Shown in pieces: positions 1 to 64,000 of a DNA stretch of 64,000 bases. The stretch's first letter is position 1. The number at the start of each line of letters is the position of its first letter. Below the pieces are notes generated by a model. The model saw nothing but the letters and a program-made list of their open reading frames with translations. It did no database searches and was not told where the DNA came from. The DNA comes from an uncultured Spirochaetales bacterium (GTDB taxonomy: Bacteria > Spirochaetota > Spirochaetia > Sphaerochaetales > Sphaerochaetaceae), in assembly GCA_949282255.1 (NCBI GenBank), contig CASDPA010000004.1, forward strand, positions 1-64,000. Direction: 5' to 3'. The translations under genes were made by a program, and so were the position numbers.

Positions 1-51
1 CACTGATTATATATCACGTATAATGAAAACTCAAGTTCATTTGCACATTCA

Positions 52-85
52 TCTCCACCTTTCACTTCCGTTTAGAAGGTGGAGA
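52..85. repeat. Perfect 10-bp inverted repeat (hairpin), unassigned
   Basis: Arms TCTCCACCTT (52-61) and AAGGTGGAGA (76-85) flank a 14-nt loop containing GTTTAG. Neither side has a T-tract, so it is not a convincing terminator. The look (short GC-containing hairpin, GTTTA in the loop) recalls IS200/IS605 subterminal hairpins, but no transposase is in the window. The rest of positions 1-112 shows no gene. Confidence 0.4.
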
Positions 86-112
86 CTTCTGTGTGGATGG
101 GTTAAAGAGAGA

Positions 113-2962
113 TTAAAATGGCAGATCCTTTGCTTCAAAATCAAAAGAAGATGAAGATATGGCCTCTTTTGAGCATATGACCGCAACAGACTCCGTTCTC
201 TCAAAGAGCCTCAGAATATCTCTTCTGGCCTGCTCAAGATCCTCAAGACCGACTGAAAGGATGGTCTTCCTGTTTTCTTTCCTGTATTCGTCGGTTATGC
301 CGAAAAGCCTGCGTCTCAGATAAACAAGAACCTTTTGTGCCGGACATAAGGGTTTGAGATCCTGGCTTCTTATCTGCATCAAGGCATTTTCAAGCTTTTT
401 TCCATCAAGCTCCTCTTCTTTCACACATTTGATGAAATCCGAGATCGTGGCATCAAGCCTGGGATCTCTGTAGGAATAGAATATGACCGTCCTTTCCAAA
501 GGATCCAAAAGGGATCCGGCTCCATAAGCCCCACCCTTCGCCCTTATGCTGTTCCATATGGAGGATGGGGAAAGAATCGATAAAAAGAGCCTTCTCGATG
601 CCTGCTCGAAAAGAGATGAGCTGCCGCAATAAGAAGAAAGAGCCACATAAGAAACCGGAGAAGGCAATATGTAAGCCTGGTGCAAAGCAATTTCAGGAAC
701 CTCATGAGATATCGGGCCACAGCCATTTTTCTCTTCAAAGCAGGCAAGGAATGCCGATGCCGCAGCCACGCTTTTTTTCATGCTTTCCTTGTTGCAGCCT
801 ATCTGTATGCTCATCCTTTTTCCATCCAGCATGCGACATCTGGTTTTCCTGATGCGGGATATAAGGGATGGGATGTCCTTTTTCAGCTTTTCCAATTCAA
901 ACCAGAAGCACACCCCTCCAAGACGCTCAGAGATGTAAAGGGATGGGGAAAATCCAGATTGTGCAGCGGAAAGAGCAAACGTATGTCCGTTCTGGATGAG
1001 CCCGGACTTGTAATCTGTGATCATGTCCGTGATGGCGGCTTCAATCTCCTTTTCATCCAAACACCCTTCCTTCAAAAGCCTGACCAAAAGGCGCTCGGCC
1101 TCATCAACAGTGTTTTCCAGCATCTTGAGACGAAGCATCATGAACACCTTTTCCTTTCCATCCAGGCATGCCCCGCTTTCAAGATAATAGGCAAAACCGC
1201 CGGTTGAGAACCTCATCTCCGTCTGGAAAGTAGGCATGTCCATACCCGATACAGAGCACATTGTCATAAGCCGAGCCAATATGTTCAGGTCATCAAGCTC
1301 CTGATATGTGAAATCGCTGACGTCTATGGCAACATCGAAATACACCACCCCGCCAGTAAAGAGTGGGATACGGACTATCTTATCTGTAGGGTTTCCAGGA
1401 TTCTTTTGGAAAGGCTCATCCTGTATGTCGCTGCTTTTCAGGCTGGGAAAGGATTCAAAAACCTTTTCATCATCTTCAGACTGGGAAAAACTTTGGAAAA
1501 GCTTCTCATCCTCAGGATCGGCAAACTTGATTTCCTCTTGCAAGACATCGTCTATACTCTTATCTATTTCTGCAGACAATAATGAGTCAGGCATAACCGT
1601 GGAAAGGAGCCTATGGGGATTATCTATGAACCACCGTCTTATGCATTCCTCAAAAAAGCGGGGCTTTTCCTCCACTTCTTTCCTAAGGGCCTTCATATCC
1701 TCCTCCGGATATAGGCAGGAAAGGATATCGGTCCTGTACACCATGCTCTTATCGAGTCGGAAAAGCACCCTCATTCCCTGTGGAAGTCCTCCAGGAATCT
1801 CTCTTAAGGAAAACTCATATCTTCGGAGCGCGGCCTCAACTTCTTTTTCTGAAAAACCTTTCTCACAGATCTTCTCAAGTTCGGAAAGAAGGAATGCTGA
1901 AATCTCTTCGGCATCCTTTATATCCGCTCCGGTCATGCCAACTGCAAACACATTATCGGCATAATCGGGAAGCATTCCGGATTCACTCGAAAGATCCTCT
2001 CCCAAATCCGATTCGACAATAGCCTTGTATAAAGGGCATCCGGGGTTGCCAAGCAAAAGATCCACGAGGATGGAAAGAATGATGCACTCCCTTCTGTCCG
2101 TAGCCTTTCCAAGACGCCAGGAAAGCATTACCGTTCCGCCTTTGGAATCGGTATCTGAGGCATAACTCTTTCCATCGACCCTACGGGGAGATTCCCATTT
2201 TCCCGGCATTTGAAAAACCGGCACAGGAGCAACATATTCACGCTTTGAAAGGTATTCATCCTCCAAAAAAGTCAGCTTTCCATTCACATCCAAATCACCG
2301 TAAAGAAAAAGCGTCATATTTGAAGGTGTATAGTATTTCTCATACATGTTCAGATAGGCAGGATATGAAAGCGTACATATCTTCTTTGGATCCCCACCGC
2401 TCTCCCATTGATACGGCGTATCAGGAAACAGGGATCTGGAAGATAACGAGGAAACCACCTGCTCATGCTGGCTCAAAGCACCCTGCATCTCCGAGAATAC
2501 CACGCCTTCAAAATGTGGCGTTGGAAAGCCTGCTATCCTGATGCCCTCCTGCATGAACGTCTCTTTTCTCAAAAGAGGGGAAAAAACCGCATCGGTATAG
2601 ATATCGAAAATATTATCAAAATCCTTTCTTATTGCGCTTGAGGCCAAATAATATGTCCTATCCGCACCCGTCATTGCGTTCATGAATGTCGGACATCCTC
2701 TTTTCATAGCCTCATTGAACGCTTCTTTCACCGGATATTTCCTACTGCCGGAGAGGACCGTATGCTCTATTATGTGGAATACCCCTGTGCTGTCTTCTGG
2801 AGTCGTGTAGACCACATAGGAGAAAAACTGCTCCCTGTCCTTATTCTTCAGGACCACGACCCTGAAGCCGCTTTGCTTATGCAGGTAAAGCCCTGCATCA
2901 CCGTTATATGAAGGCACGTGCCTTTCTTCAAGCAATTCGAAACCGCCAACCGTTTTATCCAT
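113..2962 (-). CDS. M16C zinc metalloprotease, PreP/falcilysin-like
   Basis: A roughly 950-residue insulinase-superfamily protease of the presequence-protease (M16C) type, which degrades unstructured peptides in a closed chamber. The inverted zinc motif HIIEH is at residues 63-67, followed by the conserved block leading to a third acidic ligand (NEAMKRGCPTFMNAMT). Length and the two-half organisation fit the family (about 970 aa). There is no signal peptide in the chosen form, so it is probably cytoplasmic. The frame stays open upstream to 3070, but that extension is Cys/Phe-rich and unlike the family; MDKTVGGFELL is the family-like start. No Shine-Dalgarno precedes it; TATATT ends 6 nt before the ATG, suggesting a leaderless start. 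Divergent from nfo. Confidence 0.9.
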   Translation of the reverse strand: MDKTVGGFELLEERHVPSYNGDAGLYLHKQSGFRVVVLKNKDREQFFSYVVYTTPEDSTGVFHIIEHTVLSGSRKYPVKEAFNEAMKRGCPTFMNAMTGADRTYYLASSAIRKDFDNIFDIYTDAVFSPLLRKETFMQEGIRIAGFPTPHFEGVVFSEMQGALSQHEQVVSSLSSRSLFPDTPYQWESGGDPKKICTLSYPAYLNMYEKYYTPSNMTLFLYGDLDVNGKLTFLEDEYLSKREYVAPVPVFQMPGKWESPRRVDGKSYASDTDSKGGTVMLSWRLGKATDRRECIILSILVDLLLGNPGCPLYKAIVESDLGEDLSSESGMLPDYADNVFAVGMTGADIKDAEEISAFLLSELEKICEKGFSEKEVEAALRRYEFSLREIPGGLPQGMRVLFRLDKSMVYRTDILSCLYPEEDMKALRKEVEEKPRFFEECIRRWFIDNPHRLLSTVMPDSLLSAEIDKSIDDVLQEEIKFADPEDEKLFQSFSQSEDDEKVFESFPSLKSSDIQDEPFQKNPGNPTDKIVRIPLFTGGVVYFDVAIDVSDFTYQELDDLNILARLMTMCSVSGMDMPTFQTEMRFSTGGFAYYLESGACLDGKEKVFMMLRLKMLENTVDEAERLLVRLLKEGCLDEKEIEAAITDMITDYKSGLIQNGHTFALSAAQSGFSPSLYISERLGGVCFWFELEKLKKDIPSLISRIRKTRCRMLDGKRMSIQIGCNKESMKKSVAAASAFLACFEEKNGCGPISHEVPEIALHQAYILPSPVSYVALSSYCGSSSLFEQASRRLFLSILSPSSIWNSIRAKGGAYGAGSLLDPLERTVIFYSYRDPRLDATISDFIKCVKEEELDGKKLENALMQIRSQDLKPLCPAQKVLVYLRRRLFGITDEYRKENRKTILSVGLEDLEQARRDILRLFERTESVAVICSKEAISSSSFDFEAKDLPF

Positions 2963-2968
2963 GGCAGA

Positions 2969-2974
2969 AATATA
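2969..2974 (-). promoter_or_regulatory. Extended -10 box before the M16C protease gene
   Basis: On the minus strand TGTTATATT gives an extended -10 (TG, one base, TATATT) ending 6 nt before the ATG at 2962. No good -35 is seen. This would make the transcript leaderless. An alternative is translation coupling from a 15-codon leader frame (2955-3002) with an AGGAG site. Confidence 0.4.
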
Positions 2975-3042
2975 ACATGAAAAGGCACAAAGGATACACC
3001 ATGGCTTTCTCCTGTGAAAGAAAAATGTTAGTATCCGTAAAG

Positions 3043-3873
3043 ATGTTGTATATCGGACCACATGTTTCAATCAGCAAGGATATAAGCCTCAGCCCGGCAA
3101 GGGCCGCAGAAAAAGGGGCCGGGGCATTCGCCATCTTCACGAAGAACCAGAAGATATGGAAAGCAAAACCGCTGGAAGAGCCTTCAATAGAGGAATTCAA
3201 AAAGAATCTCATAAGTTTCGGCTTCAATGAAAACAGAGTACTGGCACATGCAGGATATCTGATCAACCCGGCAACGCCCGATGCCCTGTTGAGAAAAAAA
3301 TCCTCAGAACTCTTGAAGGAAGAGATTTCCCGCTGTATCAGCCTGGGGTTAAACAAGCTGAACATACACCCCGGAGCCTATATCGAGGGAGAAAGGAAGG
3401 ATGGGATTATAAGGGCGGCTTCATTTTTCGACGAGGTATTGGAGGAAAACAACTTTCTTCTTTCCTTGGAAAACACTTCTGCAAGCGGAACAAATCTCGG
3501 CGGGGATCTGAGAGAACTTCTTGAATTGATCGAAATGGCGAAGTATGGAGAGCGCATGGGTGTGACACTCGATACGGCCCACCTGTACGGCTACGGCTAT
3601 GATGTTAAGAACAATGCTTCTGCGATACTGGATGACGCATGCTCCCTATTTGGCAGAGAAAAGATTTTCGGTATGCATCTAAATGACAGCAAGGCCCCGT
3701 TGGCAAGCCGTAAAGACAGGCATGAAAGCATAGGAAAAGGCCTGATAGGCCAAGATGCTTTTATGGAGATAACCGCCAGCAGCATCGTCCAGGACAAACC
3801 CCTCATTCTGGAAACACCGGATGAGCAATTATGGGCTGAAGAAATAAGGATGCTCACATCAGCTCAATCATAA
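3043..3873 (+). CDS. nfo: Endonuclease IV (AP endonuclease family 2)
   Basis: Cuts the backbone 5' to abasic sites in base-excision repair, using a trinuclear zinc centre in a TIM barrel. Family landmarks are visible in order: GPHVSISKD at the N-terminus, HPGAY, LENTSASG, the LDTAHLYGYGYD block, HLNDSKA with the following RHESIGKGLIG, and the C-terminal LETPD. At 276 aa it matches the usual 280. The start MLYIGPHVS fits homologues; an in-frame ATG 18 nt upstream (3025) is possible. No ribosome-binding site precedes it, and TGTTAGTAT (extended -10) ends 8 nt before the ATG. Its 3' end overlaps the convergent lipoprotein gene by 20 nt. Confidence 0.95.
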   Translation: MLYIGPHVSISKDISLSPARAAEKGAGAFAIFTKNQKIWKAKPLEEPSIEEFKKNLISFGFNENRVLAHAGYLINPATPDALLRKKSSELLKEEISRCISLGLNKLNIHPGAYIEGERKDGIIRAASFFDEVLEENNFLLSLENTSASGTNLGGDLRELLELIEMAKYGERMGVTLDTAHLYGYGYDVKNNASAILDDACSLFGREKIFGMHLNDSKAPLASRKDRHESIGKGLIGQDAFMEITASSIVQDKPLILETPDEQLWAEEIRMLTSAQS

Positions 3874-5248
3874 GAATGGATGATATGGTCCTTCCTGCAA
3901 GGGCCAGAGCGTCTGCTGAGGCATCTTCGATTGTGTTCCCATATCCTATGGCTAATGTCGTATCATCAAAGTACGTCTGCTCCCCCATGTTAACATCATA
4001 TATTGCAAGGCTTCCTTCAACGCGAGCCATAAGAAAACTGTCCGATTCCTTTATCTCAACGACGGAAAGCCGGATTATCGCAACATTCTTTTTTATGGTA
4101 GAGGAGCTGTTATAATCATCGAATATCTCCTGATCCGTCTGTCCATGCCCTGAGACGGGTGTTATGGACAAATCAAATTCCTGCATATAAGAATCTATGG
4201 CCTCCAAAGCTGCAGGAGAGTCGAACACCTCGCCGCCATAACCATAGGAGACGACCACAACATCAAGATTACGCTCCATGCTGTTGTTTCTGATATCATA
4301 CGAGTAATATGTGTTTTTTGAATTGAGCATGTCATAGAACCCATCCAAAAAACCTACCGGCGACAAGGCTTCAATACGGGCAAGCTTGTCATAATCCAAA
4401 TCGAATGAAATCCTCACTTCCCCTTTTCTGAGGATATACGGATTGGTGGCATGGAAAGAATACCTGCCCTTTTCATCAGTAACAATATTTATCTGATCGG
4501 ATAAGCTGTTGCCGTTGGTATTGCGCATGTCATATCTGATCAAGAGAGCCGCAGATTCCACGGAAGGGGAAAGAAATCCGCGTTCACGGACAACCCGGAT
4601 TGACGCATCTGCGGAATTTTTGCTTCCTGAGACCTTTATGGACAACGGTTCAAGATAATAAAACACTTCCTCCAACATGTTTTCTGGAAGATAATCCTGA
4701 TTGTTCACACGCCCTGAAACCGAGGATAAGAGTGCATCCAGAGCGGCATCAAGAGCCTTGACATCCATATTCTGCTTGTAATAGCTGACAGCATCATCCA
4801 AATGGGCCTTGATTTCATTCTCACGCTCCAGGATCCGTGTATATTCCTCGGTGCGCGAGGAAGTATACAGGTCTTCATCGACCGAAACAAGAATGAAATA
4901 CGACAAGGTTCCATTGGTATATTTTCTGACCCAGTAGTTATCTATGCGGGCATCAAGATCCTCGACATATCCGGATGATCCCATCTGCCTGTAATATGCA
5001 GTATAAGCATCCCAACCCAGATCCGCACTGATTCTCAGAAGAACATTCTTGATGCTGATAAGCCTAGCCTCGTCCTCCGTCGAAGCAACCCCTTCGGCAA
5101 CAAAGCTTATCCTCCCCCTTCTTGAAGGTGGATTTGCTATCCAGCTCGGGGTACCATCAGCATTGACATTAACCATGTTCTGCAGGCTTGAGCAGGATGA
5201 AAGCAATAACACAAGGCCTAAAAGGAATAAGCCGACAATCTTCTTCAA
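3854..5248 (-). CDS. LPP20-family-like lipoprotein
   Basis: A 464-aa predicted lipoprotein. The N-terminus has a hydrophobic signal and lipobox LLSSC (Cys about residue 19). Right after it comes the PSWIANPP-type stretch and a region, VAEGVASTEDEARLISIKNVLLRIS, whose sense (G.A....EA...A...A...I) is that of LPP20-like proteins. The rest is predicted secreted alpha/beta sequence with no enzyme motif that I recognise. It is the last gene of pepT-barrel-lipoprotein; its ATG overlaps the barrel stop (ATGA). Likely anchored in the outer membrane, perhaps with the upstream barrel. Function unknown. Confidence 0.75.
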   Translation of the reverse strand: MKKIVGLFLLGLVLLLSSCSSLQNMVNVNADGTPSWIANPPSRRGRISFVAEGVASTEDEARLISIKNVLLRISADLGWDAYTAYYRQMGSSGYVEDLDARIDNYWVRKYTNGTLSYFILVSVDEDLYTSSRTEEYTRILERENEIKAHLDDAVSYYKQNMDVKALDAALDALLSSVSGRVNNQDYLPENMLEEVFYYLEPLSIKVSGSKNSADASIRVVRERGFLSPSVESAALLIRYDMRNTNGNSLSDQINIVTDEKGRYSFHATNPYILRKGEVRISFDLDYDKLARIEALSPVGFLDGFYDMLNSKNTYYSYDIRNNSMERNLDVVVVSYGYGGEVFDSPAALEAIDSYMQEFDLSITPVSGHGQTDQEIFDDYNSSSTIKKNVAIIRLSVVEIKESDSFLMARVEGSLAIYDVNMGEQTYFDDTTLAIGYGNTIEDASADALALAGRTISSILMIELM

Positions 5249-6156
5249 AACATCACTCCCATAGAAATTCCCAAAGCCGGATTAATAAAGGTCGACCCGA
5301 TATATCCGATACGGTAGTACATCCTTCCAAAAAGGATCTGCTCATACCCGAAAGTATATCCAGCCCCCCACTCAAAGCCAAGTCCATAACCCAGCAATAT
5401 GGATACTCCCGCATATACCGCAGCATCCTCGATCATGGAGAACCTGGTATTGAAAAGACCTGAAAGAGGAGCTCTCACTTCCGCACCCAGACCACCCAGA
5501 TAATGATTTTTATTACCACTGCGATAGAATGTGAAGGAAATAGATGGGCGGAAATTGCGCAGCCATGAAATCTGTTTCAAACTTGCAGAAATGCTGAAAT
5601 CACGATTTTGCAAAGTTGAGGCCCCTGTAACATCCAAAGCCCAAGACGGCCCCTTCTCTATAGTATAGCCTGCAAAAATGGAAGAGACCCATAAAGGACG
5701 CAACAGATTGATCCCATTGCCATTCACCCTGTCAAAGCCGAGCAACGCCTTTTTATTCCCTTCCCCATCCACTGCATAATAGAGATTTCCTTTGGGAAGG
5801 TCTTCTCCACAAGCGATGATATTTCCATTGACATATGTGATATGCTCTCCAGGAAGGAAAAGCGATTCTTCCAAAAGAAGGGCATTATCTAAAAAATGTC
5901 CAAGACTGTCCAAGGTTGGAGCAGATAGCGAATACTCCTTGCCCTCTAAAAGAAAAGATAAACGGAATACGCCGTCCTTCTCAAAAAATTCCTCCACCTT
6001 AATATCAACATCCTTCCTATTCCCCAACGCATGCAGCATCATCGGTTCAATAACAGCCCGTTGATCAAATCCGATAGCCACATCATAAGAAATCGTGGCG
6101 AAGACCAAAAAGGAAGAAAAAAGAAAGATGAAGACAAGGGCAAGGATTTTCCGCAT
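5245..6156 (-). CDS. Predicted outer-membrane beta-barrel protein
   Basis: A 303-aa secreted protein with signal peptide MRKILALVFIFLFSSFLVFA. The C-terminal half alternates short amphipathic strands with Gly/aromatic turns and ends in ...SMGVMF, a terminal Phe as in BAM-assembled outer-membrane barrels. The start is set by a TGATG overlap with the pepT stop, which makes this gene translationally coupled to pepT; an ATG 12 nt upstream is less likely. It overlaps the downstream lipoprotein by 4 nt. Substrate or function is not recognisable. Confidence 0.65.
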   Translation of the reverse strand: MRKILALVFIFLFSSFLVFATISYDVAIGFDQRAVIEPMMLHALGNRKDVDIKVEEFFEKDGVFRLSFLLEGKEYSLSAPTLDSLGHFLDNALLLEESLFLPGEHITYVNGNIIACGEDLPKGNLYYAVDGEGNKKALLGFDRVNGNGINLLRPLWVSSIFAGYTIEKGPSWALDVTGASTLQNRDFSISASLKQISWLRNFRPSISFTFYRSGNKNHYLGGLGAEVRAPLSGLFNTRFSMIEDAAVYAGVSILLGYGLGFEWGAGYTFGYEQILFGRMYYRIGYIGSTFINPALGISMGVMF

Positions 6157-7385
6157 CACAGTCCCCAATGCCTGATTATACCCAAAACGAGATTTGCAGC
6201 GCTGTTCATACCGTCAAGCGCGACCCATTCCCTAAGAGAATGAAGGTTATGCCCACCGGTATAGATATTCGGGCAGCTGATACCCTTTCTTGCGGCAAGC
6301 CTTGCTCCGTCCGTGCCACCTCTTATAAGTTCTTCATGGATGCAAATGCCAAGCTCGGCAGCAGCATCATAAATCACCTTTGTGGATTTTGGATTGCGCT
6401 TATTTATCTCGGCCATATTATGATAGCTGACATGTACATCCAAATTGGCTGTTCCCCGGTAGATAGAAGATATTGCAGCAACAAGTGCCTTCACATCCTC
6501 AATCCTCTTCTCAAATAGGGCAAGATCGAAATCACGGATGAAAATGTCCAGCTCCGCTTCAGTTGCGGTCCCGGATATTTCAAGCGGACATATGTAGCCA
6601 TAACGCCCATCGGTTGCTTCGGGGCTCTCGGCTTGCGGCAAAGTGGAGACAATCTGGCTTAAAATCGTCACCGCATTGACAAGCTTTCCTCTTGCAGATC
6701 CAAGATGGATGGAATTTCCCTTCACCCTGACCTTTATGGAAGCGGCATTGAAACACTCGGTTTCTATCTCCCCCTCCCTTTCTCCGTCAACCGTATAACA
6801 GCATGTACTTTTTATCTTTTCATAAGGGAATGAATCCATACCGCTTCCGGTTTCCTCGTCAGGGGTGAAAAAGATCTCCACATCACCATGACGCACCTCA
6901 GGATGGGAAACAAGATAAGAGACAACGGACATTATCACAGCAACCCCGGCCTTGTCATCGCTTCCAAGCAGTGTCGTGCCATCGCTGGTTATTATGCATC
7001 CTCCTTTATAAAGAGCTAGATCAGGATTGTCTTTTTCGGTGATGGCAACACCATCTTCAAGAGCTATATCCCCACCGGAGTAATTCTCAATCACATTGGC
7101 CTTCACTCCGTTTCCCATAACATCGTCCGCAGTATCCACGTGGGCCATGAATCCAATTGTTGGAATCGAAGGATCCGTGGCCCTCAAAACCGCCATCACA
7201 ACCCATTCGGATCCGAGATATACCTCAAGGCCCAATTCCTCAAGCTCCTTCTTAAGATACGTTAATGCAATCTTCTGACCATCGGTGGTAGGCCTCTTCA
7301 CCCCTGAGAGAGAAGGATCGCTCATTGTGTCAAAAGCGACATAATCAAGAAAATGTTTTTTTATGCTTTCTTTAAAATCGATCAT
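6156..7385 (-). CDS. pepT: Peptidase T (tripeptide aminopeptidase)
   Basis: M20B zinc peptidase removing the N-terminal residue from tripeptides in the cytoplasm. Motifs present: FMAHVDTADD (first His and Asp ligands), LLGSDDKAG (bridging Asp), FFTPDEETGSG (catalytic Glu and ligand), YTVDGE, and the C-terminal RGGTDGARLA with NIYTGGHNLHS (last His). About 409 aa, as usual. The ATG at 7385 was chosen over a GTG at 7409: no Shine-Dalgarno is present, but GATAAT ends 7 nt upstream. First gene of a three-gene operon with an outer-membrane barrel and a lipoprotein. Confidence 0.95.
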   Translation of the reverse strand: MIDFKESIKKHFLDYVAFDTMSDPSLSGVKRPTTDGQKIALTYLKKELEELGLEVYLGSEWVVMAVLRATDPSIPTIGFMAHVDTADDVMGNGVKANVIENYSGGDIALEDGVAITEKDNPDLALYKGGCIITSDGTTLLGSDDKAGVAVIMSVVSYLVSHPEVRHGDVEIFFTPDEETGSGMDSFPYEKIKSTCCYTVDGEREGEIETECFNAASIKVRVKGNSIHLGSARGKLVNAVTILSQIVSTLPQAESPEATDGRYGYICPLEISGTATEAELDIFIRDFDLALFEKRIEDVKALVAAISSIYRGTANLDVHVSYHNMAEINKRNPKSTKVIYDAAAELGICIHEELIRGGTDGARLAARKGISCPNIYTGGHNLHSLREWVALDGMNSAANLVLGIIRHWGL

Positions 7386-7392
7386 GTACAGA

Positions 7393-7421
7393 ATTATCTC
7401 ACATACCACCGGAAATTTAAA
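7393..7421 (-). promoter_or_regulatory. pepT promoter, leaderless configuration
   Basis: Minus strand: -35 TTTAAA (7416-7421), 17-nt spacer, -10 GATAAT (7393-7398) with a TG one base upstream, then TCTGTAC and the ATG. Transcription would start at or next to the start codon. Confidence 0.5.
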
Positions 7422-7429
7422 GTTGCTTG

Positions 7430-8281
7430 TTATTTCTTCCCATACCCCTGAAGGGTCTTAACATCCTCAACAATGTTATATATCGCGAAAACTCCGATAA
7501 TAAGGGCTGTAACAACAGGCGAATATCCAAGTGCGATATTGGTGCTTATCATGCCGCTTGCAACCGCCCAGGCAGCAGCGGGCTCCTTGACCACATCCGC
7601 CATCCACTCATCAAAACTCACCTTTGCACCCACTGTATCCGTATTGTAATACTCAATGATACTCATTATCGTAGTCGCCAGGATCCCGGCAGCCACCGCT
7701 ATGGCAGCAGCCGCGCTTATTTTCCCCCAGAACATCAATTTTGGAACACATGCATATACTATGGCCGCGGTAAGCAGCACAGCAGCTTTAACCACAAGCT
7801 TCCTCAACTGGGCATAAAATTCCTTCTTCTCCTTGCCAGTAAGGACTCTGGAAGCAATTTCTGCCTCATCTTCCATTCTTTCTTCCAATTCTGAAACATC
7901 CGCCTTAACCTGATCCAGGAGTGCAGGATCATCTATCAGACGCTCCCCTGCCTCAAGGACCTCATCCACATTCCCGTAATCCTCGGCATGCAAAATGAAC
8001 TCAAGATATTGCCGGCCGTTCTCCTCAAGAAGAGTGCGAGAGGCGACATCGCTGGAAGAGAAGCCTTTGCTCAACGCTTCCTCGAATCCAGGCAACTCCT
8101 CCTCTGTCAGCGAGGATCGGATATCATCAAGATAAAGCTCGATAACGCGGGACGACCTTTCCAAAAGGATACGGTCACTCATTGAGGATGGTGCCGATAT
8201 ATCCACAGTACAGGACCACAATGTCAATGCTATCAGTAAGACGGCGACACATTTGTTCATATGGTTTTCGATTTTCTGCAT
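7430..8281 (-). CDS. Membrane-associated lipoprotein, function unknown
   Basis: About 283 aa. A signal sequence with lipobox LWSC predicts lipid attachment at Cys 23 or so. The middle (residues 50-160) is charged and helical. The C-terminal third carries three to four hydrophobic segments, for example VVKAAVLLTAAIVYAC and VVTALIIGVFAIYNIV, unusual for a lipoprotein. The start is fixed by AGGAGG directly upstream of ATGCAG at 8281. It follows the barrel gene at 8307 by 25 nt and is probably co-transcribed. No family recognised. Confidence 0.6.
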   Translation of the reverse strand: MQKIENHMNKCVAVLLIALTLWSCTVDISAPSSMSDRILLERSSRVIELYLDDIRSSLTEEELPGFEEALSKGFSSSDVASRTLLEENGRQYLEFILHAEDYGNVDEVLEAGERLIDDPALLDQVKADVSELEERMEDEAEIASRVLTGKEKKEFYAQLRKLVVKAAVLLTAAIVYACVPKLMFWGKISAAAAIAVAAGILATTIMSIIEYYNTDTVGAKVSFDEWMADVVKEPAAAWAVASGMISTNIALGYSPVVTALIIGVFAIYNIVEDVKTLQGYGKK

Positions 8282-8306
8282 ATTACCTCCTTGAAGCTGC
8301 AGCATA

Positions 8307-8822
8307 TTAAAAAGAAACTCCGACCAGCAAAGCAAAATAGAAATTGGAATACATAAAAAACGAATTCCTCAGTTCGGTTGTGACCTCCTCAATTAATCTA
8401 CCCGGATCCAGCAGGATGATCCGAGGCTCCAGATATGAATAAGGAAATAAGAATGTGTATCCGATAACAAGGGAAGAAAGGAGAACATCTTTCTCAACTG
8501 GAGACGCCCGTCCGAAAAATCTTCCATAACGTACAAGGTCAGCACCAAAAAACAGCCCTAGCCCGTCAAAAGGATAACAATCCAGACGTATGCCGGCATC
8601 CACAAATGCGATATCCTCATCCAAATCAAAAGCATAGGAAAAAGGAACCGATATCCGTACATCAAAAATCTCAATGGAAGCTTCAATACTGAGCCGCTGC
8701 CCAGGAGAGAAGAAGCCGTCCATCATCATGGCATCGGCACCGATGTAGAACATCCTGTCGGAAAAAAGCGCACATGGATATAGGAAGAAGAGCAGCAAAG
8801 AGGTGGTTATCTTCTTTGCCAT
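8307..8822 (-). CDS. Small predicted outer-membrane barrel protein
   Basis: 171 aa with a signal peptide (MAKKITTSLLLFFLYPCALFS) followed by amphipathic strands (FSYAFDLDEDIAFVDAGIRL and others) and a C-terminal ...FALLVGVSF, ending in Phe as BAM substrates do. The start MAKK was chosen over an upstream in-frame ATG because it begins a normal signal peptide. No Shine-Dalgarno is seen; TATCTT ends 6 nt before the ATG. Upstream of a lipoprotein gene in the same operon. Function unknown. Confidence 0.6.
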   Translation of the reverse strand: MAKKITTSLLLFFLYPCALFSDRMFYIGADAMMMDGFFSPGQRLSIEASIEIFDVRISVPFSYAFDLDEDIAFVDAGIRLDCYPFDGLGLFFGADLVRYGRFFGRASPVEKDVLLSSLVIGYTFLFPYSYLEPRIILLDPGRLIEEVTTELRNSFFMYSNFYFALLVGVSF

Positions 8823-8883
8823 GGTTTCAAGATATGGCAGAAAAAGAAAAATCAACAGGGGCGAATACGGCCATTATGGCATG

Positions 8884-8914
8884 AAAAAACCCTGTTACAG
8901 AAGAAACAGGGTCT
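8884..8914 (-). terminator. Rho-independent terminator
   Basis: On the minus strand ACCCTGTT pairs with AACAGGGT and is followed by T6. It closes the EIIA-membrane protein operon. Confidence 0.8.
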
Positions 8915-8921
8915 TTAATGC

Positions 8922-9431
8922 TTAGGAATTTTCAGTCTCTTCCTCTGCCGTCCATCCCAAAGCTTCACGCAACGCAGCCTCGCATTCAGGAAACTTTTTG
9001 CTTGTGAACCTGCAGGTCCCTTTCTTTTTCCTAAGTTCAAGTATCAGTCCTGTGTGATAATCATCGACCTTGCCGATCGAGTAGCTTTCCACGTCCGCCA
9101 CATCCGATTCGAAAATGATCCTGCATCCACCAAGATCCCCTTTTCTTGCAAACATCATAATCCGGCTGCCAGAAATTGCGAATATGCCATTAGTCAGATC
9201 CTTACCATTTTTTTCGATGAAGCCGGCACGGATAATGAAAGATGGATTATCGCAACCAAGGGCTTTTTTTACCATACCGGAAGTAACCAGGCTGGTTGTG
9301 ATGTAATACACAGCAGCCAGCACAGCCATAAGCAGCAAAAAAGGCCAAATTATAAAACCTTTGTAAAGAGATGTATAAACTATATATGCAATTATCGCTA
9401 ATATTCCTGCGATGGAAATCTTATGGATCAT
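8922..9431 (-). CDS. Membrane protein with PH-like cytoplasmic domain
   Basis: 169 aa. Two hydrophobic helices near residues 5-20 and 28-50 are followed by a soluble region (about 60-165) made of short strands with a final helix (PECEAALREALGW), a pattern resembling bacterial PH-like or GRAM-like domains; this is inference from shape only. Its ATG overlaps the stop of the EIIA gene (ATGA), so the two are translationally coupled, and it ends 8 nt before a terminator. Confidence 0.6.
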   Translation of the reverse strand: MIHKISIAGILAIIAYIVYTSLYKGFIIWPFLLLMAVLAAVYYITTSLVTSGMVKKALGCDNPSFIIRAGFIEKNGKDLTNGIFAISGSRIMMFARKGDLGGCRIIFESDVADVESYSIGKVDDYHTGLILELRKKKGTCRFTSKKFPECEAALREALGWTAEEETENS

Positions 9432-9841
9432 ATGAGGCTGAAAGCCTCCTTCATCTCCTCTGCCGAGGATGCATTCTCTATCCGATGCCTGATCTCCTCA
9501 TTCTCCAACAGTTTTGCAATATGGGAAAGGAAGATCACATGCGGACCGCAGGAATTTTCAGGGGAAAGCGTCAATATGATTATGCTTGCTTTCATACCAT
9601 CATCCCAATCAATCGACTTGGCAGAGCGGGCGCAAACATAAGAAAGCTCCTTGACGGCATCGGTCTTGCCATGAGGAATGGCCACACAATGCTCTATGCA
9701 TGTACTTGCAAGCTTCTCTCTTTCCAGCACAGCATTCAAAGCCTTATCAAAATCTTCCACTTCAAGCGACCTTATCATCTTCTCAATCGCTTCCTGCTTG
9801 GTTGAACAGTCAAGTTCATAAATAAAAGATTCGGTTTTCAT
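9428..9841 (-). CDS. PTS EIIA type-2 (PtsN-like) domain protein
   Basis: A 137-aa single-domain protein of the fructose/mannitol EIIA family. The phosphorylatable histidine is H57 in CVAIPHGKTD. A stand-alone EIIA without IIB/IIC partners nearby suggests a regulatory phosphocarrier like PtsN rather than a sugar-specific transporter part. The frame has an ATG two codons earlier (9847), but a perfect TATAAT lies at 9850-9855, so an mRNA from it would begin near the ATG at 9841. Coupled to the downstream membrane protein. Confidence 0.85.
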   Translation of the reverse strand: MKTESFIYELDCSTKQEAIEKMIRSLEVEDFDKALNAVLEREKLASTCIEHCVAIPHGKTDAVKELSYVCARSAKSIDWDDGMKASIIILTLSPENSCGPHVIFLSHIAKLLENEEIRHRIENASSAEEMKEAFSLI

Positions 9842-9849
9842 CAGCATCC

Positions 9850-9878
9850 ATTATACAGGATTTCCAAAAAAATGTGAC
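9850..9878 (-). promoter_or_regulatory. Promoter of EIIA gene, leaderless configuration
   Basis: Minus strand: GTCACA (9873-9878), 17 nt, TATAAT (9850-9855), then 8 nt to the ATG at 9841. No ribosome-binding site is possible in so short a leader. Confidence 0.6.
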
Positions 9879-9936
9879 CACCTACCCCGGCTATGGGACT
9901 TATAGATGAAAACAAAACCCGAAAAGGAGGGTAATA

Positions 9937-11994
9937 ATGAACAAGAAAAAAATCTTTTCAGCGATCACGGCGATACTGATGGCTGTCATGCTCATCTCCT
10001 GCCAACAGGGAGGTGGAACAGGCACACTCAGGATCATTCTGGACAACACGGACGAGGAAACAAGGCTTATCAGTCCAGATAACTATCCTTTGGAAGTCAT
10101 AAAATACCGTATTTCCGGACAAGGACCGTCGGGAGCAACCTTCAACATCACGACAACAAAGACAAACGCCACTCTTGAAGGACTGGCTGTCGGTACATGG
10201 ATCCTGGAAGCGGAAGGGCTGAATGAGAACGACATGGCAGTCGTTCAAGGAAGCACAGAATTCACGCTGACCGCAAGCAATACAAGTGCTGTGATAAGAT
10301 TGGACGAGTTGATCGGACATGGCAATTTGAGTGTGAATGCAACATGGGATGCAAATACGACAAAAGATCCGGAGGTACAATTCATCCTTACTGCACAGCA
10401 CGAAGCAGAGGGTGAGACCATATCCGCAATGATGGGCGACGGAGAAGCCTCTTTCATCAAACAGGATATAGAAGCGGGATCATATATCCTGCAGGCCAGG
10501 CTTTACGATGCGGGAATATTGATTGCGGGCTTCACAGAAGCGGTAAGGATAGTGGCAGATGAGACAAGCAGTGCTACAATCGGGTTCTCATTGGACCGAT
10601 TTCCAATAACTCCCGGTACGCTCCAGCTGCTCGACCAATCGGGAATACCTGTCGAATGCACGATTGAGGGTATCACGGAAGAAGTGGATGCTGGAGAAGC
10701 CATAACCATTTCATTGACACCATCTCGGAATACAGGAATGGAATGCACTGTCGCCTGGTATGTGGATGGGATCCAGGTATCAACCGGAATGCAGACAGAA
10801 ATAGAATTCACTCCCGGTCGCCATAGGCTGGATGCTGTCGCGTATACCAATAAGATCGGCAGCTACGGCTCCGCTTCCATCTCCTTCGATGCTATAATAA
10901 ACACCGCATCCGGCATACCGGGCAACCAGATGCTTTTTGACAGGGCCGGATCAGGATTGAACATTGGAAGGGATACGCTCATGCATATCCTGCCTGATGG
11001 CAAGCTGGTCGTATTCAGTGGACAGGATGACAGCATGCAACTGGCAAACATAGTCAGAAATAACATAGACGTTCTGGACATGTGGGGCGCAACCGAATAT
11101 TCCATACTCAGAAACATACCGGTTGCAGCCATATCCGGAGTAAAGGATGCCGACAACAATCACGCGCTGCTGCTTGGAACGAACAATGGAGCGAACACAA
11201 TACATTTCAATTACAATTCCAGCACCGGAGAGATCGATTACATAGAAGAATCAGGAATCTACCGATGCTCGCTTAATGATTACCAGACATTCTCATCCAT
11301 TGTAGGCCCTTCATTCTATGATCCCGTACAGGACCGTTACATGATGCTTGCAACCGATGAGGATGGAAAGGCATATCTTCTCAACAGGGAAATGAGGAGG
11401 CTCGTCCCGTTTGAAGATTTCACATATGACGGATGCGACTATACCCACCGGGCTTCAAATCTCGATGGGCTTGTATTTAACGATGTGACAGCGATAGACA
11501 TGAGTTCCGATACGAAGCACTACATCATGGGTTCTTCAAGCGGGGATGTCTTGCTTGCAGGAGAGGTTATAGACGGTATCGGGGTCGTATGGAAGACCAA
11601 AATGAAAAAGACAAGCCTTGATAAGTCGAAACTGAACGGACTCAGGGACATAGATGTCTCCTCGGGCAATCTCGCAATAATAACAGGAACGGACTTCATC
11701 TCGGTATATGACATAAATTCTGATACAGAGCTATCCTACACAACTGTACAAGGAGCGGATTTCCAAGACCTGAAGTACAATGGATCGACAGGCCACTTCT
11801 ATCTTTTAGATGGTTCAAACATGCGCCTTTACACATACATGTTAAATGAGCAGAACGGAGCGGTGGAACAGGTTTCGGTTACGGATACAAGAAGCGCACA
11901 CGATACGATGGAGCTTTCGCCAAACGGTACAGTGCTGATCATATACAACAAGAGCAATACCTCATCATTTGAAGTATTCAGAATAAATACATGA
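9937..11994 (+). CDS. Large surface lipoprotein, Ig-like N-terminus and propeller-like C-terminus
   Basis: 685 aa with signal peptide and lipobox LISC (Cys 22). Residues 25-330 look like three or more Ig-like beta domains (YRISGQGPSGATFNI, VNATWDANTT, CTVAWYVDGIQV). Residues 330-685 hold repeated beta blades with DVSSGNLAIITGTDFISVYD-type sequence, suggesting a WD/YVTN-like beta-propeller. Strong start: AGGAGG 6-7 nt upstream. Probably outer-membrane or periplasmic; ligand unknown. Convergent with hydA, separated by that operon's terminator. Confidence 0.7.
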   Translation: MNKKKIFSAITAILMAVMLISCQQGGGTGTLRIILDNTDEETRLISPDNYPLEVIKYRISGQGPSGATFNITTTKTNATLEGLAVGTWILEAEGLNENDMAVVQGSTEFTLTASNTSAVIRLDELIGHGNLSVNATWDANTTKDPEVQFILTAQHEAEGETISAMMGDGEASFIKQDIEAGSYILQARLYDAGILIAGFTEAVRIVADETSSATIGFSLDRFPITPGTLQLLDQSGIPVECTIEGITEEVDAGEAITISLTPSRNTGMECTVAWYVDGIQVSTGMQTEIEFTPGRHRLDAVAYTNKIGSYGSASISFDAIINTASGIPGNQMLFDRAGSGLNIGRDTLMHILPDGKLVVFSGQDDSMQLANIVRNNIDVLDMWGATEYSILRNIPVAAISGVKDADNNHALLLGTNNGANTIHFNYNSSTGEIDYIEESGIYRCSLNDYQTFSSIVGPSFYDPVQDRYMMLATDEDGKAYLLNREMRRLVPFEDFTYDGCDYTHRASNLDGLVFNDVTAIDMSSDTKHYIMGSSSGDVLLAGEVIDGIGVVWKTKMKKTSLDKSKLNGLRDIDVSSGNLAIITGTDFISVYDINSDTELSYTTVQGADFQDLKYNGSTGHFYLLDGSNMRLYTYMLNEQNGAVEQVSVTDTRSAHDTMELSPNGTVLIIYNKSNTSSFEVFRINT

Positions 11995-11995
11995 C

Positions 11996-12021
11996 AAAAA
12001 AAGGCCCTGCCAAGCAGGGCC
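11996..12021 (-). terminator. Rho-independent terminator of the hydrogenase operon
   Basis: Minus strand: GGCCCTGC, TTG loop, GCAGGGCC, then T7. It ends the operon that finishes with hydA. The plus strand lacks a T-tract after the hairpin. Confidence 0.85.
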
Positions 12022-12033
12022 GAATGCGTTTGC

Positions 12034-13773
12034 TCATGCCTTATAGACAGGCTTTTGCGAATAACTGGTATGCAGAAGCTCGTGAGCCTTATGGCTGAGA
12101 GGCTTCTCAAGATATCCTTCATAGAGCTTGATGATGGAAGGATTCTCATGAGAACGGCGCAGGGTGCATTTCTCATCATCGGTGTAAAGTCCGCCCGTCC
12201 TCTTCTTCCTGACATCATCATCAGTTCCTATCGGCTGACCGCCACCGGCTATGCAGCCTCCACGGCAAGCCATTATCTCGATGAACTCATAAGGTGCGCG
12301 CTCCCCTTTCTGCTTTGCAAGCCTCACCTCATCGAGGATCTCCTTTGCATTGGACATTCCATGTATGACAGCCACACGTACCGGGGTTCCTGCGAAATCC
12401 ACAGTACCTTTCTTGACATTCTCAAGGCCCCTTACCGCATCGACATTGACATTATCCAGCTCATTGCCTGTGACAAGCTTGTACGCAGTCCTTACTGCAG
12501 CTTCCATAACGCCACCGGTAACACCAAAGATTGTGGCCGCTCCTGTATACTCGCCTATCGGTGAATCAACCTCGGTTTCTTCAAGATTCTTGAAATCTAT
12601 GCCGTACTGGCTGATTATCCTTCCAAGTTCCCTTGTCGTAAGGACAACATCCACATCACGTCCAGTGGAAACAGACATAGGACGCCTGATTTCATCCTTT
12701 TTGGCGGTACAAGGCATTATTGCAACAGAATACACCTTTGCAGGATCGATTCCCATCTTCTCCGCCCAATAGGTCTTTGTGATGGCACCCTGCATCATCA
12801 TAGGACTCTTTGCGCTCGAGAGATTGTCAAGCAGATCCGGATAATACTCTTCGATATAGTTTATCCAACCCGGGCAGCATGAAGTGAACTGAGGAAGAAC
12901 TCCGTTGTTCTTTATCCTTTCGACAAGCTCGCTACCTTCCTCCATGATTGTCAGATCGGCACCGAAATTTGTATCGAAAACATAATCCACACCAAGCCTT
13001 CTCAAAGCTGTGTAAAGCTTTCCGGTAGATATCTCGCCAGGCTCAAGACCGAATTCCTCGCCGATCGCAACCCTTACAGCCGGTGCTATCTGCACAGCAA
13101 CCACCTTCTCCGGGTCATGGATAGCCTTCATCATCAGCGAAACATCATCCTGTTCATAAATCGCACCAACCGGGCAATGGGTTATACACTGTCCGCATTT
13201 GATGCACGGGCTTTCGTTGAGCGGAAGGTTTGCTGCAGGACTCATCGTAGTCTTATCACCTCTTCCGATGAATTCAAGGGCATATACACCCTGAAGCTGC
13301 TGGCAGACCTGAACACAGCGGCCGCATTTGATGCACTTATACGGGTCAAGCACAATGATTCCCGTAGAGGTATCCATTTTCCTTTCGGCAAGTCTTGGCT
13401 GGAACGGCTGCTCACGGATGCCATATTCGATTGCAAGCTTCTGAAGCTCACATTTATTGTTTCTTACACATGTAAGACATGAGGTCGGATGGGTGCTCAT
13501 CGTCAATTCGATGATAGTCTTCCTTACCTCATATAATTCATCATCATGTGTGATAATCTTCATGCCTTCGGCACAAGGGGTCGCACACGCCCTCAAAATC
13601 TTTGCCGATCCTTCCTGCTTACAGATACAAAGTCCACAGGAACCGAATGGCTTGAGATCCGGATGGTAGCAGAGGGTCGGAATCCTGATTCCGGCCTTGC
13701 GTGCCGCTTCAAGTACGCTTGTACCTGCCTCAACCTCAACTGGAATACCGTTTATGGTCAAATGAATCATCAT
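12034..13773 (-). CDS. hydA: [FeFe] hydrogenase catalytic subunit (HydA/HndD type)
   Basis: 579 aa. Order of domains: plant-type [2Fe-2S] ferredoxin with Cys 35, 46, 49 and 63; HPTSCLTC...C His-Cys cluster; two [4Fe-4S] motifs (CIKCGRCVQVC and CIKCGQCITHC); then the H-cluster domain with L1 TSCCPGW, L2 MPCTAKKDE and L3 ACRGGCIAGGGQP, and a C-terminal small-subunit-like tail. It makes or oxidises H2. With HydB and HydC it would form an NAD(P)H- and ferredoxin-linked, probably bifurcating, cytoplasmic complex. AGGAGG precedes the start. L3 has Arg where Pro is common (ACPGGC). Last gene of the operon. Confidence 0.95.
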   Translation of the reverse strand: MMIHLTINGIPVEVEAGTSVLEAARKAGIRIPTLCYHPDLKPFGSCGLCICKQEGSAKILRACATPCAEGMKIITHDDELYEVRKTIIELTMSTHPTSCLTCVRNNKCELQKLAIEYGIREQPFQPRLAERKMDTSTGIIVLDPYKCIKCGRCVQVCQQLQGVYALEFIGRGDKTTMSPAANLPLNESPCIKCGQCITHCPVGAIYEQDDVSLMMKAIHDPEKVVAVQIAPAVRVAIGEEFGLEPGEISTGKLYTALRRLGVDYVFDTNFGADLTIMEEGSELVERIKNNGVLPQFTSCCPGWINYIEEYYPDLLDNLSSAKSPMMMQGAITKTYWAEKMGIDPAKVYSVAIMPCTAKKDEIRRPMSVSTGRDVDVVLTTRELGRIISQYGIDFKNLEETEVDSPIGEYTGAATIFGVTGGVMEAAVRTAYKLVTGNELDNVNVDAVRGLENVKKGTVDFAGTPVRVAVIHGMSNAKEILDEVRLAKQKGERAPYEFIEIMACRGGCIAGGGQPIGTDDDVRKKRTGGLYTDDEKCTLRRSHENPSIIKLYEGYLEKPLSHKAHELLHTSYSQKPVYKA

Positions 13774-13787
13774 CTCTCTCCTCCTAA

Positions 13788-15575
13788 TTAACGCACGCTG
13801 ATCGCAGAGAACTTACATGTGTCCTTACAGACGCCGCACTTGATACATACCTGGGTGTTAATCGAATGAGGCTGCTTGAGCGCTCCGGAAATAGCACCTA
13901 CAGGACACTTTCTTGCACATGCCGTACACCCGATACACTTGCTTGGATCGATGGAATATGTGATAAGCTTCTTACACTTTCCGGAAGGACACTTCTTATC
14001 ATGGATATGCGCCTCGTATTCCTCAGGGAAATACCGAAGAGTGGAAAGAACTGGGTTTGGAGCCGTCTGTCCGAGAGCACAAAGGCTTCCCTTCTGCATG
14101 GCAAGCGCAATCTGGCGCATCTGGGCAACATCATCCTCGCTCGCCTTTCCTTCGGTGATCTTCTCCAAAAGATTGCAAAGCGTCTTTCCTCCGATACGGC
14201 AAGGAGCACACTTTCCACAGGATTCATCGACTGTAAAATTAAGATAGAACTTTGCAACGTCCACGATGCAGTCGTCCTCATCCATAACAATCATACCACC
14301 GGAACCCATCATGGAGCCGATCTTCATAAGTCCGCCGAAATCTATCGGGGTGTCAAGGTTGGCTTCTGTAATAACTCCACCTGAAGGACCACCGGTCTGC
14401 ACAGCCTTGAATTTCTTGCCGTGGTTTATACCGCCGCCGATATCAAAAACAATCTCTCTGAGGGTGGTTCCCATCGGGACCTCCACAAGACCGGAGTTGC
14501 ATATCTTGCCGGTCAGTGCAAAAACCTTTGTTCCATGGCTGTCGGCAGTACCAATCCTGCTGAACCATTCTCCACCTTTTGTTATGATGACAGGAATATT
14601 GGCCCATGTCTCAACGTTGTTGATGACGGTAGGCTTTCCCCATAGTCCCTTGTTTGCCGGGAATGGCGGTCTTGGCTGAGGCATGCCCCTGTGTCCTTCA
14701 ATGGACTGGAGAAGAGCGGTTTCCTCACCACAGACGAATGCGCCGGCACCAAGTCTGATCTCGATATCATAATCGAATCCGCTTCCAAGGATGTCCTTTC
14801 CAAGAAGGCCATACTCCCTCGCCTGCTTCATAGCAACTTCGAGACGATGGATTGCAAGAGGATATTCAGCTCTGATGTAAATATATCCCTGATGCGCTCC
14901 GATGCACTTTCCACAAATCGTCATGGCTTCCAAAACGGAATGAGGATCCCCTTCCAGCGTGGACCTGTCCATATATGCGCCCGGGTCTCCCTCGTCGGCA
15001 TTGCAGACGACGTATTTGACATCCCCTTCAGCCTGCTTCGTGAAATTCCATTTCATCCAGGTCGGGAATCCGGCGCCACCCCTTCCGCGCAAGCCTGCGA
15101 CCTTGAGCTCCTCTATGATATCATCCGGAGTCATTTCGAAAAGGACCTTCTCCAACGCCTTGTATCCGTCGCGGGCGATATACTCATCAATATTCTCCGG
15201 ATCGATTGTACCGCAGTTGCGCAATACGATCCTCATCTGCTTGTTGTAGAACTGGATGTCCTGAACTTCCTCGTACGGCTTTCTGACAGTATGGCCATAC
15301 TGAAGCCTGGTGACTTCCCTTCCCTTTACGACATGCTCGCTTATGATTTCCTTTGCATCCTCAGGCTTTACCTGAACATAGAAACTGTCCTCAGGAAGGA
15401 CCTTGACGATCGGCCCCTGCTCGCAGAAACCGAAGCATCCGGTTTTGATCACCTGCACCTGATCGGCAACACCCTGGTTTTTAGCTTCCTCAATCAGGTT
15501 GCGGTAAATCAGATCGGAGCGGGAAGATTCACAACCTGTTCCTCCACAGACCAAGATATAGTTCTTAAATGCCAT
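13788..15575 (-). CDS. hydB: NuoF-like flavoprotein subunit of [FeFe] hydrogenase (HydB/HndC)
   Basis: 595 aa. N-terminal thioredoxin-like [2Fe-2S] domain (CGGTGC and CFGFC, residues 10-55), NuoF FMN/NADH domain (GRGGAGFPTWMKW, GAGAFVCGEETALLQSIEG), SLBB region, the [4Fe-4S] motif SCGKCAPCR, and two C-terminal [4Fe-4S] clusters (CIGCTACARKC, CIKCGVCKDTC). It is the NAD(H)-reacting and bifurcating subunit in the family. Sits between hndB-like and hydA with 10-15 nt gaps, each gene with an AGGAGG site. Confidence 0.95.
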   Translation of the reverse strand: MAFKNYILVCGGTGCESSRSDLIYRNLIEEAKNQGVADQVQVIKTGCFGFCEQGPIVKVLPEDSFYVQVKPEDAKEIISEHVVKGREVTRLQYGHTVRKPYEEVQDIQFYNKQMRIVLRNCGTIDPENIDEYIARDGYKALEKVLFEMTPDDIIEELKVAGLRGRGGAGFPTWMKWNFTKQAEGDVKYVVCNADEGDPGAYMDRSTLEGDPHSVLEAMTICGKCIGAHQGYIYIRAEYPLAIHRLEVAMKQAREYGLLGKDILGSGFDYDIEIRLGAGAFVCGEETALLQSIEGHRGMPQPRPPFPANKGLWGKPTVINNVETWANIPVIITKGGEWFSRIGTADSHGTKVFALTGKICNSGLVEVPMGTTLREIVFDIGGGINHGKKFKAVQTGGPSGGVITEANLDTPIDFGGLMKIGSMMGSGGMIVMDEDDCIVDVAKFYLNFTVDESCGKCAPCRIGGKTLCNLLEKITEGKASEDDVAQMRQIALAMQKGSLCALGQTAPNPVLSTLRYFPEEYEAHIHDKKCPSGKCKKLITYSIDPSKCIGCTACARKCPVGAISGALKQPHSINTQVCIKCGVCKDTCKFSAISVR

Positions 15576-15584
15576 GACTTCCTC

Positions 15585-15959
15585 CTACTCTTCCTTGATC
15601 TCAACGACCTTTTCCTTGATGACCTTTCCTGCAACAAGGGTTTGATCTATGATCTTTGCAACATCGGACTTTTCAACCTTGCCATAGCTCACAAGCCCAA
15701 GCTCCGATGTATGGATCTGAACGACAGGTTCATAACCGGCACCTACTGCGCCGGTCTGGGTGATGATGACATCATCCAGCCTCTTCTTTTCACAGAGATC
15801 TGCAAACTCATTCAAAATAACCTTGGCACCCTTTTCCAGGCCCGCAGTTCCCATTGCAACGATAACGTGCTTCTTCCTGTTATGGATATCACGCTTTTTC
15901 ATGTTCTCCGCTTCTTTTTCCCTGATCTGGTGAAGCGCTTCTAAAGTCAGCTTTGCCAT
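15585..15959 (-). CDS. HndB-like thioredoxin-fold protein lacking cluster cysteines
   Basis: 124 aa, aligned by eye to the small HndB-type [2Fe-2S] ferredoxin subunit found in [FeFe] hydrogenase operons. The usual cysteines are gone: the first motif reads VAMGTAGLEKGA (family TCG), and the second reads TQTGAVGAGYEP (family TGCIGLC). The only Cys (DLCEK) is not at a ligand position. The fold-defining spacing is kept, so I infer a structural or assembly subunit that does not bind a [2Fe-2S] cluster. Third gene of the hyd operon, 2 nt after the ATPase gene. Confidence 0.75.
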   Translation of the reverse strand: MAKLTLEALHQIREKEAENMKKRDIHNRKKHVIVAMGTAGLEKGAKVILNEFADLCEKKRLDDVIITQTGAVGAGYEPVVQIHTSELGLVSYGKVEKSDVAKIIDQTLVAGKVIKEKVVEIKEE

Positions 15960-15961
15960 AA

Positions 15962-16447
15962 TTATCTGCTCCTCTTTTCCTTTTCTTCCGCCATTCTCCT
16001 GAGACTGTTCATGCCACCTGCCGTTTTCACCGATATCCCAGCCTTCTCCAAAGCCACGCCATCCAATGTGTAGAGAAGGATGCCATCCTGCATCACCTCG
16101 ACAACCAAATGCGGAAAAGCGTTGAAAAGCACCGGTACTGTTGCCGACAGATCTTCCAAGGATCCATCAAGCCCTACGGAAAAATGCAGAACACTTTTCC
16201 CATCCTTCTTCTCAAGCCCGCATCTGCCACCCGACGCCTCTTTGACAAGGAAGAGCCCTCTTCCCCGTCCTGCCCCTTTTGAAGAAACGCCTTGAGAAAA
16301 AGCATTGTCGGGGAGCGCTTTTGATGAATCATCAGAAACAACCACATCGACCATGCCGCAGTGCCTGTCGACCTTTATCGAGATATCTTCGGCACCGGCC
16401 TCCAAGCTGTTCCTTACAGCTTCGACCAGCAAGTCGGCATTATCCAT
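15962..16447 (-). CDS. GHKL ATPase-domain protein of the hydrogenase operon
   Basis: 161 aa. A histidine-kinase-type ATP-binding fold without a phosphorylation domain: N box EAVRNSLEAGA (residues 8-20), G1-like VSDDSSKALP and G2-like GAGRGRGLFLVKEA. Similar small ATPase-like genes lie between NuoE-like and NuoF-like subunits in other hydrogenase operons. It overlaps the hydC stop in TGATG, so its level is tied to HydC. Role unknown; a switch, chaperone or anti-sigma-type partner are all possible. Confidence 0.75.
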   Translation of the reverse strand: MDNADLLVEAVRNSLEAGAEDISIKVDRHCGMVDVVVSDDSSKALPDNAFSQGVSSKGAGRGRGLFLVKEASGGRCGLEKKDGKSVLHFSVGLDGSLEDLSATVPVLFNAFPHLVVEVMQDGILLYTLDGVALEKAGISVKTAGGMNSLRRMAEEKEKRSR

Positions 16448-16911
16448 CAGGCGAACTTATCCAACACCCCTGCTATCTGGTTCTTGGTGATTTTTCCAAA
16501 AACCTCACCGGCGATGGTCATGACGGGAGCAAGCCCACAGCAGCCTACACAACGTACGGCTTCAAGAGAGAATTTCCCATCCTCGGTCAGGCCGCCGACA
16601 GTAAGGCCAAGCTGTTTGCCAAGCTCATCGATGATGATATCACCACCCTTGAGGTAACAAGCAGTTCCAAGACAAACCTGGATATTGTATTTTCCCGGCT
16701 TATTAAGTTTGAAAAAGTGGTAGAATGTGACAACACCCCAAATGGTGGCCAAAGGAACCCCAAGTTTCTTGGAGACCTCATCCGCAGCTTCCCTGGAAAT
16801 ATAACCAAACTCCTCCTGGACCTTGTGGAGCACCATGATGAGGTTGCCTGGCTTATCCTTCCATTCATCAATAAATTGATTCAATTCTGCAGAAAAAATA
16901 TTCTGAGACAT
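16447..16911 (-). CDS. hydC: NuoE-like [2Fe-2S] subunit of [FeFe] hydrogenase (HydC/HndA)
   Basis: 154 aa. N-terminal helical bundle (LIMVLHKVQEEFGYIS) then thioredoxin-like domain with [2Fe-2S] ligands CLGTAC (first pair) and CVGCCG (second pair). It carries electrons between NuoF-like HydB and the rest of the complex. The start is MSQNIF with AAGGAG upstream; a longer open frame to 16965 runs through the promoter and is rejected. First gene of the operon, divergent from rex. Confidence 0.93.
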   Translation of the reverse strand: MSQNIFSAELNQFIDEWKDKPGNLIMVLHKVQEEFGYISREAADEVSKKLGVPLATIWGVVTFYHFFKLNKPGKYNIQVCLGTACYLKGGDIIIDELGKQLGLTVGGLTEDGKFSLEAVRCVGCCGLAPVMTIAGEVFGKITKNQIAGVLDKFA

Positions 16912-16936
16912 ACATCTTCTCCTTAATTCCAAATTC

Positions 16937-16978
16937 ATAATAGCTAAAAAAGTATCTAATAGCAATTCAATGTCACAA
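16937..16978 (-). promoter_or_regulatory. Hydrogenase operon promoter with Rex-like half-site
   Basis: Minus strand: -35 TTGCTA (16960-16965), 17-nt spacer, -10 TATTAT (16937-16942). TTGTGA (16973-16978), one half of the Rex consensus TTGTGAA-N4-TTCACAA, lies 7 bp upstream of the -35. The second half is not recognisable, so Rex binding is inference. Confidence 0.5.
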
Positions 16979-17021
16979 TTTTTTTATTTTCAGCATATAA
17001 AGTAAACTCTAAAATAAATAA

Positions 17022-17050
17022 TTGACACAATAGTGGATATAATATACTTT
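17022..17050 (+). promoter_or_regulatory. Putative rex promoter
   Basis: TTGACA (17022-17027) with TACTTT 17 nt downstream, or TATACT at 15 nt. A perfect TATAAT at 17038-17043 is too close to pair with TTGACA and may act with another -35. The ribosome-binding site AGGAG is at 17064-17068. Confidence 0.4.
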
Positions 17051-17076
17051 TATTCACATAAACAGGAGCATTTATT

Positions 17077-17712
17077 ATGAATAGTGACATGCTTGTAAGA
17101 ATTACCAGATACTACAGGGCACTTAATCGTCTAAGGTCAATCGGATTGGAAAAAGTATTCGCACATAACCTTGCCGATGCAGCCGGTGTGAGCGCGGCAA
17201 TAGTGAGAAAAGATTTTTCAATTCTCGAGATCCATGGTCAAAAAAGAGGTGGCTACGAAATAGTTGAACTGATCGCAAAACTGGGCTCAATCCTTGGCAA
17301 AGGCAATCCACAGAACGTCATTGTCATCGGCTGTGGCCGAATAGGAAAAGCATTGATGCACTATTCCGGTTTTGAGCCTGATGGCATAAGGATTGTCGCA
17401 GGTTTCGATTCCGATCCGCTCGTATATTCCGATGCATCACATCCGATACCCGTATATCCCCTTTCAAGGCTTGAAGAGGTGATAGAAGCAATGGATGTGA
17501 ATGTGGCGATAATAACCGTTCCCGAATCCTCGGCAGCAGATTGCTACCAGAGGCTTGTGGAGGCCAACATACAGGGCGTTCTAAATTTCTCCCCTGTCAC
17601 ACTCAAGCCTCAGGTTATCGACGGTAAATTGAGACCGGTGGTCCACAACATCAATATCGCGTTGGAATTGGAACAGATATTTTATGAAATCCAATATCCA
17701 AAGGAAGCATGA
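17077..17712 (+). CDS. rex: Redox-sensing transcriptional repressor Rex
   Basis: 211 aa. N-terminal winged helix (residues 1-75, with the recognition stretch GVSAAIVRKDFS) and Rossmann domain with GCGRIGKA at 85-92, ending in a domain-swap helix (NIALELEQIFYEI). Rex senses the NADH/NAD+ ratio and releases DNA when NADH is high, de-repressing fermentative and hydrogen-producing genes. Divergence from the hydrogenase operon fits that role. AGGAG lies 8 nt before the ATG. Confidence 0.95.
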   Translation: MNSDMLVRITRYYRALNRLRSIGLEKVFAHNLADAAGVSAAIVRKDFSILEIHGQKRGGYEIVELIAKLGSILGKGNPQNVIVIGCGRIGKALMHYSGFEPDGIRIVAGFDSDPLVYSDASHPIPVYPLSRLEEVIEAMDVNVAIITVPESSAADCYQRLVEANIQGVLNFSPVTLKPQVIDGKLRPVVHNINIALELEQIFYEIQYPKEA

Positions 17713-17732
17713 ATGAATGAATGTCTCAACGC

Positions 17733-17761
17733 TTGACAAGTTGATATCTAAAATGTATGTT
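17733..17761 (+). promoter_or_regulatory. tRNA-Ala promoter
   Basis: TTGACA (17733-17738), 17 nt, TATGTT (17756-17761), 11 nt before the mature tRNA 5' end. Confidence 0.6.
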
Positions 17762-17772
17762 ACTGTTGAGCT

Positions 17773-17845
17773 GGGGAAGTAGCTCACCTGGTAGAGCGAC
17801 AGGTTCGCAATCTGTAGGTAGAGGGTTCGAGTCCCTTCTTCTCCA
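17773..17845 (+). tRNA. tRNA-Ala(CGC)
   Basis: 73-nt cloverleaf: acceptor GGGGAAG/CTTCTCC, D arm GCTC/GAGC, anticodon loop TTCGCAA (anticodon CGC), T arm GAGGG-TTCGAGT-CCCTT, discriminator A. The G3-U70 wobble, the main identity element for alanyl-tRNA synthetase, is present. CCA is not encoded. Confidence 0.93.
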
Positions 17846-17849
17846 AACC

Positions 17850-17876
17850 ATCGTCCGGCTTTTCAGACGATTTTTT
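17850..17876 (+). terminator. Terminator after tRNA-Ala
   Basis: ATCGTC and GACGAT pair around a 10-nt loop, followed by T6. It slightly overlaps the 3' end of the convergent ogg gene. Confidence 0.7.
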
Positions 17877-18615
17877 ATTCCATGCTGCGTATCCATGAAA
17901 ACAGATACTGCTGGCTCAATGCCTGATAGGGAGCAAAATAAGAACTGTCCTTACCCGGATAATATTCGGCCATCACCTTTTTCATCCACACATCCATAGG
18001 AAATCCCTCCCTCTTCTGATAGGAAAAGATCAATATGCACGAAGCCACTTTCGGCCCGATTCCCTTTATGGTCTGCAATGCTTCCATGGCAGTATCAAAA
18101 TCCATCTTCTCCAAGCTGTCCAGCATATCGGCCTTATCCACCGCATCTACAAGGAAAGGAGCACGGAACCCGCAGCCCAAGGCACGGTAATCATCGGCAC
18201 AAACACCTTTCAGCTCATCTTTTGTCGGGAAAGAATAATACCCAGGTTCAACTTCATGACCAAATGTTCTAGAAAATCGGTCATATAATCCTTTTATTCT
18301 TTTTATATTATTATTCTGACTTAGAATGAACGAGATTGTTGCAATGAAATGATCCTGCTTGAGCATTCTGAGCATACCGATTTTAGAAACAGCCTGCTTA
18401 AGGATCTCATCCTTTTCAGATATCTCCTGCATAGCCTTCTCGTAATCATAATCAAGATCGAAATAAGCTCTGAGATACTCATCATTTCGGGCATCCTCCA
18501 AACTTCTTATCCTATATACCTTTTCGTTCAGAACAGCCGTAAAAAGCCCGGGCTCCTCTTCCGTCCACGAAAAGCACTGGCCTCCCAAAAGGGTTTCACG
18601 CAAATTTTCAACCAT
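17875..18615 (-). CDS. ogg: 8-oxoguanine DNA glycosylase/AP lyase (OGG1 type)
   Basis: 246 aa. N-terminal OGG fold with GGQCFSW (residues 11-17), then the helix-hairpin-helix GPD region: IKGIGPKVASC, whose Lys matches the catalytic lysine of OGG1 (GVGTKVADC), and FPMDVWMKKVM with the conserved Asp. It excises 8-oxoG and nicks the strand. Follows the nuclease-like lipoprotein gene by 3 nt; GAGG is only 1 nt from the ATG, too close for normal use, while TATTAT lies 6 nt upstream. Confidence 0.9.
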   Translation of the reverse strand: MVENLRETLLGGQCFSWTEEEPGLFTAVLNEKVYRIRSLEDARNDEYLRAYFDLDYDYEKAMQEISEKDEILKQAVSKIGMLRMLKQDHFIATISFILSQNNNIKRIKGLYDRFSRTFGHEVEPGYYSFPTKDELKGVCADDYRALGCGFRAPFLVDAVDKADMLDSLEKMDFDTAMEALQTIKGIGPKVASCILIFSYQKREGFPMDVWMKKVMAEYYPGKDSSYFAPYQALSQQYLFSWIRSME

Positions 18616-18618
18616 GCC

Positions 18619-19560
18619 TCAATAATACCTGAACAAGGCCTTGACTGCTAGATGGTCGGAATATCCAAGACCTGTCTCGATGTCGAACCTTACCGGCAGT
18701 CCATCTATATCCAAAACTTCAGGAGGTGAAAGCACCTTTATCTGTTCAAGCTCCAGTCCATATCCGTCAAAAGCTGCTTTATTAACAAGGATGTGGTCAT
18801 ATGAATACCATCTTCCTTCATAATAATATGTATCCATAGAAGGAACGGATTGGTCCAATGAGGCGGAATAATACACACCGGACGAAACGGAACTCTCATC
18901 ACCGGTCACACAAAGCGCAGCAGATTTTCCGTATGAAAAATCGGATAGGTTTTCATCAAACCTTGGATCCTCATTGAAATCCCCGCATGCTATGGAAAGG
19001 GATGGGGAAGAACGTTCCATAAGATACGACAAGTGCTCAAACTGGTCCTTACGTTCAATAGATCCTCCATCCAGCCTGCTTTTTGCGTGAAGCATATAAA
19101 CGGACACTATTTCCCCGGAAATCATGAATTCAAGCTCTATGATCGGCCGAGGGCCTGAACTTTCATGTATAAATATTGATTTAGGATATATATTACTAAT
19201 AAATCCTACCGATATAGGATTATTATTATCTATAATACCATAATATTTATATCCATATTTCGCCAAACCGGCTTTTATAAGATCATCCAGCACTTTATCA
19301 GATTCAATTTCCTGAAAAACAAATATATCCGCGCGATATTCTTCAGAACAAAGGAGAGAGGCATACTTTTCCATCCTGTCAAAATAAAGCTCTTCATCAT
19401 AGCCGTTTGATAGGGTAAATGGATAATACTCATCCCCATCATCCTCATTATCGAAAAGAAGGTACAAATTATAAGTGAGGATTGAAAAGCCATGGCCTTT
19501 CACATCAGGAGAACAGGAACAGATAAGAAAAAGAAAAGGGACTATAAGAATATGTCTCAT
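18619..19560 (-). CDS. Secreted endonuclease/exonuclease/phosphatase-family lipoprotein
   Basis: 313 aa. Signal peptide with lipobox ICSC. EEP-family signs: ILTYNLYLLFD (metal-binding Asn), VFQEIE (Glu ligand), MLHAKS, CGDFNEDP (Asp/Asn) and the C-terminal GYSDHLAVKA (catalytic Asp-His). A divalent-metal phosphodiesterase anchored at the cell envelope, acting on nucleic acids or lipid phosphates; the substrate cannot be told. Upstream of ogg with a 3-nt gap. Confidence 0.85.
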   Translation of the reverse strand: MRHILIVPFLFLICSCSPDVKGHGFSILTYNLYLLFDNEDDGDEYYPFTLSNGYDEELYFDRMEKYASLLCSEEYRADIFVFQEIESDKVLDDLIKAGLAKYGYKYYGIIDNNNPISVGFISNIYPKSIFIHESSGPRPIIELEFMISGEIVSVYMLHAKSRLDGGSIERKDQFEHLSYLMERSSPSLSIACGDFNEDPRFDENLSDFSYGKSAALCVTGDESSVSSGVYYSASLDQSVPSMDTYYYEGRWYSYDHILVNKAAFDGYGLELEQIKVLSPPEVLDIDGLPVRFDIETGLGYSDHLAVKALFRYY

Positions 19561-19597
19561 GTCCCTTTAATCTTGGAAATTATAATAATGTCCAATG

Positions 19598-20167
19598 TCA
19601 GGAAATTATATCCTTCTTGCTTTCGATTATCCTTGAAAGGATATTATAAGAAAGAGCTTCTTCAGCGCTAAGCCAGTAATCACGTTCGGTATCTTTGGAA
19701 ACCTTTTCCAAATCCATTCCTGTAGCATCTGAAATAAGCTTGTCAAGCTTCTTCCTCAGCTCTTCCATCTTCTCTGCCTGGATCTGCATGTCCGATGCAA
19801 CCCCTTTCATCTGTGAAAGCGGCTGATGTATGAGATATGTGGAATTTGGAAGACCGACACGCCTTTCCTTTTCTGCAGCAAGGAATATCAGAGCTGCGGC
19901 AGATGCAATCAGGCCTTGACCGATAACATACACGGGCGAATCGACAAACCTGATCATATCATGAATCGCAAAGCCCGAATAAACATCCCCTCCTGGGCTG
20001 TTGATATATACATAGATGGGATCATTGGACTGACTGTCCAAAACAAGTATGTTTCTTGTGAACTGATCAGCCTGATCCTTGTTTATTTCTCCGGAGATAA
20101 GTATGCTTCTCGTTTTCAAAAGCTTGTCATTAAGTCCGGAATCGTTGACCTTATCATTATTTTCCAT
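19598..20167 (-). CDS. clpP: ATP-dependent Clp protease proteolytic subunit
   Basis: 189 aa serine peptidase S14. Catalytic Ser in GLIASAAAL, His in LIHQPLSQ and Asp in KDTERDYW; substrate-channel motif INSPGGDVYSG. The active-site neighbourhood (ASAAAL for the usual ASMGA) is divergent, so this may be a secondary ClpP paralogue. The in-frame TTG two codons upstream was not chosen; no Shine-Dalgarno is visible before the ATG. Divergent from era. Confidence 0.9.
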   Translation of the reverse strand: MENNDKVNDSGLNDKLLKTRSILISGEINKDQADQFTRNILVLDSQSNDPIYVYINSPGGDVYSGFAIHDMIRFVDSPVYVIGQGLIASAAALIFLAAEKERRVGLPNSTYLIHQPLSQMKGVASDMQIQAEKMEELRKKLDKLISDATGMDLEKVSKDTERDYWLSAEEALSYNILSRIIESKKDIIS

Positions 20168-20274
20168 GACCAAAAGCTAACACAAAAGTGAAAAATAGAA
20201 AAGCATCGATCCATCTGCAATCAAAGGAAACACAGGGCATTCAACATATTTCAATATTCATTTACAATGGAAGA

Positions 20275-21168
20275 ATGAAATGTGCTACGGTATCGGTCAT
20301 AGGCAGGCCAAGTGCAGGTAAAAGCACCTTGGTGAACACAATATGCGAGATGAAGGTCTCAATAACAAGCAAAACCCCTCAAACGACCAGGAACAAGATA
20401 AGAGGGATATATACGGATCAGCGGGGCCAGATAATATTCACAGACACACCTGGCTGGCATCTAAGCGGCAAAGAGGTAAATAGAAGAATGCAGGAGGCGA
20501 CGCTGTCGGCCCTTGGCGAATCGGATATCATCCTTTACATAATGGACGGCAAGAGAGCTGTCAAGCTGGAAGAGGAGTCGATAAAAGATCTGATCATCAA
20601 AGCCGGTGTTCCTACAGTCTGCGTAATCAACAAAAAGGACATACTGACAAAAGAAGAAATAGAAGATGCGGAATTCTTTCTAAAGGAAAACTTTCCCTCT
20701 TCGCCGATTTTGACAGCTTCAGCAAAAGATGACGATGGAATCGATGAGGTTTTGATTGAACTTTTCAAACTCGCTCCCGAAGGGGATCTGATGTATCCTG
20801 AGGATGCATACACCGACCAGCCTCTGGAATTCAGGATATCGGAAATAATCAGGGAAAAAACGATCAATCTCCTGCAGGATGAACTGCCACATGTGATTTT
20901 TGTGGAGGTATCGGATCTGGAATACAACCAGGAAGAGGAAAAGGTTTGGATCCGGGCATTCATCAATGTCGAAAGGGAAGGCCAAAAAGGCATAGTTGTA
21001 GGCAAAGGTGGTGAGAATATAAGACAAATAAGAAAAGAGTCGTTCAAGGATATAAAAAAGATTTTTCCTCAAAGCAAGCTTGAACTGGATCTCAGGGTGA
21101 AAAGCCAGGCAAAATGGAGAAACAACCAGGTCGTCCTTGATAGGATATTCAAGGACCTTAATAAATAA
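20275..21168 (+). CDS. era: GTPase Era
   Basis: 297 aa. G1 GRPSAGKS (residues 10-17), G2 region TTRNKIRG, G3 DTPGW, G4 NKKD, then a C-terminal KH domain (VVGKGGENIRQIRKESFKDI). Binds the 3' end of 16S rRNA and acts in 30S maturation. The start MKCATVSVIG fits homologues; the frame is open upstream but that part is not Era-like. TACAAT ends 6 nt before the ATG and GGAAG is too close to serve as a Shine-Dalgarno. Confidence 0.95.
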   Translation: MKCATVSVIGRPSAGKSTLVNTICEMKVSITSKTPQTTRNKIRGIYTDQRGQIIFTDTPGWHLSGKEVNRRMQEATLSALGESDIILYIMDGKRAVKLEEESIKDLIIKAGVPTVCVINKKDILTKEEIEDAEFFLKENFPSSPILTASAKDDDGIDEVLIELFKLAPEGDLMYPEDAYTDQPLEFRISEIIREKTINLLQDELPHVIFVEVSDLEYNQEEEKVWIRAFINVEREGQKGIVVGKGGENIRQIRKESFKDIKKIFPQSKLELDLRVKSQAKWRNNQVVLDRIFKDLNK

Positions 21169-21204
21169 TGACTACTAACAAATTAATTATTTTATAAATA
21201 AAAA

Positions 21205-21229
21205 AGAACCGGAGAAATATTCCGGTTCT
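21205..21229. terminator. Bidirectional terminator between era and the FMN reductase gene
   Basis: AGAACCGGA pairs with TCCGGTTCT (9 bp). T-rich tracts follow on both strands, better on the minus strand (T6). Confidence 0.8.
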
Positions 21230-21268
21230 TCTATTTATTTACATCATAATAAAGTAATCCGTACTACC

Positions 21269-21817
21269 TTATCTGATAAAATTGGTTTTGATCCTCTTTT
21301 CCGTCTCAGGAAGGTCCAATGAAGCCTTCTTGATGCTGGAAATCACATATACCATATTGCGGGCAAGAATTCTAATTGTTTGGAGCCCTTCCTCATCCTT
21401 TTCAACCTCTGCAGGAGTGTTGCCATGGACCTGATTCCAATAGTTCGAACCTACGGTGATCATCTCTGAAATGGTAAAATACTTGTTCAGCTGATCGAAT
21501 GTCGCAGAGGCACCGCCACGGCGGCAGGAGACTACCGCGGCTCCAACCTTCAAACGCACAGAAGCCTTTGAAAAAAGTCCATCAAAGAAATATGAAGCCA
21601 GGCCGGTTGCAGAAGCATAATATACAGGTGAAGACAGCACTATACCATCGGCGGAATTGACAAGGTCCACGGCCCTCTTGATATCCTCTTCATCGAATGA
21701 ACAGTGGAAAATCTGATTCTCCACACCGAGACTGTCAAATATGGCAGACATTTCCTCCAGCGCCCTATGTGTGCAACCATTTTCACGCGGGGACCCGTTA
21801 AACAGAATAATTTTCAT
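21269..21817 (-). CDS. NAD(P)H-dependent FMN reductase / flavodoxin-like protein
   Basis: 182 aa. Flavodoxin fold: phosphate-binding loop NGSPRENGCTHRAL near the N-terminus, SPVYYASATGLASYFFDG (FMN ring contact) around residue 65-85 and SCRRGGASATFDQL. An NADPH-dependent FMN reductase of the iron-sulfur flavoprotein-like group, without the cysteine cluster. AGGAG 5 nt before ATG 21817 favours this start over a GTG six bases upstream. Co-transcribed with lysS. Confidence 0.85.
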   Translation of the reverse strand: MKIILFNGSPRENGCTHRALEEMSAIFDSLGVENQIFHCSFDEEDIKRAVDLVNSADGIVLSSPVYYASATGLASYFFDGLFSKASVRLKVGAAVVSCRRGGASATFDQLNKYFTISEMITVGSNYWNQVHGNTPAEVEKDEEGLQTIRILARNMVYVISSIKKASLDLPETEKRIKTNFIR

Positions 21818-21819
21818 CT

Positions 21820-23415
21820 TCACTCCTGATATTTGGAAAGGATTGAATCGATCCTGTCCTTGCCACAGATTTTTATGAAGCCTGCAAGCTTAGGCCCTTT
21901 TTCCTTTCCGATCAACGCAAGATATGTGATCCTGAAGAAATCAGCATTTTCCAAGCCATTGTCGGCGGCAGCCTTATAAATATACTCGGAAAACTCCTTT
22001 TCGGAGCATGCATCAAGATGCTCATTCACATATCCTCTAAGATCCGACAGTGCCTTCTTTTCTTTTTCATACAGCGCAACCGGCTCATCATCAGATTTTG
22101 CCAAAGACCATTTGAAATCCTCTGGGGCATAGGTGGTGATCCAGTTCCAGGCACATGTCAGACGTGTGCGGAGCCTATCGACCTGTCCGGGCTTCACATC
22201 TGTAAGGCTTGCTATAACTTTTTCGATATCCCCTTCATAAATCTGAAGCAGATTGCACAGATGTCTGAAAGGAACCTGATAGCCGGGTTCGGTCGGAATG
22301 CTTTCAGGATCGACCTGGGAAAGCTCGTATATCCTCTTTTCCTTTTCCTTACGCTGTTCCTTGACATCCAAAAGTCCGAAGTAAATCCTCTCGCAATTGT
22401 CGTAATCCTCATAAATCTTGAGTACATCGAGATCGAAAGAGATCGCAAATTCGGAATTCGGCCTTGTTCCGACAAAAAGATATCTGACAATCTCGGGGGT
22501 ATAGATTTCAAGAACATCGTACAAATCAGCCACCTCTCCGCCGGAAGAGGAAATCTTGCCGCCCATTCCCTTGAGCTTGATAAAATCATAGCGCATGGAT
22601 ACAGGAGCCTTGCCGCCAAAGATTTCAACAACCTTCTTTGATGTGTCATACGATCCACCTTCGGTGAGGTGATCCTTTCCACCTGGCTCGAAATCCACAT
22701 TCTCCTCAGCCCATCTCATAGGCCAGTCGATACGCCATGGAAGCTTTGTGTTGGGTGTCGTGCGGATATCGATCGTCTCTTCCTTACCAAGATCGTCATC
22801 GCGATAGGTTATTCCGTATTCTCCGTCCCAAGAAAGCACAGTGGTGTTGTCCTTGTCCGTAAACGACGAGAAAACCGATACAGGGTACCAGTCCTCCTTC
22901 AGAGGTTCGGTTCTGTATTCATCAAGTATCTTTCTTATCTCATCCCTATGCTCCAAGGCAGTCTTTATACCATTCACATAGCGGTTCGAACGATAGCGCT
23001 CCGCCTGGTAAAGGTATTCCGGATATATTCCGACGGTTGGAAGAATTTTCTCAACACGCACCTCATTTGCCCTTGCATAGTTTTCTGCATAATGGGTTGT
23101 ATCCGGAACAAGCGTAATGGGCTTGCGGAGATATTTCTCCAAGAGATCTGGTTCAGGCATGTTCTTAGGAACCTTCCTGAACACATCATAGTCATCCCAT
23201 GAATATATGAACCGGACCTTCTTTCCACGCTGTCTCAAAGCCCTGACCACGAGATCAACCGTAATTATTTCCCTGAAATTACCTATATGGACAGTACCTG
23301 ACGGGGTGATTCCGCTGGCACAGGTATACATATCCTTGTCACCTTTTTCACGGATGATCCTTTCCGCCATCTGATCGGCCCAATGGGCACCTTCTTTCTT
23401 TACATCATTACTCAT
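21820..23415 (-). CDS. lysS: Class I lysyl-tRNA synthetase
   Basis: 531 aa. Class I Rossmann-fold LysRS, the form of archaea and spirochaetes, unrelated to the class II enzyme of most bacteria. HIGH-type motif HIGN (residues 43-46) and KMSKS-type KISSS (near 290) are seen, plus the GKDHLTEGGS block. No Shine-Dalgarno; a promoter TTGCAA-17-GATAAT ends 9 nt before the ATG. Followed by a 1-2 nt gap or overlap to the flavodoxin-like gene. Confidence 0.96.
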   Translation of the reverse strand: MSNDVKKEGAHWADQMAERIIREKGDKDMYTCASGITPSGTVHIGNFREIITVDLVVRALRQRGKKVRFIYSWDDYDVFRKVPKNMPEPDLLEKYLRKPITLVPDTTHYAENYARANEVRVEKILPTVGIYPEYLYQAERYRSNRYVNGIKTALEHRDEIRKILDEYRTEPLKEDWYPVSVFSSFTDKDNTTVLSWDGEYGITYRDDDLGKEETIDIRTTPNTKLPWRIDWPMRWAEENVDFEPGGKDHLTEGGSYDTSKKVVEIFGGKAPVSMRYDFIKLKGMGGKISSSGGEVADLYDVLEIYTPEIVRYLFVGTRPNSEFAISFDLDVLKIYEDYDNCERIYFGLLDVKEQRKEKEKRIYELSQVDPESIPTEPGYQVPFRHLCNLLQIYEGDIEKVIASLTDVKPGQVDRLRTRLTCAWNWITTYAPEDFKWSLAKSDDEPVALYEKEKKALSDLRGYVNEHLDACSEKEFSEYIYKAAADNGLENADFFRITYLALIGKEKGPKLAGFIKICGKDRIDSILSKYQE

Positions 23416-23424
23416 AGCTTTTGC

Positions 23425-23453
23425 ATTATCTCAAAGACTGGTATTTCTTGCAA
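23425..23453 (-). promoter_or_regulatory. lysS promoter, near-leaderless
   Basis: Minus strand: TTGCAA (23448-23453), 17 nt, GATAAT (23425-23430), then 9 nt to the ATG at 23415. It lies beside the divergent promoter of the RlpA-like gene, which uses the same -35 hexamer. Confidence 0.6.
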
Positions 23454-23462
23454 GGCTTGCAT

Positions 23463-23491
23463 TTGCAAATTTATCATTGCTGTTGTATAGT
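23463..23491 (+). promoter_or_regulatory. Promoter of the RlpA-like gene, leaderless configuration
   Basis: TTGCAA (23463-23468), exactly 17 nt, TATAGT (23486-23491), then ATTCGC and the ATG at 23498. Confidence 0.65.
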
Positions 23492-23497
23492 ATTCGC

Positions 23498-24088
23498 ATG
23501 AAAAAAATGATGCTCGTTGCAATCCTGCTGTTTTCATCTGCATCCATCCTCTTTTCCGATGGTATTGGAATATATGTACCGGACAGAAACGGATATAGGA
23601 CACAGGACGGTTCTGTTTACACACAGGAAGAGAATACATGTGCAAGCAGCATCTACAAACAAGGAAGCATCCTGAGCATAAAGGCTGATGATGGCAGCGA
23701 TGTCCTTGTATATGTGAACGACATTGCGGAAATGCCTCCTGACAGGCAGATCCTTTTGAACACAAAAGCGGCAGAGGAACTGGAAATTGCCGACAAGGGC
23801 TTTGACAACAGGGAGGTTTCCATAGTCCTGGAAGGCGAAGATGAAGAATCGGCAACAGGCTGGAGCAAATTCAAAATCGCCTTATTCGAAACAAGCAGGG
23901 ATGCTTTGGATGCCTATAAGCTCCTAACAGCCAGCGGCTTCAAAGCCACCGCAACACCTGTTGAAAACGGGATCGAGCTTTATGTGAGATACATACCGCA
24001 ATACCAGGTGAGCACTGTAAGCAGCGTGCTTAAGGGAATGGGCTACAACAACATAATGCTTATGGCCGAGGAGAATCCATATTCCTGA
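23498..24088 (+). CDS. Secreted RlpA-like double-psi barrel protein
   Basis: 196 aa. Signal peptide MKKMMLVAILLFSSASILFS, then a region (residues 55-100) whose VLVYVNDIAEMPPDRQILL and KAAEELEI follow the RlpA/DPBB pattern (V.VNDRGP....R.IDLS..AA). The C-terminal part (about 115-190, alternating strand-helix with GFKATATPVENG) resembles a SPOR-type peptidoglycan-binding domain. The catalytic Asp context is altered (NDIAEM), so lytic activity is uncertain. Its stop overlaps the next start (TGATG). Confidence 0.65.
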   Translation: MKKMMLVAILLFSSASILFSDGIGIYVPDRNGYRTQDGSVYTQEENTCASSIYKQGSILSIKADDGSDVLVYVNDIAEMPPDRQILLNTKAAEELEIADKGFDNREVSIVLEGEDEESATGWSKFKIALFETSRDALDAYKLLTASGFKATATPVENGIELYVRYIPQYQVSTVSSVLKGMGYNNIMLMAEENPYS

Positions 24089-24588
24089 TGCTGGCGGGTT
24101 TGATACGCAACAAGAGGCGATTGACCGCTTTTCCAACCATTTTGCTGATTCTTGGAACCATGTTCCTATCCTCGTTCATCGCCAATGCCTTGGATTATGA
24201 GAAGCTGAAAAAGCTATACCCCGTTTTCAAAACAAGGGGCTGGGAAAAGCAAGGGCAGCTTTATCAAAAAATATTCAAAGTGAAATCCTGGAAGGAACAC
24301 ATCCCATCCATAAGCAGTTTTGATAAGAAAAACCTTTCAAGGGATATAACGGTGGACTATGTGGAGATATATCTTCTTGAGAGCATACGTGCAGAACTTT
24401 GTCACGCGCTAATAGTGTTTTTCTCAATACCTATAATCATTTTAAGCCCAAACTCTTTCAATCTCTCGATAATAGTTTGGACTATATCAGCCAACATCCC
24501 ATGCATAATCATCCAAAGATACAACAGACCGAGATTTGAAGCTCTGGCAAAAAGAATCAACAATGGAAAGATATTCCAAAAAATATAA
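24088..24588 (+). CDS. CrtO-family (glycosyl-diaponeurosporenoate) acyltransferase-like membrane protein
   Basis: 166 aa. An N-terminal hydrophobic segment, the block GWEKQGQLYQKIFKVKSWKEHIP around residue 50-75, then TVDYVEIYLLESIRAELCH and two more membrane helices. The W(E/K)..Y...F.(V/I)K.WK and E..RAELCH pattern is what I recall of the small glycosyl-4,4'-diaponeurosporenoate acyltransferase family. No other carotenoid gene is present, so another acyl acceptor is likely. Translationally coupled to the RlpA-like gene. Confidence 0.6.
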   Translation: MLAGLIRNKRRLTAFPTILLILGTMFLSSFIANALDYEKLKKLYPVFKTRGWEKQGQLYQKIFKVKSWKEHIPSISSFDKKNLSRDITVDYVEIYLLESIRAELCHALIVFFSIPIIILSPNSFNLSIIVWTISANIPCIIIQRYNRPRFEALAKRINNGKIFQKI

Positions 24589-24589
24589 T

Positions 24590-24617
24590 AAAAAAGGCCT
24601 TCCAATCGGAAGACCTT
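24590..24617 (-). terminator. Terminator of the outer-membrane protein gene
   Basis: Minus strand: AAGGTCTTCC, GATT loop, GGAAGGCCTT (one G-U pair), then T5-6. It lies between two convergent genes. Confidence 0.75.
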
Positions 24618-24637
24618 CAACGATAAGCGCTGGAGTA

Positions 24638-25750
24638 TCAGAAATCAAGGAAGAATGTGAACGAGCCTACCAGCTTCTTTCCTTCATCCGTATATTTCTC
24701 ACCTGTAAAAAGATATGCAAGCTGATATCCCAGATCTATGAAATCAAAGAATGATACTGTAAATTGGGCACCAGCACTTGAGAGGAAATTATCAGCAGCT
24801 ATATTGGTGTTGAAATAGTCGCCACAGCCGTAGCCCACATCAAAGAAAAGATTGATCCTTGGTCGTATCGAGCCTATGCCAAGACCAGGTCCGGCGATCC
24901 TGAAGTCAAAATTATTGACTATGGTAAACTGGCTGTTGTAGGAATAGGTGTTATATCCCCTGACCTTCCGGCCAAGCGATACAGGTCCCTGATAGGCCAC
25001 CGGAACATATTTTCCATCGGTCCAGTTCAGATTAACCCTGTCCGCGATAACAAGGCTTATCCACCCGTTATCACCTGTACTGAATGTATAAAGGGTCTTC
25101 GCCCCTACGGCATTCAATGTGAGCGAATAATAATCAGCATATCCACCGAGAGCCTTGTTCAATGCATATGGACCATATTCAGCTTCTGCATAAGCTAAGA
25201 AGCCATCATTTGTGAACAAGGTATCCTCCATCATATCAAAGGTGATGCGGAAATTGAAGTTGGTCCCGAAGAACTGCCTATCTCCATTGAGATCAGGATA
25301 AATATTTCCTGAATGATCAAATAAATAATTATCCAGAGAATCATTCTTGTCCGTCTTAAAACTATCTCTGTTGATCTCATACTTAAGATCCACGCCGAAC
25401 TGGAACATCAGCAGATCATCCAAAAGGCCTTGGCGCAGACGCACCACATAATCGGTTTGTATCACATCGTATGTGATCTGGGTATCAGGAGAGGATGCTC
25501 CAGTTGAAGGATCTTGGAAAACCCTTCTCTGATTATAGCCACCACCGACTAGGAACTGGGCCTCCGAAGTGTTTGCATCAAAGATCTGACCATTGACGCC
25601 GACGCCAAGAAGAAGGTAGCTGGGAACGAAGCCGAATACGATTTCAGGATGCTGGCCCAGATCTCCGAACACAAAACGTACATTCGGTCCGGCAAAAGCG
25701 GATGTAAGGGCCATGATGCACAGCAGCAGGATTGCAATTGTTTTTTTCAT
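24638..25750 (-). CDS. Outer-membrane beta-barrel protein
   Basis: 370 aa. Signal peptide ending ALTSAFA, many amphipathic strands with aromatic girdles (YADYYSLTLNAVGAKTLYTF, TIVNNFDFRIAG) and a C-terminal LVGSFTFFLDF closing on Phe. Monocistronic, with AGGGGA before the ATG and a terminator after it. Upstream, TTGGCA-18-TAATAT is a plausible promoter and an 8-bp inverted repeat lies further up. Likely an abundant porin or surface protein; family not identified. Confidence 0.7.
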   Translation of the reverse strand: MKKTIAILLLCIMALTSAFAGPNVRFVFGDLGQHPEIVFGFVPSYLLLGVGVNGQIFDANTSEAQFLVGGGYNQRRVFQDPSTGASSPDTQITYDVIQTDYVVRLRQGLLDDLLMFQFGVDLKYEINRDSFKTDKNDSLDNYLFDHSGNIYPDLNGDRQFFGTNFNFRITFDMMEDTLFTNDGFLAYAEAEYGPYALNKALGGYADYYSLTLNAVGAKTLYTFSTGDNGWISLVIADRVNLNWTDGKYVPVAYQGPVSLGRKVRGYNTYSYNSQFTIVNNFDFRIAGPGLGIGSIRPRINLFFDVGYGCGDYFNTNIAADNFLSSAGAQFTVSFFDFIDLGYQLAYLFTGEKYTDEGKKLVGSFTFFLDF

Positions 25751-25852
25751 TGTATTTCCCCTGTTCCATTCCCTTTACACAGGGCGGAACGATCTAATCA
25801 GATATTAACAGGAATTTGCTGCAGTTGCCAACCACGAACATATCAAAATGAC

Positions 25853-25874
25853 TGATTTAGGATACTCTAAATCA
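25853..25874. promoter_or_regulatory. Palindrome upstream of the outer-membrane protein gene
   Basis: TGATTTAG, 6 nt, CTAAATCA: perfect 8-bp arms between the barrel gene and the divergent tRNA. Too far from either gene to be a terminator; it looks like a dimeric regulator site. Binding partner unknown. Confidence 0.4.
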
Positions 25875-25898
25875 TAGGAAAAATTGAAAGCAAAGTTA

Positions 25899-25927
25899 TT
25901 GCCTTGCACGTTTATTTTTGCTAGACT
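25899..25927 (+). promoter_or_regulatory. Promoter of the CAU tRNA
   Basis: TTGCCT (25899-25904), 17 nt, TAGACT (25922-25927) preceded by TGC (extended -10). The tRNA starts 9 nt later. Confidence 0.6.
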
Positions 25928-25936
25928 ACTAATCAC

Positions 25937-26009
25937 GGGCCTATAGCTCAGCGGTTAGAGCAAAGGACTCATAATCCTTGGGTCGCCGGTTCAAATCCAG
26001 CTGGGCCCA
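25937..26009 (+). tRNA. tRNA with CAU anticodon, probably tRNA-Ile2 (lysidine type)
   Basis: 73-nt cloverleaf: acceptor GGGCCTA/TGGGCCC, D arm GCTC/GAGC, anticodon stem AAGGA/TCCTT, loop CTCATAA, T loop TTCAAAT, discriminator A, no CCA. The D loop (AGCGGTTA) and the GGTCGC..GGTTCAAATCCAGC side resemble E. coli ileX more than elongator tRNA-Met; the isotype is therefore a judgement. One C-A mismatch sits in the T stem (GCCGG/CCAGC). Confidence 0.75.
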
Positions 26010-26053
26010 TCTTAAAGCAAAAAGGTGAAATAAAACCTTTTCCTGTTAAACGG

Positions 26054-26081
26054 GGAGCGGTATCAGCCGCTCCTTATTTTT
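26054..26081 (+). terminator. Terminator after the CAU tRNA
   Basis: GGAGCGG, TATCAG loop, CCGCTCC, then TTATTTTTTT. Confidence 0.85.
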
Positions 26082-26119
26082 TTATTGCTTTGCCAACTGG
26101 GACGGCAAAGCAACAAATG

Positions 26120-27391
26120 TTAATTTTCAAGATTCCCCATAGCATTGAGTTTGGAGAAAATCACACAGACAGCTACTCCAACCACGCCAATTATGGCAAA
26201 GAGAAATGCTGCACCCGAACCTTTCCCAATCCCGAACAGCTTATTGAAAACAGTAGCGGGCCTGTCTGCCATAAAAGGTTCAAACACCTTGTCAACAAGA
26301 AACCCCCCGACAAGATAACCAAGCGGTATCGTGAAGAACTGAAGCATGTTCCTTGCCGCATACACCCTGCCCTGGATGCTGGAAGGAATCCTGCTTCTCA
26401 TCAATGCATCGAGATTCGTATTCATTACAGGGATGCATAGCCATCCGAGGAATGCCCCTATACACCACATTACAGGACTTCTGAAGAATGAGAGCATGAA
26501 GTTCTCGGAGCTCATCGAGATGAACAGCGAAATGATGATCATTTTTACCCTGCTTTTAGGCGTTGGCATCATGGTCGCGATTGCACTACCGATAATCATC
26601 GCTATCCCTGCCGTGGATTGTACTGAGGCAAGCACACTTTCGCTCTCGAAGCTGAGAATCATGGCAGGAAGTGCCGCATTGTAGATCGAGGCTATTAAGT
26701 TGATTGCAGCAAGGAAGAGTATCACCTGAAGTATCCCGATGTTCGTTATGAGGAAAACCAATGCTTCCTTCAGATCCATCATGATATGGTTATTCTCATA
26801 CTTCTCCTTTTCCATCTCCGGGACCCGGACGAAGAATAGCAGAGAGAGAAATGCCACAGTGAATGTGGAGAGATCGACGATGATTACAAGAGTCAGTCCT
26901 CCAACAGAATACAGTGCCGTTGCAATCACAGGGGATGCCATGTTGACCACACTGTATGCAAGCGCATTGAAACTTCCCGCCTTCTGGTACTTGTCCTCAG
27001 GCGTGACAAGGGTGGTGGCAACCTCGCTTGCCGGCTGCTGGAATGCCTGTGCCGTTCCGGTGATGCAGTTCACTAGATAGAGGTGCCATAGCTCCAGATT
27101 CCCTGAGAGCCATACGAGGAGTATCGTGAACGTGCATATGGCTGCGGCTGTATCGGATAACAGCATCAGTCGCTTCTTGTTCATTCTATCAGTCAGGCTT
27201 CCGACTGGAAGTGAAAGAAGGATATACGGCACGTAGGAAGATACCGTCAGAAGCGCAGTGCTCAGTGCAGAACCAGTCTTACCATAAGCCCATAGAATGA
27301 GTGCGAAGGGCGTTAACGAAGACCCGAGACGTGAGAGTGTCTGGGTTGCCCATAGCAATATGAAATTGCTGAATTTCTTTTCGTCTTTCAT
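26120..27391 (-). CDS. MFS transporter (MFS_3 type)
   Basis: 423 aa with about 12 hydrophobic helices. The loop 2-3 signature reads LPVGSLTDRMNKKRLM, the N-terminal helix is ILLWATQTLSRLGSSLTPFAL, and the half-repeat loop includes RSRIPSSIQGRVYAARN. This set is typical of the enterobactin/macrolide efflux branch; export of a small molecule is likely, the substrate unknown. AAGGAG lies 6 nt before the ATG. Confidence 0.88.
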   Translation of the reverse strand: MKDEKKFSNFILLWATQTLSRLGSSLTPFALILWAYGKTGSALSTALLTVSSYVPYILLSLPVGSLTDRMNKKRLMLLSDTAAAICTFTILLVWLSGNLELWHLYLVNCITGTAQAFQQPASEVATTLVTPEDKYQKAGSFNALAYSVVNMASPVIATALYSVGGLTLVIIVDLSTFTVAFLSLLFFVRVPEMEKEKYENNHIMMDLKEALVFLITNIGILQVILFLAAINLIASIYNAALPAMILSFESESVLASVQSTAGIAMIIGSAIATMMPTPKSRVKMIIISLFISMSSENFMLSFFRSPVMWCIGAFLGWLCIPVMNTNLDALMRSRIPSSIQGRVYAARNMLQFFTIPLGYLVGGFLVDKVFEPFMADRPATVFNKLFGIGKGSGAAFLFAIIGVVGVAVCVIFSKLNAMGNLEN

Positions 27392-27421
27392 TGCTTTGCT
27401 CCTTGTTGGTTTTCTGAAGCA

Positions 27422-27474
27422 AAGCCTGGCGGACTTGTTTATTCTTGCTCCATGCGGCCGTCCGCTTCAGGCTT
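27422..27474. repeat. Compound inverted repeat upstream of the MFS gene
   Basis: Arms AAGCCT..GCGGAC (27422-27434) and GTCCGC..AGGCTT (27460-27474) with a 25-nt GC-rich interior. It sits in the 148-bp gap between the GNAT gene and the MFS gene, both on the minus strand. No T-tract follows, so it is not a plain terminator; a regulatory leader or remnant of a small element are options. Confidence 0.4.
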
Positions 27475-27539
27475 CGCAGAGAGCTGTTGCAATGCAGAGC
27501 ATGAAAGATCTCTCCTATTCTAGTACAGGTTATGATATT

Positions 27540-28151
27540 TCAAAGTATGCTTCCAGGTCTATAGACCATCTCATATAATGCAATCTCATGTGTAAAGCGA
27601 CGTACTCCTTCAAGTTGCATTCCAAGATGTCTGTATTTATCGGCTTTGAGGGTTTCATCGGTCTCCAGGACCACAGGAAGCCTTTTCTCATCTGCCAAAG
27701 AGAAGACCTCTTCCATTGCCATCCTCATATATCCTTTCCCTTGATATTCCTTTCTTACACATAGCATCTCCACGCTCAGAAACTTCTCTCCGTTCTTCTT
27801 CATCCTGTCTGCAAGGGATAATCCTCCATTCTTTAAAAGCTGCGATAGATCATATAGCGATCTTATTCCTACTGCTTTCATTGCTCTGAATGGGAAGGAA
27901 AGCATTATATGAAGTGGCGGGTGCGAATCAGAATAAGAGATGGCAATATATGCTTCTCTGTTATCACCGACGGAATATATCCAGCCACTTTTGAGTGCGG
28001 TACGTATAGACATCTCCAAATATCTCAATATCTTGTCCCTGGAGCCGAAAACGCTGAAAATTGACTTCTCCCCTGATCTGAATCTGTAATCGGCATATGC
28101 TTCTGCAATCTCCCGTATGGCAGAGCCGTTCAAAGCTGCAACTTTTTTCAT
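27540..28151 (-). CDS. GNAT-family N-acetyltransferase
   Basis: 203 aa. The acetyl-CoA binding motif A is in LSVEMLCVRKEYQGKGYMRMAMEEVF (Q-x-x-G-x-G/A), followed by a strand-helix pair (LPVVLETDETLKADKYRHLGM). Substrate unknown. No Shine-Dalgarno before the ATG; TATGAT ends 9 nt upstream. Divergent from the nucleotidyltransferase gene. Confidence 0.85.
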   Translation of the reverse strand: MKKVAALNGSAIREIAEAYADYRFRSGEKSIFSVFGSRDKILRYLEMSIRTALKSGWIYSVGDNREAYIAISYSDSHPPLHIMLSFPFRAMKAVGIRSLYDLSQLLKNGGLSLADRMKKNGEKFLSVEMLCVRKEYQGKGYMRMAMEEVFSLADEKRLPVVLETDETLKADKYRHLGMQLEGVRRFTHEIALYEMVYRPGSIL

Positions 28152-28257
28152 ATATTGGAAATCATACTGGTAAATGAAACTCGCATAAAGAAAATAATGT
28201 TCAATCCCACCGCTTCATGATAAGCTTTCAAGGCTTCACATCAATCCGGAGGGAAAA

Positions 28258-28920
28258 ATGGACATATGCATTTTCATGAAATCCTGCAAAGAAAGCCTTC
28301 TACGTCTTTTTGGGGACAACCTTCTATTTCTGGGACTTCAGGGCAGCTATGCAAGAGGAGAGGCAAAAGAGACCAGCGATATCGATTTGGTGGCGATCCT
28401 CCAGAAATGTGGCAAGGAGGAATTGCTGAAATACCGGACTTATATCGATTCACTTCCTGAAAAGGATATCATCTGCGGCTTTATCGCTTGCTTAGATGTG
28501 CTCAGATCATGGGACGGCGCAGACAGGGCGCAGTTGGTGCTTGATACAAAGCCTGTCTATAAAAATCTTGCAGAGCTATGTCCTCCAATCACCCAAGATG
28601 ATATCCGAAGAGCTATATTGCAGGGGTCATGTGCAATATATCATGCATCCTCACACAACATAAGGCATGCAAGGAATTGGTCGGTCCTCCCTGAACTCTA
28701 TAAGAGTGCGAGATTCACAATACGGATGAAAAACTATTTTCATACCGGAATTTATATATCCGCCTTCAGAGACCTTGCATCAGTTGTCGATGAAGGGGAA
28801 AAAACAATCCTAGAAACCAATTATCCAAATACGGAGGATGAGGCTTTCATACTTCTTGAATGGGCATCGGATACAATAAAAGAGATCGGCACAAATTGCT
28901 CGGAGAGCCTGAGAAAATGA
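28258..28920 (+). CDS. Nucleotidyltransferase-domain protein
   Basis: 220 aa. Pol-beta-type minimal nucleotidyltransferase: GSYARGEAKETSDIDLVAI (residues 30-48) gives the G-S motif and the metal-binding D-x-D pair. The C-terminal half is helical, like the partner (HEPN-like or kanamycin nucleotidyltransferase) region. May adenylylate a small molecule, RNA or protein. GGAGGG lies before the ATG. Ends 5 nt from the convergent HD gene. Confidence 0.8.
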   Translation: MDICIFMKSCKESLLRLFGDNLLFLGLQGSYARGEAKETSDIDLVAILQKCGKEELLKYRTYIDSLPEKDIICGFIACLDVLRSWDGADRAQLVLDTKPVYKNLAELCPPITQDDIRRAILQGSCAIYHASSHNIRHARNWSVLPELYKSARFTIRMKNYFHTGIYISAFRDLASVVDEGEKTILETNYPNTEDEAFILLEWASDTIKEIGTNCSESLRK

Positions 28921-28925
28921 AGCTG

Positions 28926-29603
28926 TTAGATATGCATCGATATCCGATTGCACCAAAAAACCTCATTTTTCAATGCCTTATGGAAATCTCGTGCCGCCTT
29001 TTTTCTTTTCTTTGCAATATGCCTAGCCTCTTTTGTAAAAAGCCTGTTGTCAACATCCTTGAGCTTTCTATGATACTCACGGAAAAACGAGTCCCCATGC
29101 CATCTCTTCTTTCCTGAAAGTACCGTCCCCTCCTCGCAGAGAGTATAGAGGAGCCCATTTTCCTTACCAAGATACATCAGGGTCCTGGCGATGCCGACAG
29201 CTCCACACACATCAAGCTTATCGGCATCAAAAAGTATTTTCGCCTCGATGGAATCTGGTACAAGATCATTTCTCCACCTATGAGAGCTGATGCAATCTTT
29301 CACATGGGAAGACTTTTTCCCGGACCATCCGATGGAAAGAAGGAATGCCTCCGCCTCAAAGGCCCCATCAATTGCATGATCAAGCTCTGGATCCTTGAAC
29401 TGGGCATCCCTTCCGATGTCATGCAGAAGGCAGGCTGCGGCAAGCACATCACGATCTGCCTTTTCATATCTTTCTGCAATGTGCATTGCTATTTTGAACA
29501 CACGATAGACATGCATCACATCGTGTGCGCTGTCATGCATCATCGACAGCATGAAATTCTCTATCAACAGATATTCGGATGTGTCATATGGGAAAAACAG
29601 CAT
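28926..29603 (-). CDS. HD-domain phosphohydrolase
   Basis: 225 aa. HD motif AACLLHDIGRDA (about residues 58-68) preceded by SAHDVMHVYRVFKIA, with a second His in HVKDCISSHRWR. The pattern is that of small predicted phosphohydrolases (YedJ/YpgQ-like). The start is ATG 29603, placed immediately after the T-tract of the upstream gene's terminator; the frame open to 29630 is that terminator hairpin. A later ATG (MLSMMHDSAHD) is also possible. Confidence 0.8.
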   Translation of the reverse strand: MLFFPYDTSEYLLIENFMLSMMHDSAHDVMHVYRVFKIAMHIAERYEKADRDVLAAACLLHDIGRDAQFKDPELDHAIDGAFEAEAFLLSIGWSGKKSSHVKDCISSHRWRNDLVPDSIEAKILFDADKLDVCGAVGIARTLMYLGKENGLLYTLCEEGTVLSGKKRWHGDSFFREYHRKLKDVDNRLFTKEARHIAKKRKKAARDFHKALKNEVFWCNRISMHI

Positions 29604-29628
29604 AAAAAGAAGCGGGGCGACCCGCTTC
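29604..29628 (-). terminator. Terminator of TTT operon 1, abutting the HD gene start
   Basis: Minus strand: GAAGCGGG, TCGC loop, CCCGCTTC, then T5 directly followed by the ATG of the HD gene. Confidence 0.85.
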
Positions 29629-29636
29629 AAAAAAAA

Positions 29637-30734
29637 TCATTTGTATAAGATATCAGGCCTGTCGTAGGCAATGCCATCGACCTCGAGATGAACAGTTGGG
29701 AACAATACCGGTCTTGTGACTGGGATGACCCCTTGCCCTTTGACAATAACAGTATCCTCGCTCTTGGTGCCGGTTATCGACGGATTCCAGCAAAAAGCCT
29801 GATTTTCAGCAATCTTTCCCTTTGTATTGAAATCCACGCGGTAATCCCTACCCGCATATCCGATCGGGCCTCCCTGATGGTGCTTGTCAAACTCATCAGC
29901 ATAGCCCAGCTCTTCATACTTTTTCTTCCCTGCAAGCAAAGGATAAGTGAAATCGTTTCCAGGCCGAGATGCGGAAATATAGGTGCAATCTATAAGCTGG
30001 TTGTCCCTGTACTGCTTTACAAGCTTATCAGGAAGACTGCCGAAGCAGACATAGCGTGTCATGCAGATGATAAGTCCGTTTCTTCGGAAATTGCCTCCGA
30101 TTTGGACAATATTACGTATCTTGTTGCTTGTGGGCAAAGGATGACGATATCTGCTTATCCTCTCATCACCGGCAACCATGCAAGAAACGAGCTCCAACCC
30201 CAGCCTCTCCATATGTTTCATGATGCTTGAGGCGATTTCATACTCGCTCTGCCCCTCAATGATGTCAAAAGCGGCTTTTTCCATTGCTGAAGAGGCATCA
30301 AATCCTATCTTCACATATCTGTCGACTTCAGATTCGGTCAGGCTGAACCTCAGCTTCTTAACCTCATCGGCAATGCTACCGGAACCGAAATCCATCCCGA
30401 TCTTTCCAGAGGGGACCAATTTCAGAAGAATGTCCTTTTCTCCGCTGTTGTCATGCCATAGGAAGCTTTGGACCTGATACCCCAAATCTCCCACGTTCTC
30501 TTCGTCGACCATTCTCGGAGCTTCTATGTTGTTCGTCACCAGGAAAGCCTTGCCATCGCTTTTCACCAGCACCCCGGCATTTCCCATATCTCCTGCACCG
30601 ACATAATTCCTGCCTCCGCAGGTGATCCATGCAAAATCGTCCTGCCGCTTTAAAAAGATTCCGTCAAGCTTCAATTCCTCCATCAAAGCCTGCAAACTAT
30701 GTATCTTTATCTCAGATTCCGTTCTTATATCCAT
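29637..30734 (-). CDS. M24-fold (creatinase/Xaa-Pro peptidase-like) protein with degenerate metal site
   Basis: 365 aa. An N-terminal creatinase-like domain (residues 1-120) and a C-terminal pita-bread domain. The metal-ligand pattern is broken: VQIGG in place of VDIG (Asp to Gln), ICMTR in place of SDITR (Asp to Cys), CWNPS in place of the EPG motif (Glu to Asn). The His in HHQGGPIGY and the last Glu in GTKSEDTVIV remain. It may be metal-independent, as creatinase is, and act on the transported solute. Last gene of TTT operon 1; ATG 30734 with AGGTT upstream was chosen over a GTG overlapping the tctA stop. Confidence 0.75.
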   Translation of the reverse strand: MDIRTESEIKIHSLQALMEELKLDGIFLKRQDDFAWITCGGRNYVGAGDMGNAGVLVKSDGKAFLVTNNIEAPRMVDEENVGDLGYQVQSFLWHDNSGEKDILLKLVPSGKIGMDFGSGSIADEVKKLRFSLTESEVDRYVKIGFDASSAMEKAAFDIIEGQSEYEIASSIMKHMERLGLELVSCMVAGDERISRYRHPLPTSNKIRNIVQIGGNFRRNGLIICMTRYVCFGSLPDKLVKQYRDNQLIDCTYISASRPGNDFTYPLLAGKKKYEELGYADEFDKHHQGGPIGYAGRDYRVDFNTKGKIAENQAFCWNPSITGTKSEDTVIVKGQGVIPVTRPVLFPTVHLEVDGIAYDRPDILYK

Positions 30735-30745
30735 TGCAAACAACC

Positions 30746-32248
30746 TCACTTGCTTTCAACTTTTGTAGAATCCTTCCTGATAGCCTTCAGGTTTGAAACA
30801 ACCGCATATACGATCGATGCCGCCGAAAGGATAAGGAATATGCACGAAATTGGACTGGTGAAGAATACGGACCAATCATTGTTGGTAATCACCAGAGCCC
30901 TGTTGAGATTCTGCTCTGCAATGGGTCCCAAAATCAAACCCAGAACAAGAGGTGCTCCGGGATATCCGAACTTCTTCATGCCGTACCCGATGAAACCAAA
31001 CACTATTGCAATAAAGACGTCGAACATATTGTTTGCGTTCGAATATGCGCCGACGACACACAATACAGCAACCAACGGCATCAATATGGTCTGAGGCACC
31101 TTCAGGATCTTTGGCGAAAACTTTGCACATCCAAGTCCCATGGCAAGCATGAGGAACTGTATGACAAACATTCCTGCAAAAATCATGTACACGATATCCG
31201 GGCTTTCAACAAAGAGCATCGGGCCGGGACGGACTCCTATCAGTATCAGAGCACCAAGCATGACCGACGTGACCACATCTCCCGGAACGCCAAGGCACAG
31301 CATCGGAATGAGAGCTCCACCGGTTGTTCCATTATTGGATGCCTCCGGTGCGGCAATGCCTTCCAAAGAACCATGACCGAATTTTTCAGGATGCTTTGAA
31401 AGCTTCTTACAAACCTGGTAAGCAAGAAAACAGGATATTGATCCGCCGGTTCCGGGAATGATCCCAATGAAAACGCCGATCACACTTCCAACTACCGCAG
31501 CAAGCAGAAAGCCCTTGAAATCAAGCCATGAAGGAAGAACCCTTCCAACTTTCTGCTGGCTCGAGCCTTCCCTTTCACCGCCCTTTTGAACAATCATGAA
31601 CACTTCGCTCAATGCAAATATTCCGATGAGCACGGGCAAAAGCTGGAAGCCGCGCATAAGGTTGTAGTTTCCGAATGTGAATCTGTCGCTTCCTGCAATC
31701 GAATCTATTCCTATTGTGGAAATCAACAGGCCCATAACACCGGAGATAAGACCCTTTACAACATCCTTGTCCGTACTTGCCATGATCGTCAGTCCAAACA
31801 GTGAGAGCGCAAAATAATCAGCTGCATGGAATGAGAGGGCTATCTTGGCAAGCTGTGGAGCAATCAGGATCAAGCAGATTGTGGAAATCAGTCCACCGAT
31901 GAACGAAGAGGTGGCCGAAACTCCGAGAGCTTTTCCGGCATGTCCCTGTTTGCACAAAGGATAACCATCCAAAACCGTTGCTGAAGCGGAAGGGGTACCA
32001 GGGGTATTGAGCAATATGGCGGCAATCGATCCACCATACATGGAGCCGCAGAAAAGTCCACAGAGCATGACAAGGGCCACGGATGCATCCAACCTATATA
32101 CAAGAGGAAGCAGAAGGATGATACCCGTTGAACCGGAAAGTCCGGGCAACGCACCGATCACAACCCCAACAAAAGTTCCAAATATCGCCAAAAGGAATGT
32201 CAGCGGATGGAACACATTAGCAAATCCATTTAATAATTCAACCCACAT
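30746..32248 (-). CDS. tctA: TTT transporter large permease subunit (TctA family), operon 1
   Basis: 500 aa with about 11-12 helices. Family signatures: GALPGLSGSTGIILLLP near residue 35-50, LLNTPGTPSASATVLDGYP, and GIIPGTGGSISCFLAY with LCLGVPGDVVTSVMLGAL later. With TctB it forms the sodium- or proton-coupled importer for ligands delivered by TctC. AAAGGAGG lies before the ATG; the gene follows tctB by 12 nt. Confidence 0.93.
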   Translation of the reverse strand: MWVELLNGFANVFHPLTFLLAIFGTFVGVVIGALPGLSGSTGIILLLPLVYRLDASVALVMLCGLFCGSMYGGSIAAILLNTPGTPSASATVLDGYPLCKQGHAGKALGVSATSSFIGGLISTICLILIAPQLAKIALSFHAADYFALSLFGLTIMASTDKDVVKGLISGVMGLLISTIGIDSIAGSDRFTFGNYNLMRGFQLLPVLIGIFALSEVFMIVQKGGEREGSSQQKVGRVLPSWLDFKGFLLAAVVGSVIGVFIGIIPGTGGSISCFLAYQVCKKLSKHPEKFGHGSLEGIAAPEASNNGTTGGALIPMLCLGVPGDVVTSVMLGALILIGVRPGPMLFVESPDIVYMIFAGMFVIQFLMLAMGLGCAKFSPKILKVPQTILMPLVAVLCVVGAYSNANNMFDVFIAIVFGFIGYGMKKFGYPGAPLVLGLILGPIAEQNLNRALVITNNDWSVFFTSPISCIFLILSAASIVYAVVSNLKAIRKDSTKVESK

Positions 32249-32260
32249 ATCAAACCTCCT

Positions 32261-32728
32261 TTAAAACAGGAACCCACCGGGCAGCAACACCATGAACACC
32301 TTTGTGAACAAAAGATAGACGGCGGTGGAGAACACCACGGCAATAACTGCGGCGATGACTTTCTTCTTATATCCGAAGAACATCATCGAAAGCCAAATAT
32401 AAACCGGCGTAATCAGCGGAAAGCCTATTATGTCAATCAGAAGATAGTACACGTATGTTCCGGCAATCATTATGAAAGCTCTCATAAGGTACCTTGTCTG
32501 TATATTCTTCCAGTCCACGAGAGGGAAGCCTCCGGACAAAAGAGTCCTGAGAACCTGCACCGCACCAAGTATGAACAATAAAACACATACGAACTTGGGA
32601 TAGTCACCGGGGCCGATGCCTCTGCTCTGGGAAGGCATCTTGCAAGCTTCTATGAAAAAAATAGCGCTTATGACCATCACAATCGCGCCAACCCAAAAAT
32701 CTGAAGCCTTTTTAGTATTTTTTATCAT
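32261..32728 (-). CDS. tctB: TTT transporter small permease subunit (TctB family), operon 1
   Basis: 155 aa with four predicted helices (WVGAIVMVISAIFFIEA, FVCVLLFILGAVQVL, AFIMIAGTYVYYLLIDIIGFPL, VIAAVIAVVFSTAVYLLF) and the SRGIGPGDYPKFV loop typical of TctB. It lies between tctC and tctA, as in TTT operons generally. Confidence 0.88.
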   Translation of the reverse strand: MIKNTKKASDFWVGAIVMVISAIFFIEACKMPSQSRGIGPGDYPKFVCVLLFILGAVQVLRTLLSGGFPLVDWKNIQTRYLMRAFIMIAGTYVYYLLIDIIGFPLITPVYIWLSMMFFGYKKKVIAAVIAVVFSTAVYLLFTKVFMVLLPGGFLF

Positions 32729-32744
32729 AACAAATCCTAAAACA

Positions 32745-32766
32745 GGGGATGGTAGAAACCATCCCC
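32745..32766 (-). other. Intercistronic stem-loop between tctC and tctB, operon 1
   Basis: Perfect 9-bp stem GGGGATGGT/ACCATCCCC with a 4-nt loop; on the minus strand TGTTTT follows. It is placed so that it would stabilise or partly terminate a short tctC transcript, giving more receptor than permease. The counterpart in operon 2 is at 55057-55102. Confidence 0.65.
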
Positions 32767-32790
32767 GATAAAACAGTTTCCAAAGCGATA

Positions 32791-33756
32791 TCAGAAATTC
32801 TTTGAATTAACCAGTTCCTCGTACCTTGCATCTTCTTCATGCAGGAATGCATCTGTTGCTGCAGGATCCTTATAAACCACTTCAACGCACTGGCTTTCCA
32901 TGGCTTCGATGAATTCCGGATCCTCGACGCACTGCTTGAAAATAGCTGCGAGCTTGTCAACGACATCCGCCGGGGTTTCAGGAGGACATACAACCACTCT
33001 CCACTGCGGGAGCTCAAGATCGACACCCTCTTCGATTCCAGTGGGAACATCTGGGAATGCAGAGTATCTTTCAGCAGCAAAGACTGCGAGAATCCTGAGC
33101 TGGCCGTTCTCAACGTTGCTGATTCCCTCTGGGGCATTTGCCATTACGCAATCAACCTGACCGGAAAGCAGACCTGTGATAGCGGGGCCACCACCGGAGA
33201 AAGGAACATGCACGAAGCTGGTCCCTGTGGCATCCTCGAAAAGCAAAGCAGCCATGTGGTTGCCGCCCTGGGCGCCTGCGTTGCCGATCGTGATCGTCTC
33301 AGGATTGGCCTTCGCATCATCGATAAGCTCCTGAAGCGTCTGATACTTCGAATCCTCACGCACTACGATGTAGTTGTAGGAAGCAACAACCTGGCAAACA
33401 GGAACAAATGTATCGGCTCCTGTTACAGGAACATCTGAAAGGTGTGTTTTTGTAAGGGATGCATTGTTCCAGTGCATGATGGAATATCCATCCTTTGAAG
33501 CATTGAGGAACTCGATTGCGCCGGTTATACCGGATGCGCCCTCTACATTCTTGATAACCATCGGCTGGCCGTTGGCATACTTTGGGAATACGGAAGCCAA
33601 AGCTCTGAATACAACATCTCCGCCACCGCCTGCAGCCCAACCTACCGTAGCCTCTACCGTCTTTGACGGGAAGGCGGCGGAATCTGTTCCACCCTGGGCA
33701 AAAATAAAGGTGGCAGATGCGAACAAAACAAACAAAACCATCAGGATTTTTTTCAT
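32791..33756 (-). CDS. tctC: TTT periplasmic solute receptor (TctC/Bug family), operon 1
   Basis: 321 aa. Signal peptide MKKILMVLFVLFASATFIFA, then the Bug-family start FPSKTVEATVGWAAGGGGDV, VKNVEGASGITGAIEF, and GNAGAQGGNHMAALLFEDATG. Binds a small carboxylate or similar solute in the periplasm. The start is fixed by AGGAGG 6 nt upstream; a longer frame to 33807 overlaps the oxidoreductase gene. The classical carboxylate-pinching loop is altered (WAAGGGGD), so the ligand may be unusual. Confidence 0.92.
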   Translation of the reverse strand: MKKILMVLFVLFASATFIFAQGGTDSAAFPSKTVEATVGWAAGGGGDVVFRALASVFPKYANGQPMVIKNVEGASGITGAIEFLNASKDGYSIMHWNNASLTKTHLSDVPVTGADTFVPVCQVVASYNYIVVREDSKYQTLQELIDDAKANPETITIGNAGAQGGNHMAALLFEDATGTSFVHVPFSGGGPAITGLLSGQVDCVMANAPEGISNVENGQLRILAVFAAERYSAFPDVPTGIEEGVDLELPQWRVVVCPPETPADVVDKLAAIFKQCVEDPEFIEAMESQCVEVVYKDPAATDAFLHEEDARYEELVNSKNF

Positions 33757-33769
33757 CTTTTCCTCCTTC

Positions 33770-34819
33770 TTATTTCTGGACGCACTCAAACGCGCCTGAA
33801 TCACCACTTCGATAAATTGCGGAAAGAAGCTTTACCGACTTTGAAGCTTCCTCCCCTGTTATATACGGATCGCGATCTTCTCTGATTGCAGCGGCAAAAT
33901 CATCAAACTGAGCCTCATGCCCATGTGTCTGGATAGCCATTGGATCTGATGCTCCGCCACCTGATTTTGTCGCATTTATATATTTTTTACGTATCTGGTC
34001 ATCTTCCGGACGCTCATCACTGAAAGTCCACTCCGTAAGGGATTCCTCCTCGATCACAACAGACCCACGATCCCCGCGGATCTCTATCTTCTTCAGCGAT
34101 CCGGGGAAGGAGCCGGTTGATGCCTCTATGCAGCCCAGCGCCCCGTTTGCAAATTGAAGTATCGAAACTCCGGTATCCTCGACCTCTATATTCCTATGGG
34201 TCAGCGTTGAGGTGAACGCACCCACCTTCACCACATCTCCCATCAAATAGAGAAGAAGATCGACAGCATGTATCCCCTGGTTCATGAGAGCTCCGCCACC
34301 ATCGACCGCTTTGGTTCCTCTCCAGGCGCCGGAATCATAATACTCCTGGGACCTGTACCATTTCACATATGCATCTGCAAGCACTATCCTGCCGAACCTT
34401 CCTTCCTCAACCGCCTTTTTGACCAAACGTGCGGCATCGTGGAATCTGGACTGGAAAATGCCTGAAAGCTTCACTTTCCTTTTCCTGGCGGCATCGATTA
34501 TCGCATCACACCTTTCCGGGGTGATTTCCAACGGCTTTTCGACAAGGACATGCTTACCGGCCTCAATCGCCTTTAAGGCAGGATCGAGATGGTAGCCTGA
34601 AGGAGTCGTTATGGTAACCGCTTCGATCTGCTCATCGGAAAGGAATTCATCCAAGCTGGCATAATACTTGCATCCGTATTTCTCAGCAAAGGCCTCGGCT
34701 TTTGCCGAAACGATGTCGAACACAGCTACGAGATATGCGTTGGAGGTATTTTCCAATGCTCTTGCATGAAGATCCGCAATATTACCTGTACCGATGATTC
34801 CAAATCCCACCTTTTTCAT
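33770..34819 (-). CDS. Gfo/Idh/MocA oxidoreductase, operon 1
   Basis: 349 aa. N-terminal Rossmann domain with GIIGTGNIADLHARAL (residues 6-21), the EKPLEIT catalytic-lysine motif near residue 93, and the C-terminal Gfo/Idh domain with GAWRGTKAVDGGGALMNQGIHAVDLL (about 165-190). NAD(P)-dependent oxidation or reduction of a sugar, polyol or sugar acid. Very similar to 49720-50769 in operon 2, including a near-identical stretch around residues 148-185. First gene of TTT operon 1; AGGTGA before the ATG. Confidence 0.92.
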   Translation of the reverse strand: MKKVGFGIIGTGNIADLHARALENTSNAYLVAVFDIVSAKAEAFAEKYGCKYYASLDEFLSDEQIEAVTITTPSGYHLDPALKAIEAGKHVLVEKPLEITPERCDAIIDAARKRKVKLSGIFQSRFHDAARLVKKAVEEGRFGRIVLADAYVKWYRSQEYYDSGAWRGTKAVDGGGALMNQGIHAVDLLLYLMGDVVKVGAFTSTLTHRNIEVEDTGVSILQFANGALGCIEASTGSFPGSLKKIEIRGDRGSVVIEEESLTEWTFSDERPEDDQIRKKYINATKSGGGASDPMAIQTHGHEAQFDDFAAAIREDRDPYITGEEASKSVKLLSAIYRSGDSGAFECVQK

Positions 34820-34862
34820 ATAATCACCTATTTTGTCATTCAGATTTACTATTTATAATTTA

Positions 34863-34897
34863 AGGATAACAGAGATATCAATTTTGTCAATCAAAAT
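34863..34897 (-). promoter_or_regulatory. Promoter and putative operator of TTT operon 1
   Basis: Minus strand: TTGACA (34885-34890), 16 nt, TATCCT (34863-34868). The -35 lies inside the palindrome ATTTTG-TCAAT-CAAAAT (34881-34897), an arrangement typical of a repressor site. A related element, ATTTTGTCATTCA, recurs about 51 bp downstream near 34830-34842. The adjacent ROK protein is the natural candidate regulator. Confidence 0.55.
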
Positions 34898-34975
34898 TAC
34901 AAAAACTTATAACTACTTATTTAGGATAAAATTAATTAAGAAAATTAATAAAATAAAAAAAATTTATGAGAAGAA

Positions 34976-35004
34976 TGAAAAAGCTCCAGCTTAAAGCAGG
35001 AGCT
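34976..35004 (-). terminator. Terminator overlapping the end of the ROK gene
   Basis: Minus strand: AGCTCC, loop containing the TAA stop codon, GGAGCT, then T5. The last codons and stop of the ROK gene form the left arm and loop. Confidence 0.7.
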
Positions 35005-36181
35005 CCAAAATGTGCTCGGTAACGAGGCTGGCTGCGCCAATGGCCGAAGACAACTCCCCTCCTATCGAGCTTCGGGAGACGTAGACAGAATCATATTTGA
35101 TCCTATCCTGGTTTCCATCGATCATGCTGTTCACCATCGCAGGAAGGCAGACACAGTTGCCTACAGGACCGCCTATGATGATCTTATGGGGGTTTATCAA
35201 ATCCGAAAGGATTATCACAACCTTATACAACGCATCCGCCACTTTTGACAGCGCAGACAAAGCGGCCTCATCACCTTCATCTGCAACCCGGCATACATCT
35301 TCAGCCCTTATGGTATCTAAGTCTTTAATGCTGAAAACTGATTTCACCCCGCCTTTCTCAAGAGCATCTTTCAGGTGTCCTATCAATGCATCTTCATTCG
35401 CTTCGGTGATCATGCATCCTGTTCTGCCACAGGAGCATTTTTTCCCGCAGCTGTCCACCTGTATATGGCTTATTCTTCCAGCACTGAACGTTGCTCCTTC
35501 AAGCAGGGTACCGTTTATGAAGATTGCGGACCTGATACCTGTACCGATACCGATATAAACCATATTCTTTTCCTTTTCAGGATTGGCAAATTTGAATTCA
35601 GCAACACCCTCAAGGGTAAAACGGTTCATGACATAGGCTTTCATACCAAGGGCCTTCTGCACACATGCGGATACATTGAAGCGCTCAAACCACTGTAAAT
35701 CGTAAGCAAATACAAAATCGCCTTTCTGGGTATCAACCACACCAGGAATACCTATCCCAACACCGGGAATGAGTGAGTTCCCATATTTAGCCTTCATCAA
35801 GGACAGCCCATCGATAAGAGTGTCAAGCAATGTCTCCCTGGTGAGATTGTCGATGCTGATCTTATACAGGTCCTTCACTTCCCCTGAAAGGTCCGTGACC
35901 ACAAACTGCCAGGTCTGCTCATATAAAGAGGCACCAAGGACAAACCACTGCCCATTATCAACCATGATGCGTTTTCCAGGCCTTCCCCTAAGGCAATTGC
36001 TGTAGCTGTCACCTTCCCTGAGTATGCCCAGGCGGATGAGCTTGTTGACAATCTGGGACGAGGCGGTTCTGCTGAGGCCGAGATATTTTGCAATCTCCGC
36101 TTTCGACGGGGAAGGAAGTTCATTCAACACACAGTTGAGAACATTACTGAAATTCTGATACTCCATATCCTCGTAACGCAT
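34991..36181 (-). CDS. ROK-family transcriptional regulator
   Basis: 396 aa. N-terminal helix-turn-helix (SKAEIAKYLGLSRTASSQIVNKLIRLG, about residues 25-50), then a ROK/ASKHA domain with GIGIPGVVD, VYIGIGTGIRSAIFING and the zinc motif CGKKCSCGRTGC. Such proteins repress sugar-use genes and respond to a sugar or sugar phosphate. ATG 36181 is preferred: a TATTAT box lies 30 nt upstream, so earlier in-frame starts are upstream of the promoter. It precedes TTT operon 1 on the same strand, separated by its own terminator and a regulated promoter. Confidence 0.88.
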   Translation of the reverse strand: MRYEDMEYQNFSNVLNCVLNELPSPSKAEIAKYLGLSRTASSQIVNKLIRLGILREGDSYSNCLRGRPGKRIMVDNGQWFVLGASLYEQTWQFVVTDLSGEVKDLYKISIDNLTRETLLDTLIDGLSLMKAKYGNSLIPGVGIGIPGVVDTQKGDFVFAYDLQWFERFNVSACVQKALGMKAYVMNRFTLEGVAEFKFANPEKEKNMVYIGIGTGIRSAIFINGTLLEGATFSAGRISHIQVDSCGKKCSCGRTGCMITEANEDALIGHLKDALEKGGVKSVFSIKDLDTIRAEDVCRVADEGDEAALSALSKVADALYKVVIILSDLINPHKIIIGGPVGNCVCLPAMVNSMIDGNQDRIKYDSVYVSRSSIGGELSSAIGAASLVTEHILELLL

Positions 36182-36210
36182 AAGCCCCCCGGGATAAACC
36201 CTCTTTTCCG

Positions 36211-36216
36211 ATAATA
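36211..36216 (-). promoter_or_regulatory. ROK gene -10 box
   Basis: TATTAT preceded by TGG (extended -10) on the minus strand. It implies a leader of about 24 nt with GGGGGG just before the ATG. Confidence 0.45.
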
Positions 36217-36279
36217 CCATATTAATCCGGCTTTTCACACAGAAGTTTCATAATCGATAACTTTAAAAAAGTTTGGCAC

Positions 36280-36309
36280 AAAAAAATCTCTTCCCCAAAA
36301 AGGAAGAGA
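36280..36309 (-). terminator. Terminator after the YihY operon
   Basis: Minus strand: TCTCTTCC, TTTTTGG loop, GGAAGAGA, then T7. Confidence 0.85.
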
Positions 36310-36328
36310 CCAGAAAAAAGAACAGCCC

Positions 36329-36796
36329 TCACTCAACAAGCCAGGATGAGATGTCATCATCCCCGTCGTCAAACGAATCATATGCCACATCCTTTAAGAA
36401 CTCGAACACATCCTCATCCTTCATGCTTCCAAGATAGGGCCCTATATCCTCCCTCTCATTGTTCCCATATACGATTATATGGGGCTTTGAATAAAATGAT
36501 TTTGTCGAGTGCTCGACCTGAAGCTCCTTCACACTCACCCCTAAAGCAGAGGCAAGGCTTCTGAGATCCAACGATTCGATGGATGCACAAAGGATCAAGC
36601 TTTCATCCCTTAAGACCGCAACAGAATAAAAGATGGCTTCCATGCTCTCACCCAAAGGTTGGGGATTTTTCAAAAGCACGAAGGAAATGCCGTATTCCTT
36701 ATCCTCAAAAATGCCGACCTTCCCAGTATCATGATTGGGAATCGTCGGATAATCCGCCCTGCCGATTTCCGGGGCAAAAGATATATCAACTATCAT
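36329..36796 (-). CDS. Acidic hypothetical protein coupled to yihY
   Basis: 155 aa, no family recognised. It begins MIVDISFAPEIGRADYP and is predicted mixed alpha/beta, with an acidic tail rich in Asp (residues 137-152). No signal peptide or membrane helix. Its ATG overlaps the yihY stop by 4 nt, and a terminator follows, so it is the last gene of the hydrolase-yihY operon. Probably cytoplasmic. Confidence 0.7.
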   Translation of the reverse strand: MIVDISFAPEIGRADYPTIPNHDTGKVGIFEDKEYGISFVLLKNPQPLGESMEAIFYSVAVLRDESLILCASIESLDLRSLASALGVSVKELQVEHSTKSFYSKPHIIVYGNNEREDIGPYLGSMKDEDVFEFLKDVAYDSFDDGDDDISSWLVE

Positions 36797-38067
36797 AATC
36801 GCTCCAAAAGATTTTCCACATTAAGATTGTCAAAGCCCTTGATACCTTTTTCCTCAAGCTCAATGGCAACGGCCTCTCCCATGGTCACCACATCATCCTT
36901 GTCCTTTCTGAAACTGCCGTAAAGAATCGCCACAACATCCCTCACCATGATCTTATCAAGCGGAAGCGCAGGCACAAATGACGACCTTTGGGCATTCACA
37001 GGCAAAAGCAGCCCACCATCCTCCAGGCAGTTTATGTACCCATACAGCTTGCTTGTCGGAATGGCAAGCTTCCTTGTCAGCTCCTTTTCCCCTGTTGCCC
37101 CTTTTCCGGAGCGGTAGCGGTCCGACACCAAAAGGAGGAGGTTTATCCCCTCGGTTATCTGTGAAAGCGGAGATTCAGGACGACCTTTGAGCTGGCCACG
37201 ATCCGGACGGAACTGATGAACATACGTGATTTCAGAAGAGACCATGACGACGTACCAGATGATATAGAAAAACAGAAGCACGAACAATATGGATGCAAGA
37301 GAACCATAAATCACAGAATAGCTGACCGTGGATTTTATTACATACTTAAACACTTCGGATGCAATCATCACGCTCAAACACCCAGTAGTAGCCCCCACAG
37401 AAGCGCTTCTGAAACGTATTTTTGCATTCGGCAGGAACTTTATCATTGCAAACAGCACGCCCCATACGGAAAGGATCACTAAAAAGCTCTCCCAATGGGT
37501 ATTGTTCTCTATCAGATACTCATTATTCGAAAGCGTTATTTCCGCCCAGGCAGAAAGCTTTGAATTGGCAGCAATCAAAAGAACAATTATAAAAGCCGAA
37601 ACGATGAGAAATGTAAGGAAAGTCACAAAACGCTTAAGGGTCCCGCTTCTTGGTTGGGTGCGGAATATGCGGTTCATGACAGTATAGATCTTATTGATGA
37701 GCAATATGCTGGTGAATATGAAAGACACAAGTCCGACCACCCCCAGGCTCATCGCGTTGACTGTATAGAGCTCCAGCATCTTTATAAGCGAGGCCCCATC
37801 CTCTATGCCAAGGGTCTCAACCAAAAAATGCGTCAGAAGATCTATAAATGGCTGAAGGACACCGAACATGGAGAAAAAGGCAAAAAGGAAAGTGACCGCA
37901 GGCACAAGTGCGATCAGGGTTGAATAAACCATGCCGGAGGCCATGATGCTGACATTGTCGCGGGATATCCTGGTAAATGAGAGTACGAGGACATTGAAAT
38001 AGTCTTTCCACCATAGCACGAACCGGGACATAACCGACGAAAACCTATCCAATCTCTTGATGTCCAT
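36793..38067 (-). CDS. YihY/BrkB-family membrane protein with C-terminal winged-helix region
   Basis: 424 aa. Six helices across residues 25-290 with family marks DNVSIMASGMVYSTLIALVPAVTFLFAFF and IYTVMNRIFRT, and SILFVLLFFYIIWYVVMVSSEITYV at the end. The cytoplasmic C-terminal 120 residues look like a winged-helix domain (LTRKLAIPTSKLYGYINCLEDGGLL). The family is widespread and not an RNase despite the old RNase BN name. One nt separates it from the hydrolase stop or start. Confidence 0.85.
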   Translation of the reverse strand: MDIKRLDRFSSVMSRFVLWWKDYFNVLVLSFTRISRDNVSIMASGMVYSTLIALVPAVTFLFAFFSMFGVLQPFIDLLTHFLVETLGIEDGASLIKMLELYTVNAMSLGVVGLVSFIFTSILLINKIYTVMNRIFRTQPRSGTLKRFVTFLTFLIVSAFIIVLLIAANSKLSAWAEITLSNNEYLIENNTHWESFLVILSVWGVLFAMIKFLPNAKIRFRSASVGATTGCLSVMIASEVFKYVIKSTVSYSVIYGSLASILFVLLFFYIIWYVVMVSSEITYVHQFRPDRGQLKGRPESPLSQITEGINLLLLVSDRYRSGKGATGEKELTRKLAIPTSKLYGYINCLEDGGLLLPVNAQRSSFVPALPLDKIMVRDVVAILYGSFRKDKDDVVTMGEAVAIELEEKGIKGFDNLNVENLLERL

Positions 38068-38982
38068 CTATCTATCCAAAACTCTGTTGTAAAAGTTTAT
38101 GATATCATTAAAGACCTCATCCTTGTTCGTCTCGTTCAGAATCTCGTGCCTGCCACCATCATAAAGCTTCAATCTCACATCCTTCACGCCTGCCTTCTTA
38201 TAAAGGTTGAAAACCTTGCAGACCCCTTTCGAATATCCACCTACAGGATCATCAGCGCCACTTATTATGAGGATCGGAAGGTCTTTATCAACCTTTCCTA
38301 TGTTCACCTTGTCATTGGCCTGGAACGATAATTCAATAAGATCATGATAGAACCCGGAAGAACAGACAAAACCGCAAAGCGGATCTTCACGGTACCTGCG
38401 TACTTCTTCTGCATCCCTGGTTAGCCAGGCAAAGGGACCTTCACCCTTGAAATGCTTGTCAAACGATGAAAAGGCAAGCTTATCCATATCCTGGTCCCTC
38501 ATCTTGGAGCCCCATTTCTTTATATGGCTTTTTGCAATCATCTGTCCGATACGTCCCATCAGCCCTTGGGAAGCGCCGGTTCCACAGATTACAGCAGCCC
38601 CGTAATACCCGGGATGTCGGGAAAGGCAGATTCTTGTGACAAAAGAACCCATGGAATGTCCGAATACAAAATGAGGAAGACCTGGATAATCAAGACTTAT
38701 CTGCTTATCGAGGGAAAAAGCATCCTCTTCTATAAGAGACCAGCCATCCTTTTCAGAAAACCATCCCCTCTCATCCTCTTCACAGGTACGGCCATGCCCC
38801 CTGTGGTCCTGGGCATAAACAACATACCCAGCAGCATTCAAGGCTGAGGCAAATCTGTCATACCTTTCACCATGCTCGGCCATACCATGATTGATATGTA
38901 CGCTTGCACGCGGCGTAGGGCAATCCCAAACCCGGTAAAAGAGCCTATGTCCATCCCTCATCACTAATTCTTCTTCTCTCAT
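38068..38982 (-). CDS. Alpha/beta hydrolase, monoacylglycerol-lipase-like
   Basis: 304 aa. Oxyanion region HGMAEHGERYDRFA, nucleophile elbow GHSMGS (about residue 110), Asp in ISGADDPVG and His in GGRHEILNE: a complete catalytic triad of the monoacylglycerol lipase/lysophospholipase group. Cytoplasmic. GGGAG precedes the ATG. Head of an operon with yihY and a hypothetical gene. Confidence 0.88.
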   Translation of the reverse strand: MREEELVMRDGHRLFYRVWDCPTPRASVHINHGMAEHGERYDRFASALNAAGYVVYAQDHRGHGRTCEEDERGWFSEKDGWSLIEEDAFSLDKQISLDYPGLPHFVFGHSMGSFVTRICLSRHPGYYGAAVICGTGASQGLMGRIGQMIAKSHIKKWGSKMRDQDMDKLAFSSFDKHFKGEGPFAWLTRDAEEVRRYREDPLCGFVCSSGFYHDLIELSFQANDKVNIGKVDKDLPILIISGADDPVGGYSKGVCKVFNLYKKAGVKDVRLKLYDGGRHEILNETNKDEVFNDIINFYNRVLDR

Positions 38983-39121
38983 AAAATGTCTCCCGACTAT
39001 CCAAAAGATAACACAGCAATATCAAAAAGTCATCCAAATACACCATTTCAAAGAAGGATGCATACGCATACGGGAAAAAATACTTTTCCCATGCTAATAT
39101 GGAATGTAAGGGAAATATGAA

Positions 39122-39616
39122 ATGAAATTCATCGTCTGTTCAGACATACATGGAAACAGGGAAGCGCTCATCACGCTTGAGAAGATAAAAGAAGAAAAAG
39201 GCGCCGATAAAATCCTCAGCGCGGGCGATTTCTGTCCATCGGGAGACATGGAGAATCTGGCAACGGATTTTCTGACTGTGCTGGGCAACTGTGACAGATA
39301 CCACTACTTCGACAGGATTGTGCCCAAAATGAATCTTGAGCTCAAATTCCTTGGCAGGAAGATCATCATCACACATGGGGATAGATATTCAGCCGAGGAT
39401 TTCGTCCTCGTCAACGGGGACATATTCATATCTGGGCACACCCATGTACCGCATCTGGAAAAGAACAGCAAAGGAGTGATACTTCTGAACCCGGGCTCCC
39501 CTTCCAGACCCAGGACGGAAGAAGGCCCGACCTATGCAATGATAACCGAAGGGGAAATCACCCTACTTGGCTTTCCCTCGTCCGTTGTTCTTAAAAAGCT
39601 TTCTTTCAAGCTTTGA
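39122..39616 (+). CDS. YfcE/MJ0936-type metallophosphoesterase
   Basis: 164 aa. Calcineurin-like phosphodiesterase: SDIHGNREAL (residues 8-17), AGDFCPSGD, GNCD, THGDRY, and SGHTHVP with LNPGSPSRPR. These supply the dinuclear metal ligands. Hydrolyses phosphodiesters in the cytoplasm. AAGGGA lies upstream. Its last 54 nt overlap the convergent AOR-like gene. Confidence 0.93.
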   Translation: MKFIVCSDIHGNREALITLEKIKEEKGADKILSAGDFCPSGDMENLATDFLTVLGNCDRYHYFDRIVPKMNLELKFLGRKIIITHGDRYSAEDFVLVNGDIFISGHTHVPHLEKNSKGVILLNPGSPSRPRTEEGPTYAMITEGEITLLGFPSSVVLKKLSFKL

Positions 39617-41110
39617 TAAATAATAATCGTAAAAGCCCAGCAGTCTTGTAGGATTCACAGACTCCGGACCTCCATCCAGATCATAAATGAAATGATCGGG
39701 AATCCTGTTGCGCACATCAGGCAGGCGCGAGATTATCTCAAGCCCTTCCCTGAGAAGTGTCTTTGCCTCAACACCAAATCTCTTTCCCGTGGTCATGCAT
39801 CTAAACAGCAGATGCGGGCAAAAGAAAACAAACGGATTAAGAGACGCAACATATGCTGCAAAAAAACCTGTTATGGGCAGTCCTCTGGATGCAAGGGCAT
39901 AATTATAAACCCTTTCGAACAAAGCAAGCATCGCAGCAATATCAGCCCTTTTTATCCTGACTCTAGAGTACATGGAGTAAAGCGGGTTGGATATCTCCCC
40001 AAGCATTGCAAAGACCGCGGCTTCCTGACATCCCCTATAATCCACAAGAGGAGCAAGCCCTCCTATGCGGAAGCCCAACCTGAGGTCCTCGGTATTCCGC
40101 CCTTTAGCAATGGAATAAAGATAGTTTCTGGCAGCATCGGCATCATCAAAGCCTTTTGCCGCAAGAATGGAGCCTGTCTCCACAACCTCAAGGCCCAATG
40201 AATAGACAGTCTTTTTCATCTCATACACGGTCAGGGATGAGAAAATACCCTGCAACGCACCCAAATGCATGGAATCGATCAGATCAGGGGCCAATCCCCT
40301 GTCCTTTATCCTTCTTAGACAGGAGACATAGCAATCCATGCAGCTTTCAGTATAAAGACCGAATTTCTCCTTAAGATATGTCCCATCCAGGAAAATCGCC
40401 CGGGGATCACTCCTTCTGGTCCAATTATCCACGGGAAGAAAGCCATCGCTTGAGGCCTTTTTTATATATGACACAGCTCCTTTTCTTCTGAGCATGTTGC
40501 AGCAAGAGGATGCGGTGAGCTTTTTCATATAATGCTTTCCCTCGTCGCTTTCCGTCCTCTTACCGATATAGCCTTGGAAACACATACCCTTCAGGTTGTG
40601 CATTGCAAACGAATATCCGAATCCGCCGCGCCATATCTGGCGGGATCTTTCATACAAGCCTGCGATCAACACGAGATTGTCGGCAGCAAGTCCGGTGGAT
40701 ATGACAACATCGTCAACCTGCCTCTTCACAGAAACCGCAAAATCCTCGTGGCTTGTCCCCCTAAGATTCTCACATTGGCAGATCTCCACCCCATCTCCAC
40801 GGAACGATATGTATGACAGTCTCTGTGCCCGGCCTGAAATGACCATCGCCGTATAACCGAAATTGCGCAGGACGAACCCAAGTTTGGAATTGACAAATCC
40901 CGCCTCGTTCCTTCCTGTGAGGTATGAATGGAAGCAGAAGGTCATGCTGGATGCACCGCGGATGGAATAAGCCTCCTCCGGGATGGCTGTGAAAATTATG
41001 GAATCTGGGTTTTCTCCTGCAAGCGCGAGAGTGAGGGCGAACCCGGTCTCATCCTTGTCCGCCGCACTCTCTATGCAGTCCTTGGAAAGGTCCACGTAAA
41101 GGATGCTCAT
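39563..41110 (-). CDS. Divergent aldehyde:ferredoxin oxidoreductase (AOR)-like protein
   Basis: 515 aa against about 600 in the family. The [4Fe-4S] ligands seem kept: CMDCYVSC (C-x2-C-x3-C, near residue 265) and a late Cys in FCPHLLFRCMTTGKRF. RGGFGYSFAMHNLKGM parallels the RGGLGAVMGSKNLKAI block. The N-terminal GGRGLG segment is missing and the region reads NPDSIIFTAIPEEAYSIRGASSM, so pterin binding may be altered. No AOR partner or pterin gene is nearby. TATAAT ends 7 nt before the ATG with no Shine-Dalgarno; a longer start at 41119 is inside that box. Confidence 0.75.
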   Translation of the reverse strand: MSILYVDLSKDCIESAADKDETGFALTLALAGENPDSIIFTAIPEEAYSIRGASSMTFCFHSYLTGRNEAGFVNSKLGFVLRNFGYTAMVISGRAQRLSYISFRGDGVEICQCENLRGTSHEDFAVSVKRQVDDVVISTGLAADNLVLIAGLYERSRQIWRGGFGYSFAMHNLKGMCFQGYIGKRTESDEGKHYMKKLTASSCCNMLRRKGAVSYIKKASSDGFLPVDNWTRRSDPRAIFLDGTYLKEKFGLYTESCMDCYVSCLRRIKDRGLAPDLIDSMHLGALQGIFSSLTVYEMKKTVYSLGLEVVETGSILAAKGFDDADAARNYLYSIAKGRNTEDLRLGFRIGGLAPLVDYRGCQEAAVFAMLGEISNPLYSMYSRVRIKRADIAAMLALFERVYNYALASRGLPITGFFAAYVASLNPFVFFCPHLLFRCMTTGKRFGVEAKTLLREGLEIISRLPDVRNRIPDHFIYDLDGGPESVNPTRLLGFYDYYLSKLERKLFKNNGRGKAK

Positions 41111-41117
41111 ACAGCCC

Positions 41118-41146
41118 ATTATAATCCAAATCCGGGCAAATATTAA
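41118..41146 (-). promoter_or_regulatory. Promoter of the AOR-like gene, leaderless configuration
   Basis: Minus strand: TTAATA (41141-41146), 17 nt, TATAAT (41118-41123), GGGCTGT, ATG. Confidence 0.55.
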
Positions 41147-41216
41147 TCAGGGGTTTGTTGAATCGATATCAAAGAGAGTGTTTCCTTGGCGCAAAAAGTG
41201 ATTTATCATTTGTTTC

Positions 41217-42872
41217 ATGAACGAAATCCTGATAAAAACGTGTCATGGGGAAAAAAGATGCTCGCTGCATGACTGTGTGGAAAAAGTGCTCGGATTGCAA
41301 AAGGATTGCAGATACGAGGACAATCCGGTTGTAGGGGTGCTTTTAAACGGAGTGCTCAGCCCTCTCGGGACCCGTATAGAAGGGGATTCCGAGATCGAGG
41401 AGGTGCATCTGTTTTCAACTCTGGGAAAAAGGATCTACCGCAAAACACTCACCCTTGTTCTCATGTACACCTCGTTTCTCGTCTATCCTGAACGCACATT
41501 GGTGATAGGTCACAGTCTGGGCGACGGATATTACTTCCACTATAAGGATGATCTTGATACCGATGTGGAGTTGCTGAAAAAGAAAATGAAAGCGGTCATA
41601 AGCTCTGGAGCACCGATTGAGGAGGTGGTACTGCGGCATGAAGATGCAATTTCCTGGGCAAGGAAACAAAAGCTTTACGAAACAGAAAGGCTGCTGTCAT
41701 CGGAAAACGAAAGCGGATATAAATTCCTTCGCATCGGGCCGTACTATCAGCTTTATACTGAACCGGTCCTTCCTGACGTGCATCTTCTATCATTATGGGA
41801 ACTAAGGAGGTACAAGGGAGGACTTCTTTTAAGATATCCGCAAACAAGGTCGATAGACAGGATAAGGGAGTTTACGGACAATCCCCTTCTCTTCTCCGTA
41901 TTCGAGGAAAGCAGGAAGAACGCACGGACAATAGGGCTGGAAAATCTGGGAGAGCTGAACCATAGGCAGAGCAGCAACAGGATGGAGGAGACAATATTGA
42001 TGCTTGAGGCCCAGCAAAGGAGGAAGATAATCAGCATATCCGAGGACATCGCCTCAAAAAAGGATGTGAAGGTGGTATTTATCGCCGGGCCCTCCTCCTC
42101 CGGTAAGACAACTTTTTCCTTAAAGCTCTCCGACGAGCTCAAGGTCATGGGTAAGAAGCCCATAAAAATATCGTTGGACGATTACTACAAGCCCAGAAGC
42201 GAAGCACCGAGGGATGAGAATGGCGATTTTGATTTCGAGATTCTGGAAGCCCTCAACCTGGATTTGTTCAGATCACAGCTGAAAGAGTTGCTTGACGGCA
42301 AAGGGGTGTGTCTTCCAACATTTTCCTTCAAGGAGCAGAAAAGGACTTTCAGTGAAGAGGAATATGTGATGGAAAAGGATTCGATCCTGATCATCGAAGG
42401 AATCCATGGATTGAATCCAGACCTGGTTCCAGAAATAGACAAAAGGACGATCTATCGCATATACATCTCGGCGCTGACACAGCTGAACCTGGACACCTGC
42501 TCCAGGATAAGCACCACTGACAACCGCATGCTCAGAAGGCTTGTGAGAGACTACAGGACAAGGGGATCGGACGCGGTGGAGACATTCAACCGCTGGCCGA
42601 GCGTGGAACGCGGAGAGAAAAATCATATATTCCCATACCAGAACAATGCGGATGTGATGATAAACAGCGCTCTTGATTATGAGCTCGGGGTACTGGCCCC
42701 CAAGGCAATACCACTTTTAAAGAGCGTGGACAAGAATGAAAAAGAGGCGTATGCAATAGCACGACGCCTCCTGTTTTTCCTTTCCTTCGTATATCCGATA
42801 GATTCCAGCCTGGTTCCTTCCGATTCCCTTCTCAGGGAATTCATCGGAGGATCCATATACGGCGCTATCTGA
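41217..42872 (+). CDS. Uridine-kinase-like nucleoside kinase with N-terminal TGS domain
   Basis: 551 aa. Residues 1-70 resemble a TGS domain, residues 80-220 a threonyl-tRNA-synthetase second-additional-domain-like region, and 285-500 a phosphoribulokinase/uridine kinase domain: Walker A GPSSSGKT, KISLDDYYKPR, SILIIEGIHGL and RLVRDYRTRGSDAVET. This fusion is known in spirochaetes and Thermotogales; nucleoside phosphorylation is the likely reaction. TATCAT ends 7 nt before the ATG; no ribosome-binding site. Confidence 0.9.
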   Translation: MNEILIKTCHGEKRCSLHDCVEKVLGLQKDCRYEDNPVVGVLLNGVLSPLGTRIEGDSEIEEVHLFSTLGKRIYRKTLTLVLMYTSFLVYPERTLVIGHSLGDGYYFHYKDDLDTDVELLKKKMKAVISSGAPIEEVVLRHEDAISWARKQKLYETERLLSSENESGYKFLRIGPYYQLYTEPVLPDVHLLSLWELRRYKGGLLLRYPQTRSIDRIREFTDNPLLFSVFEESRKNARTIGLENLGELNHRQSSNRMEETILMLEAQQRRKIISISEDIASKKDVKVVFIAGPSSSGKTTFSLKLSDELKVMGKKPIKISLDDYYKPRSEAPRDENGDFDFEILEALNLDLFRSQLKELLDGKGVCLPTFSFKEQKRTFSEEEYVMEKDSILIIEGIHGLNPDLVPEIDKRTIYRIYISALTQLNLDTCSRISTTDNRMLRRLVRDYRTRGSDAVETFNRWPSVERGEKNHIFPYQNNADVMINSALDYELGVLAPKAIPLLKSVDKNEKEAYAIARRLLFFLSFVYPIDSSLVPSDSLLREFIGGSIYGAI

Positions 42873-43182
42873 TACTCTCTACAAATACCCCGGTCTCCAT
42901 CAGGAGATCCGGGTATTTCTGTATCATATTAAGCAGTCTCAACGAAGGGCCCGAGGGAACGTTGATTCCGCTCTCCCAAGCCTCCACGGTCTTTTCCGAC
43001 ACGGAAAGCATATCCGCAAAAACAGCCCTTGAGAGCTGAAGATATCTCCTGAGCTTCCTTATTTGTCCGGCATCCATCATCTCAACCGGCCTTGTGGTGA
43101 AATACTTGTTCCTGCGTGTCAGCGTACCATTCTTTTTCGGATAAAGCGCATCGCGCACCGCTTCTTTATATACGGAAATCAT
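42865..43182 (-). CDS. XRE/HigA-type helix-turn-helix protein
   Basis: 105 aa. The helix-turn-helix spans residues 38-75 (IRKLRRYLQLSRAVFADMLSVSEKTVEAWE), a pattern like HigA2/NadS antitoxin-type regulators. No toxin gene is adjacent. It follows nifU by 6 nt and is probably co-transcribed with nifSU, so it could regulate that operon or be an orphan antitoxin-like repressor. Overlaps the convergent kinase gene by 8 nt. Confidence 0.8.
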   Translation of the reverse strand: MISVYKEAVRDALYPKKNGTLTRRNKYFTTRPVEMMDAGQIRKLRRYLQLSRAVFADMLSVSEKTVEAWESGINVPSGPSLRLLNMIQKYPDLLMETGVFVESIR

Positions 43183-43188
43183 GCTCTG

Positions 43189-43800
43189 TCACTTATTGTA
43201 GATATGCAGCATTTCCGACAACTCCGATGCAATACGCTCACGGCATTTGCCGCAGCCCGTAGAAGCGCCGGTGAGACGCTGAAGATCCTCGAAGGTCTTC
43301 ACCTTATCCGTTTTGACAAGCTCCTCGATCATCTGATCCGTGACACCTTTGCATTCACAGATGATTTTCGCACTCTTTTTCTTATACGGATTGTCCATAC
43401 CGTTTTTTTCAAGATAATCGTCGATAGCTGCCCTCAAAGCCTTATCCCCGAGCACGGAACAATGGAACTTATGCTCGGGCAGACCTCCCAAGGCTTCGGT
43501 AATCTGCTTCGGGCTGAGCTGGTATGCCTCCTCGAGGCTCATGCCTATCGCCATCTCGCTCATCATCGATGTGCTGGCTATCGCGGAAGCACACCCATAG
43601 GTAAGCCACCTCAAATCGGAAATGCGGCCATCCTTGACCTTGATTCCAACCCTCATCTGATCCCCGCAGGCAAGGGAGCCAACCTCACCGATCCCATCGG
43701 CCTTGAACTCCTCCTTATCGGACCATATGTTCCTCGGATTCATGAAGTGGTCCTTTACCACGTCCGTATATACCCATTGGCTCATAAAACTCTCTGCCAT
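43189..43800 (-). CDS. nifU: NifU-like Fe-S scaffold (IscU plus BFD-type [2Fe-2S] domain)
   Basis: 203 aa. Residues 8-135 are IscU-like: HFMNPRN, SLACGDQMRV, TYGCASAIAS and EHKFHCSVLGDKAL provide the three scaffold cysteines. Residues 143-200 are a BFD-like [2Fe-2S] domain with ICECKGV and STGCGKC. The C-terminal Nfu domain of full NifU is absent. Receives sulfur from NifS; probably the general Fe-S assembly system needed by the hydrogenase and other clusters. GGAAGGTG before the ATG; 1 nt from nifS. Confidence 0.93.
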   Translation of the reverse strand: MAESFMSQWVYTDVVKDHFMNPRNIWSDKEEFKADGIGEVGSLACGDQMRVGIKVKDGRISDLRWLTYGCASAIASTSMMSEMAIGMSLEEAYQLSPKQITEALGGLPEHKFHCSVLGDKALRAAIDDYLEKNGMDNPYKKKSAKIICECKGVTDQMIEELVKTDKVKTFEDLQRLTGASTGCGKCRERIASELSEMLHIYNK

Positions 43801-43801
43801 A

Positions 43802-44974
43802 TCACACCTTCCTTGTGCTCATACTTCTGATTTTACTTATTATCGGAGGAAGCTTCTGCAATACGTAATCCACATCCTCCATGCTGTTGTAGCGACCGAA
43901 TGAAAATCTTATCGATCCATGCGCAAGCTCGACATCCAACCCGGAGGCAAGAAGGACATAACTTGGTTCCAAGGATCCAGAAGCGCATGCACTTCCTGTG
44001 GAAACCTCTATACCTTCCAAATCGAGATAAAGAAGTATCGATTCCCCTTCTGCAGAAACAAAGGAGACATCAAGGGTTCCCGGAAGCGCCGTATCATAAT
44101 CGTCCGATCCATTGAACACCACATTGTCTATGCTCTCCTCTATTCCACGCTTCAAGGCCGTCCTCATGGCCCACAGCTTGGACCTTTCCTCAGCAAGGCC
44201 CTCTTTTGCAAGCTCTGCGGCTTTGCCCAAACCTATTATAGCCTGGTTGTTGTAAGTGCCGGCGCGCAGCCCTCCTTCCTGATGGCCGCCATGAAGATAG
44301 GGGCTGCGTGGAGCGCCCTTCCTGATATAAAGCGCACCCACCCCTTTCGGCCCATAGAACTTATGTCCGCTCAATGTGAGGTAATCGACATCCAAGGCAT
44401 TCACATCCACAGGGATTTTACCTATCGCCTGGGTTGCATCGGTATGGACATACGAACCGTATTTCCTGGCCATCCTGCTCACCTCTGCAACCGGCTGGAT
44501 CACTCCCGACTCGTTGTTTGCGGTCATTACGGACACCAGGGCGACATCATCGCCCATCAAGCCTTCCAAAGCCTTGAGATCTATCATGCCCATCTCATCA
44601 ACAGGGCAGAAATCGATCTTATAACCCTTTCTCTTCAAATATTTCGCAGTCTCAACAGAAGCGGGATGCTCAACCGCGCTCAAAACTATCCTGTTGCGCA
44701 AATCACCATCATCGGCTCTGTCGCGGAAAATATTGAATACTGTATTGTTCCCTTCGGTGGAACCGCTGGTGAAAAATATCTCGCTGCTTTCAGATCCCAA
44801 AAGCTCAGCGACCTTTCCTCTCGCCCACAGGATGGCACTTTCAGCCATTCTTCCCATGGCATGCATGCTGGAAGCGTTGCCATAGAGGTCTTCGTTTTCC
44901 CTCATGATCTCCTTTACTTCCGGCGCCATCGCCGTTGTGGCGTTATTATCCAAATAGACATATCTGTCTGCCAT
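43802..44974 (-). CDS. nifS: Cysteine desulfurase NifS
   Basis: 390 aa PLP enzyme supplying sulfane sulfur. N-terminal VYLDNNATT, the PLP lysine in LSGHKFYGPKGVGALY (about residue 203), and the active-site loop STGSACASGSLEPSYVL with the persulfide Cys. AAGGAAA precedes the ATG. Operon nifS-nifU-XRE. Confidence 0.95.
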   Translation of the reverse strand: MADRYVYLDNNATTAMAPEVKEIMRENEDLYGNASSMHAMGRMAESAILWARGKVAELLGSESSEIFFTSGSTEGNNTVFNIFRDRADDGDLRNRIVLSAVEHPASVETAKYLKRKGYKIDFCPVDEMGMIDLKALEGLMGDDVALVSVMTANNESGVIQPVAEVSRMARKYGSYVHTDATQAIGKIPVDVNALDVDYLTLSGHKFYGPKGVGALYIRKGAPRSPYLHGGHQEGGLRAGTYNNQAIIGLGKAAELAKEGLAEERSKLWAMRTALKRGIEESIDNVVFNGSDDYDTALPGTLDVSFVSAEGESILLYLDLEGIEVSTGSACASGSLEPSYVLLASGLDVELAHGSIRFSFGRYNSMEDVDYVLQKLPPIISKIRSMSTRKV

Positions 44975-45019
44975 TATGATGTTTCCTTATATGAATAAAA
45001 ATTAGCCATTATCACGACT

Positions 45020-45337
45020 CTAGTCAAGCTTATCGGTTTCTGCGTCCTTTCCATAGGAAAGGATGAGCTTCTTGTCCTTCACAAAACGGATGTGATGCTT
45101 CTTCGCCCAAAGCACATAACGGCACCCGGGAGGAAGATAAGAAGCGAAACAAGCCCTGAAAAGATTGACCTTCATGCACCGCTCGCATTTTTCAAACCTT
45201 TTTTCATATACCGTGCAAAGCCCGGAGACGGTATCCAGATAATCACAAGTTATGTCGCTTATTATCAGATAATCGCCATCAATGATTTTCTCATGGCAGC
45301 AAAGCGAACAGCGGGAACATATGTCCTCCCACTTCAT
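45020..45337 (-). CDS. YkgJ/YcgN-type cysteine-cluster protein
   Basis: 105 aa. CSRCSLCCHEK at the N-terminus, ITCDYLDTVSGLCTVYEKRFEKCERC in the middle and LPPGCRYVLWAKKH near the end: eight or more conserved cysteines of the UPF0153/UPF0260 group, thought to bind iron or zinc. It overlaps surE by 4 nt. Exact role unknown. Confidence 0.85.
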   Translation of the reverse strand: MKWEDICSRCSLCCHEKIIDGDYLIISDITCDYLDTVSGLCTVYEKRFEKCERCMKVNLFRACFASYLPPGCRYVLWAKKHHIRFVKDKKLILSYGKDAETDKLD

Positions 45338-46074
45338 TTGAAGATATCCTTCAATGCCTCGAAGGTCGGAGCATGACTGAAATTACCAATGGCAACTGCA
45401 CTTATGGAGGCATAGCCCTCACCACATGCCTCTATGTCATTCAGATATCCGTCTATATGAAATTCCTTCCGTGCAACGGAATCTATGCGCACAACATCCG
45501 TATCCCCATCCCTTCTAATCAGCCTGACCTCGTCAAGATACCTGACATCCCCAGGAATCGTAAGCTTCATGCATCCGTTGAAATCAGGAGGGAAATTCAG
45601 ATTGAGAAAGCACTTGTCATCCAGAAAGGGCATGAGCAAAGGAAGATTGTCGGCAAAAAAACGGGCGCATCTGTCAAAATCCTTTCCCTCGCTTGAAAGT
45701 GCGATTGCCTTCCAAGAACAAAGGACTGCCTCCCTGGCCGCACCGCATGTTCCGGAATAAGTTATGTCCGAAGCGAGATTATAGCCGTGGTTTATCCCAG
45801 AGACCACAAGATCGGGATCTCCCGGAAAAAGGGAATGCTCATACCTTTTCGCATAGAGCACACAATCGACAGGAGTTCCGGTCATATGGTAATGGTTTAC
45901 ATCATACCTTGTTATTTCCAGATCGCTTCCAATGGTCATGGCATGGGATTTTCCGCTCATCTGCGTCTTTGGTGCGCTGACCCAGATTTCGTGACCATAG
46001 GAGGAAAGCACCTTCTCCAAAACCTTTATGCCTTCTGCCTGAAAGCCATCGTCATTAACCAAGAGAATCTTCAT
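45334..46074 (-). CDS. surE: 5'/3'-nucleotidase SurE
   Basis: 246 aa. MKILLVNDDGFQAEG carries the Asp-Asp metal ligands; SGKSHAMT the ligand Ser; GTPVDCVLYA and VVSGINHGYN (Asn) follow, then DITYSGTCGAAREA. A metal-dependent nucleotidase of stress survival and nucleotide salvage. Its first 20 nt overlap the upstream GHMP gene. Confidence 0.95.
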   Translation of the reverse strand: MKILLVNDDGFQAEGIKVLEKVLSSYGHEIWVSAPKTQMSGKSHAMTIGSDLEITRYDVNHYHMTGTPVDCVLYAKRYEHSLFPGDPDLVVSGINHGYNLASDITYSGTCGAAREAVLCSWKAIALSSEGKDFDRCARFFADNLPLLMPFLDDKCFLNLNFPPDFNGCMKLTIPGDVRYLDEVRLIRRDGDTDVVRIDSVARKEFHIDGYLNDIEACGEGYASISAVAIGNFSHAPTFEALKDIFK

Positions 46075-47227
46075 CGTCGTAGAGTATCCTCACACCGCCG
46101 GTAGGCGAAAAATGTCTCAATGAGGCATGAAAATCGAAAATATGCTCATATTCCTCGATCCTATCCTCGTAATAGCGTTTGAGATCGTTCTCACCAACGA
46201 CAAGAATATGTCCACTAAGCCCCATGGCTATGAGGGATGAGGCATAGATATGCGGGTTCTCCCCATTTCTCTTGATCAGCCACTCGACTTCGGGACATGT
46301 GACCTCAAGATCCTCGCTGATGCCATCCTGCTGCTCAAGCAATATCTTGCAAAAATGGTTTCTATCCTTGTCCTTGAGAGCATCCCAGGCCTTAAGGGCC
46401 CTATGCGATTCGGAGATTGTGAAATTCACATATCTCATGCACTCTTCGCTTATATCCCCCTTTCTGTAACGCACTTCCCTCATCGATATGTCGCGCAGCT
46501 TCATCCCCTTTGGAATTATCTTCTTAAGAGTCTCCATCGTATCCTTCGTCTTTTGGAAAACCTTGCGTTCCTCCTCATAAAGTATGTTCTTGGGAATGCC
46601 GCAATCGAGGATATATGATGTTATCTGCTCGTTGTCAAAAGGATTCTCCATGGTCTGGTAGGAATATGTCTCCAAATCAAAAAGGACGAGCTCCTTTTTC
46701 TTTATGATGAAGAGTGTCAGAAGCTCACGGAGCTTGCACGAGCCGTTGGAATAAGCATTCGAGGCATGAGCTATGCGCAGCATGTCGTTGAGACCGAGCC
46801 CAAGATTGAAAAGCTCATTGAAACCTATCAAAAAGCCGGCGGCAACCGCAGCCGAAAGGGTGTCATAGTCGGAATGGGCGGTTCTTCCGGTGATGCTCAC
46901 ATCCATTCCAGGAAGCACTATGCCATCATGCTGCAGAGCTAAAAAGATGGCTTTCACAGTGGATATCCATTTATCATCAGCCTTGCATTTAAGCCCTATC
47001 AGCTGAAATTTTTTCCTATCCTGTATGGTATGGTTGTAGACTCTGACCGTGCTATCCTTTCTCCTTGAAATCGCCAGCCGGAGGCCCTGGTCATTCGTAC
47101 ACATAAGAGCATAGCCGGAGCAATAGTCGGAATATGCCCCGAGTATGGTCATCACCCCCGGCACATCGACTACAACTTCCGGCTCTTCGCCATATTCATT
47201 CTTATGATGGATCAGCACCCTGTACAT
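46055..47227 (-). CDS. Degenerate galactokinase-like GHMP-fold protein
   Basis: 390 aa. The overall course matches galactokinase, but key motifs are changed: VPGVMTILGAYSDYCSGY stands where GRVNLIGEHTDYNGG is expected (Glu and His lost, Asp kept); the ATP loop reads DYDTLSAAVAAG; and the MDQ catalytic-Asp motif is not found. Likely an inactive or repurposed relative, perhaps a sensor. AAGAGG precedes the ATG. First gene of a three-gene operon with surE and the cysteine-cluster gene. Confidence 0.7.
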   Translation of the reverse strand: MYRVLIHHKNEYGEEPEVVVDVPGVMTILGAYSDYCSGYALMCTNDQGLRLAISRRKDSTVRVYNHTIQDRKKFQLIGLKCKADDKWISTVKAIFLALQHDGIVLPGMDVSITGRTAHSDYDTLSAAVAAGFLIGFNELFNLGLGLNDMLRIAHASNAYSNGSCKLRELLTLFIIKKKELVLFDLETYSYQTMENPFDNEQITSYILDCGIPKNILYEEERKVFQKTKDTMETLKKIIPKGMKLRDISMREVRYRKGDISEECMRYVNFTISESHRALKAWDALKDKDRNHFCKILLEQQDGISEDLEVTCPEVEWLIKRNGENPHIYASSLIAMGLSGHILVVGENDLKRYYEDRIEEYEHIFDFHASLRHFSPTGGVRILYDDEDSLG

Positions 47228-47308
47228 AAAAAAATCCTCTTAATTTATGATTACATTAGTTTTGCGCGGAAGCAACAAAATTTTACCATGCGCAGGCGCT
47301 GTAAAAAA

Positions 47309-47333
47309 GAAAAAAGCCTTCCCGGAGGAAGGC
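47309..47333 (-). terminator. Terminator of rho-rpmE
   Basis: Minus strand: GCCTTCC, TCCG loop, GGAAGGC, then T6. Confidence 0.85.
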
Positions 47334-47351
47334 CGCCCATACGGAAAACAA

Positions 47352-47558
47352 TTACTTCGTTTCCCTGTTGTATCTCTTGTTGAAGCGCTCGACACGTCCG
47401 GTCGTATCCACAAGCTTCTGCGTTCCTGTAAAGAACGGATGACATGCGGAACAGATTTCAACCGTCAGGTTCTTGCTTGTCGTCTTGGTTTTGATTACGT
47501 TGCCGCAGGAGCAGCGTACTTCCTGCAATTCATACTTTGGATGGATATCCTTCTTCAT
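47352..47558 (-). CDS. rpmE: Ribosomal protein L31, zinc-binding form
   Basis: 68 aa. [24 protein letters not shown] and [30 protein letters not shown] are diagnostic; CSC and CSAC supply the zinc cysteines. The start follows GGAGGAAAGGAAG; an in-frame ATG seven codons upstream is inside the ribosome-binding site region. Downstream of rho, an arrangement seen in other bacteria. Confidence 0.96.
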
Positions 47559-47617
47559 CTTCCTTTCCTCCGGATTCATATGTAATTCCGCCTGCTTTCA
47601 CAGACGGGGTATGTCAA

Positions 47618-49525
47618 TCACAAGCCTCTCTGCATAGCCTGATTCACCGCTTGGGCGTTCATGCTGTCCAGGAACTCCTTATTGTTATTATTTTTCTTCA
47701 TTTTGTCAATAAGAGAAACGGACATGTCCATATCATCAAGGTTGCCAAAAGCGGTCCTGAGCAGGAAAACCCTGGTCAGCACATCTTCAGCAAGAAGCAG
47801 GTCATCCCTTCTCGTTCCGCTCTTTTTGATGTTGATGGCAGGGAACTTGCGGTTATCCGCCATCTTCCTGTCCAAAACAATCTCGTTGTTGCCGGTTCCC
47901 TTGAATTCCTCAAAGATGACTTCGTCCATCCTGGATCCGGTATCGATGAGTGCGGTCGAAATTATTGTAAGGGAGCCTCCCTGCTCTATGTTCCTGGCCG
48001 CACCAAAGAATCTCTTCGGCTTATGGAGGGCATTGGAATCGACACCACCGGAAAGGATCTTGCCCGAAGCGGGCACAGTCTGGTTGTAAGCCCTGGCAAG
48101 GCGGGTTATCGAATCGAGAAGAATGACAACATCCTTCTTATATTCGACCATCCTCTTTGCCTTCTCTATGACCATCTCAGCAACCTGCACATGATGTGTG
48201 GCCTGTTCGTCGAAGGTGGAGGCTACGACCTCTGCATTGACATTTCTCCTCATGTCTGTAACCTCTTCAGGGCGCTCATCGACAAGAAGGACTATCAAAT
48301 ACACCTCGGGATGGTTTGTGGTGATGGCGTTGGCTATCTTCTGCATCAACACAGTTTTTCCAGTTCTTGGAGGGGCGACAATAAGCGATCTCTGCCCCTT
48401 TCCGATCGGGCAGAACAGATCAACAACCCTTGTGGAAAGATCTCCGGGCTTTCCTTCCTCCACAACCTCCAGATGAAGACGCTCATCTGGAAACAAAGGA
48501 GTCAATGTATCGAATGGAGCGCGCAGCTTTGCCATCTTCGGCTCTTCGTTGTTGACCTTGAACACCCTTATCATTGCCGCAGCTTTTTCCCCATCGCGAG
48601 GAGCGCGGATCTGACCGTAAACGAGATCGCCGGTCTTAAGGCCTGTAGCCTTTATCACGGGAGCTGAGACATACACATCCTCCCCTCCGGGCAGATAATT
48701 GTTTACAGCATACCTCAGATACCCGTATCCCCCCTCCTGAATGATATCGAGAATACCTTCGACAAGCAGCGCACCGCCGCCTTGGGAATGCAAACGACAC
48801 ATTTTGTATATGAGCTCGGTCTTTCTGGAATCGAGGATGACATCTTCCGCAATTCCCATGCTTCTGGCCTGCTGCCTGAGTTCATCTATATGCTTTGTGG
48901 TCAAAACAGAAAGGAACATCTTCGGGGCATCCGGATTCTCCTCCAGATTGACCTCCATAGGATAATCCTCCCTTTGGCTTTTCTTTCCGTTCTTCTTCTT
49001 TCCGTAACGCTCGAATTTGGACTCATATTTCCCTTTCTGGGCATTACCGTCCTTTTCGTCCTGGCCTCCCTGGTCTTGGAAATCATACTGTGCTTCTTCC
49101 TCTGAGGGCTCCTGGCAGGAAGCTTCCTCACCCTGCTCGGAAGCCTGCTGGCAGCCATCCTCGGGCATATACTCATCGGAATCCGTCTGGACAGGCATGC
49201 TTTCCAAGCTTTCCTGTGTGGTGTCCGGCTCCATCCCCATGCCCTCTTCCAAAGCAACATCTTGCCCTGCCGATTCGAAAAGATCAGGCTCGGAAGGCTC
49301 AAAAGCCTCATCCTTTTTCTTTTTGATCTTGACCTTCGGTCTGATTTTGAACACCTTCTTTTCTGCAGCTGGAGCTTCCGGCTCCTTAACTGATGTCTCC
49401 TCGATTTTCTCTTTCTTTTCCTTTTCCACGGCCTTTGCCGTACTCTTCTTGGGTCTTCCCCTTCTTTTTTTGGTTTCTTGGACAACCTGCTGTTCGTCAG
49501 CAACATTCATGGTCTCTTCAGCCAT
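47618..49525 (-). CDS. rho: Transcription termination factor Rho with long N-terminal insertion
   Basis: 635 aa. The catalytic core is standard: [27 protein letters not shown] (Rho N-domain), [14 protein letters not shown] (cold-shock-like RNA-binding fold), Walker [11 protein letters not shown] and Walker [17 protein letters not shown]. About 190 residues before it are low-complexity: a basic KKRRGRPKK stretch, Lys-rich and Glu-rich segments, then a Gln/Glu/Asp-rich run and KKKNGKKS. Such insertions occur in some phyla. The start MAEETMN is chosen over an ATG five codons upstream. Confidence 0.95.
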
Positions 49526-49619
49526 TAAAATCAACTCCAAATATAACTAAAAGAATTTCCAAAAATATATAAATTAATTATTTGATTTTTATATCAGGAA
49601 AAATGGATTTACCTTCACA

Positions 49620-49648
49620 ACTATATTCCCTGAAAGGGAGTATGTCAA
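49620..49648 (-). promoter_or_regulatory. rho promoter
   Basis: Minus strand: TTGACA (49643-49648), 17 nt, TATAGT (49620-49625). It gives an AT-rich leader of about 90 nt before rho, long enough for the autoregulation by attenuation known in other bacteria. Confidence 0.7.
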
Positions 49649-49686
49649 CTTACCGAAGAAAAAAATGATACAAAATGGTACGATTG

Positions 49687-49711
49687 AAAAAAGGATCCAC
49701 AAAGGATCCTT
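49687..49711 (-). terminator. Terminator of TTT operon 2
   Basis: Minus strand: AAGGATCC, TTTGT loop, GGATCCTT, then T4. Confidence 0.85.
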
Positions 49712-49719
49712 AAAACAGG

Positions 49720-50769
49720 TCATCGGTCCACCTTTATTGGAACACCTTCCCTGCAACTCTTATAAACGGCCTCAATGATACTAACTGCCTTACGGCCTTC
49801 GACTCCATCCACCAAGGGCTTCCTATCATGTTCCACTGCTTCTATAAAATCCTCAAACTCCTTCTTATGCCCTTCATATCCTATACTCTTCGGATCGGAT
49901 GCCCCTCCTCCAGAGATGGTTGAAGAAAACCGCATCCTTATGAGTTCATCATCTTCGTTCTCATCTTTGAATCTCCATTCCTTTATGGATTCTTCCTCCA
50001 GAACTATGGAACCTTCTGTTCCGAGAATTTCAATCCTTTTATAAAAACCAGGCCATACGGCTGTGGAAGCCTCAATAACCCCTAGTGCACCGTTCTTGAA
50101 TTTTACAGTTGAGACCAGCACATCTTCTACTTCAATATTCGTATGCGAACAGATGTCGGAAATTCCGCAAACCTCTTCGACATCTCCACCAAACCACTGA
50201 AGAAGGTCGACTGCATGAATTGATTGATTCATAAGCGCTCCGCCACCGTCGATCGCAAGAGTACCACGCCAGGCTCCGGAATCATAATACTCTTGAGATC
50301 TATACCATTTCACGTATGCATCCACCATGACCAATTTCCCGAGCCTGCCTTTATCAATTGCATCCTTTACAACACGGCTGGAATCATGATAACGGCTCTG
50401 AAACACAGTCCCTAGCTTTCTTCCATTCCTTTTTGCAGCCTCTATAATATCGTTGCAACGCGACACGGTTATCTCAAGTGGTTTTTCAACAATGATATCA
50501 AAACCTGCATCCAATGCAGCTATGGATACATCTCGATGGCATCCACTTGGTGTGGTTATTGTAACAATGTCCATTTGCTTATCAGAAAGAAATGCATCAA
50601 GATCTGAATAAGCTTTACCGCCAAACTCCGATGCAAAACTCTGCGCTCTTCCCTCGACAGGATCATAGCCTGCATAAAACCGAGCATTTGGTATATCATT
50701 AATGGCACGAGCATGAAATCTAGCTATGGTTCCAAGACCGATTATGCCAAAATTATAAATCTTTCCCAT
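49720..50769 (-). CDS. Gfo/Idh/MocA oxidoreductase, operon 2 last gene
   Basis: 349 aa, the same length as the operon 1 enzyme and closely related to it. Rossmann GIIGLGTIARFHARAI, EKPLEIT lysine motif and the GAWRGTLAIDGGGALMN block in the C-terminal domain. Near-identity in residues 148-185 suggests both act on the same or a very similar substrate. Ends 9 nt before the operon terminator. Confidence 0.92.
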   Translation of the reverse strand: MGKIYNFGIIGLGTIARFHARAINDIPNARFYAGYDPVEGRAQSFASEFGGKAYSDLDAFLSDKQMDIVTITTPSGCHRDVSIAALDAGFDIIVEKPLEITVSRCNDIIEAAKRNGRKLGTVFQSRYHDSSRVVKDAIDKGRLGKLVMVDAYVKWYRSQEYYDSGAWRGTLAIDGGGALMNQSIHAVDLLQWFGGDVEEVCGISDICSHTNIEVEDVLVSTVKFKNGALGVIEASTAVWPGFYKRIEILGTEGSIVLEEESIKEWRFKDENEDDELIRMRFSSTISGGGASDPKSIGYEGHKKEFEDFIEAVEHDRKPLVDGVEGRKAVSIIEAVYKSCREGVPIKVDR

Positions 50770-50772
50770 ATT

Positions 50773-51855
50773 CTAACTCCTTTTTTCAGAGGCTTTGAGC
50801 GAAGCCTCAACCGCAAGCCTCATTGAAGAAATGACATGCTGCTGTGTCATCACCTCTTCTGTTCTGTTCAATGAATCCAATATGAAAGCAGGAAAGAAAG
50901 GGAATCCCATCTGTCCATGTACTGAATAAACATTCTCACCCAGCCCATCAACAATATAAACATAATCTGATGCATCATTTTGTGCAATGTCGACGTATTT
51001 TCGTATCTCGATAGTACCTTTTGTACCAACAACAAACACACGGCCATCCCCCCACGCACCAAGGCCAGAAGGAGTGAACCAGTCAACGCGTACTATTCCG
51101 GTCGCACCATTGGTGCCTAAAAGCGTGCACTCTCCATAATCATGGAAATAAGGGTGGTCTGGATTGGCATAATTTGCCTCATAGGCATGTGTGATATCAG
51201 CCTCTTCGTTGCCTGTATATGTCAGAAACTGCTCAATCTGGTGCGAGCCTATGTCACATAATATCGAACCGTTTTTATCAGGATCAAAAAACCAAGAGGG
51301 ACGAGAATCAGAGTTTAACCTGTGTGGTGCGAGTATAGTTACATGTACAACCCGCCCAATTCTTCCTTTCTTGATTTCCTGCTCTGCGAAAACAGCTCCT
51401 TCTACATGTATGCGCTCGCCGAAATATACCATGTATTTTCTTTTTGTCTCAGCACATGCCTCTCGCACACATTCGACTTCTTCCAAAGTAAGAGCTCCGG
51501 GCTTATCACAGAAATAGTCCTTGCCGGCCTTCATAACCTTGATTCCGAGTCGTGCCCGCATGCATGGAACAGCTGCAGATACGACCAGATGTATGTCGGG
51601 ATCATTAATCACTTCTTCTTCACTCTTTGAAACTCTTGTTCCTGGATATCTCCGGCAAAATGCATTCATAAGCTCTATATCATCATCATAGACAGACACA
51701 AGAGTCGCACCTGCTTCCAAAAGTCCGTTGGTCATCGCAAATACATGCCCATGCTTCAGACCGCAAATGGAGAATCGAAATTCATCCTTCTTCACTACTT
51801 TCTTGATTTCACCCGAAAACTCAGGTGCATAATTCATTCCATCGCTTTTCTGCAT
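50773..51855 (-). CDS. Gfo/Idh/MocA oxidoreductase, divergent, operon 2
   Basis: 360 aa. Rossmann start FRFSICGLKHGHVFAMTNGL, where the usual G-x-G-x-x-G is GLKHGH; then FCDKPGALTLEEV as the EKP-like motif and CDIGSHQIEQFLTY in the C-terminal domain. DKPGA and the DIGSHQIEQ block place it in a branch different from the other two oxidoreductases. The start ATG 51855 has GAGG 6 nt upstream; the longer frame overlaps the previous gene. Confidence 0.85.
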   Translation of the reverse strand: MQKSDGMNYAPEFSGEIKKVVKKDEFRFSICGLKHGHVFAMTNGLLEAGATLVSVYDDDIELMNAFCRRYPGTRVSKSEEEVINDPDIHLVVSAAVPCMRARLGIKVMKAGKDYFCDKPGALTLEEVECVREACAETKRKYMVYFGERIHVEGAVFAEQEIKKGRIGRVVHVTILAPHRLNSDSRPSWFFDPDKNGSILCDIGSHQIEQFLTYTGNEEADITHAYEANYANPDHPYFHDYGECTLLGTNGATGIVRVDWFTPSGLGAWGDGRVFVVGTKGTIEIRKYVDIAQNDASDYVYIVDGLGENVYSVHGQMGFPFFPAFILDSLNRTEEVMTQQHVISSMRLAVEASLKASEKRS

Positions 51856-51886
51856 ACACATCCTCAATAGGGATGGACATCCCTTG

Positions 51887-53017
51887 TCAGAAATAGAACC
51901 TGATTCCTTCCTCGGCCGCAACATACGCACCATAAACGGCCTTCACAGTCATAATTGCCAGATCCAATCCAGATTCTGGCTCTTTACCAGTAGTATACGA
52001 CAAGAGAAAATCCTCGAGTTCGCCGACATATCCGCGCATCTCATGCTCGGATACAAATACACTCTGCCAACCGGCCTTATGCTCCACTTTCTCCGTGATA
52101 TATACCCCATCAACAAGCTCGGGACGCCCATTATAGCAAACCAGGGCGTTATTGGGGGCCATATCGGCATAAAGGCATGAAGCTGGTGTATAGGCCTCGA
52201 TTCTGTTACGCACCCCACCAACAACAATATCTGATCCGGTGATAATCATCTTGCTTCCGTCCGAAAACGTATACACTGCTTCAGCCATATCCTCGACATC
52301 AAATGCATCAGACTGCAATACTCCTTTATCAGAAAGTGTATTTCCAATTTGTGAGCAATCGGCGACAACGCTCTCGAGCCTCACTTTGGACTCCTTCAAT
52401 TTAAGATAAATACAAGCCGAAAGAGGATGGCAGCCTTGACGTATAAGCGAGCCTCCGCCCGTTTTTTCCCAAAATCGCGCCGCTTGGGCATGTGAACCGC
52501 TATGCGCTTCTTCTCCCTTGAGGACAATCAGCTTCTCTTTTGAAGTCTCAAGCATGTCCAACATCTTCCGTACCGATGGGGCATAAATATAGTTCTCAGC
52601 ATAGAATACCTTTGCAGATGGCTTTTCAGCAAGAAAATGCTTGAGATCTTCCATCTGTTCCATTACATGGCTGTACATTTTTCTTTTGCTAACTGAGCCA
52701 GAGGTAAAACATCCAGAAAGCGGCTTTTCGACAATAACGGCCTTATTGCCAGACACAGCCGCTTTTATGTAATCAATATGCGAATCCGGAGGTGTGATAA
52801 CATCGATGATGTCTATGCTCTCATCTTCCAACAGCCTATTAAAATCATCACAATAATAAGAGAAGCCGTATTTCTCGGCAAACATAGAAGAATTGGATTT
52901 ATTTCGGCTGAATACTCCGACAAGCTCCACATCGAATCCAGGAACTCTTTTGAATGCTTCTGCATGGATGGCTGCGGCAAAGCCGCAGCCTACGAATCCC
53001 ACACCAATTTTATTCAT
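51887..53017 (-). CDS. Gfo/Idh/MocA oxidoreductase, operon 2
   Basis: 376 aa. Rossmann IGVGFVGCGFAAAIHAEAF (residues 3-21), VEKPLSG motif, and the C-terminal GGGSLIRQGCHPLSACIYL. Its ATG overlaps the end of tctA by 8 nt (GGTGGGAATC precedes it). It is the first of three oxidoreductase genes in a row, suggesting a stepwise oxidation and epimerisation of one imported compound. Confidence 0.88.
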   Translation of the reverse strand: MNKIGVGFVGCGFAAAIHAEAFKRVPGFDVELVGVFSRNKSNSSMFAEKYGFSYYCDDFNRLLEDESIDIIDVITPPDSHIDYIKAAVSGNKAVIVEKPLSGCFTSGSVSKRKMYSHVMEQMEDLKHFLAEKPSAKVFYAENYIYAPSVRKMLDMLETSKEKLIVLKGEEAHSGSHAQAARFWEKTGGGSLIRQGCHPLSACIYLKLKESKVRLESVVADCSQIGNTLSDKGVLQSDAFDVEDMAEAVYTFSDGSKMIITGSDIVVGGVRNRIEAYTPASCLYADMAPNNALVCYNGRPELVDGVYITEKVEHKAGWQSVFVSEHEMRGYVGELEDFLLSYTTGKEPESGLDLAIMTVKAVYGAYVAAEEGIRFYF

Positions 53018-54521
53018 CACGATTCCCACCTTTCTTAAAGCAGGCGGAAATCCTCTTCAATACCCCGAGCTGGCTCAACACCATCAAAAAGATTGCAATC
53101 AGGAAGATGATGCATATCGGACGACCAAACATCGGAGCGAAAGAGCCGTCGGAAAGACGGAGCCCTCTTCTGAGGTTCGAATCCGCCATAGGGCCGAGTA
53201 TGACCCCGAGAAGGAATGGAGCAGCGGGAAAACCACCCGCAGCAAGTGCAAGCCCAACAAGACCGAACACGAACATGACCTTGACATCGAACATGTTGTA
53301 GCTTATCAAATAACTGCCAACGACACAGAGCATGTAAATCACGGGCATGAGGTATTTTTTCTTCACCCCGAGCAACTTGACCGTTCCCTTAGATATCACA
53401 AGGGCGAGAGCCCACATGGCTATGGAAGCAAAAATCAAGTAGATTCCGACATCATAGATGAACGAAGGAGATTCGGTCATCAGAAGCGGACCAGGCCTGT
53501 ATCCATGCATCAGGAAAGCGGCAAGAAGAACTGCAGCAGGTGCGCTGCCAGGAACAGCAAGACTCAAGACCGGAATGATTGCACCTCCGATACAGGAGTT
53601 GTTTCCCGTCTCTGCAGAAATCACTCCCAGCTCCTCACCCTGTCCAAAACGCTCAGGATGCTTGCTTCTGGACTTGCTTGCCCAGTAGGACAGCCAGCCA
53701 CCCACATCCTCGCCGACCCCAGGAATTATTCCTACGCCGACACCTATGATGGCAGATCTGAAAACGGCACCGAAATGTTTGAGAACCGTCATGATTCCAC
53801 GCTTAGGTTCAAGCTTTGTCATTCCAATCACGTCTTCCTTCACATCCTTTTTGAATGCCTTGACAATCTCTGGGAATCCGAAAAGACCGATCATGACTGG
53901 AATAAGCTGAATATTGGCCATGAGATTGACGTTACCATATGAGAACCGAGGAATCGTATCCACGGAATCGAGACCGATCATCGCCACAAGCAACCCCAGA
54001 ATGCCGCTGATCCAACCTTTTAGAGCATTCCCCTGTGCAGTCAGGGCACCACAAATCATGATGCCAAAAATAGACAAAAGGAAAAACTCCCAGCTTGCGA
54101 ACATCAGGGCAAGGCTGGTAAGAAGCGGGGTGAGAGTAAGTACGAAAATAACGCTTATAAGCGTACCAAAACAGCTTGCGGTCGTCGCCATGAAAATTGC
54201 CCAGCCTCCTTCGCCTCGTTTTGCGATAGGAAAGCCGTCCATCGCAGTCGCCGCTGAAGCCGGTGTCCCAGGGATATTGAGGAGAATTGCCGACTGGCAG
54301 CCTCCGGAAATTGCTCCAACGTACACGGCAAGCAGGGAAATCAGTGCTGTCTGTGTCGGGAAATTGTACGATAGGCCGGTAAGCAGCGCAATGGCCATCG
54401 TGGCACTCAGTCCGGGCAACATGCCCATTATGAGACCTGCGGTGGTCGAAAGGACCAAAGCCAAAAGATTTATAGGCTGGCAAACCGTCATTATGGCGGT
54501 CCCAAGATATTCTAAAACCAT
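53010..54521 (-). CDS. tctA: TTT transporter large permease subunit (TctA family), operon 2
   Basis: 503 aa with about 11-12 helices. Signatures GMLPGLSATMAIALLTG, LLNIPGTPASAATAMDGFP and GIIPGVGEDVGGWLSYW. In the last, GEDV replaces the more usual GG(S/A), as in some TctA branches. ATG 54521 has AAGGAG 8 nt upstream; a GTG at 54530 is too close to that site. Confidence 0.93.
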   Translation of the reverse strand: MVLEYLGTAIMTVCQPINLLALVLSTTAGLIMGMLPGLSATMAIALLTGLSYNFPTQTALISLLAVYVGAISGGCQSAILLNIPGTPASAATAMDGFPIAKRGEGGWAIFMATTASCFGTLISVIFVLTLTPLLTSLALMFASWEFFLLSIFGIMICGALTAQGNALKGWISGILGLLVAMIGLDSVDTIPRFSYGNVNLMANIQLIPVMIGLFGFPEIVKAFKKDVKEDVIGMTKLEPKRGIMTVLKHFGAVFRSAIIGVGVGIIPGVGEDVGGWLSYWASKSRSKHPERFGQGEELGVISAETGNNSCIGGAIIPVLSLAVPGSAPAAVLLAAFLMHGYRPGPLLMTESPSFIYDVGIYLIFASIAMWALALVISKGTVKLLGVKKKYLMPVIYMLCVVGSYLISYNMFDVKVMFVFGLVGLALAAGGFPAAPFLLGVILGPMADSNLRRGLRLSDGSFAPMFGRPICIIFLIAIFLMVLSQLGVLKRISACFKKGGNRDE

Positions 54522-54533
54522 TGATGACACTCC

Positions 54534-55028
54534 TTAAGGCAAAGCTGCGTTGAAGCAGACTTCGAATAAAAGGATTACAAGAACGATGGAACCAACCGAT
54601 ACGGCTAGAATCTTCCACCATTTTCCGGCTCTCAGGTAAAACATCAGACCGGCAAGAAAAATGAATGTTGAAGCCCAAAATGGGAGAAAACCCATGAGCA
54701 AGTACGTATATACAGCCATGATCACTATGCCGATAGCCATGCTATGAACATTCTTATCTTTAGCTGTCGGACCAACCCACGCCTTGAATTCGGAAATCCT
54801 GGTTTTGATTCCCCCTTCCTTCAGGCTGCCGATCATCATGACAATGCTAAGCACAGACAACAGGGCACCAAGGATCAAAGGGAGGAAACCTGGAGATATC
54901 GACAGCTGCTCGATTTTATATGGGGGCCTAGCTGCGTATGCATAAATCCTGTATCCTTCGATAGTCACATATATCCCCAATATCGTCAAAACGATGGAGA
55001 ATACAAAATCCTTACATTTCTTTTCCAT
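54534..55028 (-). CDS. tctB: TTT transporter small permease subunit (TctB family), operon 2
   Basis: 164 aa, four predicted helices with the SPGFLPLILGALLSVLSIVMMIG segment typical of TctB and a Lys-rich loop. GGTGG precedes the ATG. Separated from tctC by 93 nt holding a strong hairpin, and from tctA by 12 nt. Confidence 0.88.
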   Translation of the reverse strand: MEKKCKDFVFSIVLTILGIYVTIEGYRIYAYAARPPYKIEQLSISPGFLPLILGALLSVLSIVMMIGSLKEGGIKTRISEFKAWVGPTAKDKNVHSMAIGIVIMAVYTYLLMGFLPFWASTFIFLAGLMFYLRAGKWWKILAVSVGSIVLVILLFEVCFNAALP

Positions 55029-55056
55029 TAAAAACCACCAGAAAACACAAATACAG

Positions 55057-55102
55057 GTTTTCCACCCTCATTTCTATAGCAGATGATACAAGGGTGGAAA
55101 AC
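55057..55102 (-). other. Intercistronic stem-loop between tctC and tctB, operon 2
   Basis: Perfect 12-bp arms GTTTTCCACCCT and AGGGTGGAAAAC around a 22-nt loop, with no T-tract on either strand. It occupies the same place as the hairpin in operon 1 although the sequences differ, so the position rather than the sequence is conserved. Confidence 0.7.
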
Positions 55103-55121
55103 GGGAAATTGATTACAGAGA

Positions 55122-56141
55122 CTAGTTCAGCCTTTCTATACCGAAATCTTCAGGACTGATAGTGACAGCACCAGCATCATACATGATCCAACAGGCCTTG
55201 CTTGCAAAATCCTCCATGTATGCTGCGGAGTCAGCCCTATTCATGGCTATCACCTCGAAACCCTTGGAGCTGCAGAGATCAAGGAACTGGTCCTGTTCAA
55301 TAGCAAAGGCAAACGCCTCATCAAGCTTCGTGAGAATCTCTTCTGGCAGTCCTTTGGGAACAAGTATGCCTGTCACCTCTCCCATCGGCAGGAAGGAAGC
55401 AACATCAGGATAAGATTCGGCAATAGACGGAATCACAACACCAGGCGCAATCTCGAGGGCCTCTTCAGAGAGGGAGCAGAGAGCCTTGACTTCTCCGGCA
55501 ATGATAAGATCTTTATACTCAGCAAGCAACTGCGGGAGGAAATCAATCTCACCGGAAAGAAGTGCTGTAAGAGCCGGGCCACCACCGGAATAAGTGATGT
55601 GCTTGTAATCGGCACCTGCCGCCATCTTGATGATTTCAGCACCGAAGTGGCCACCAGAACCGATACCCGCAGTACCCGCAGTTATTTTTCCGGGATTCTG
55701 CTGTATTGCAGTCACGAGGTCTTCAATGGTATTATAAGGGCTATCTTTTGGAACGATTACAACGTTCGGGGCGTATGTGGCAATCCAGATATCCCAATCC
55801 CTGAAGGTCTTGTCGGTATAACCATTTATGGGCATTGTGGAGAAGGATAGCATTCCATTTGCGAGTAAGGAATAGCCGTCCACAGGTGCGTTCTGAACGT
55901 TGAGCGTTCCAGCTGACCCACCAGCTCCTGCGGTATTAACGACGTTTATGGTTACGCCCAGATACTGTCCCATACCATTGGCAATGGCCCTGGCTGTAAG
56001 ATCAGTCGTACCTCCGGCCCCATAAGGAACAGTTAAGTTGATATTCTTGTTAGGATAGTTCGCAGCATCCGAACCGCCTTGAGCGAAACAGATTGCGGAT
56101 GCGATAACAAGAACCGTCATCACAGTAAGAATCTTTTTCAT
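55122..56141 (-). CDS. tctC: TTT periplasmic solute receptor (TctC/Bug family), operon 2
   Basis: 339 aa. Signal peptide MKKILTVMTVLVIASAICFA, Bug-type INLTVPYGAGGTTDLTARAIANG (carboxylate loop), NTAGAGGSAGTL and GTAGIGSGGHFGAE. Ligand probably a carboxylated solute. AAAAAGGAGG lies within the end of lacI, with a 4-nt gene overlap. Confidence 0.93.
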   Translation of the reverse strand: MKKILTVMTVLVIASAICFAQGGSDAANYPNKNINLTVPYGAGGTTDLTARAIANGMGQYLGVTINVVNTAGAGGSAGTLNVQNAPVDGYSLLANGMLSFSTMPINGYTDKTFRDWDIWIATYAPNVVIVPKDSPYNTIEDLVTAIQQNPGKITAGTAGIGSGGHFGAEIIKMAAGADYKHITYSGGGPALTALLSGEIDFLPQLLAEYKDLIIAGEVKALCSLSEEALEIAPGVVIPSIAESYPDVASFLPMGEVTGILVPKGLPEEILTKLDEAFAFAIEQDQFLDLCSSKGFEVIAMNRADSAAYMEDFASKACWIMYDAGAVTISPEDFGIERLN

Positions 56142-57184
56142 CTGATTCCTCCTTTTTCCATATTTATATCTTTGACAGAAGAGGCTTCAACTAAAAAGCA
56201 GTCCTGTCTGATATGCAGTTTTTCATTAGAAATCTCATTCCCATTTATCAGGTCCATCATCCGCTGTGCAGCGGCAATTCCAAGGTTGTATTCATCCATA
56301 TCCACATGTGTGAATCCGTTATATCCGACATAGGCCCATTCGGGACTTCCAATCAAAGCCACCGATAATTTTTCGGGTATGGATATTCCGCTTTTGCATA
56401 AATAGTCGATGCCACCAACAGCCTGCATGTTGAATCCATAGAAAAGCGCCGTGATTTCAGGATGTGCTTCAAGAATCTCCTTTGTCATTCTTCGACCTTC
56501 TTCGGCCGAGAACTCACCGTTGATGATCTTACAACCATTACTATCGATTCCATGATCGGAAAAGGCGTCTAAAACAGCCTCTGCTCTTGCGTCAAGATCT
56601 TTTATTCCGGAATTCCAGCCAATGTAACCGATGTTCCGGTGCCCTTTCTTTAAAAGATATTCAGCTCCTTTGTATCCGCATTCATAATTCTTTGTCGTAA
56701 CCCAATTGTAATCGTCGGCACCGGACAATGGACGATCCACGACAACAAGGTTCATTCCAGCCTTCCTGATATTCTCCGTATTTTCAAATCCTTTAACTGT
56801 CGGTGTGATTATAATCCCGTCCACTCTTTGCCTGACCATCCTGTAAAGAATATCTTTTTCCCTGACAGGATTATCAAACGTATTTGTGATGATAAGATCA
56901 TATCCATGAGAAACGAAAACACTCTCAGCTGCTGATATAATTCTAGTAAAGAACTGGTTCTCAAACTGAGGAACCAATATTGCCACAAGCTTTGTATGCT
57001 TTCCTTTCAAAGAGGAGGCACCAGCACACTTTATGTAATTCAATTCCTTTGCTGCAGCAAGGACCTTCTCACGCATCTCCGGACTCACATACCTGCCCTT
57101 TTTGTTGTTTAGTATGTAGGATACGGTTGCTGCCGTGGTACCTGCTTTAGCTGCAACATCTTTCAAAGTTGTGAAATTAGCCAA
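56138..57184 (-). CDS. LacI-family repressor, TTG start
   Basis: 348 aa. Helix-turn-helix TTLKDVAAKAGTTAATVSYILNNK (residues 4-27), hinge, and a periplasmic-binding-like effector domain (LVAILVPQFENQFF onwards). The start is TTG 57184 with GGAGG 7 nt upstream; there is no ATG or GTG in register before the helix-turn-helix other than one inside an operator. As the first gene of its own operon (lacI-tctC-tctB-tctA-three oxidoreductases) with two operators in the leader, it is likely autoregulated by an operon intermediate. Confidence 0.9.
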   Translation of the reverse strand: MANFTTLKDVAAKAGTTAATVSYILNNKKGRYVSPEMREKVLAAAKELNYIKCAGASSLKGKHTKLVAILVPQFENQFFTRIISAAESVFVSHGYDLIITNTFDNPVREKDILYRMVRQRVDGIIITPTVKGFENTENIRKAGMNLVVVDRPLSGADDYNWVTTKNYECGYKGAEYLLKKGHRNIGYIGWNSGIKDLDARAEAVLDAFSDHGIDSNGCKIINGEFSAEEGRRMTKEILEAHPEITALFYGFNMQAVGGIDYLCKSGISIPEKLSVALIGSPEWAYVGYNGFTHVDMDEYNLGIAAAQRMMDLINGNEISNEKLHIRQDCFLVEASSVKDINMEKGGIR

Positions 57185-57203
57185 ACAACATCCTCCAGGG
57201 ATA

Positions 57204-57217
57204 GGCAAACGTTTACC
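57204..57217. promoter_or_regulatory. LacI-type operator, proximal
   Basis: GGCAAACGTTTACC: core GCAAACGTTTAC with the central CG of LacI-family operators, 20 nt upstream of the lacI start codon. Paired with the copy at 57237-57250. Confidence 0.7.
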
Positions 57218-57236
57218 GGATGTAGCAAAATTAATA

Positions 57237-57250
57237 AGCAAACGTTTACC
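57237..57250. promoter_or_regulatory. LacI-type operator, distal
   Basis: AGCAAACGTTTACC, the same 12-bp core as the proximal site. Centres are 33 bp apart, close to three helical turns, so two dimers could sit on one DNA face. Located just downstream of the probable transcription start. Confidence 0.7.
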
Positions 57251-57266
57251 TATGCTTTAATTCCGT

Positions 57267-57293
57267 ATTATCACAATTTCTATGGATTGTAAA
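57267..57293 (-). promoter_or_regulatory. Probable promoter of TTT operon 2
   Basis: Minus strand: TTTACA (57288-57293), 15 nt, GATAAT (57267-57272) preceded by TGT (extended -10). Both operators lie in the roughly 75-nt leader. The rest of the gene-free stretch 57294-57446 is AT-rich and shows nothing else. Confidence 0.45.
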
Positions 57294-57448
57294 GAAAAAT
57301 AATTGTGTAAAGTTAAATAAGAAACAAGACAGGACAGATTATCAAAATATGGCTAAAATTATTCATAGTAGATTTATGTCCCAAAACTTTCATCGACATT
57401 CTTTTACATTTGTTATTATTACATTTGAAAGTATGATCTACCATAAAC

Positions 57449-57479
57449 AAAAACATCCCGCAGTTTCGGCTACGGGATG
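57449..57479 (-). terminator. Terminator of the sodium symporter gene
   Basis: Minus strand: CATCCCG, 12-nt loop, CGGGATG, then T5. Confidence 0.8.
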
Positions 57480-57502
57480 TAAACAAACAAAAGAAAGATG
57501 GT

Positions 57503-58969
57503 TTAACTTTCATTTTTGATAAGCTCGGCAATCCCCTTGTCGTCAAGATAAGCCGAAGGAGCAGGAGAAACACCATTCCTCCATTCTATGAGATTGACCA
57601 AAAAGAAAGTGATTGTCCCAACCGCACAGCCGAAAACCACGGGGAGGATGCCAAGATAGAAATCCCCACCTGAGAGAATCTGCCAGAAAACGACTCCAAC
57701 AGTTCCTGCGATTATAGAAATCTGCCCGGAATGCTTTGTGGCACGAGGGATCACCAGACCAAGCCCATAAGCAGCAAACGGCCCGGCACAGCGTATTGCA
57801 AATGCAAAAGTATTCATCGTCACGATGTTGATGTTCAAAAGGCTTATGAGCATTGCAATAACACAGAAAAGGACATTGCAGCATCTGGTGGCGAATATCG
57901 TCTGCTTATCCGATAGGCTGCGCCCAACTTTGGAATACTTTAGATAAATATCGTTTATAAACATCGTGGACATGCAAAGCAGGTTTGAATCCGCACTGCT
58001 CATCGTAGCCGAGATTATAGCTGCAGACACAAGTCCTGTCACAAGAGTCGGTGCATATGCCTGGGTCACAGCCATCATGGCAGTCGAGCTGCTGATGCCG
58101 GGAATCTGATCCTTGAGCGCCAACGCAGTAAGCCCCAGCAGCGTCGGGAACACAGCCATCGCAGCCATCAGAACTGCAGATAATATCGAAGCTCTGAATG
58201 CGGTCTTCTCATCCTTGGCCGTCTCAAAACGGCTTATCATCTCCGGCCCGGAAAGGAATGTGCAGAAATAATTGAATATATATCCGATTATGACCACCCA
58301 ACCTATCTTGGTGAAGCTGAGCTGCTCCCCGGGAAGCATCGAAGAAAGGGCGGTCCAGCCACCACAAGCATTAAGGACCATAGGAGTTGCGATAGCAAGG
58401 CCTGCAAGGATGATGATAAACTGCACAAGATCTGAAATCTGGTCAGCGATCATCCCGCCCAGCGTGGTATATATTATTATCACCAGTCCAGCTATGATGA
58501 GGCATACGTTCAGGGGTATGCCAGTAAGAGTTGCAACCACGCTGCCACTGGCTGCAACCTGGCTTGAAGTGAGGCAGAACAAAGCAAGAATATTCAATAC
58601 CGCCGAAAATACCGAACTGCCGTTACCAAAACGCCTGTCTATGACCTCGGGTATGGTGACAGCCATCGTCTTTCTGATCTTGGGTGCAAAATAAGCAAGA
58701 GGGATCATGGCAACGGAAGCGGCAAGAACATACCAGATGGCGCTCATACCCCAGGTATCGAAAGCCTTGCCGGCAAGTCCTGTAGTCGAGCCTCCGCCGA
58801 TATTGTTCGCACTTAAGGAAAAAGCCACCATGAAAAGCCCCATCCTGCGTCCTGCGATCATGTAATCACGGCTGTTCTTTATTTTCATCTTTCCAACGAT
58901 GAAACCGATAACAAGCATTCCCACCAGGTATCCGATGACAATGATCAAAGCGCCTGTGTTGACCTGCAT
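57503..58969 (-). CDS. Sodium:solute symporter (SSS family)
   Basis: 488 aa, about 13 helices. Family stretches SRDYMIAGRRMGLFMVAFSLSANNIGGGS and the SADSNLLCMSTMFINDIY sodium-site helix. GGAG precedes the ATG. Monocistronic with its own terminator. Adjacent to TTT operon 2 but with a separate promoter, so a shared substrate is possible but unproven. Confidence 0.9.
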   Translation of the reverse strand: MQVNTGALIIVIGYLVGMLVIGFIVGKMKIKNSRDYMIAGRRMGLFMVAFSLSANNIGGGSTTGLAGKAFDTWGMSAIWYVLAASVAMIPLAYFAPKIRKTMAVTIPEVIDRRFGNGSSVFSAVLNILALFCLTSSQVAASGSVVATLTGIPLNVCLIIAGLVIIIYTTLGGMIADQISDLVQFIIILAGLAIATPMVLNACGGWTALSSMLPGEQLSFTKIGWVVIIGYIFNYFCTFLSGPEMISRFETAKDEKTAFRASILSAVLMAAMAVFPTLLGLTALALKDQIPGISSSTAMMAVTQAYAPTLVTGLVSAAIISATMSSADSNLLCMSTMFINDIYLKYSKVGRSLSDKQTIFATRCCNVLFCVIAMLISLLNINIVTMNTFAFAIRCAGPFAAYGLGLVIPRATKHSGQISIIAGTVGVVFWQILSGGDFYLGILPVVFGCAVGTITFFLVNLIEWRNGVSPAPSAYLDDKGIAELIKNES

Positions 58970-59079
58970 AAAAAGCTCCTTTTTTCGTTTTAATCAAATT
59001 CTATGAGACCCAAACAACCCGGCGGAAGAATAAAAATTTTATAAAAAAGGATTTTTTTTGAATACTGCAACAGAAAATA

Positions 59080-59556
59080 TCACTCCTGCTGCCAGTCTTT
59101 CGCCACATCCACCCAGCCGGAAGCTTTGGACAAGGAAAAGAGTTCCTCGACAGAAAGCCTGACTGCACTTGATGCGGTTCCGGCCGCAGGATATACGAAA
59201 TCAAAGCGCTTTAGGGATTCATCAAGATAAACAGGCACAGAGTCATCGAGTGCAAACGGGCATACACCGCCGGGGAAAAATCCGGTGAACTTCCTGGTCT
59301 CCTCGGCATCCAGCATGGAGGGCTTGAAGCCGAACCTGCGCTTGAAGCCGCCGTTGAATATGCGGGCATCTCCTGCAAGGACAACGACCATCGCCCCGTC
59401 CCCGTTTCTGAAAGCCAGGCTTTTTGCAATCCGTGACTCCTCGCATCCCAAAGCTTTTGCCGCCAATGCCACAGTCGCACTGGAAACACTAAACTCGGTA
59501 ACACGATCGGCATATCCACATTTGTTAAGATAGTTTGCAACCCTCTCGTCTATCAT
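59080..59556 (-). CDS. YbaK/EbsC-family aminoacyl-tRNA deacylase
   Basis: 158 aa. EESRIAKSLAFRNGDG holds the conserved Lys; FTGFFPGGVCPFAL and VYPAAGTASSAVRLSVEEL follow the YbaK pattern. Hydrolyses mischarged Cys- or other tRNA-Pro-type products in trans. ATG overlaps the cinA stop by 4 nt. A longer frame upstream lies in cinA and is rejected. Confidence 0.9.
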   Translation of the reverse strand: MIDERVANYLNKCGYADRVTEFSVSSATVALAAKALGCEESRIAKSLAFRNGDGAMVVVLAGDARIFNGGFKRRFGFKPSMLDAEETRKFTGFFPGGVCPFALDDSVPVYLDESLKRFDFVYPAAGTASSAVRLSVEELFSLSKASGWVDVAKDWQQE

Positions 59557-60794
59557 ATGTTCTTCCACCCTTTGACAATATCCGAAACATTCATGCCGTC
59601 GATATAACATGCGGTAAGAAGGAAAGCGGAGACGACAGCCTTTCTGCGGACGGAATCCCTGCCCCATGATGAAAAATCCAATAATACGGATTGAGTCTCA
59701 TGCTCCTTCGAGGAAAAGCCAAGATATACCGTTCCAACGGCCTTACCTTCGGACTTGTCCGGTCCAGCAACACCTGTTATGGAGAAAGCGACATCCGAAC
59801 TGCAGATCTTTCTAACCCCGTCTGCCATGGCCTTTGCACATTCAGCTGAAACAACACCGTATTGCTCCACTATCTCCTCATCGACCTTCAGCACATTCAT
59901 CTTGACCGAGGGTTCATAACTCACCACGCCACCCAGGAAAAAGGAACTGGAGCCAGGACGGGAGGTAAGGCACTCGGATGCAAGACCCCCTGAGCAGGAT
60001 TCAGATACACAAATGGTAAGATTCTTCTCCTTCAGCTTCGCAATCAGGATATCGAGGGCATCGACACAGCCTGGAACAAGACGGAAAGGTCCGACCTCCT
60101 TCATAAGCAAAGAAACCGCATTATCCCTTTTTTCCTTATCCGATCCTGAAACATAAACGCTTATCTTGTAATCCTGGAAGCGGGTTCCCCAATCAAGACC
60201 GGGGCCGCACTGCTCCATAAGTTCTTCCAACCTGGCTTCGGCGGTGATGAAGGAGGAATATTCGTCCCTTTCACTTTCAGGAAGCTCAAGGGCCCTGCGT
60301 ATGACGGGAAGCGCATAGCTGAAGAACATGGGCTCCATCTCCCTAGGGGGACCGGGAAGGGCCAATATCAGCGACTTTCCATCTGTACCGTAAAAGCCGG
60401 GCGCGGTCCCATTCGGGTTAGGCATAACAGAAAAGCCTTCGGGAATATAGGCCTGCTTCAAATTCGCACCACTTGCACGTGAGCCAAGCCTTTTCCTCAA
60501 AAACTCCATACATGAAGGATCCTCGACAAGGGGAACCCCATAGCTTTCTGCTATGGCATTGCGTGTCATGTCATCACCCGTCGGTCCCAGTCCACCGGTT
60601 ACGATTATGATGTCGTTGTTCTTCTTCAAAGCAGAAAGCACATGGGACACGGACCCGTCGTCGGGAAGAGCGACAATCTCATTCATATGTACGCCGATAT
60701 GCGTCAATTCCCGGGAAACCAGCTGACCATGCCTATCCTGTATTATGCCGCGGGTCAGTTCGCTGCCTATGACAATCAGGCTTGCGGTGCTCAT
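59553..60794 (-). CDS. cinA: CinA: nicotinamide mononucleotide deamidase
   Basis: 413 aa. N-terminal MoCF-like domain (IVTGGLGPTGDDMTRNA, residues 62-78; LALPGPPREMEPMF) and C-terminal CinA domain (CVSESCSGGLASECLTSRPGSSSFFLGGVVSY). The family deamidates NMN to NaMN for pyridine-nucleotide recycling. Between lnt and ybaK, overlapping each by 4 nt. Confidence 0.94.
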   Translation of the reverse strand: MSTASLIVIGSELTRGIIQDRHGQLVSRELTHIGVHMNEIVALPDDGSVSHVLSALKKNNDIIIVTGGLGPTGDDMTRNAIAESYGVPLVEDPSCMEFLRKRLGSRASGANLKQAYIPEGFSVMPNPNGTAPGFYGTDGKSLILALPGPPREMEPMFFSYALPVIRRALELPESERDEYSSFITAEARLEELMEQCGPGLDWGTRFQDYKISVYVSGSDKEKRDNAVSLLMKEVGPFRLVPGCVDALDILIAKLKEKNLTICVSESCSGGLASECLTSRPGSSSFFLGGVVSYEPSVKMNVLKVDEEIVEQYGVVSAECAKAMADGVRKICSSDVAFSITGVAGPDKSEGKAVGTVYLGFSSKEHETQSVLLDFSSWGRDSVRRKAVVSAFLLTACYIDGMNVSDIVKGWKNI

Positions 60795-62443
60795 CTTTCC
60801 CTCCTGAAAAAGGACAACGCCTTCAAAACCGCACCTAGAATCAAGAATACTGCAGAGACCGATATGGCCGCATATGCAAAGATATCCACATGCTCCACAT
60901 AGAAAGTATTGTCATAAGTATCATGGGTATATACGGGAACATCATAAACATGATAGCCCATGGCAAACGGCTTCATCTCGTCATGCATCCTTCCATCCGG
61001 AGTTATCAGGCAGGAAATACCGCTGTTAGTGCCCCTTATCGTCGACTTTCTGGTCTCTATGCTCCGGAAGACGGCAATATAGGCATGCTGCCTCTCAGCC
61101 GCTTCGCTCTTGCTCCAGTTGTCATTTGTCATATTCACAATGACATCGGCACCGTTTTTTACAAATCCAGCCGGAAGATAACCGAAAACATCTTCAAAGC
61201 AGATCGGGGTGCTGAATTTCACCCCGTCGGATTCGAACACAAGCTCCTCGGTTCCGTACTCCCACCAGTTGTAGTCGTTTGCAAGCAATATATTGTAAAG
61301 CCACGGCAATTGTTTCTCATACGGGAAATGCTCGGTGAAAGGTACAAGATGCTGCTTGCGGTATTTATCCTTGATTCCGCCATTCTCGAAAAGCACGACC
61401 GCATTATAATCCTTACGGTTGAGGCTTCCATCCTCCAATAAGGGACCTTGCCCAAAATCAATCGGCTCCCCATCGGCATTGCCAGTTAAAAGAGGTACCG
61501 AAAGCCCCTCGGCAAAATCTATGAACTCAAATACGAGCTTACGCATCTCCTGGTTATCCTCGTAGCTGTACATGCTGTTCCAGTCAATCGAGGGTACGAA
61601 TGCCGTTTCACTCCATATCACGATATCGGGATTCTCCTTTATCGCCTCAAGGGTATAACGCCTAAGGTTATTGAAGTTCTTGCGATATGTATCCACCCCG
61701 CCCTTCCAGGAATCATGATTGTGCTGCACTGCAGCAACCTTCCAATACCTGTCGGGTTCCCGATCGCCCCAATATGATAGCTTGATAAAGCCATAGATGA
61801 CGGATATGACCACCAATATCGCATAAATGGCTATCTCCACAATATTCTTCTTAAGGTAGGCGGAAAATCCGGAAATACCGGAAAACACCCTATCTGAAAG
61901 ATAATTGCCCCAAAACGCCTGAGGAAGCACCATGAGGAATATCAGCCCCCAGATTCCTGTAACGTCTACAATCTGGATAAGCGGCATATAGCTGTAGAAC
62001 GCATAGCATATAGTTCCATAAGGATAGCCTGCAAACCAGGATTCCGAGAGATACGCATAGGCAACCCATATCACGGCCTGTAGAATATAACCTTTCTTCT
62101 TAAAGAAGGTGTCGGCCGCCTTGAGTGCCGGAAACAGGATAAACATCTCCCCACCCTTGATTATGGGGACGATCAGGATGGCAAGGGGATGGAATGTCGT
62201 CAGCCAATAATTGAAAAATAGGTAGAACATGAAGCCGAAAAAGAACCCATAAGGGGCTATAATCTTCCAGCTGGTGTTCCTTATCACCATGAAAACAGGG
62301 ATCAAAGCGACGATGGCTATGAGGCCTATTCCATTTTTAAATACAAACCCCGGAAAGGCCAACGAATACACAAATGCTGTCAAAAGTAATATAAAAACCT
62401 CAGAACAAACAGTTCTGAGGCTTCTTTTTTCTAAAGTTTTCAA
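60791..62443 (-). CDS. lnt: Apolipoprotein N-acyltransferase
   Basis: 550 aa. About eight helices, then a nitrilase-like periplasmic domain with Glu in WSETAFVPS, Lys in KDKYRKQHLVPF and Cys in PICFEDVF: the complete catalytic triad. N-acylates lipoproteins, of which several lie in this window. The TTG at 62443 (GGAG upstream) is the only start I can support; codons 8-16 form the terminator hairpin of hup (62391-62420), so the true start may be different. Confidence 0.9.
   Translation of the reverse strand: MKTLEKRSLRTVCSEVFILLLTAFVYSLAFPGFVFKNGIGLIAIVALIPVFMVIRNTSWKIIAPYGFFFGFMFYLFFNYWLTTFHPLAILIVPIIKGGEMFILFPALKAADTFFKKKGYILQAVIWVAYAYLSESWFAGYPYGTICYAFYSYMPLIQIVDVTGIWGLIFLMVLPQAFWGNYLSDRVFSGISGFSAYLKKNIVEIAIYAILVVISVIYGFIKLSYWGDREPDRYWKVAAVQHNHDSWKGGVDTYRKNFNNLRRYTLEAIKENPDIVIWSETAFVPSIDWNSMYSYEDNQEMRKLVFEFIDFAEGLSVPLLTGNADGEPIDFGQGPLLEDGSLNRKDYNAVVLFENGGIKDKYRKQHLVPFTEHFPYEKQLPWLYNILLANDYNWWEYGTEELVFESDGVKFSTPICFEDVFGYLPAGFVKNGADVIVNMTNDNWSKSEAAERQHAYIAVFRSIETRKSTIRGTNSGISCLITPDGRMHDEMKPFAMGYHVYDVPVYTHDTYDNTFYVEHVDIFAYAAISVSAVFLILGAVLKALSFFRRER
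62391..62420 (-). terminator. hup terminator inside the start of lnt
   Basis: Minus strand: CCTCAGAAC, TGTTT loop, GTTCTGAGG, then T5. A perfect 9-bp stem. The plus strand is also T-rich after the stem. It lies within codons 8-16 of lnt. Confidence 0.8.
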
Positions 62444-62457
62444 ACCAGTCTCCAGTC

Positions 62458-62784
62458 CTACTCTTCATCCGCCTCTTCAGGTTTGGATGTTCGGATATCC
62501 CAGACAAATTCCTTCAACTCCTTACCAGGGCGAAAAATAGCCACACCATGCCTGTCAACGGCCACAACCTCTCCGGTTTTTGGATTCCTCGCCTTCTCCC
62601 GGCCCTTTCTGGTCCTTACCTCGAAAGTACCGAAGCCACGGAGCTCAATAACTCTGTCCTCTTTGAGACCATCCTTTATTTCTTCAAAAAGCTCATCGAT
62701 AACAGTATGTATTTCCGTTCTGTTCAACCCAAGCTTGTTATGAAGGTTTTCGATGATAGTCGCTTTAGTAAGTTTCTCTTCCAT
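62458..62784 (-). CDS. hup: HU/IHF-family DNA-binding protein
   Basis: 108 aa. Histone-like fold: TKATIIENLHNKLGLNRTEIHTVIDELFEEIKDGL, IELRGFGTFEVRTRKGREKARNPKTGEVV and the RPGKELKEFV end. A short acidic tail (KPEEADEE) extends it beyond the usual 90 residues. GGTGG lies 6 nt before the ATG. Follows rpsT. Confidence 0.94.
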   Translation of the reverse strand: MEEKLTKATIIENLHNKLGLNRTEIHTVIDELFEEIKDGLKEDRVIELRGFGTFEVRTRKGREKARNPKTGEVVAVDRHGVAIFRPGKELKEFVWDIRTSKPEEADEE

Positions 62785-62808
62785 CTTTTACCACCATAAA
62801 GAAAAAAA

Positions 62809-63069
62809 CTAAGCAAGCTTGTTGAAGGCATGAGCCATTCTGCTTTTCTTTCTGTCGACCGTATTGCGATGCATGACGTTCTTGTTGACGGCACTGTCAA
62901 GAAGTTTGAAGCTTTCCTTCATTGCAACTTCCGCCGCACTCTTGTCGTTTGCCTTGAGGGCTTCCTCGAACTTCTTGATGGAAGTCCTTACCTTGCTCTT
63001 TGCAGCACGGTTGAGCATCCTGCGGACCTGATTCCTGCGTTCACTTCTCTGAGCGGATTTCTTAGCCAC
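62809..63069 (-). CDS. rpsT: Ribosomal protein S20
   Basis: 86 aa, GTG start with GGAGG upstream. KKSAQRSERRNQVRRMLNRAAKSKVRTSIKKF and the final NTVDRKKSRMAHAFNKLA are diagnostic. The longer open frame upstream passes through the ribosome-binding site. First gene of rpsT-hup-lnt-cinA-ybaK. Confidence 0.96.
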   Translation of the reverse strand: MAKKSAQRSERRNQVRRMLNRAAKSKVRTSIKKFEEALKANDKSAAEVAMKESFKLLDSAVNKNVMHRNTVDRKKSRMAHAFNKLA

Positions 63070-63141
63070 TTTATTTCCTCCAAGATAGATTTTTCGTTTT
63101 AAAGACTTATGCCGGACATTCAAATCCCGACAGCGTAAAAC

Positions 63142-63170
63142 AACTTACCATAATAAAACGATACGGTCAA
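63142..63170 (-). promoter_or_regulatory. rpsT promoter
   Basis: Minus strand: TTGACC (63165-63170), 17 nt, TAAGTT (63142-63147) with TGG just before it. The leader to the GTG is about 65 nt. Confidence 0.6.
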
Positions 63171-63223
63171 TATGGGAATATTAACTTTCTATAAGGAAAA
63201 GGATTACAGCATGTCATAGGACA

Positions 63224-64000
63224 TCACTGCAAAAATTCCTCCTGAAATTCCCCGCTTACCTCCCAATAACCTGTATCATTATTGAAATACACTTCCTCCG
63301 TAGGAACATACATCGTACGTCCCTCGTTTGCCTGGATGGTGAGCTTCCTGGATAGGATATTGACTTCAGTGACCTTCCAAAGATCATGTCCGATCTTCAG
63401 CCTGGTGCCCTCGGGCGGACAGCCGGCCTTCTCCTCCACGTAATAATCGTATTCATAAGCAAGGCAGCACAGCAGCCTTCCGCATGGCCCTGAAATCTTC
63501 ATGCTGTTAAGCGAGAGATTCTGCTCCTTGGCCATTTTTATGGTCACAGGGTCCATCTGGCTGGTGATGCAATGGCAGCAATAATCCCTGCCGCATACGG
63601 AAAGACCGCCTATAAGCCTGGACTCGTCCCTAACTCCTATCTGCCTAAGCTCGATCCTCATGCGGAAAACCGAAACCAAATCCTTGACAAGGTCCCTGAA
63701 ATCGACACGCTCCTCCGCGGTGAAGAAGAATATGACCTTCGGCTCCCCGAGAAGAAAATGGGCAGTAACAAGCTTCATGTTCAGCTTATGCTTCAACACC
63801 TTCTCCCTGCACACCCTAAGCGCATCCTCTTCCTTCGAGGAATTCTCCTCATACCTGCTCATTTCCGCAGGGGTCGCAAGATGGTCTATGAAGGCGACAT
63901 CGCCATCCACCTCCACAAGCTCGGGATCCCTAGTGATCCTGCATCCGGTGCACCACTCGCACTGATGGACACAAGGATCGTCCTGATCCTCTCCCACCAC
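63224..64000 (-). CDS. PSP1-domain protein (RicT/YaaT-like), 5' end outside window
   Basis: 258 residues visible; the frame is open at the window edge, so the N-terminus is missing. PSP1 C-terminal domain marks: KVIFFFTAEERVDFRDLVKDL, RQIGVRDESRLIGG and the cysteine-rich CGRDYCCHC and SGPCGRLLCC motifs. In Bacillus the orthologue joins the Ric complex that binds [4Fe-4S] clusters and guides RNA processing. An N-terminal CVHQCEWCTGC region adds more cysteines. Confidence 0.9.
   Translation of the reverse strand: MVGEDQDDPCVHQCEWCTGCRITRDPELVEVDGDVAFIDHLATPAEMSRYEENSSKEEDALRVCREKVLKHKLNMKLVTAHFLLGEPKVIFFFTAEERVDFRDLVKDLVSVFRMRIELRQIGVRDESRLIGGLSVCGRDYCCHCITSQMDPVTIKMAKEQNLSLNSMKISGPCGRLLCCLAYEYDYYVEEKAGCPPEGTRLKIGHDLWKVTEVNILSRKLTIQANEGRTMYVPTEEVYFNNDTGYWEVSGEFQEEFLQ

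Follow-up and report, generated by a model that had tools for sequence, protein, structure and literature searches.

The role of the small fourth subunit of HydABCD-type hydrogenases (HydD or HndB) is unsettled in print, as far as the accessible parts of the reports cited here go. Acetobacterium woodii HydD is predicted to carry no cofactor (PMC6288185) and Solidesulfovibrio fructosivorans HndB is described as probably free of a redox centre (PMC10084766), so that a cofactor-free fourth subunit has already been suspected. For the HydD of C. subterraneus, which co-purifies in a stable (HydABCD)2 complex when made in E. coli, the authors predict one Fe-S cluster (PMC4694547). The HydD of Acetomicrobium mobile is reported not to be part of the holoenzyme (PMC9304861) and is absent from the subunits of the purified NiFe enzyme (PMC8880783); for it and for HisK, a part in maturation or regulation is assumed (PMC8880783, PMC9304861). 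In the structure of the A. mobile enzyme, the C-terminal domain of HydC is stabilised by a neighbouring domain (PMC8880783).

We analysed a window of 64,000 nucleotides from an uncultured Spirochaetales bacterium, in which a hydrogenase operon runs along the minus strand in the order hydC/nuoE, GHKL ATPase, hndB, hydB/nuoF and hydA. Its features, with the divergent gene beside it, are as follows.

17077..17712, plus strand: Rex-like redox repressor, divergent from the operon
16447..16911, minus strand: HydC/NuoE-like [2Fe-2S] thioredoxin-like subunit
15962..16447, minus strand: short GHKL-type ATPase-like protein, 161 aa (Pfam matches below cut-off), in the position of 'HisK'/Tte0891 in other operons
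15585..15959, minus strand: HndB/HydD-like protein, 124 aa, ATG start (ORF translation, profile, alignment), with an N-terminal helix (about residues 1-30) and a thioredoxin-like domain (alignment, profile)
15840..15857, minus strand: first site loop of HndB, residues 35-40, AMGTAG (family consensus GMGTCG)
15735..15755, minus strand: second site loop of HndB, residues 69-75, TGAVGAG (typical three-cysteine form TGCMGLC)
13788..15575, minus strand: HydB/NuoF-like flavoprotein, 595 aa
12034..13773, minus strand: HydA, [FeFe] hydrogenase catalytic subunit (NCBIfam NF040763, group A6, over cut-off)

HydA scores 811 bits against a cut-off of 765 for NF040763, the group A6 NADH-dependent [FeFe] hydrogenases, and the domains and cysteines of HydB include the FMN domain, the N-terminal [2Fe-2S] ligands and the ligands of two C-terminal [4Fe-4S] clusters. 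For hydC, the ATG at 16911, which has a Shine-Dalgarno-like stretch, was chosen as the start over a longer TTG alternative at 16965. A Rex operator was considered and rejected: 11 matches were found in the window against 10.3 expected, none of them ahead of the operon. A search of the source genome found no second stand-alone hndB copy, and a scan of genome contigs for named relatives gave two near ones, both uncultured Spirochaetales.

The gene order is that of the C. subterraneus operon, which likewise has a small fourth subunit and carries tte0891 between hydC and hydD (PMC4694547); from its place, we infer Tte0891 to be an ATPase of the GHKL type. The two fourth subunits, compared by description only, differ in that one Fe-S cluster is predicted for the C. 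subterraneus protein whereas the window HndB lacks the ligands. A. woodii HydD and S. fructosivorans HndB, again likened by description only, resemble it as small fourth subunits of electron-bifurcating hydrogenases. The NiFe-HydABCSL operon of A. mobile also combines hydD and hisK in a HydABC-type operon, but its enzyme is NiFe rather than [FeFe], and its HydD lies outside the holoenzyme (PMC9304861).

Missing cysteines in the window HndB

The gene of the window protein immediately precedes hydB/nuoF and shares an operon with hydC/nuoE and hydA, and alignment and profile give the protein the conserved N-terminal helix and thioredoxin-like domain of HndB/HydD. The preliminary description had seen in it a conserved operon place and a thioredoxin-like [2Fe-2S] frame with Ala or Gly at the cluster cysteines (GTAG, TGAVGAG), all of which we confirm. 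The frame is real, because an HndB profile built from 16 rows finds HydB N-terminal domains in the PDB, at E values from 6e-18 (the best, 9n5u) to 3e-6. These homologous HydB/NuoF domains (PDB 9n5u, 8oh5, 9bov, 7t2r, 7q4v, 8a6t and 7p5h) differ from HndB in being part of a large flavoprotein, and the window HydB has four cysteines there whereas the window HndB has none: against VCGGTGC ... TGCFGFC in the neighbouring HydB domain, HndB has Ala or Gly at all four ligand places. The supposed cluster set needs one correction. The ligands are indeed absent, but the expectation of four does not hold, since HndB relatives with cysteines read MGTCG ... GCxGxC, that is, three and not four, and a single cysteine (C56) remains off-site.

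At the family's three cysteine places the window HndB has A39, A71 and A74 (or G75), the last ambiguity arising from a one-residue deletion at the site that is common to all 33 rows read from the genus. C56, its sole cysteine, falls in a predicted helix of a low-confidence model. That model (AlphaFold2 on three rows, the window, L031 and L032) reached a pLDDT of 54.8 and a pTM of 0.40, and only the order of its predicted helices and strands was used; a Foldseek search with it against the PDB returned nothing at or below E 0.001. The four cysteines of PF01257 (C-x4-C ... C-x3-C) are likewise absent, with no match to that family up to E 1, and all Pfam and NCBIfam matches of the protein lie under the curated cut-offs. 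The three-cysteine set, which the window HndB lacks, is usual and not universal among HndBs (98/148), and was therefore not treated as defining for HndB/HydD.

The same three-cysteine pattern occurs in the solved domains 9n5u, 8oh5 and 9bov. We take 8oh5 to be the chain of StnB, and presume that the HndB of S. fructosivorans carries the set as well. In the accessible text on StnB, none of the clusters reported can be assigned to its three-cysteine domain (PMC10482914), and two of four cysteines are described as changed to glycine (PMC7483475).

All 33 HndB copies read from the window's genus, three further matches being left out, are free of cysteine at the three places. The gene is nonetheless under purifying selection: dN/dS is 0.099 and 0.088 between the window and its two named relatives, with a median of 0.109 and a maximum of 0.31 over 64 same-genus pairs. 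The absence of the cysteines is thus neither chance nor sequencing error, given 33 of 33 copies and dN/dS of 0.09-0.11 for the nearest pairs, and the folded protein would be expected to hold no cluster. That hndB is a decaying remnant without function, as the lost site, the absence of HndB from some related hydrogenase operons and one broken frame elsewhere (genome G348) might suggest, is extremely improbable against a dN/dS of about 0.1, the presence of hndB in 32 of 36 same-genus genomes and the intact operon spacing. The broken frame itself (L207:2-514, plus strand), interrupted by two stops beside a contig start in a 1.2-Mb genome, is probably a decaying copy, with its first cysteine still there.

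Distribution of the three cysteines among Spirochaetota

The preliminary description had proposed an alignment across spirochaete and clostridial hnd/hyd operons. Our sample comprised 149 rows from 148 Spirochaetota genomes, fetched from matches ordered best first, with weaker matches mostly left out. One (L049), which had scored as full but is a HydB start truncated by its contig end, was removed from the count. Of the remaining 148 stand-alone HndBs, 98 carry the full set of three cysteines, 50 lack all of them and not one has a partial set. The residues in the cysteine-free rows vary, with S, A or Q at the first place, S, E, G, A, V or L at the second and P, D, G, S, A, K or a gap at the third; 40 of the 50 have no cysteine anywhere in the protein. 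From this all-or-none count, the varied replacements and the rows without any cysteine, the three cysteines look like one site that is kept or dropped as a unit.

Changes of state number seven on the tree of the neighbouring HydBs and seven on an HndB tree built without the site columns, at least four in each being forced by well-supported branches. State counts alone cannot separate loss from gain, and loss appears the simpler reading because the three-cysteine pattern is also found in Bacteroidota and Bacillota copies and in the three solved HydB-type domains. That the window's genus lost the cysteines twice, or that the sister genus g29 regained them, was considered and rejected: the HydB tree places g29 inside the genus, but an AU test does not reject the genus as one clade (p-AU 0.461), and all HndBs read from the genus share the one-residue deletion at the site.

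Further copies lie outside these counts. Those of L224 and L225 (f24, genus g24) and of L226 are also cysteine-free; L224 and L225 differ in their site residues (L224 has GMGERGIQKGAK, for instance), which suggests more independent losses. A search for copies in plasmid records gave four, from P. distasonis, S. variabile, A. noterae and Cetobacterium. The P. distasonis and S. variabile HndBs have the three cysteines, and the A. noterae match is the start of a HydB-like protein. In the P. distasonis record (NZ_OY725779.1, labelled a plasmid) the gene order is HndB-HydB-HydA-HydC, with no ATPase gene among them.

It is conceivable that other ligands, be they C56, Asp, Glu or His side chains, or the backbone, still allow the window HndB to bind a cluster or metal. 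An Asp does stand at the third place in 12 of the 50 cysteine-free rows (SSD in eight, SGD in three, SAD in one), though the window is not among these. We regard such binding as very improbable, since the site residues vary among the cysteine-free rows and 40 of them have no cysteine at all. A conserved histidine, H107, is no better placed. Found in 98 of 99 rows with cysteines, it is replaced by Thr in the window (codon 15639-15641, minus strand) and in ten relatives, which form an 11-row subclade, and it was rejected as a fourth ligand in general because it is still His in 39 of the 50 cysteine-free rows.

The loss does not extend to the flavoprotein. HydB's own four domain cysteines are kept in 49 of 49 readable cysteine-free operons and in 97-98 of 98 others, so that the loss of the site in the accessory HndB leaves the bifurcating core intact.

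The HndB helix as a separate chain or as part of HydB

The window HydB starts nine residues ahead of the first cysteine of its own four-cysteine thioredoxin-like domain and is thus without an N-terminal helix. Such short starts are general beside HndB: all 147 scored HydBs with an adjacent HndB begin 1-16 residues ahead of the first domain cysteine. Eleven HydBs matched no pattern and were unscored, seven of them in HndB loci (L150 twice, L149, L048, L046, L044 and L019); L019 is cut, and the others, too, have printed starts that look short. Under an alternative start rule, one HndB-linked HydB (L045) begins 28 residues before the cysteine, and the others in HndB loci 7-16. Three loci (L150, L160 and L162) contain HydB-like frames of 1012-1028 residues that adjoin HndB and have extra domains.

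HydBs of operons lacking HndB look different. Fifteen candidate genomes were picked by eye where a profile search showed no strong stand-alone HndB match, and 13 of them were judged, G045 being excluded for an operon cut by a contig end and G348 for its broken HndB at a contig end. In these 13 genomes, from four families, 12 of 15 hydrogenase HydBs carry an N-terminal extension of 30-37 residues, and in 10 of the 15 the match to the HndB N-helix profile beats at least 499 of 500 shuffles. In these genomes hydB comes immediately after hydC wherever the upstream side can be seen. By comparison, only one of 32 upstream stretches of HndB-linked HydBs is helix-like. Fisher's test on this pattern gave p values of 1e-15 and 1e-12, which overstate the case because the rows are related. 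Two of the 15 (in G306 and G370) were known beforehand to begin with the helix, and the gene upstream in G306 is not visible.

Five of the 15 are without a clearly recognised helix. The L204 extension is unrecognised by the helix profile (224 of 500 shuffles) and that of L236 is borderline (11 of 500). L209, L230 and L238 have unsure starts; an ATG further up in L238 would yield an extension like that of L240, and the HydA of L209 sits on another contig. Set aside from the 15 were the HydBs of L211, L235 and L237, which are not beside a group A HydA and have neither HndB nor helix, and L239, a short frame.

In some genomes the two arrangements occur together. G416 holds an HndB-linked HydB as well as a helix-bearing one. 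In G364, one HydB is linked to HndB and another has an HndB-type domain; the N-terminus of the latter is unrecognised as the helix, and this HydB has no group A HydA next to it. Eight long frames (L212-L219) were picked because they match the HndB profile; in L212-L215, the usual domain of HydB is replaced by an HndB-type three-cysteine domain complete with its helix. Of the eight, the 15 include only L214 and L215 (the HydBs of G370 and G306, also listed as L227 and L228). Solved HydBs agree with the two arrangements: 8a6t, 9mqx and 7p5h match the HndB profile from position 5-21, and chains 7t2r, 7q4v, 8oh5, 9bov and 9n5u only from 28-31; 7p5h is the T. maritima protein, from a trimeric enzyme (PMC9499530).

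The two proteins are joined in genome G393, where one of the 15 HndB-free HydBs (row L230; L241:2680-4629, minus strand) is a fused protein of 649 residues encoded right after hydC and before hydA. It consists of a cysteine-free HndB domain (residues 22-115, 54 bits), a HydB thioredoxin-like domain that is also without its cysteines (residues 126-214, 33 bits) and then the HydB core, ending ahead of the C-terminal [4Fe-4S] domain. The HydA of this genome, at 761.5 bits, is slightly under the group A6 cut-off of 765, and the enzyme is perhaps a non-bifurcating NADH hydrogenase.

Taken with the extension or helix in HndB-free HydBs and the short starts beside HndB, the cysteine-free fusion leads us to favour, with somewhat better than even confidence, the explanation that HndB is most likely the N-terminal structural module of HydB supplied in trans, with no redox duty in this genus.

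The neighbouring ATPase and the role of HndB

In 127 of 149 rows the gap between hydC and hndB is 400-700 bases, which leaves room for one gene, and the gap genes looked at (10 read, 18 aligned) encode GHKL-type ATPases. Such a conserved neighbour might point to a role for HndB in assembly or maturation, in which it would bind HydB or HydC while these fold or receive their clusters and then leave the finished enzyme. An assembly or regulatory role is also favoured by the A. mobile HydD, which, with HisK, is absent from the enzyme and assumed to serve maturation or regulation in the accessible accounts (PMC8880783, PMC9304861). Against departure from the finished enzyme stand the C. subterraneus HydD, which co-purifies in a stable four-subunit complex (PMC4694547), and the relatives in which this helix, in one case with the entire domain, is covalently built into the HydB chain. 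We consider this the main rival to a structural module, though somewhat unlikely. The preliminary description had suggested scaffolding or assembly. A scaffold or non-redox structural role is supported by the exchange of the helix between HndB and HydB, the fusion and the C. subterraneus co-purification, while an assembly factor is possible and not needed.

Alternatively, HndB and the ATPase could work as a pair to regulate the hydrogenase, for instance as a switch responsive to both redox state and ATP, which would persist in this genus in reduced form. The two genes are conserved neighbours, and in a simple pattern test the DNGKGM-like G1 box of the ATPase was absent from the window's genus (0/31) and one sister genus (0/4) and present in 75 of 95 rows elsewhere. 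In the window ATPase (15962-16447) the box is altered to DDSS, as in the genus, and the gene is nonetheless kept; in an 18-row alignment the ATPase-like protein of both genera looks shorter. In the window's genus both accessory proteins have therefore lost a cofactor site. A general tie between cysteine loss and an altered ATPase was nevertheless rejected, because the sister genus with the altered ATPase retains the HndB cysteines and the six other cysteine-free lineages whose ATPase was looked at (f12, f1g36, f27, f29, p_f39 and p_f50) keep a G1 box. Moreover, in 13 of 149 rows hndB directly follows hydC with no gene between, four of these being cysteine-free. A regulatory pair thus seems quite unlikely. 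Since the sister genus has lost the box but keeps its cysteines, the order of events seems to have been the ATPase box first and the HndB cysteines next, with H107 lost last in the 11-row subclade.

The structural-module reading can be put in terms of a mechanism. The enzyme would be a group A [FeFe] hydrogenase that is linked to NADH and probably electron-bifurcating. As its fourth subunit (HndB/HydD), the window HndB would work as a detached HydB N-terminal module, a conserved helix followed by a thioredoxin-like domain. The helix would dock on the HydB/HydC region, and the domain would pack there and stabilise the complex, next to the domain that stabilises the HydC C-terminal domain in the A. 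mobile structure (PMC8880783). Many three-subunit relatives have the same helix within HydB, and one has an entire cysteine-free HndB fused to HydB. The ancestral three-cysteine HndB may carry a [2Fe-2S] cluster or other metal or redox site; this site would be dispensable, apparently lost as a unit several times and, in this genus, gone, so that HndB would carry no electrons there. What is observed is the homology, the place in the operon, the complete loss of the site, the selection on the gene, the alternation of the helix between chains and the fusion; docking, packing against HydB and HydC, and stabilisation are what these observations would suggest. A bolder version, which we think unlikely, would make HndB a detachable and interchangeable HydB domain that sets the bifurcation gate by clamping the mobile domain of HydC, with the three-cysteine site as an optional redox or metal switch; in lineages such as this genus, the switch discarded and the neighbour's ATP site altered, the enzyme would be permanently set.

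The natural cysteine-free lineages, the all-or-none pattern, the exchange between HndB and the HydB N-terminus and the HndB-HydB fusion are new here; we found no prior description of them in the accessible literature searched, which mostly excludes subscription journals. The natural cysteine-free forms, being under selection, show that HndB has a function that needs no cluster. Where the three cysteines are retained, their all-or-none occurrence suggests a single site, and the exchange with the HydB N-terminus says where to look for HndB in the structure of the enzyme.
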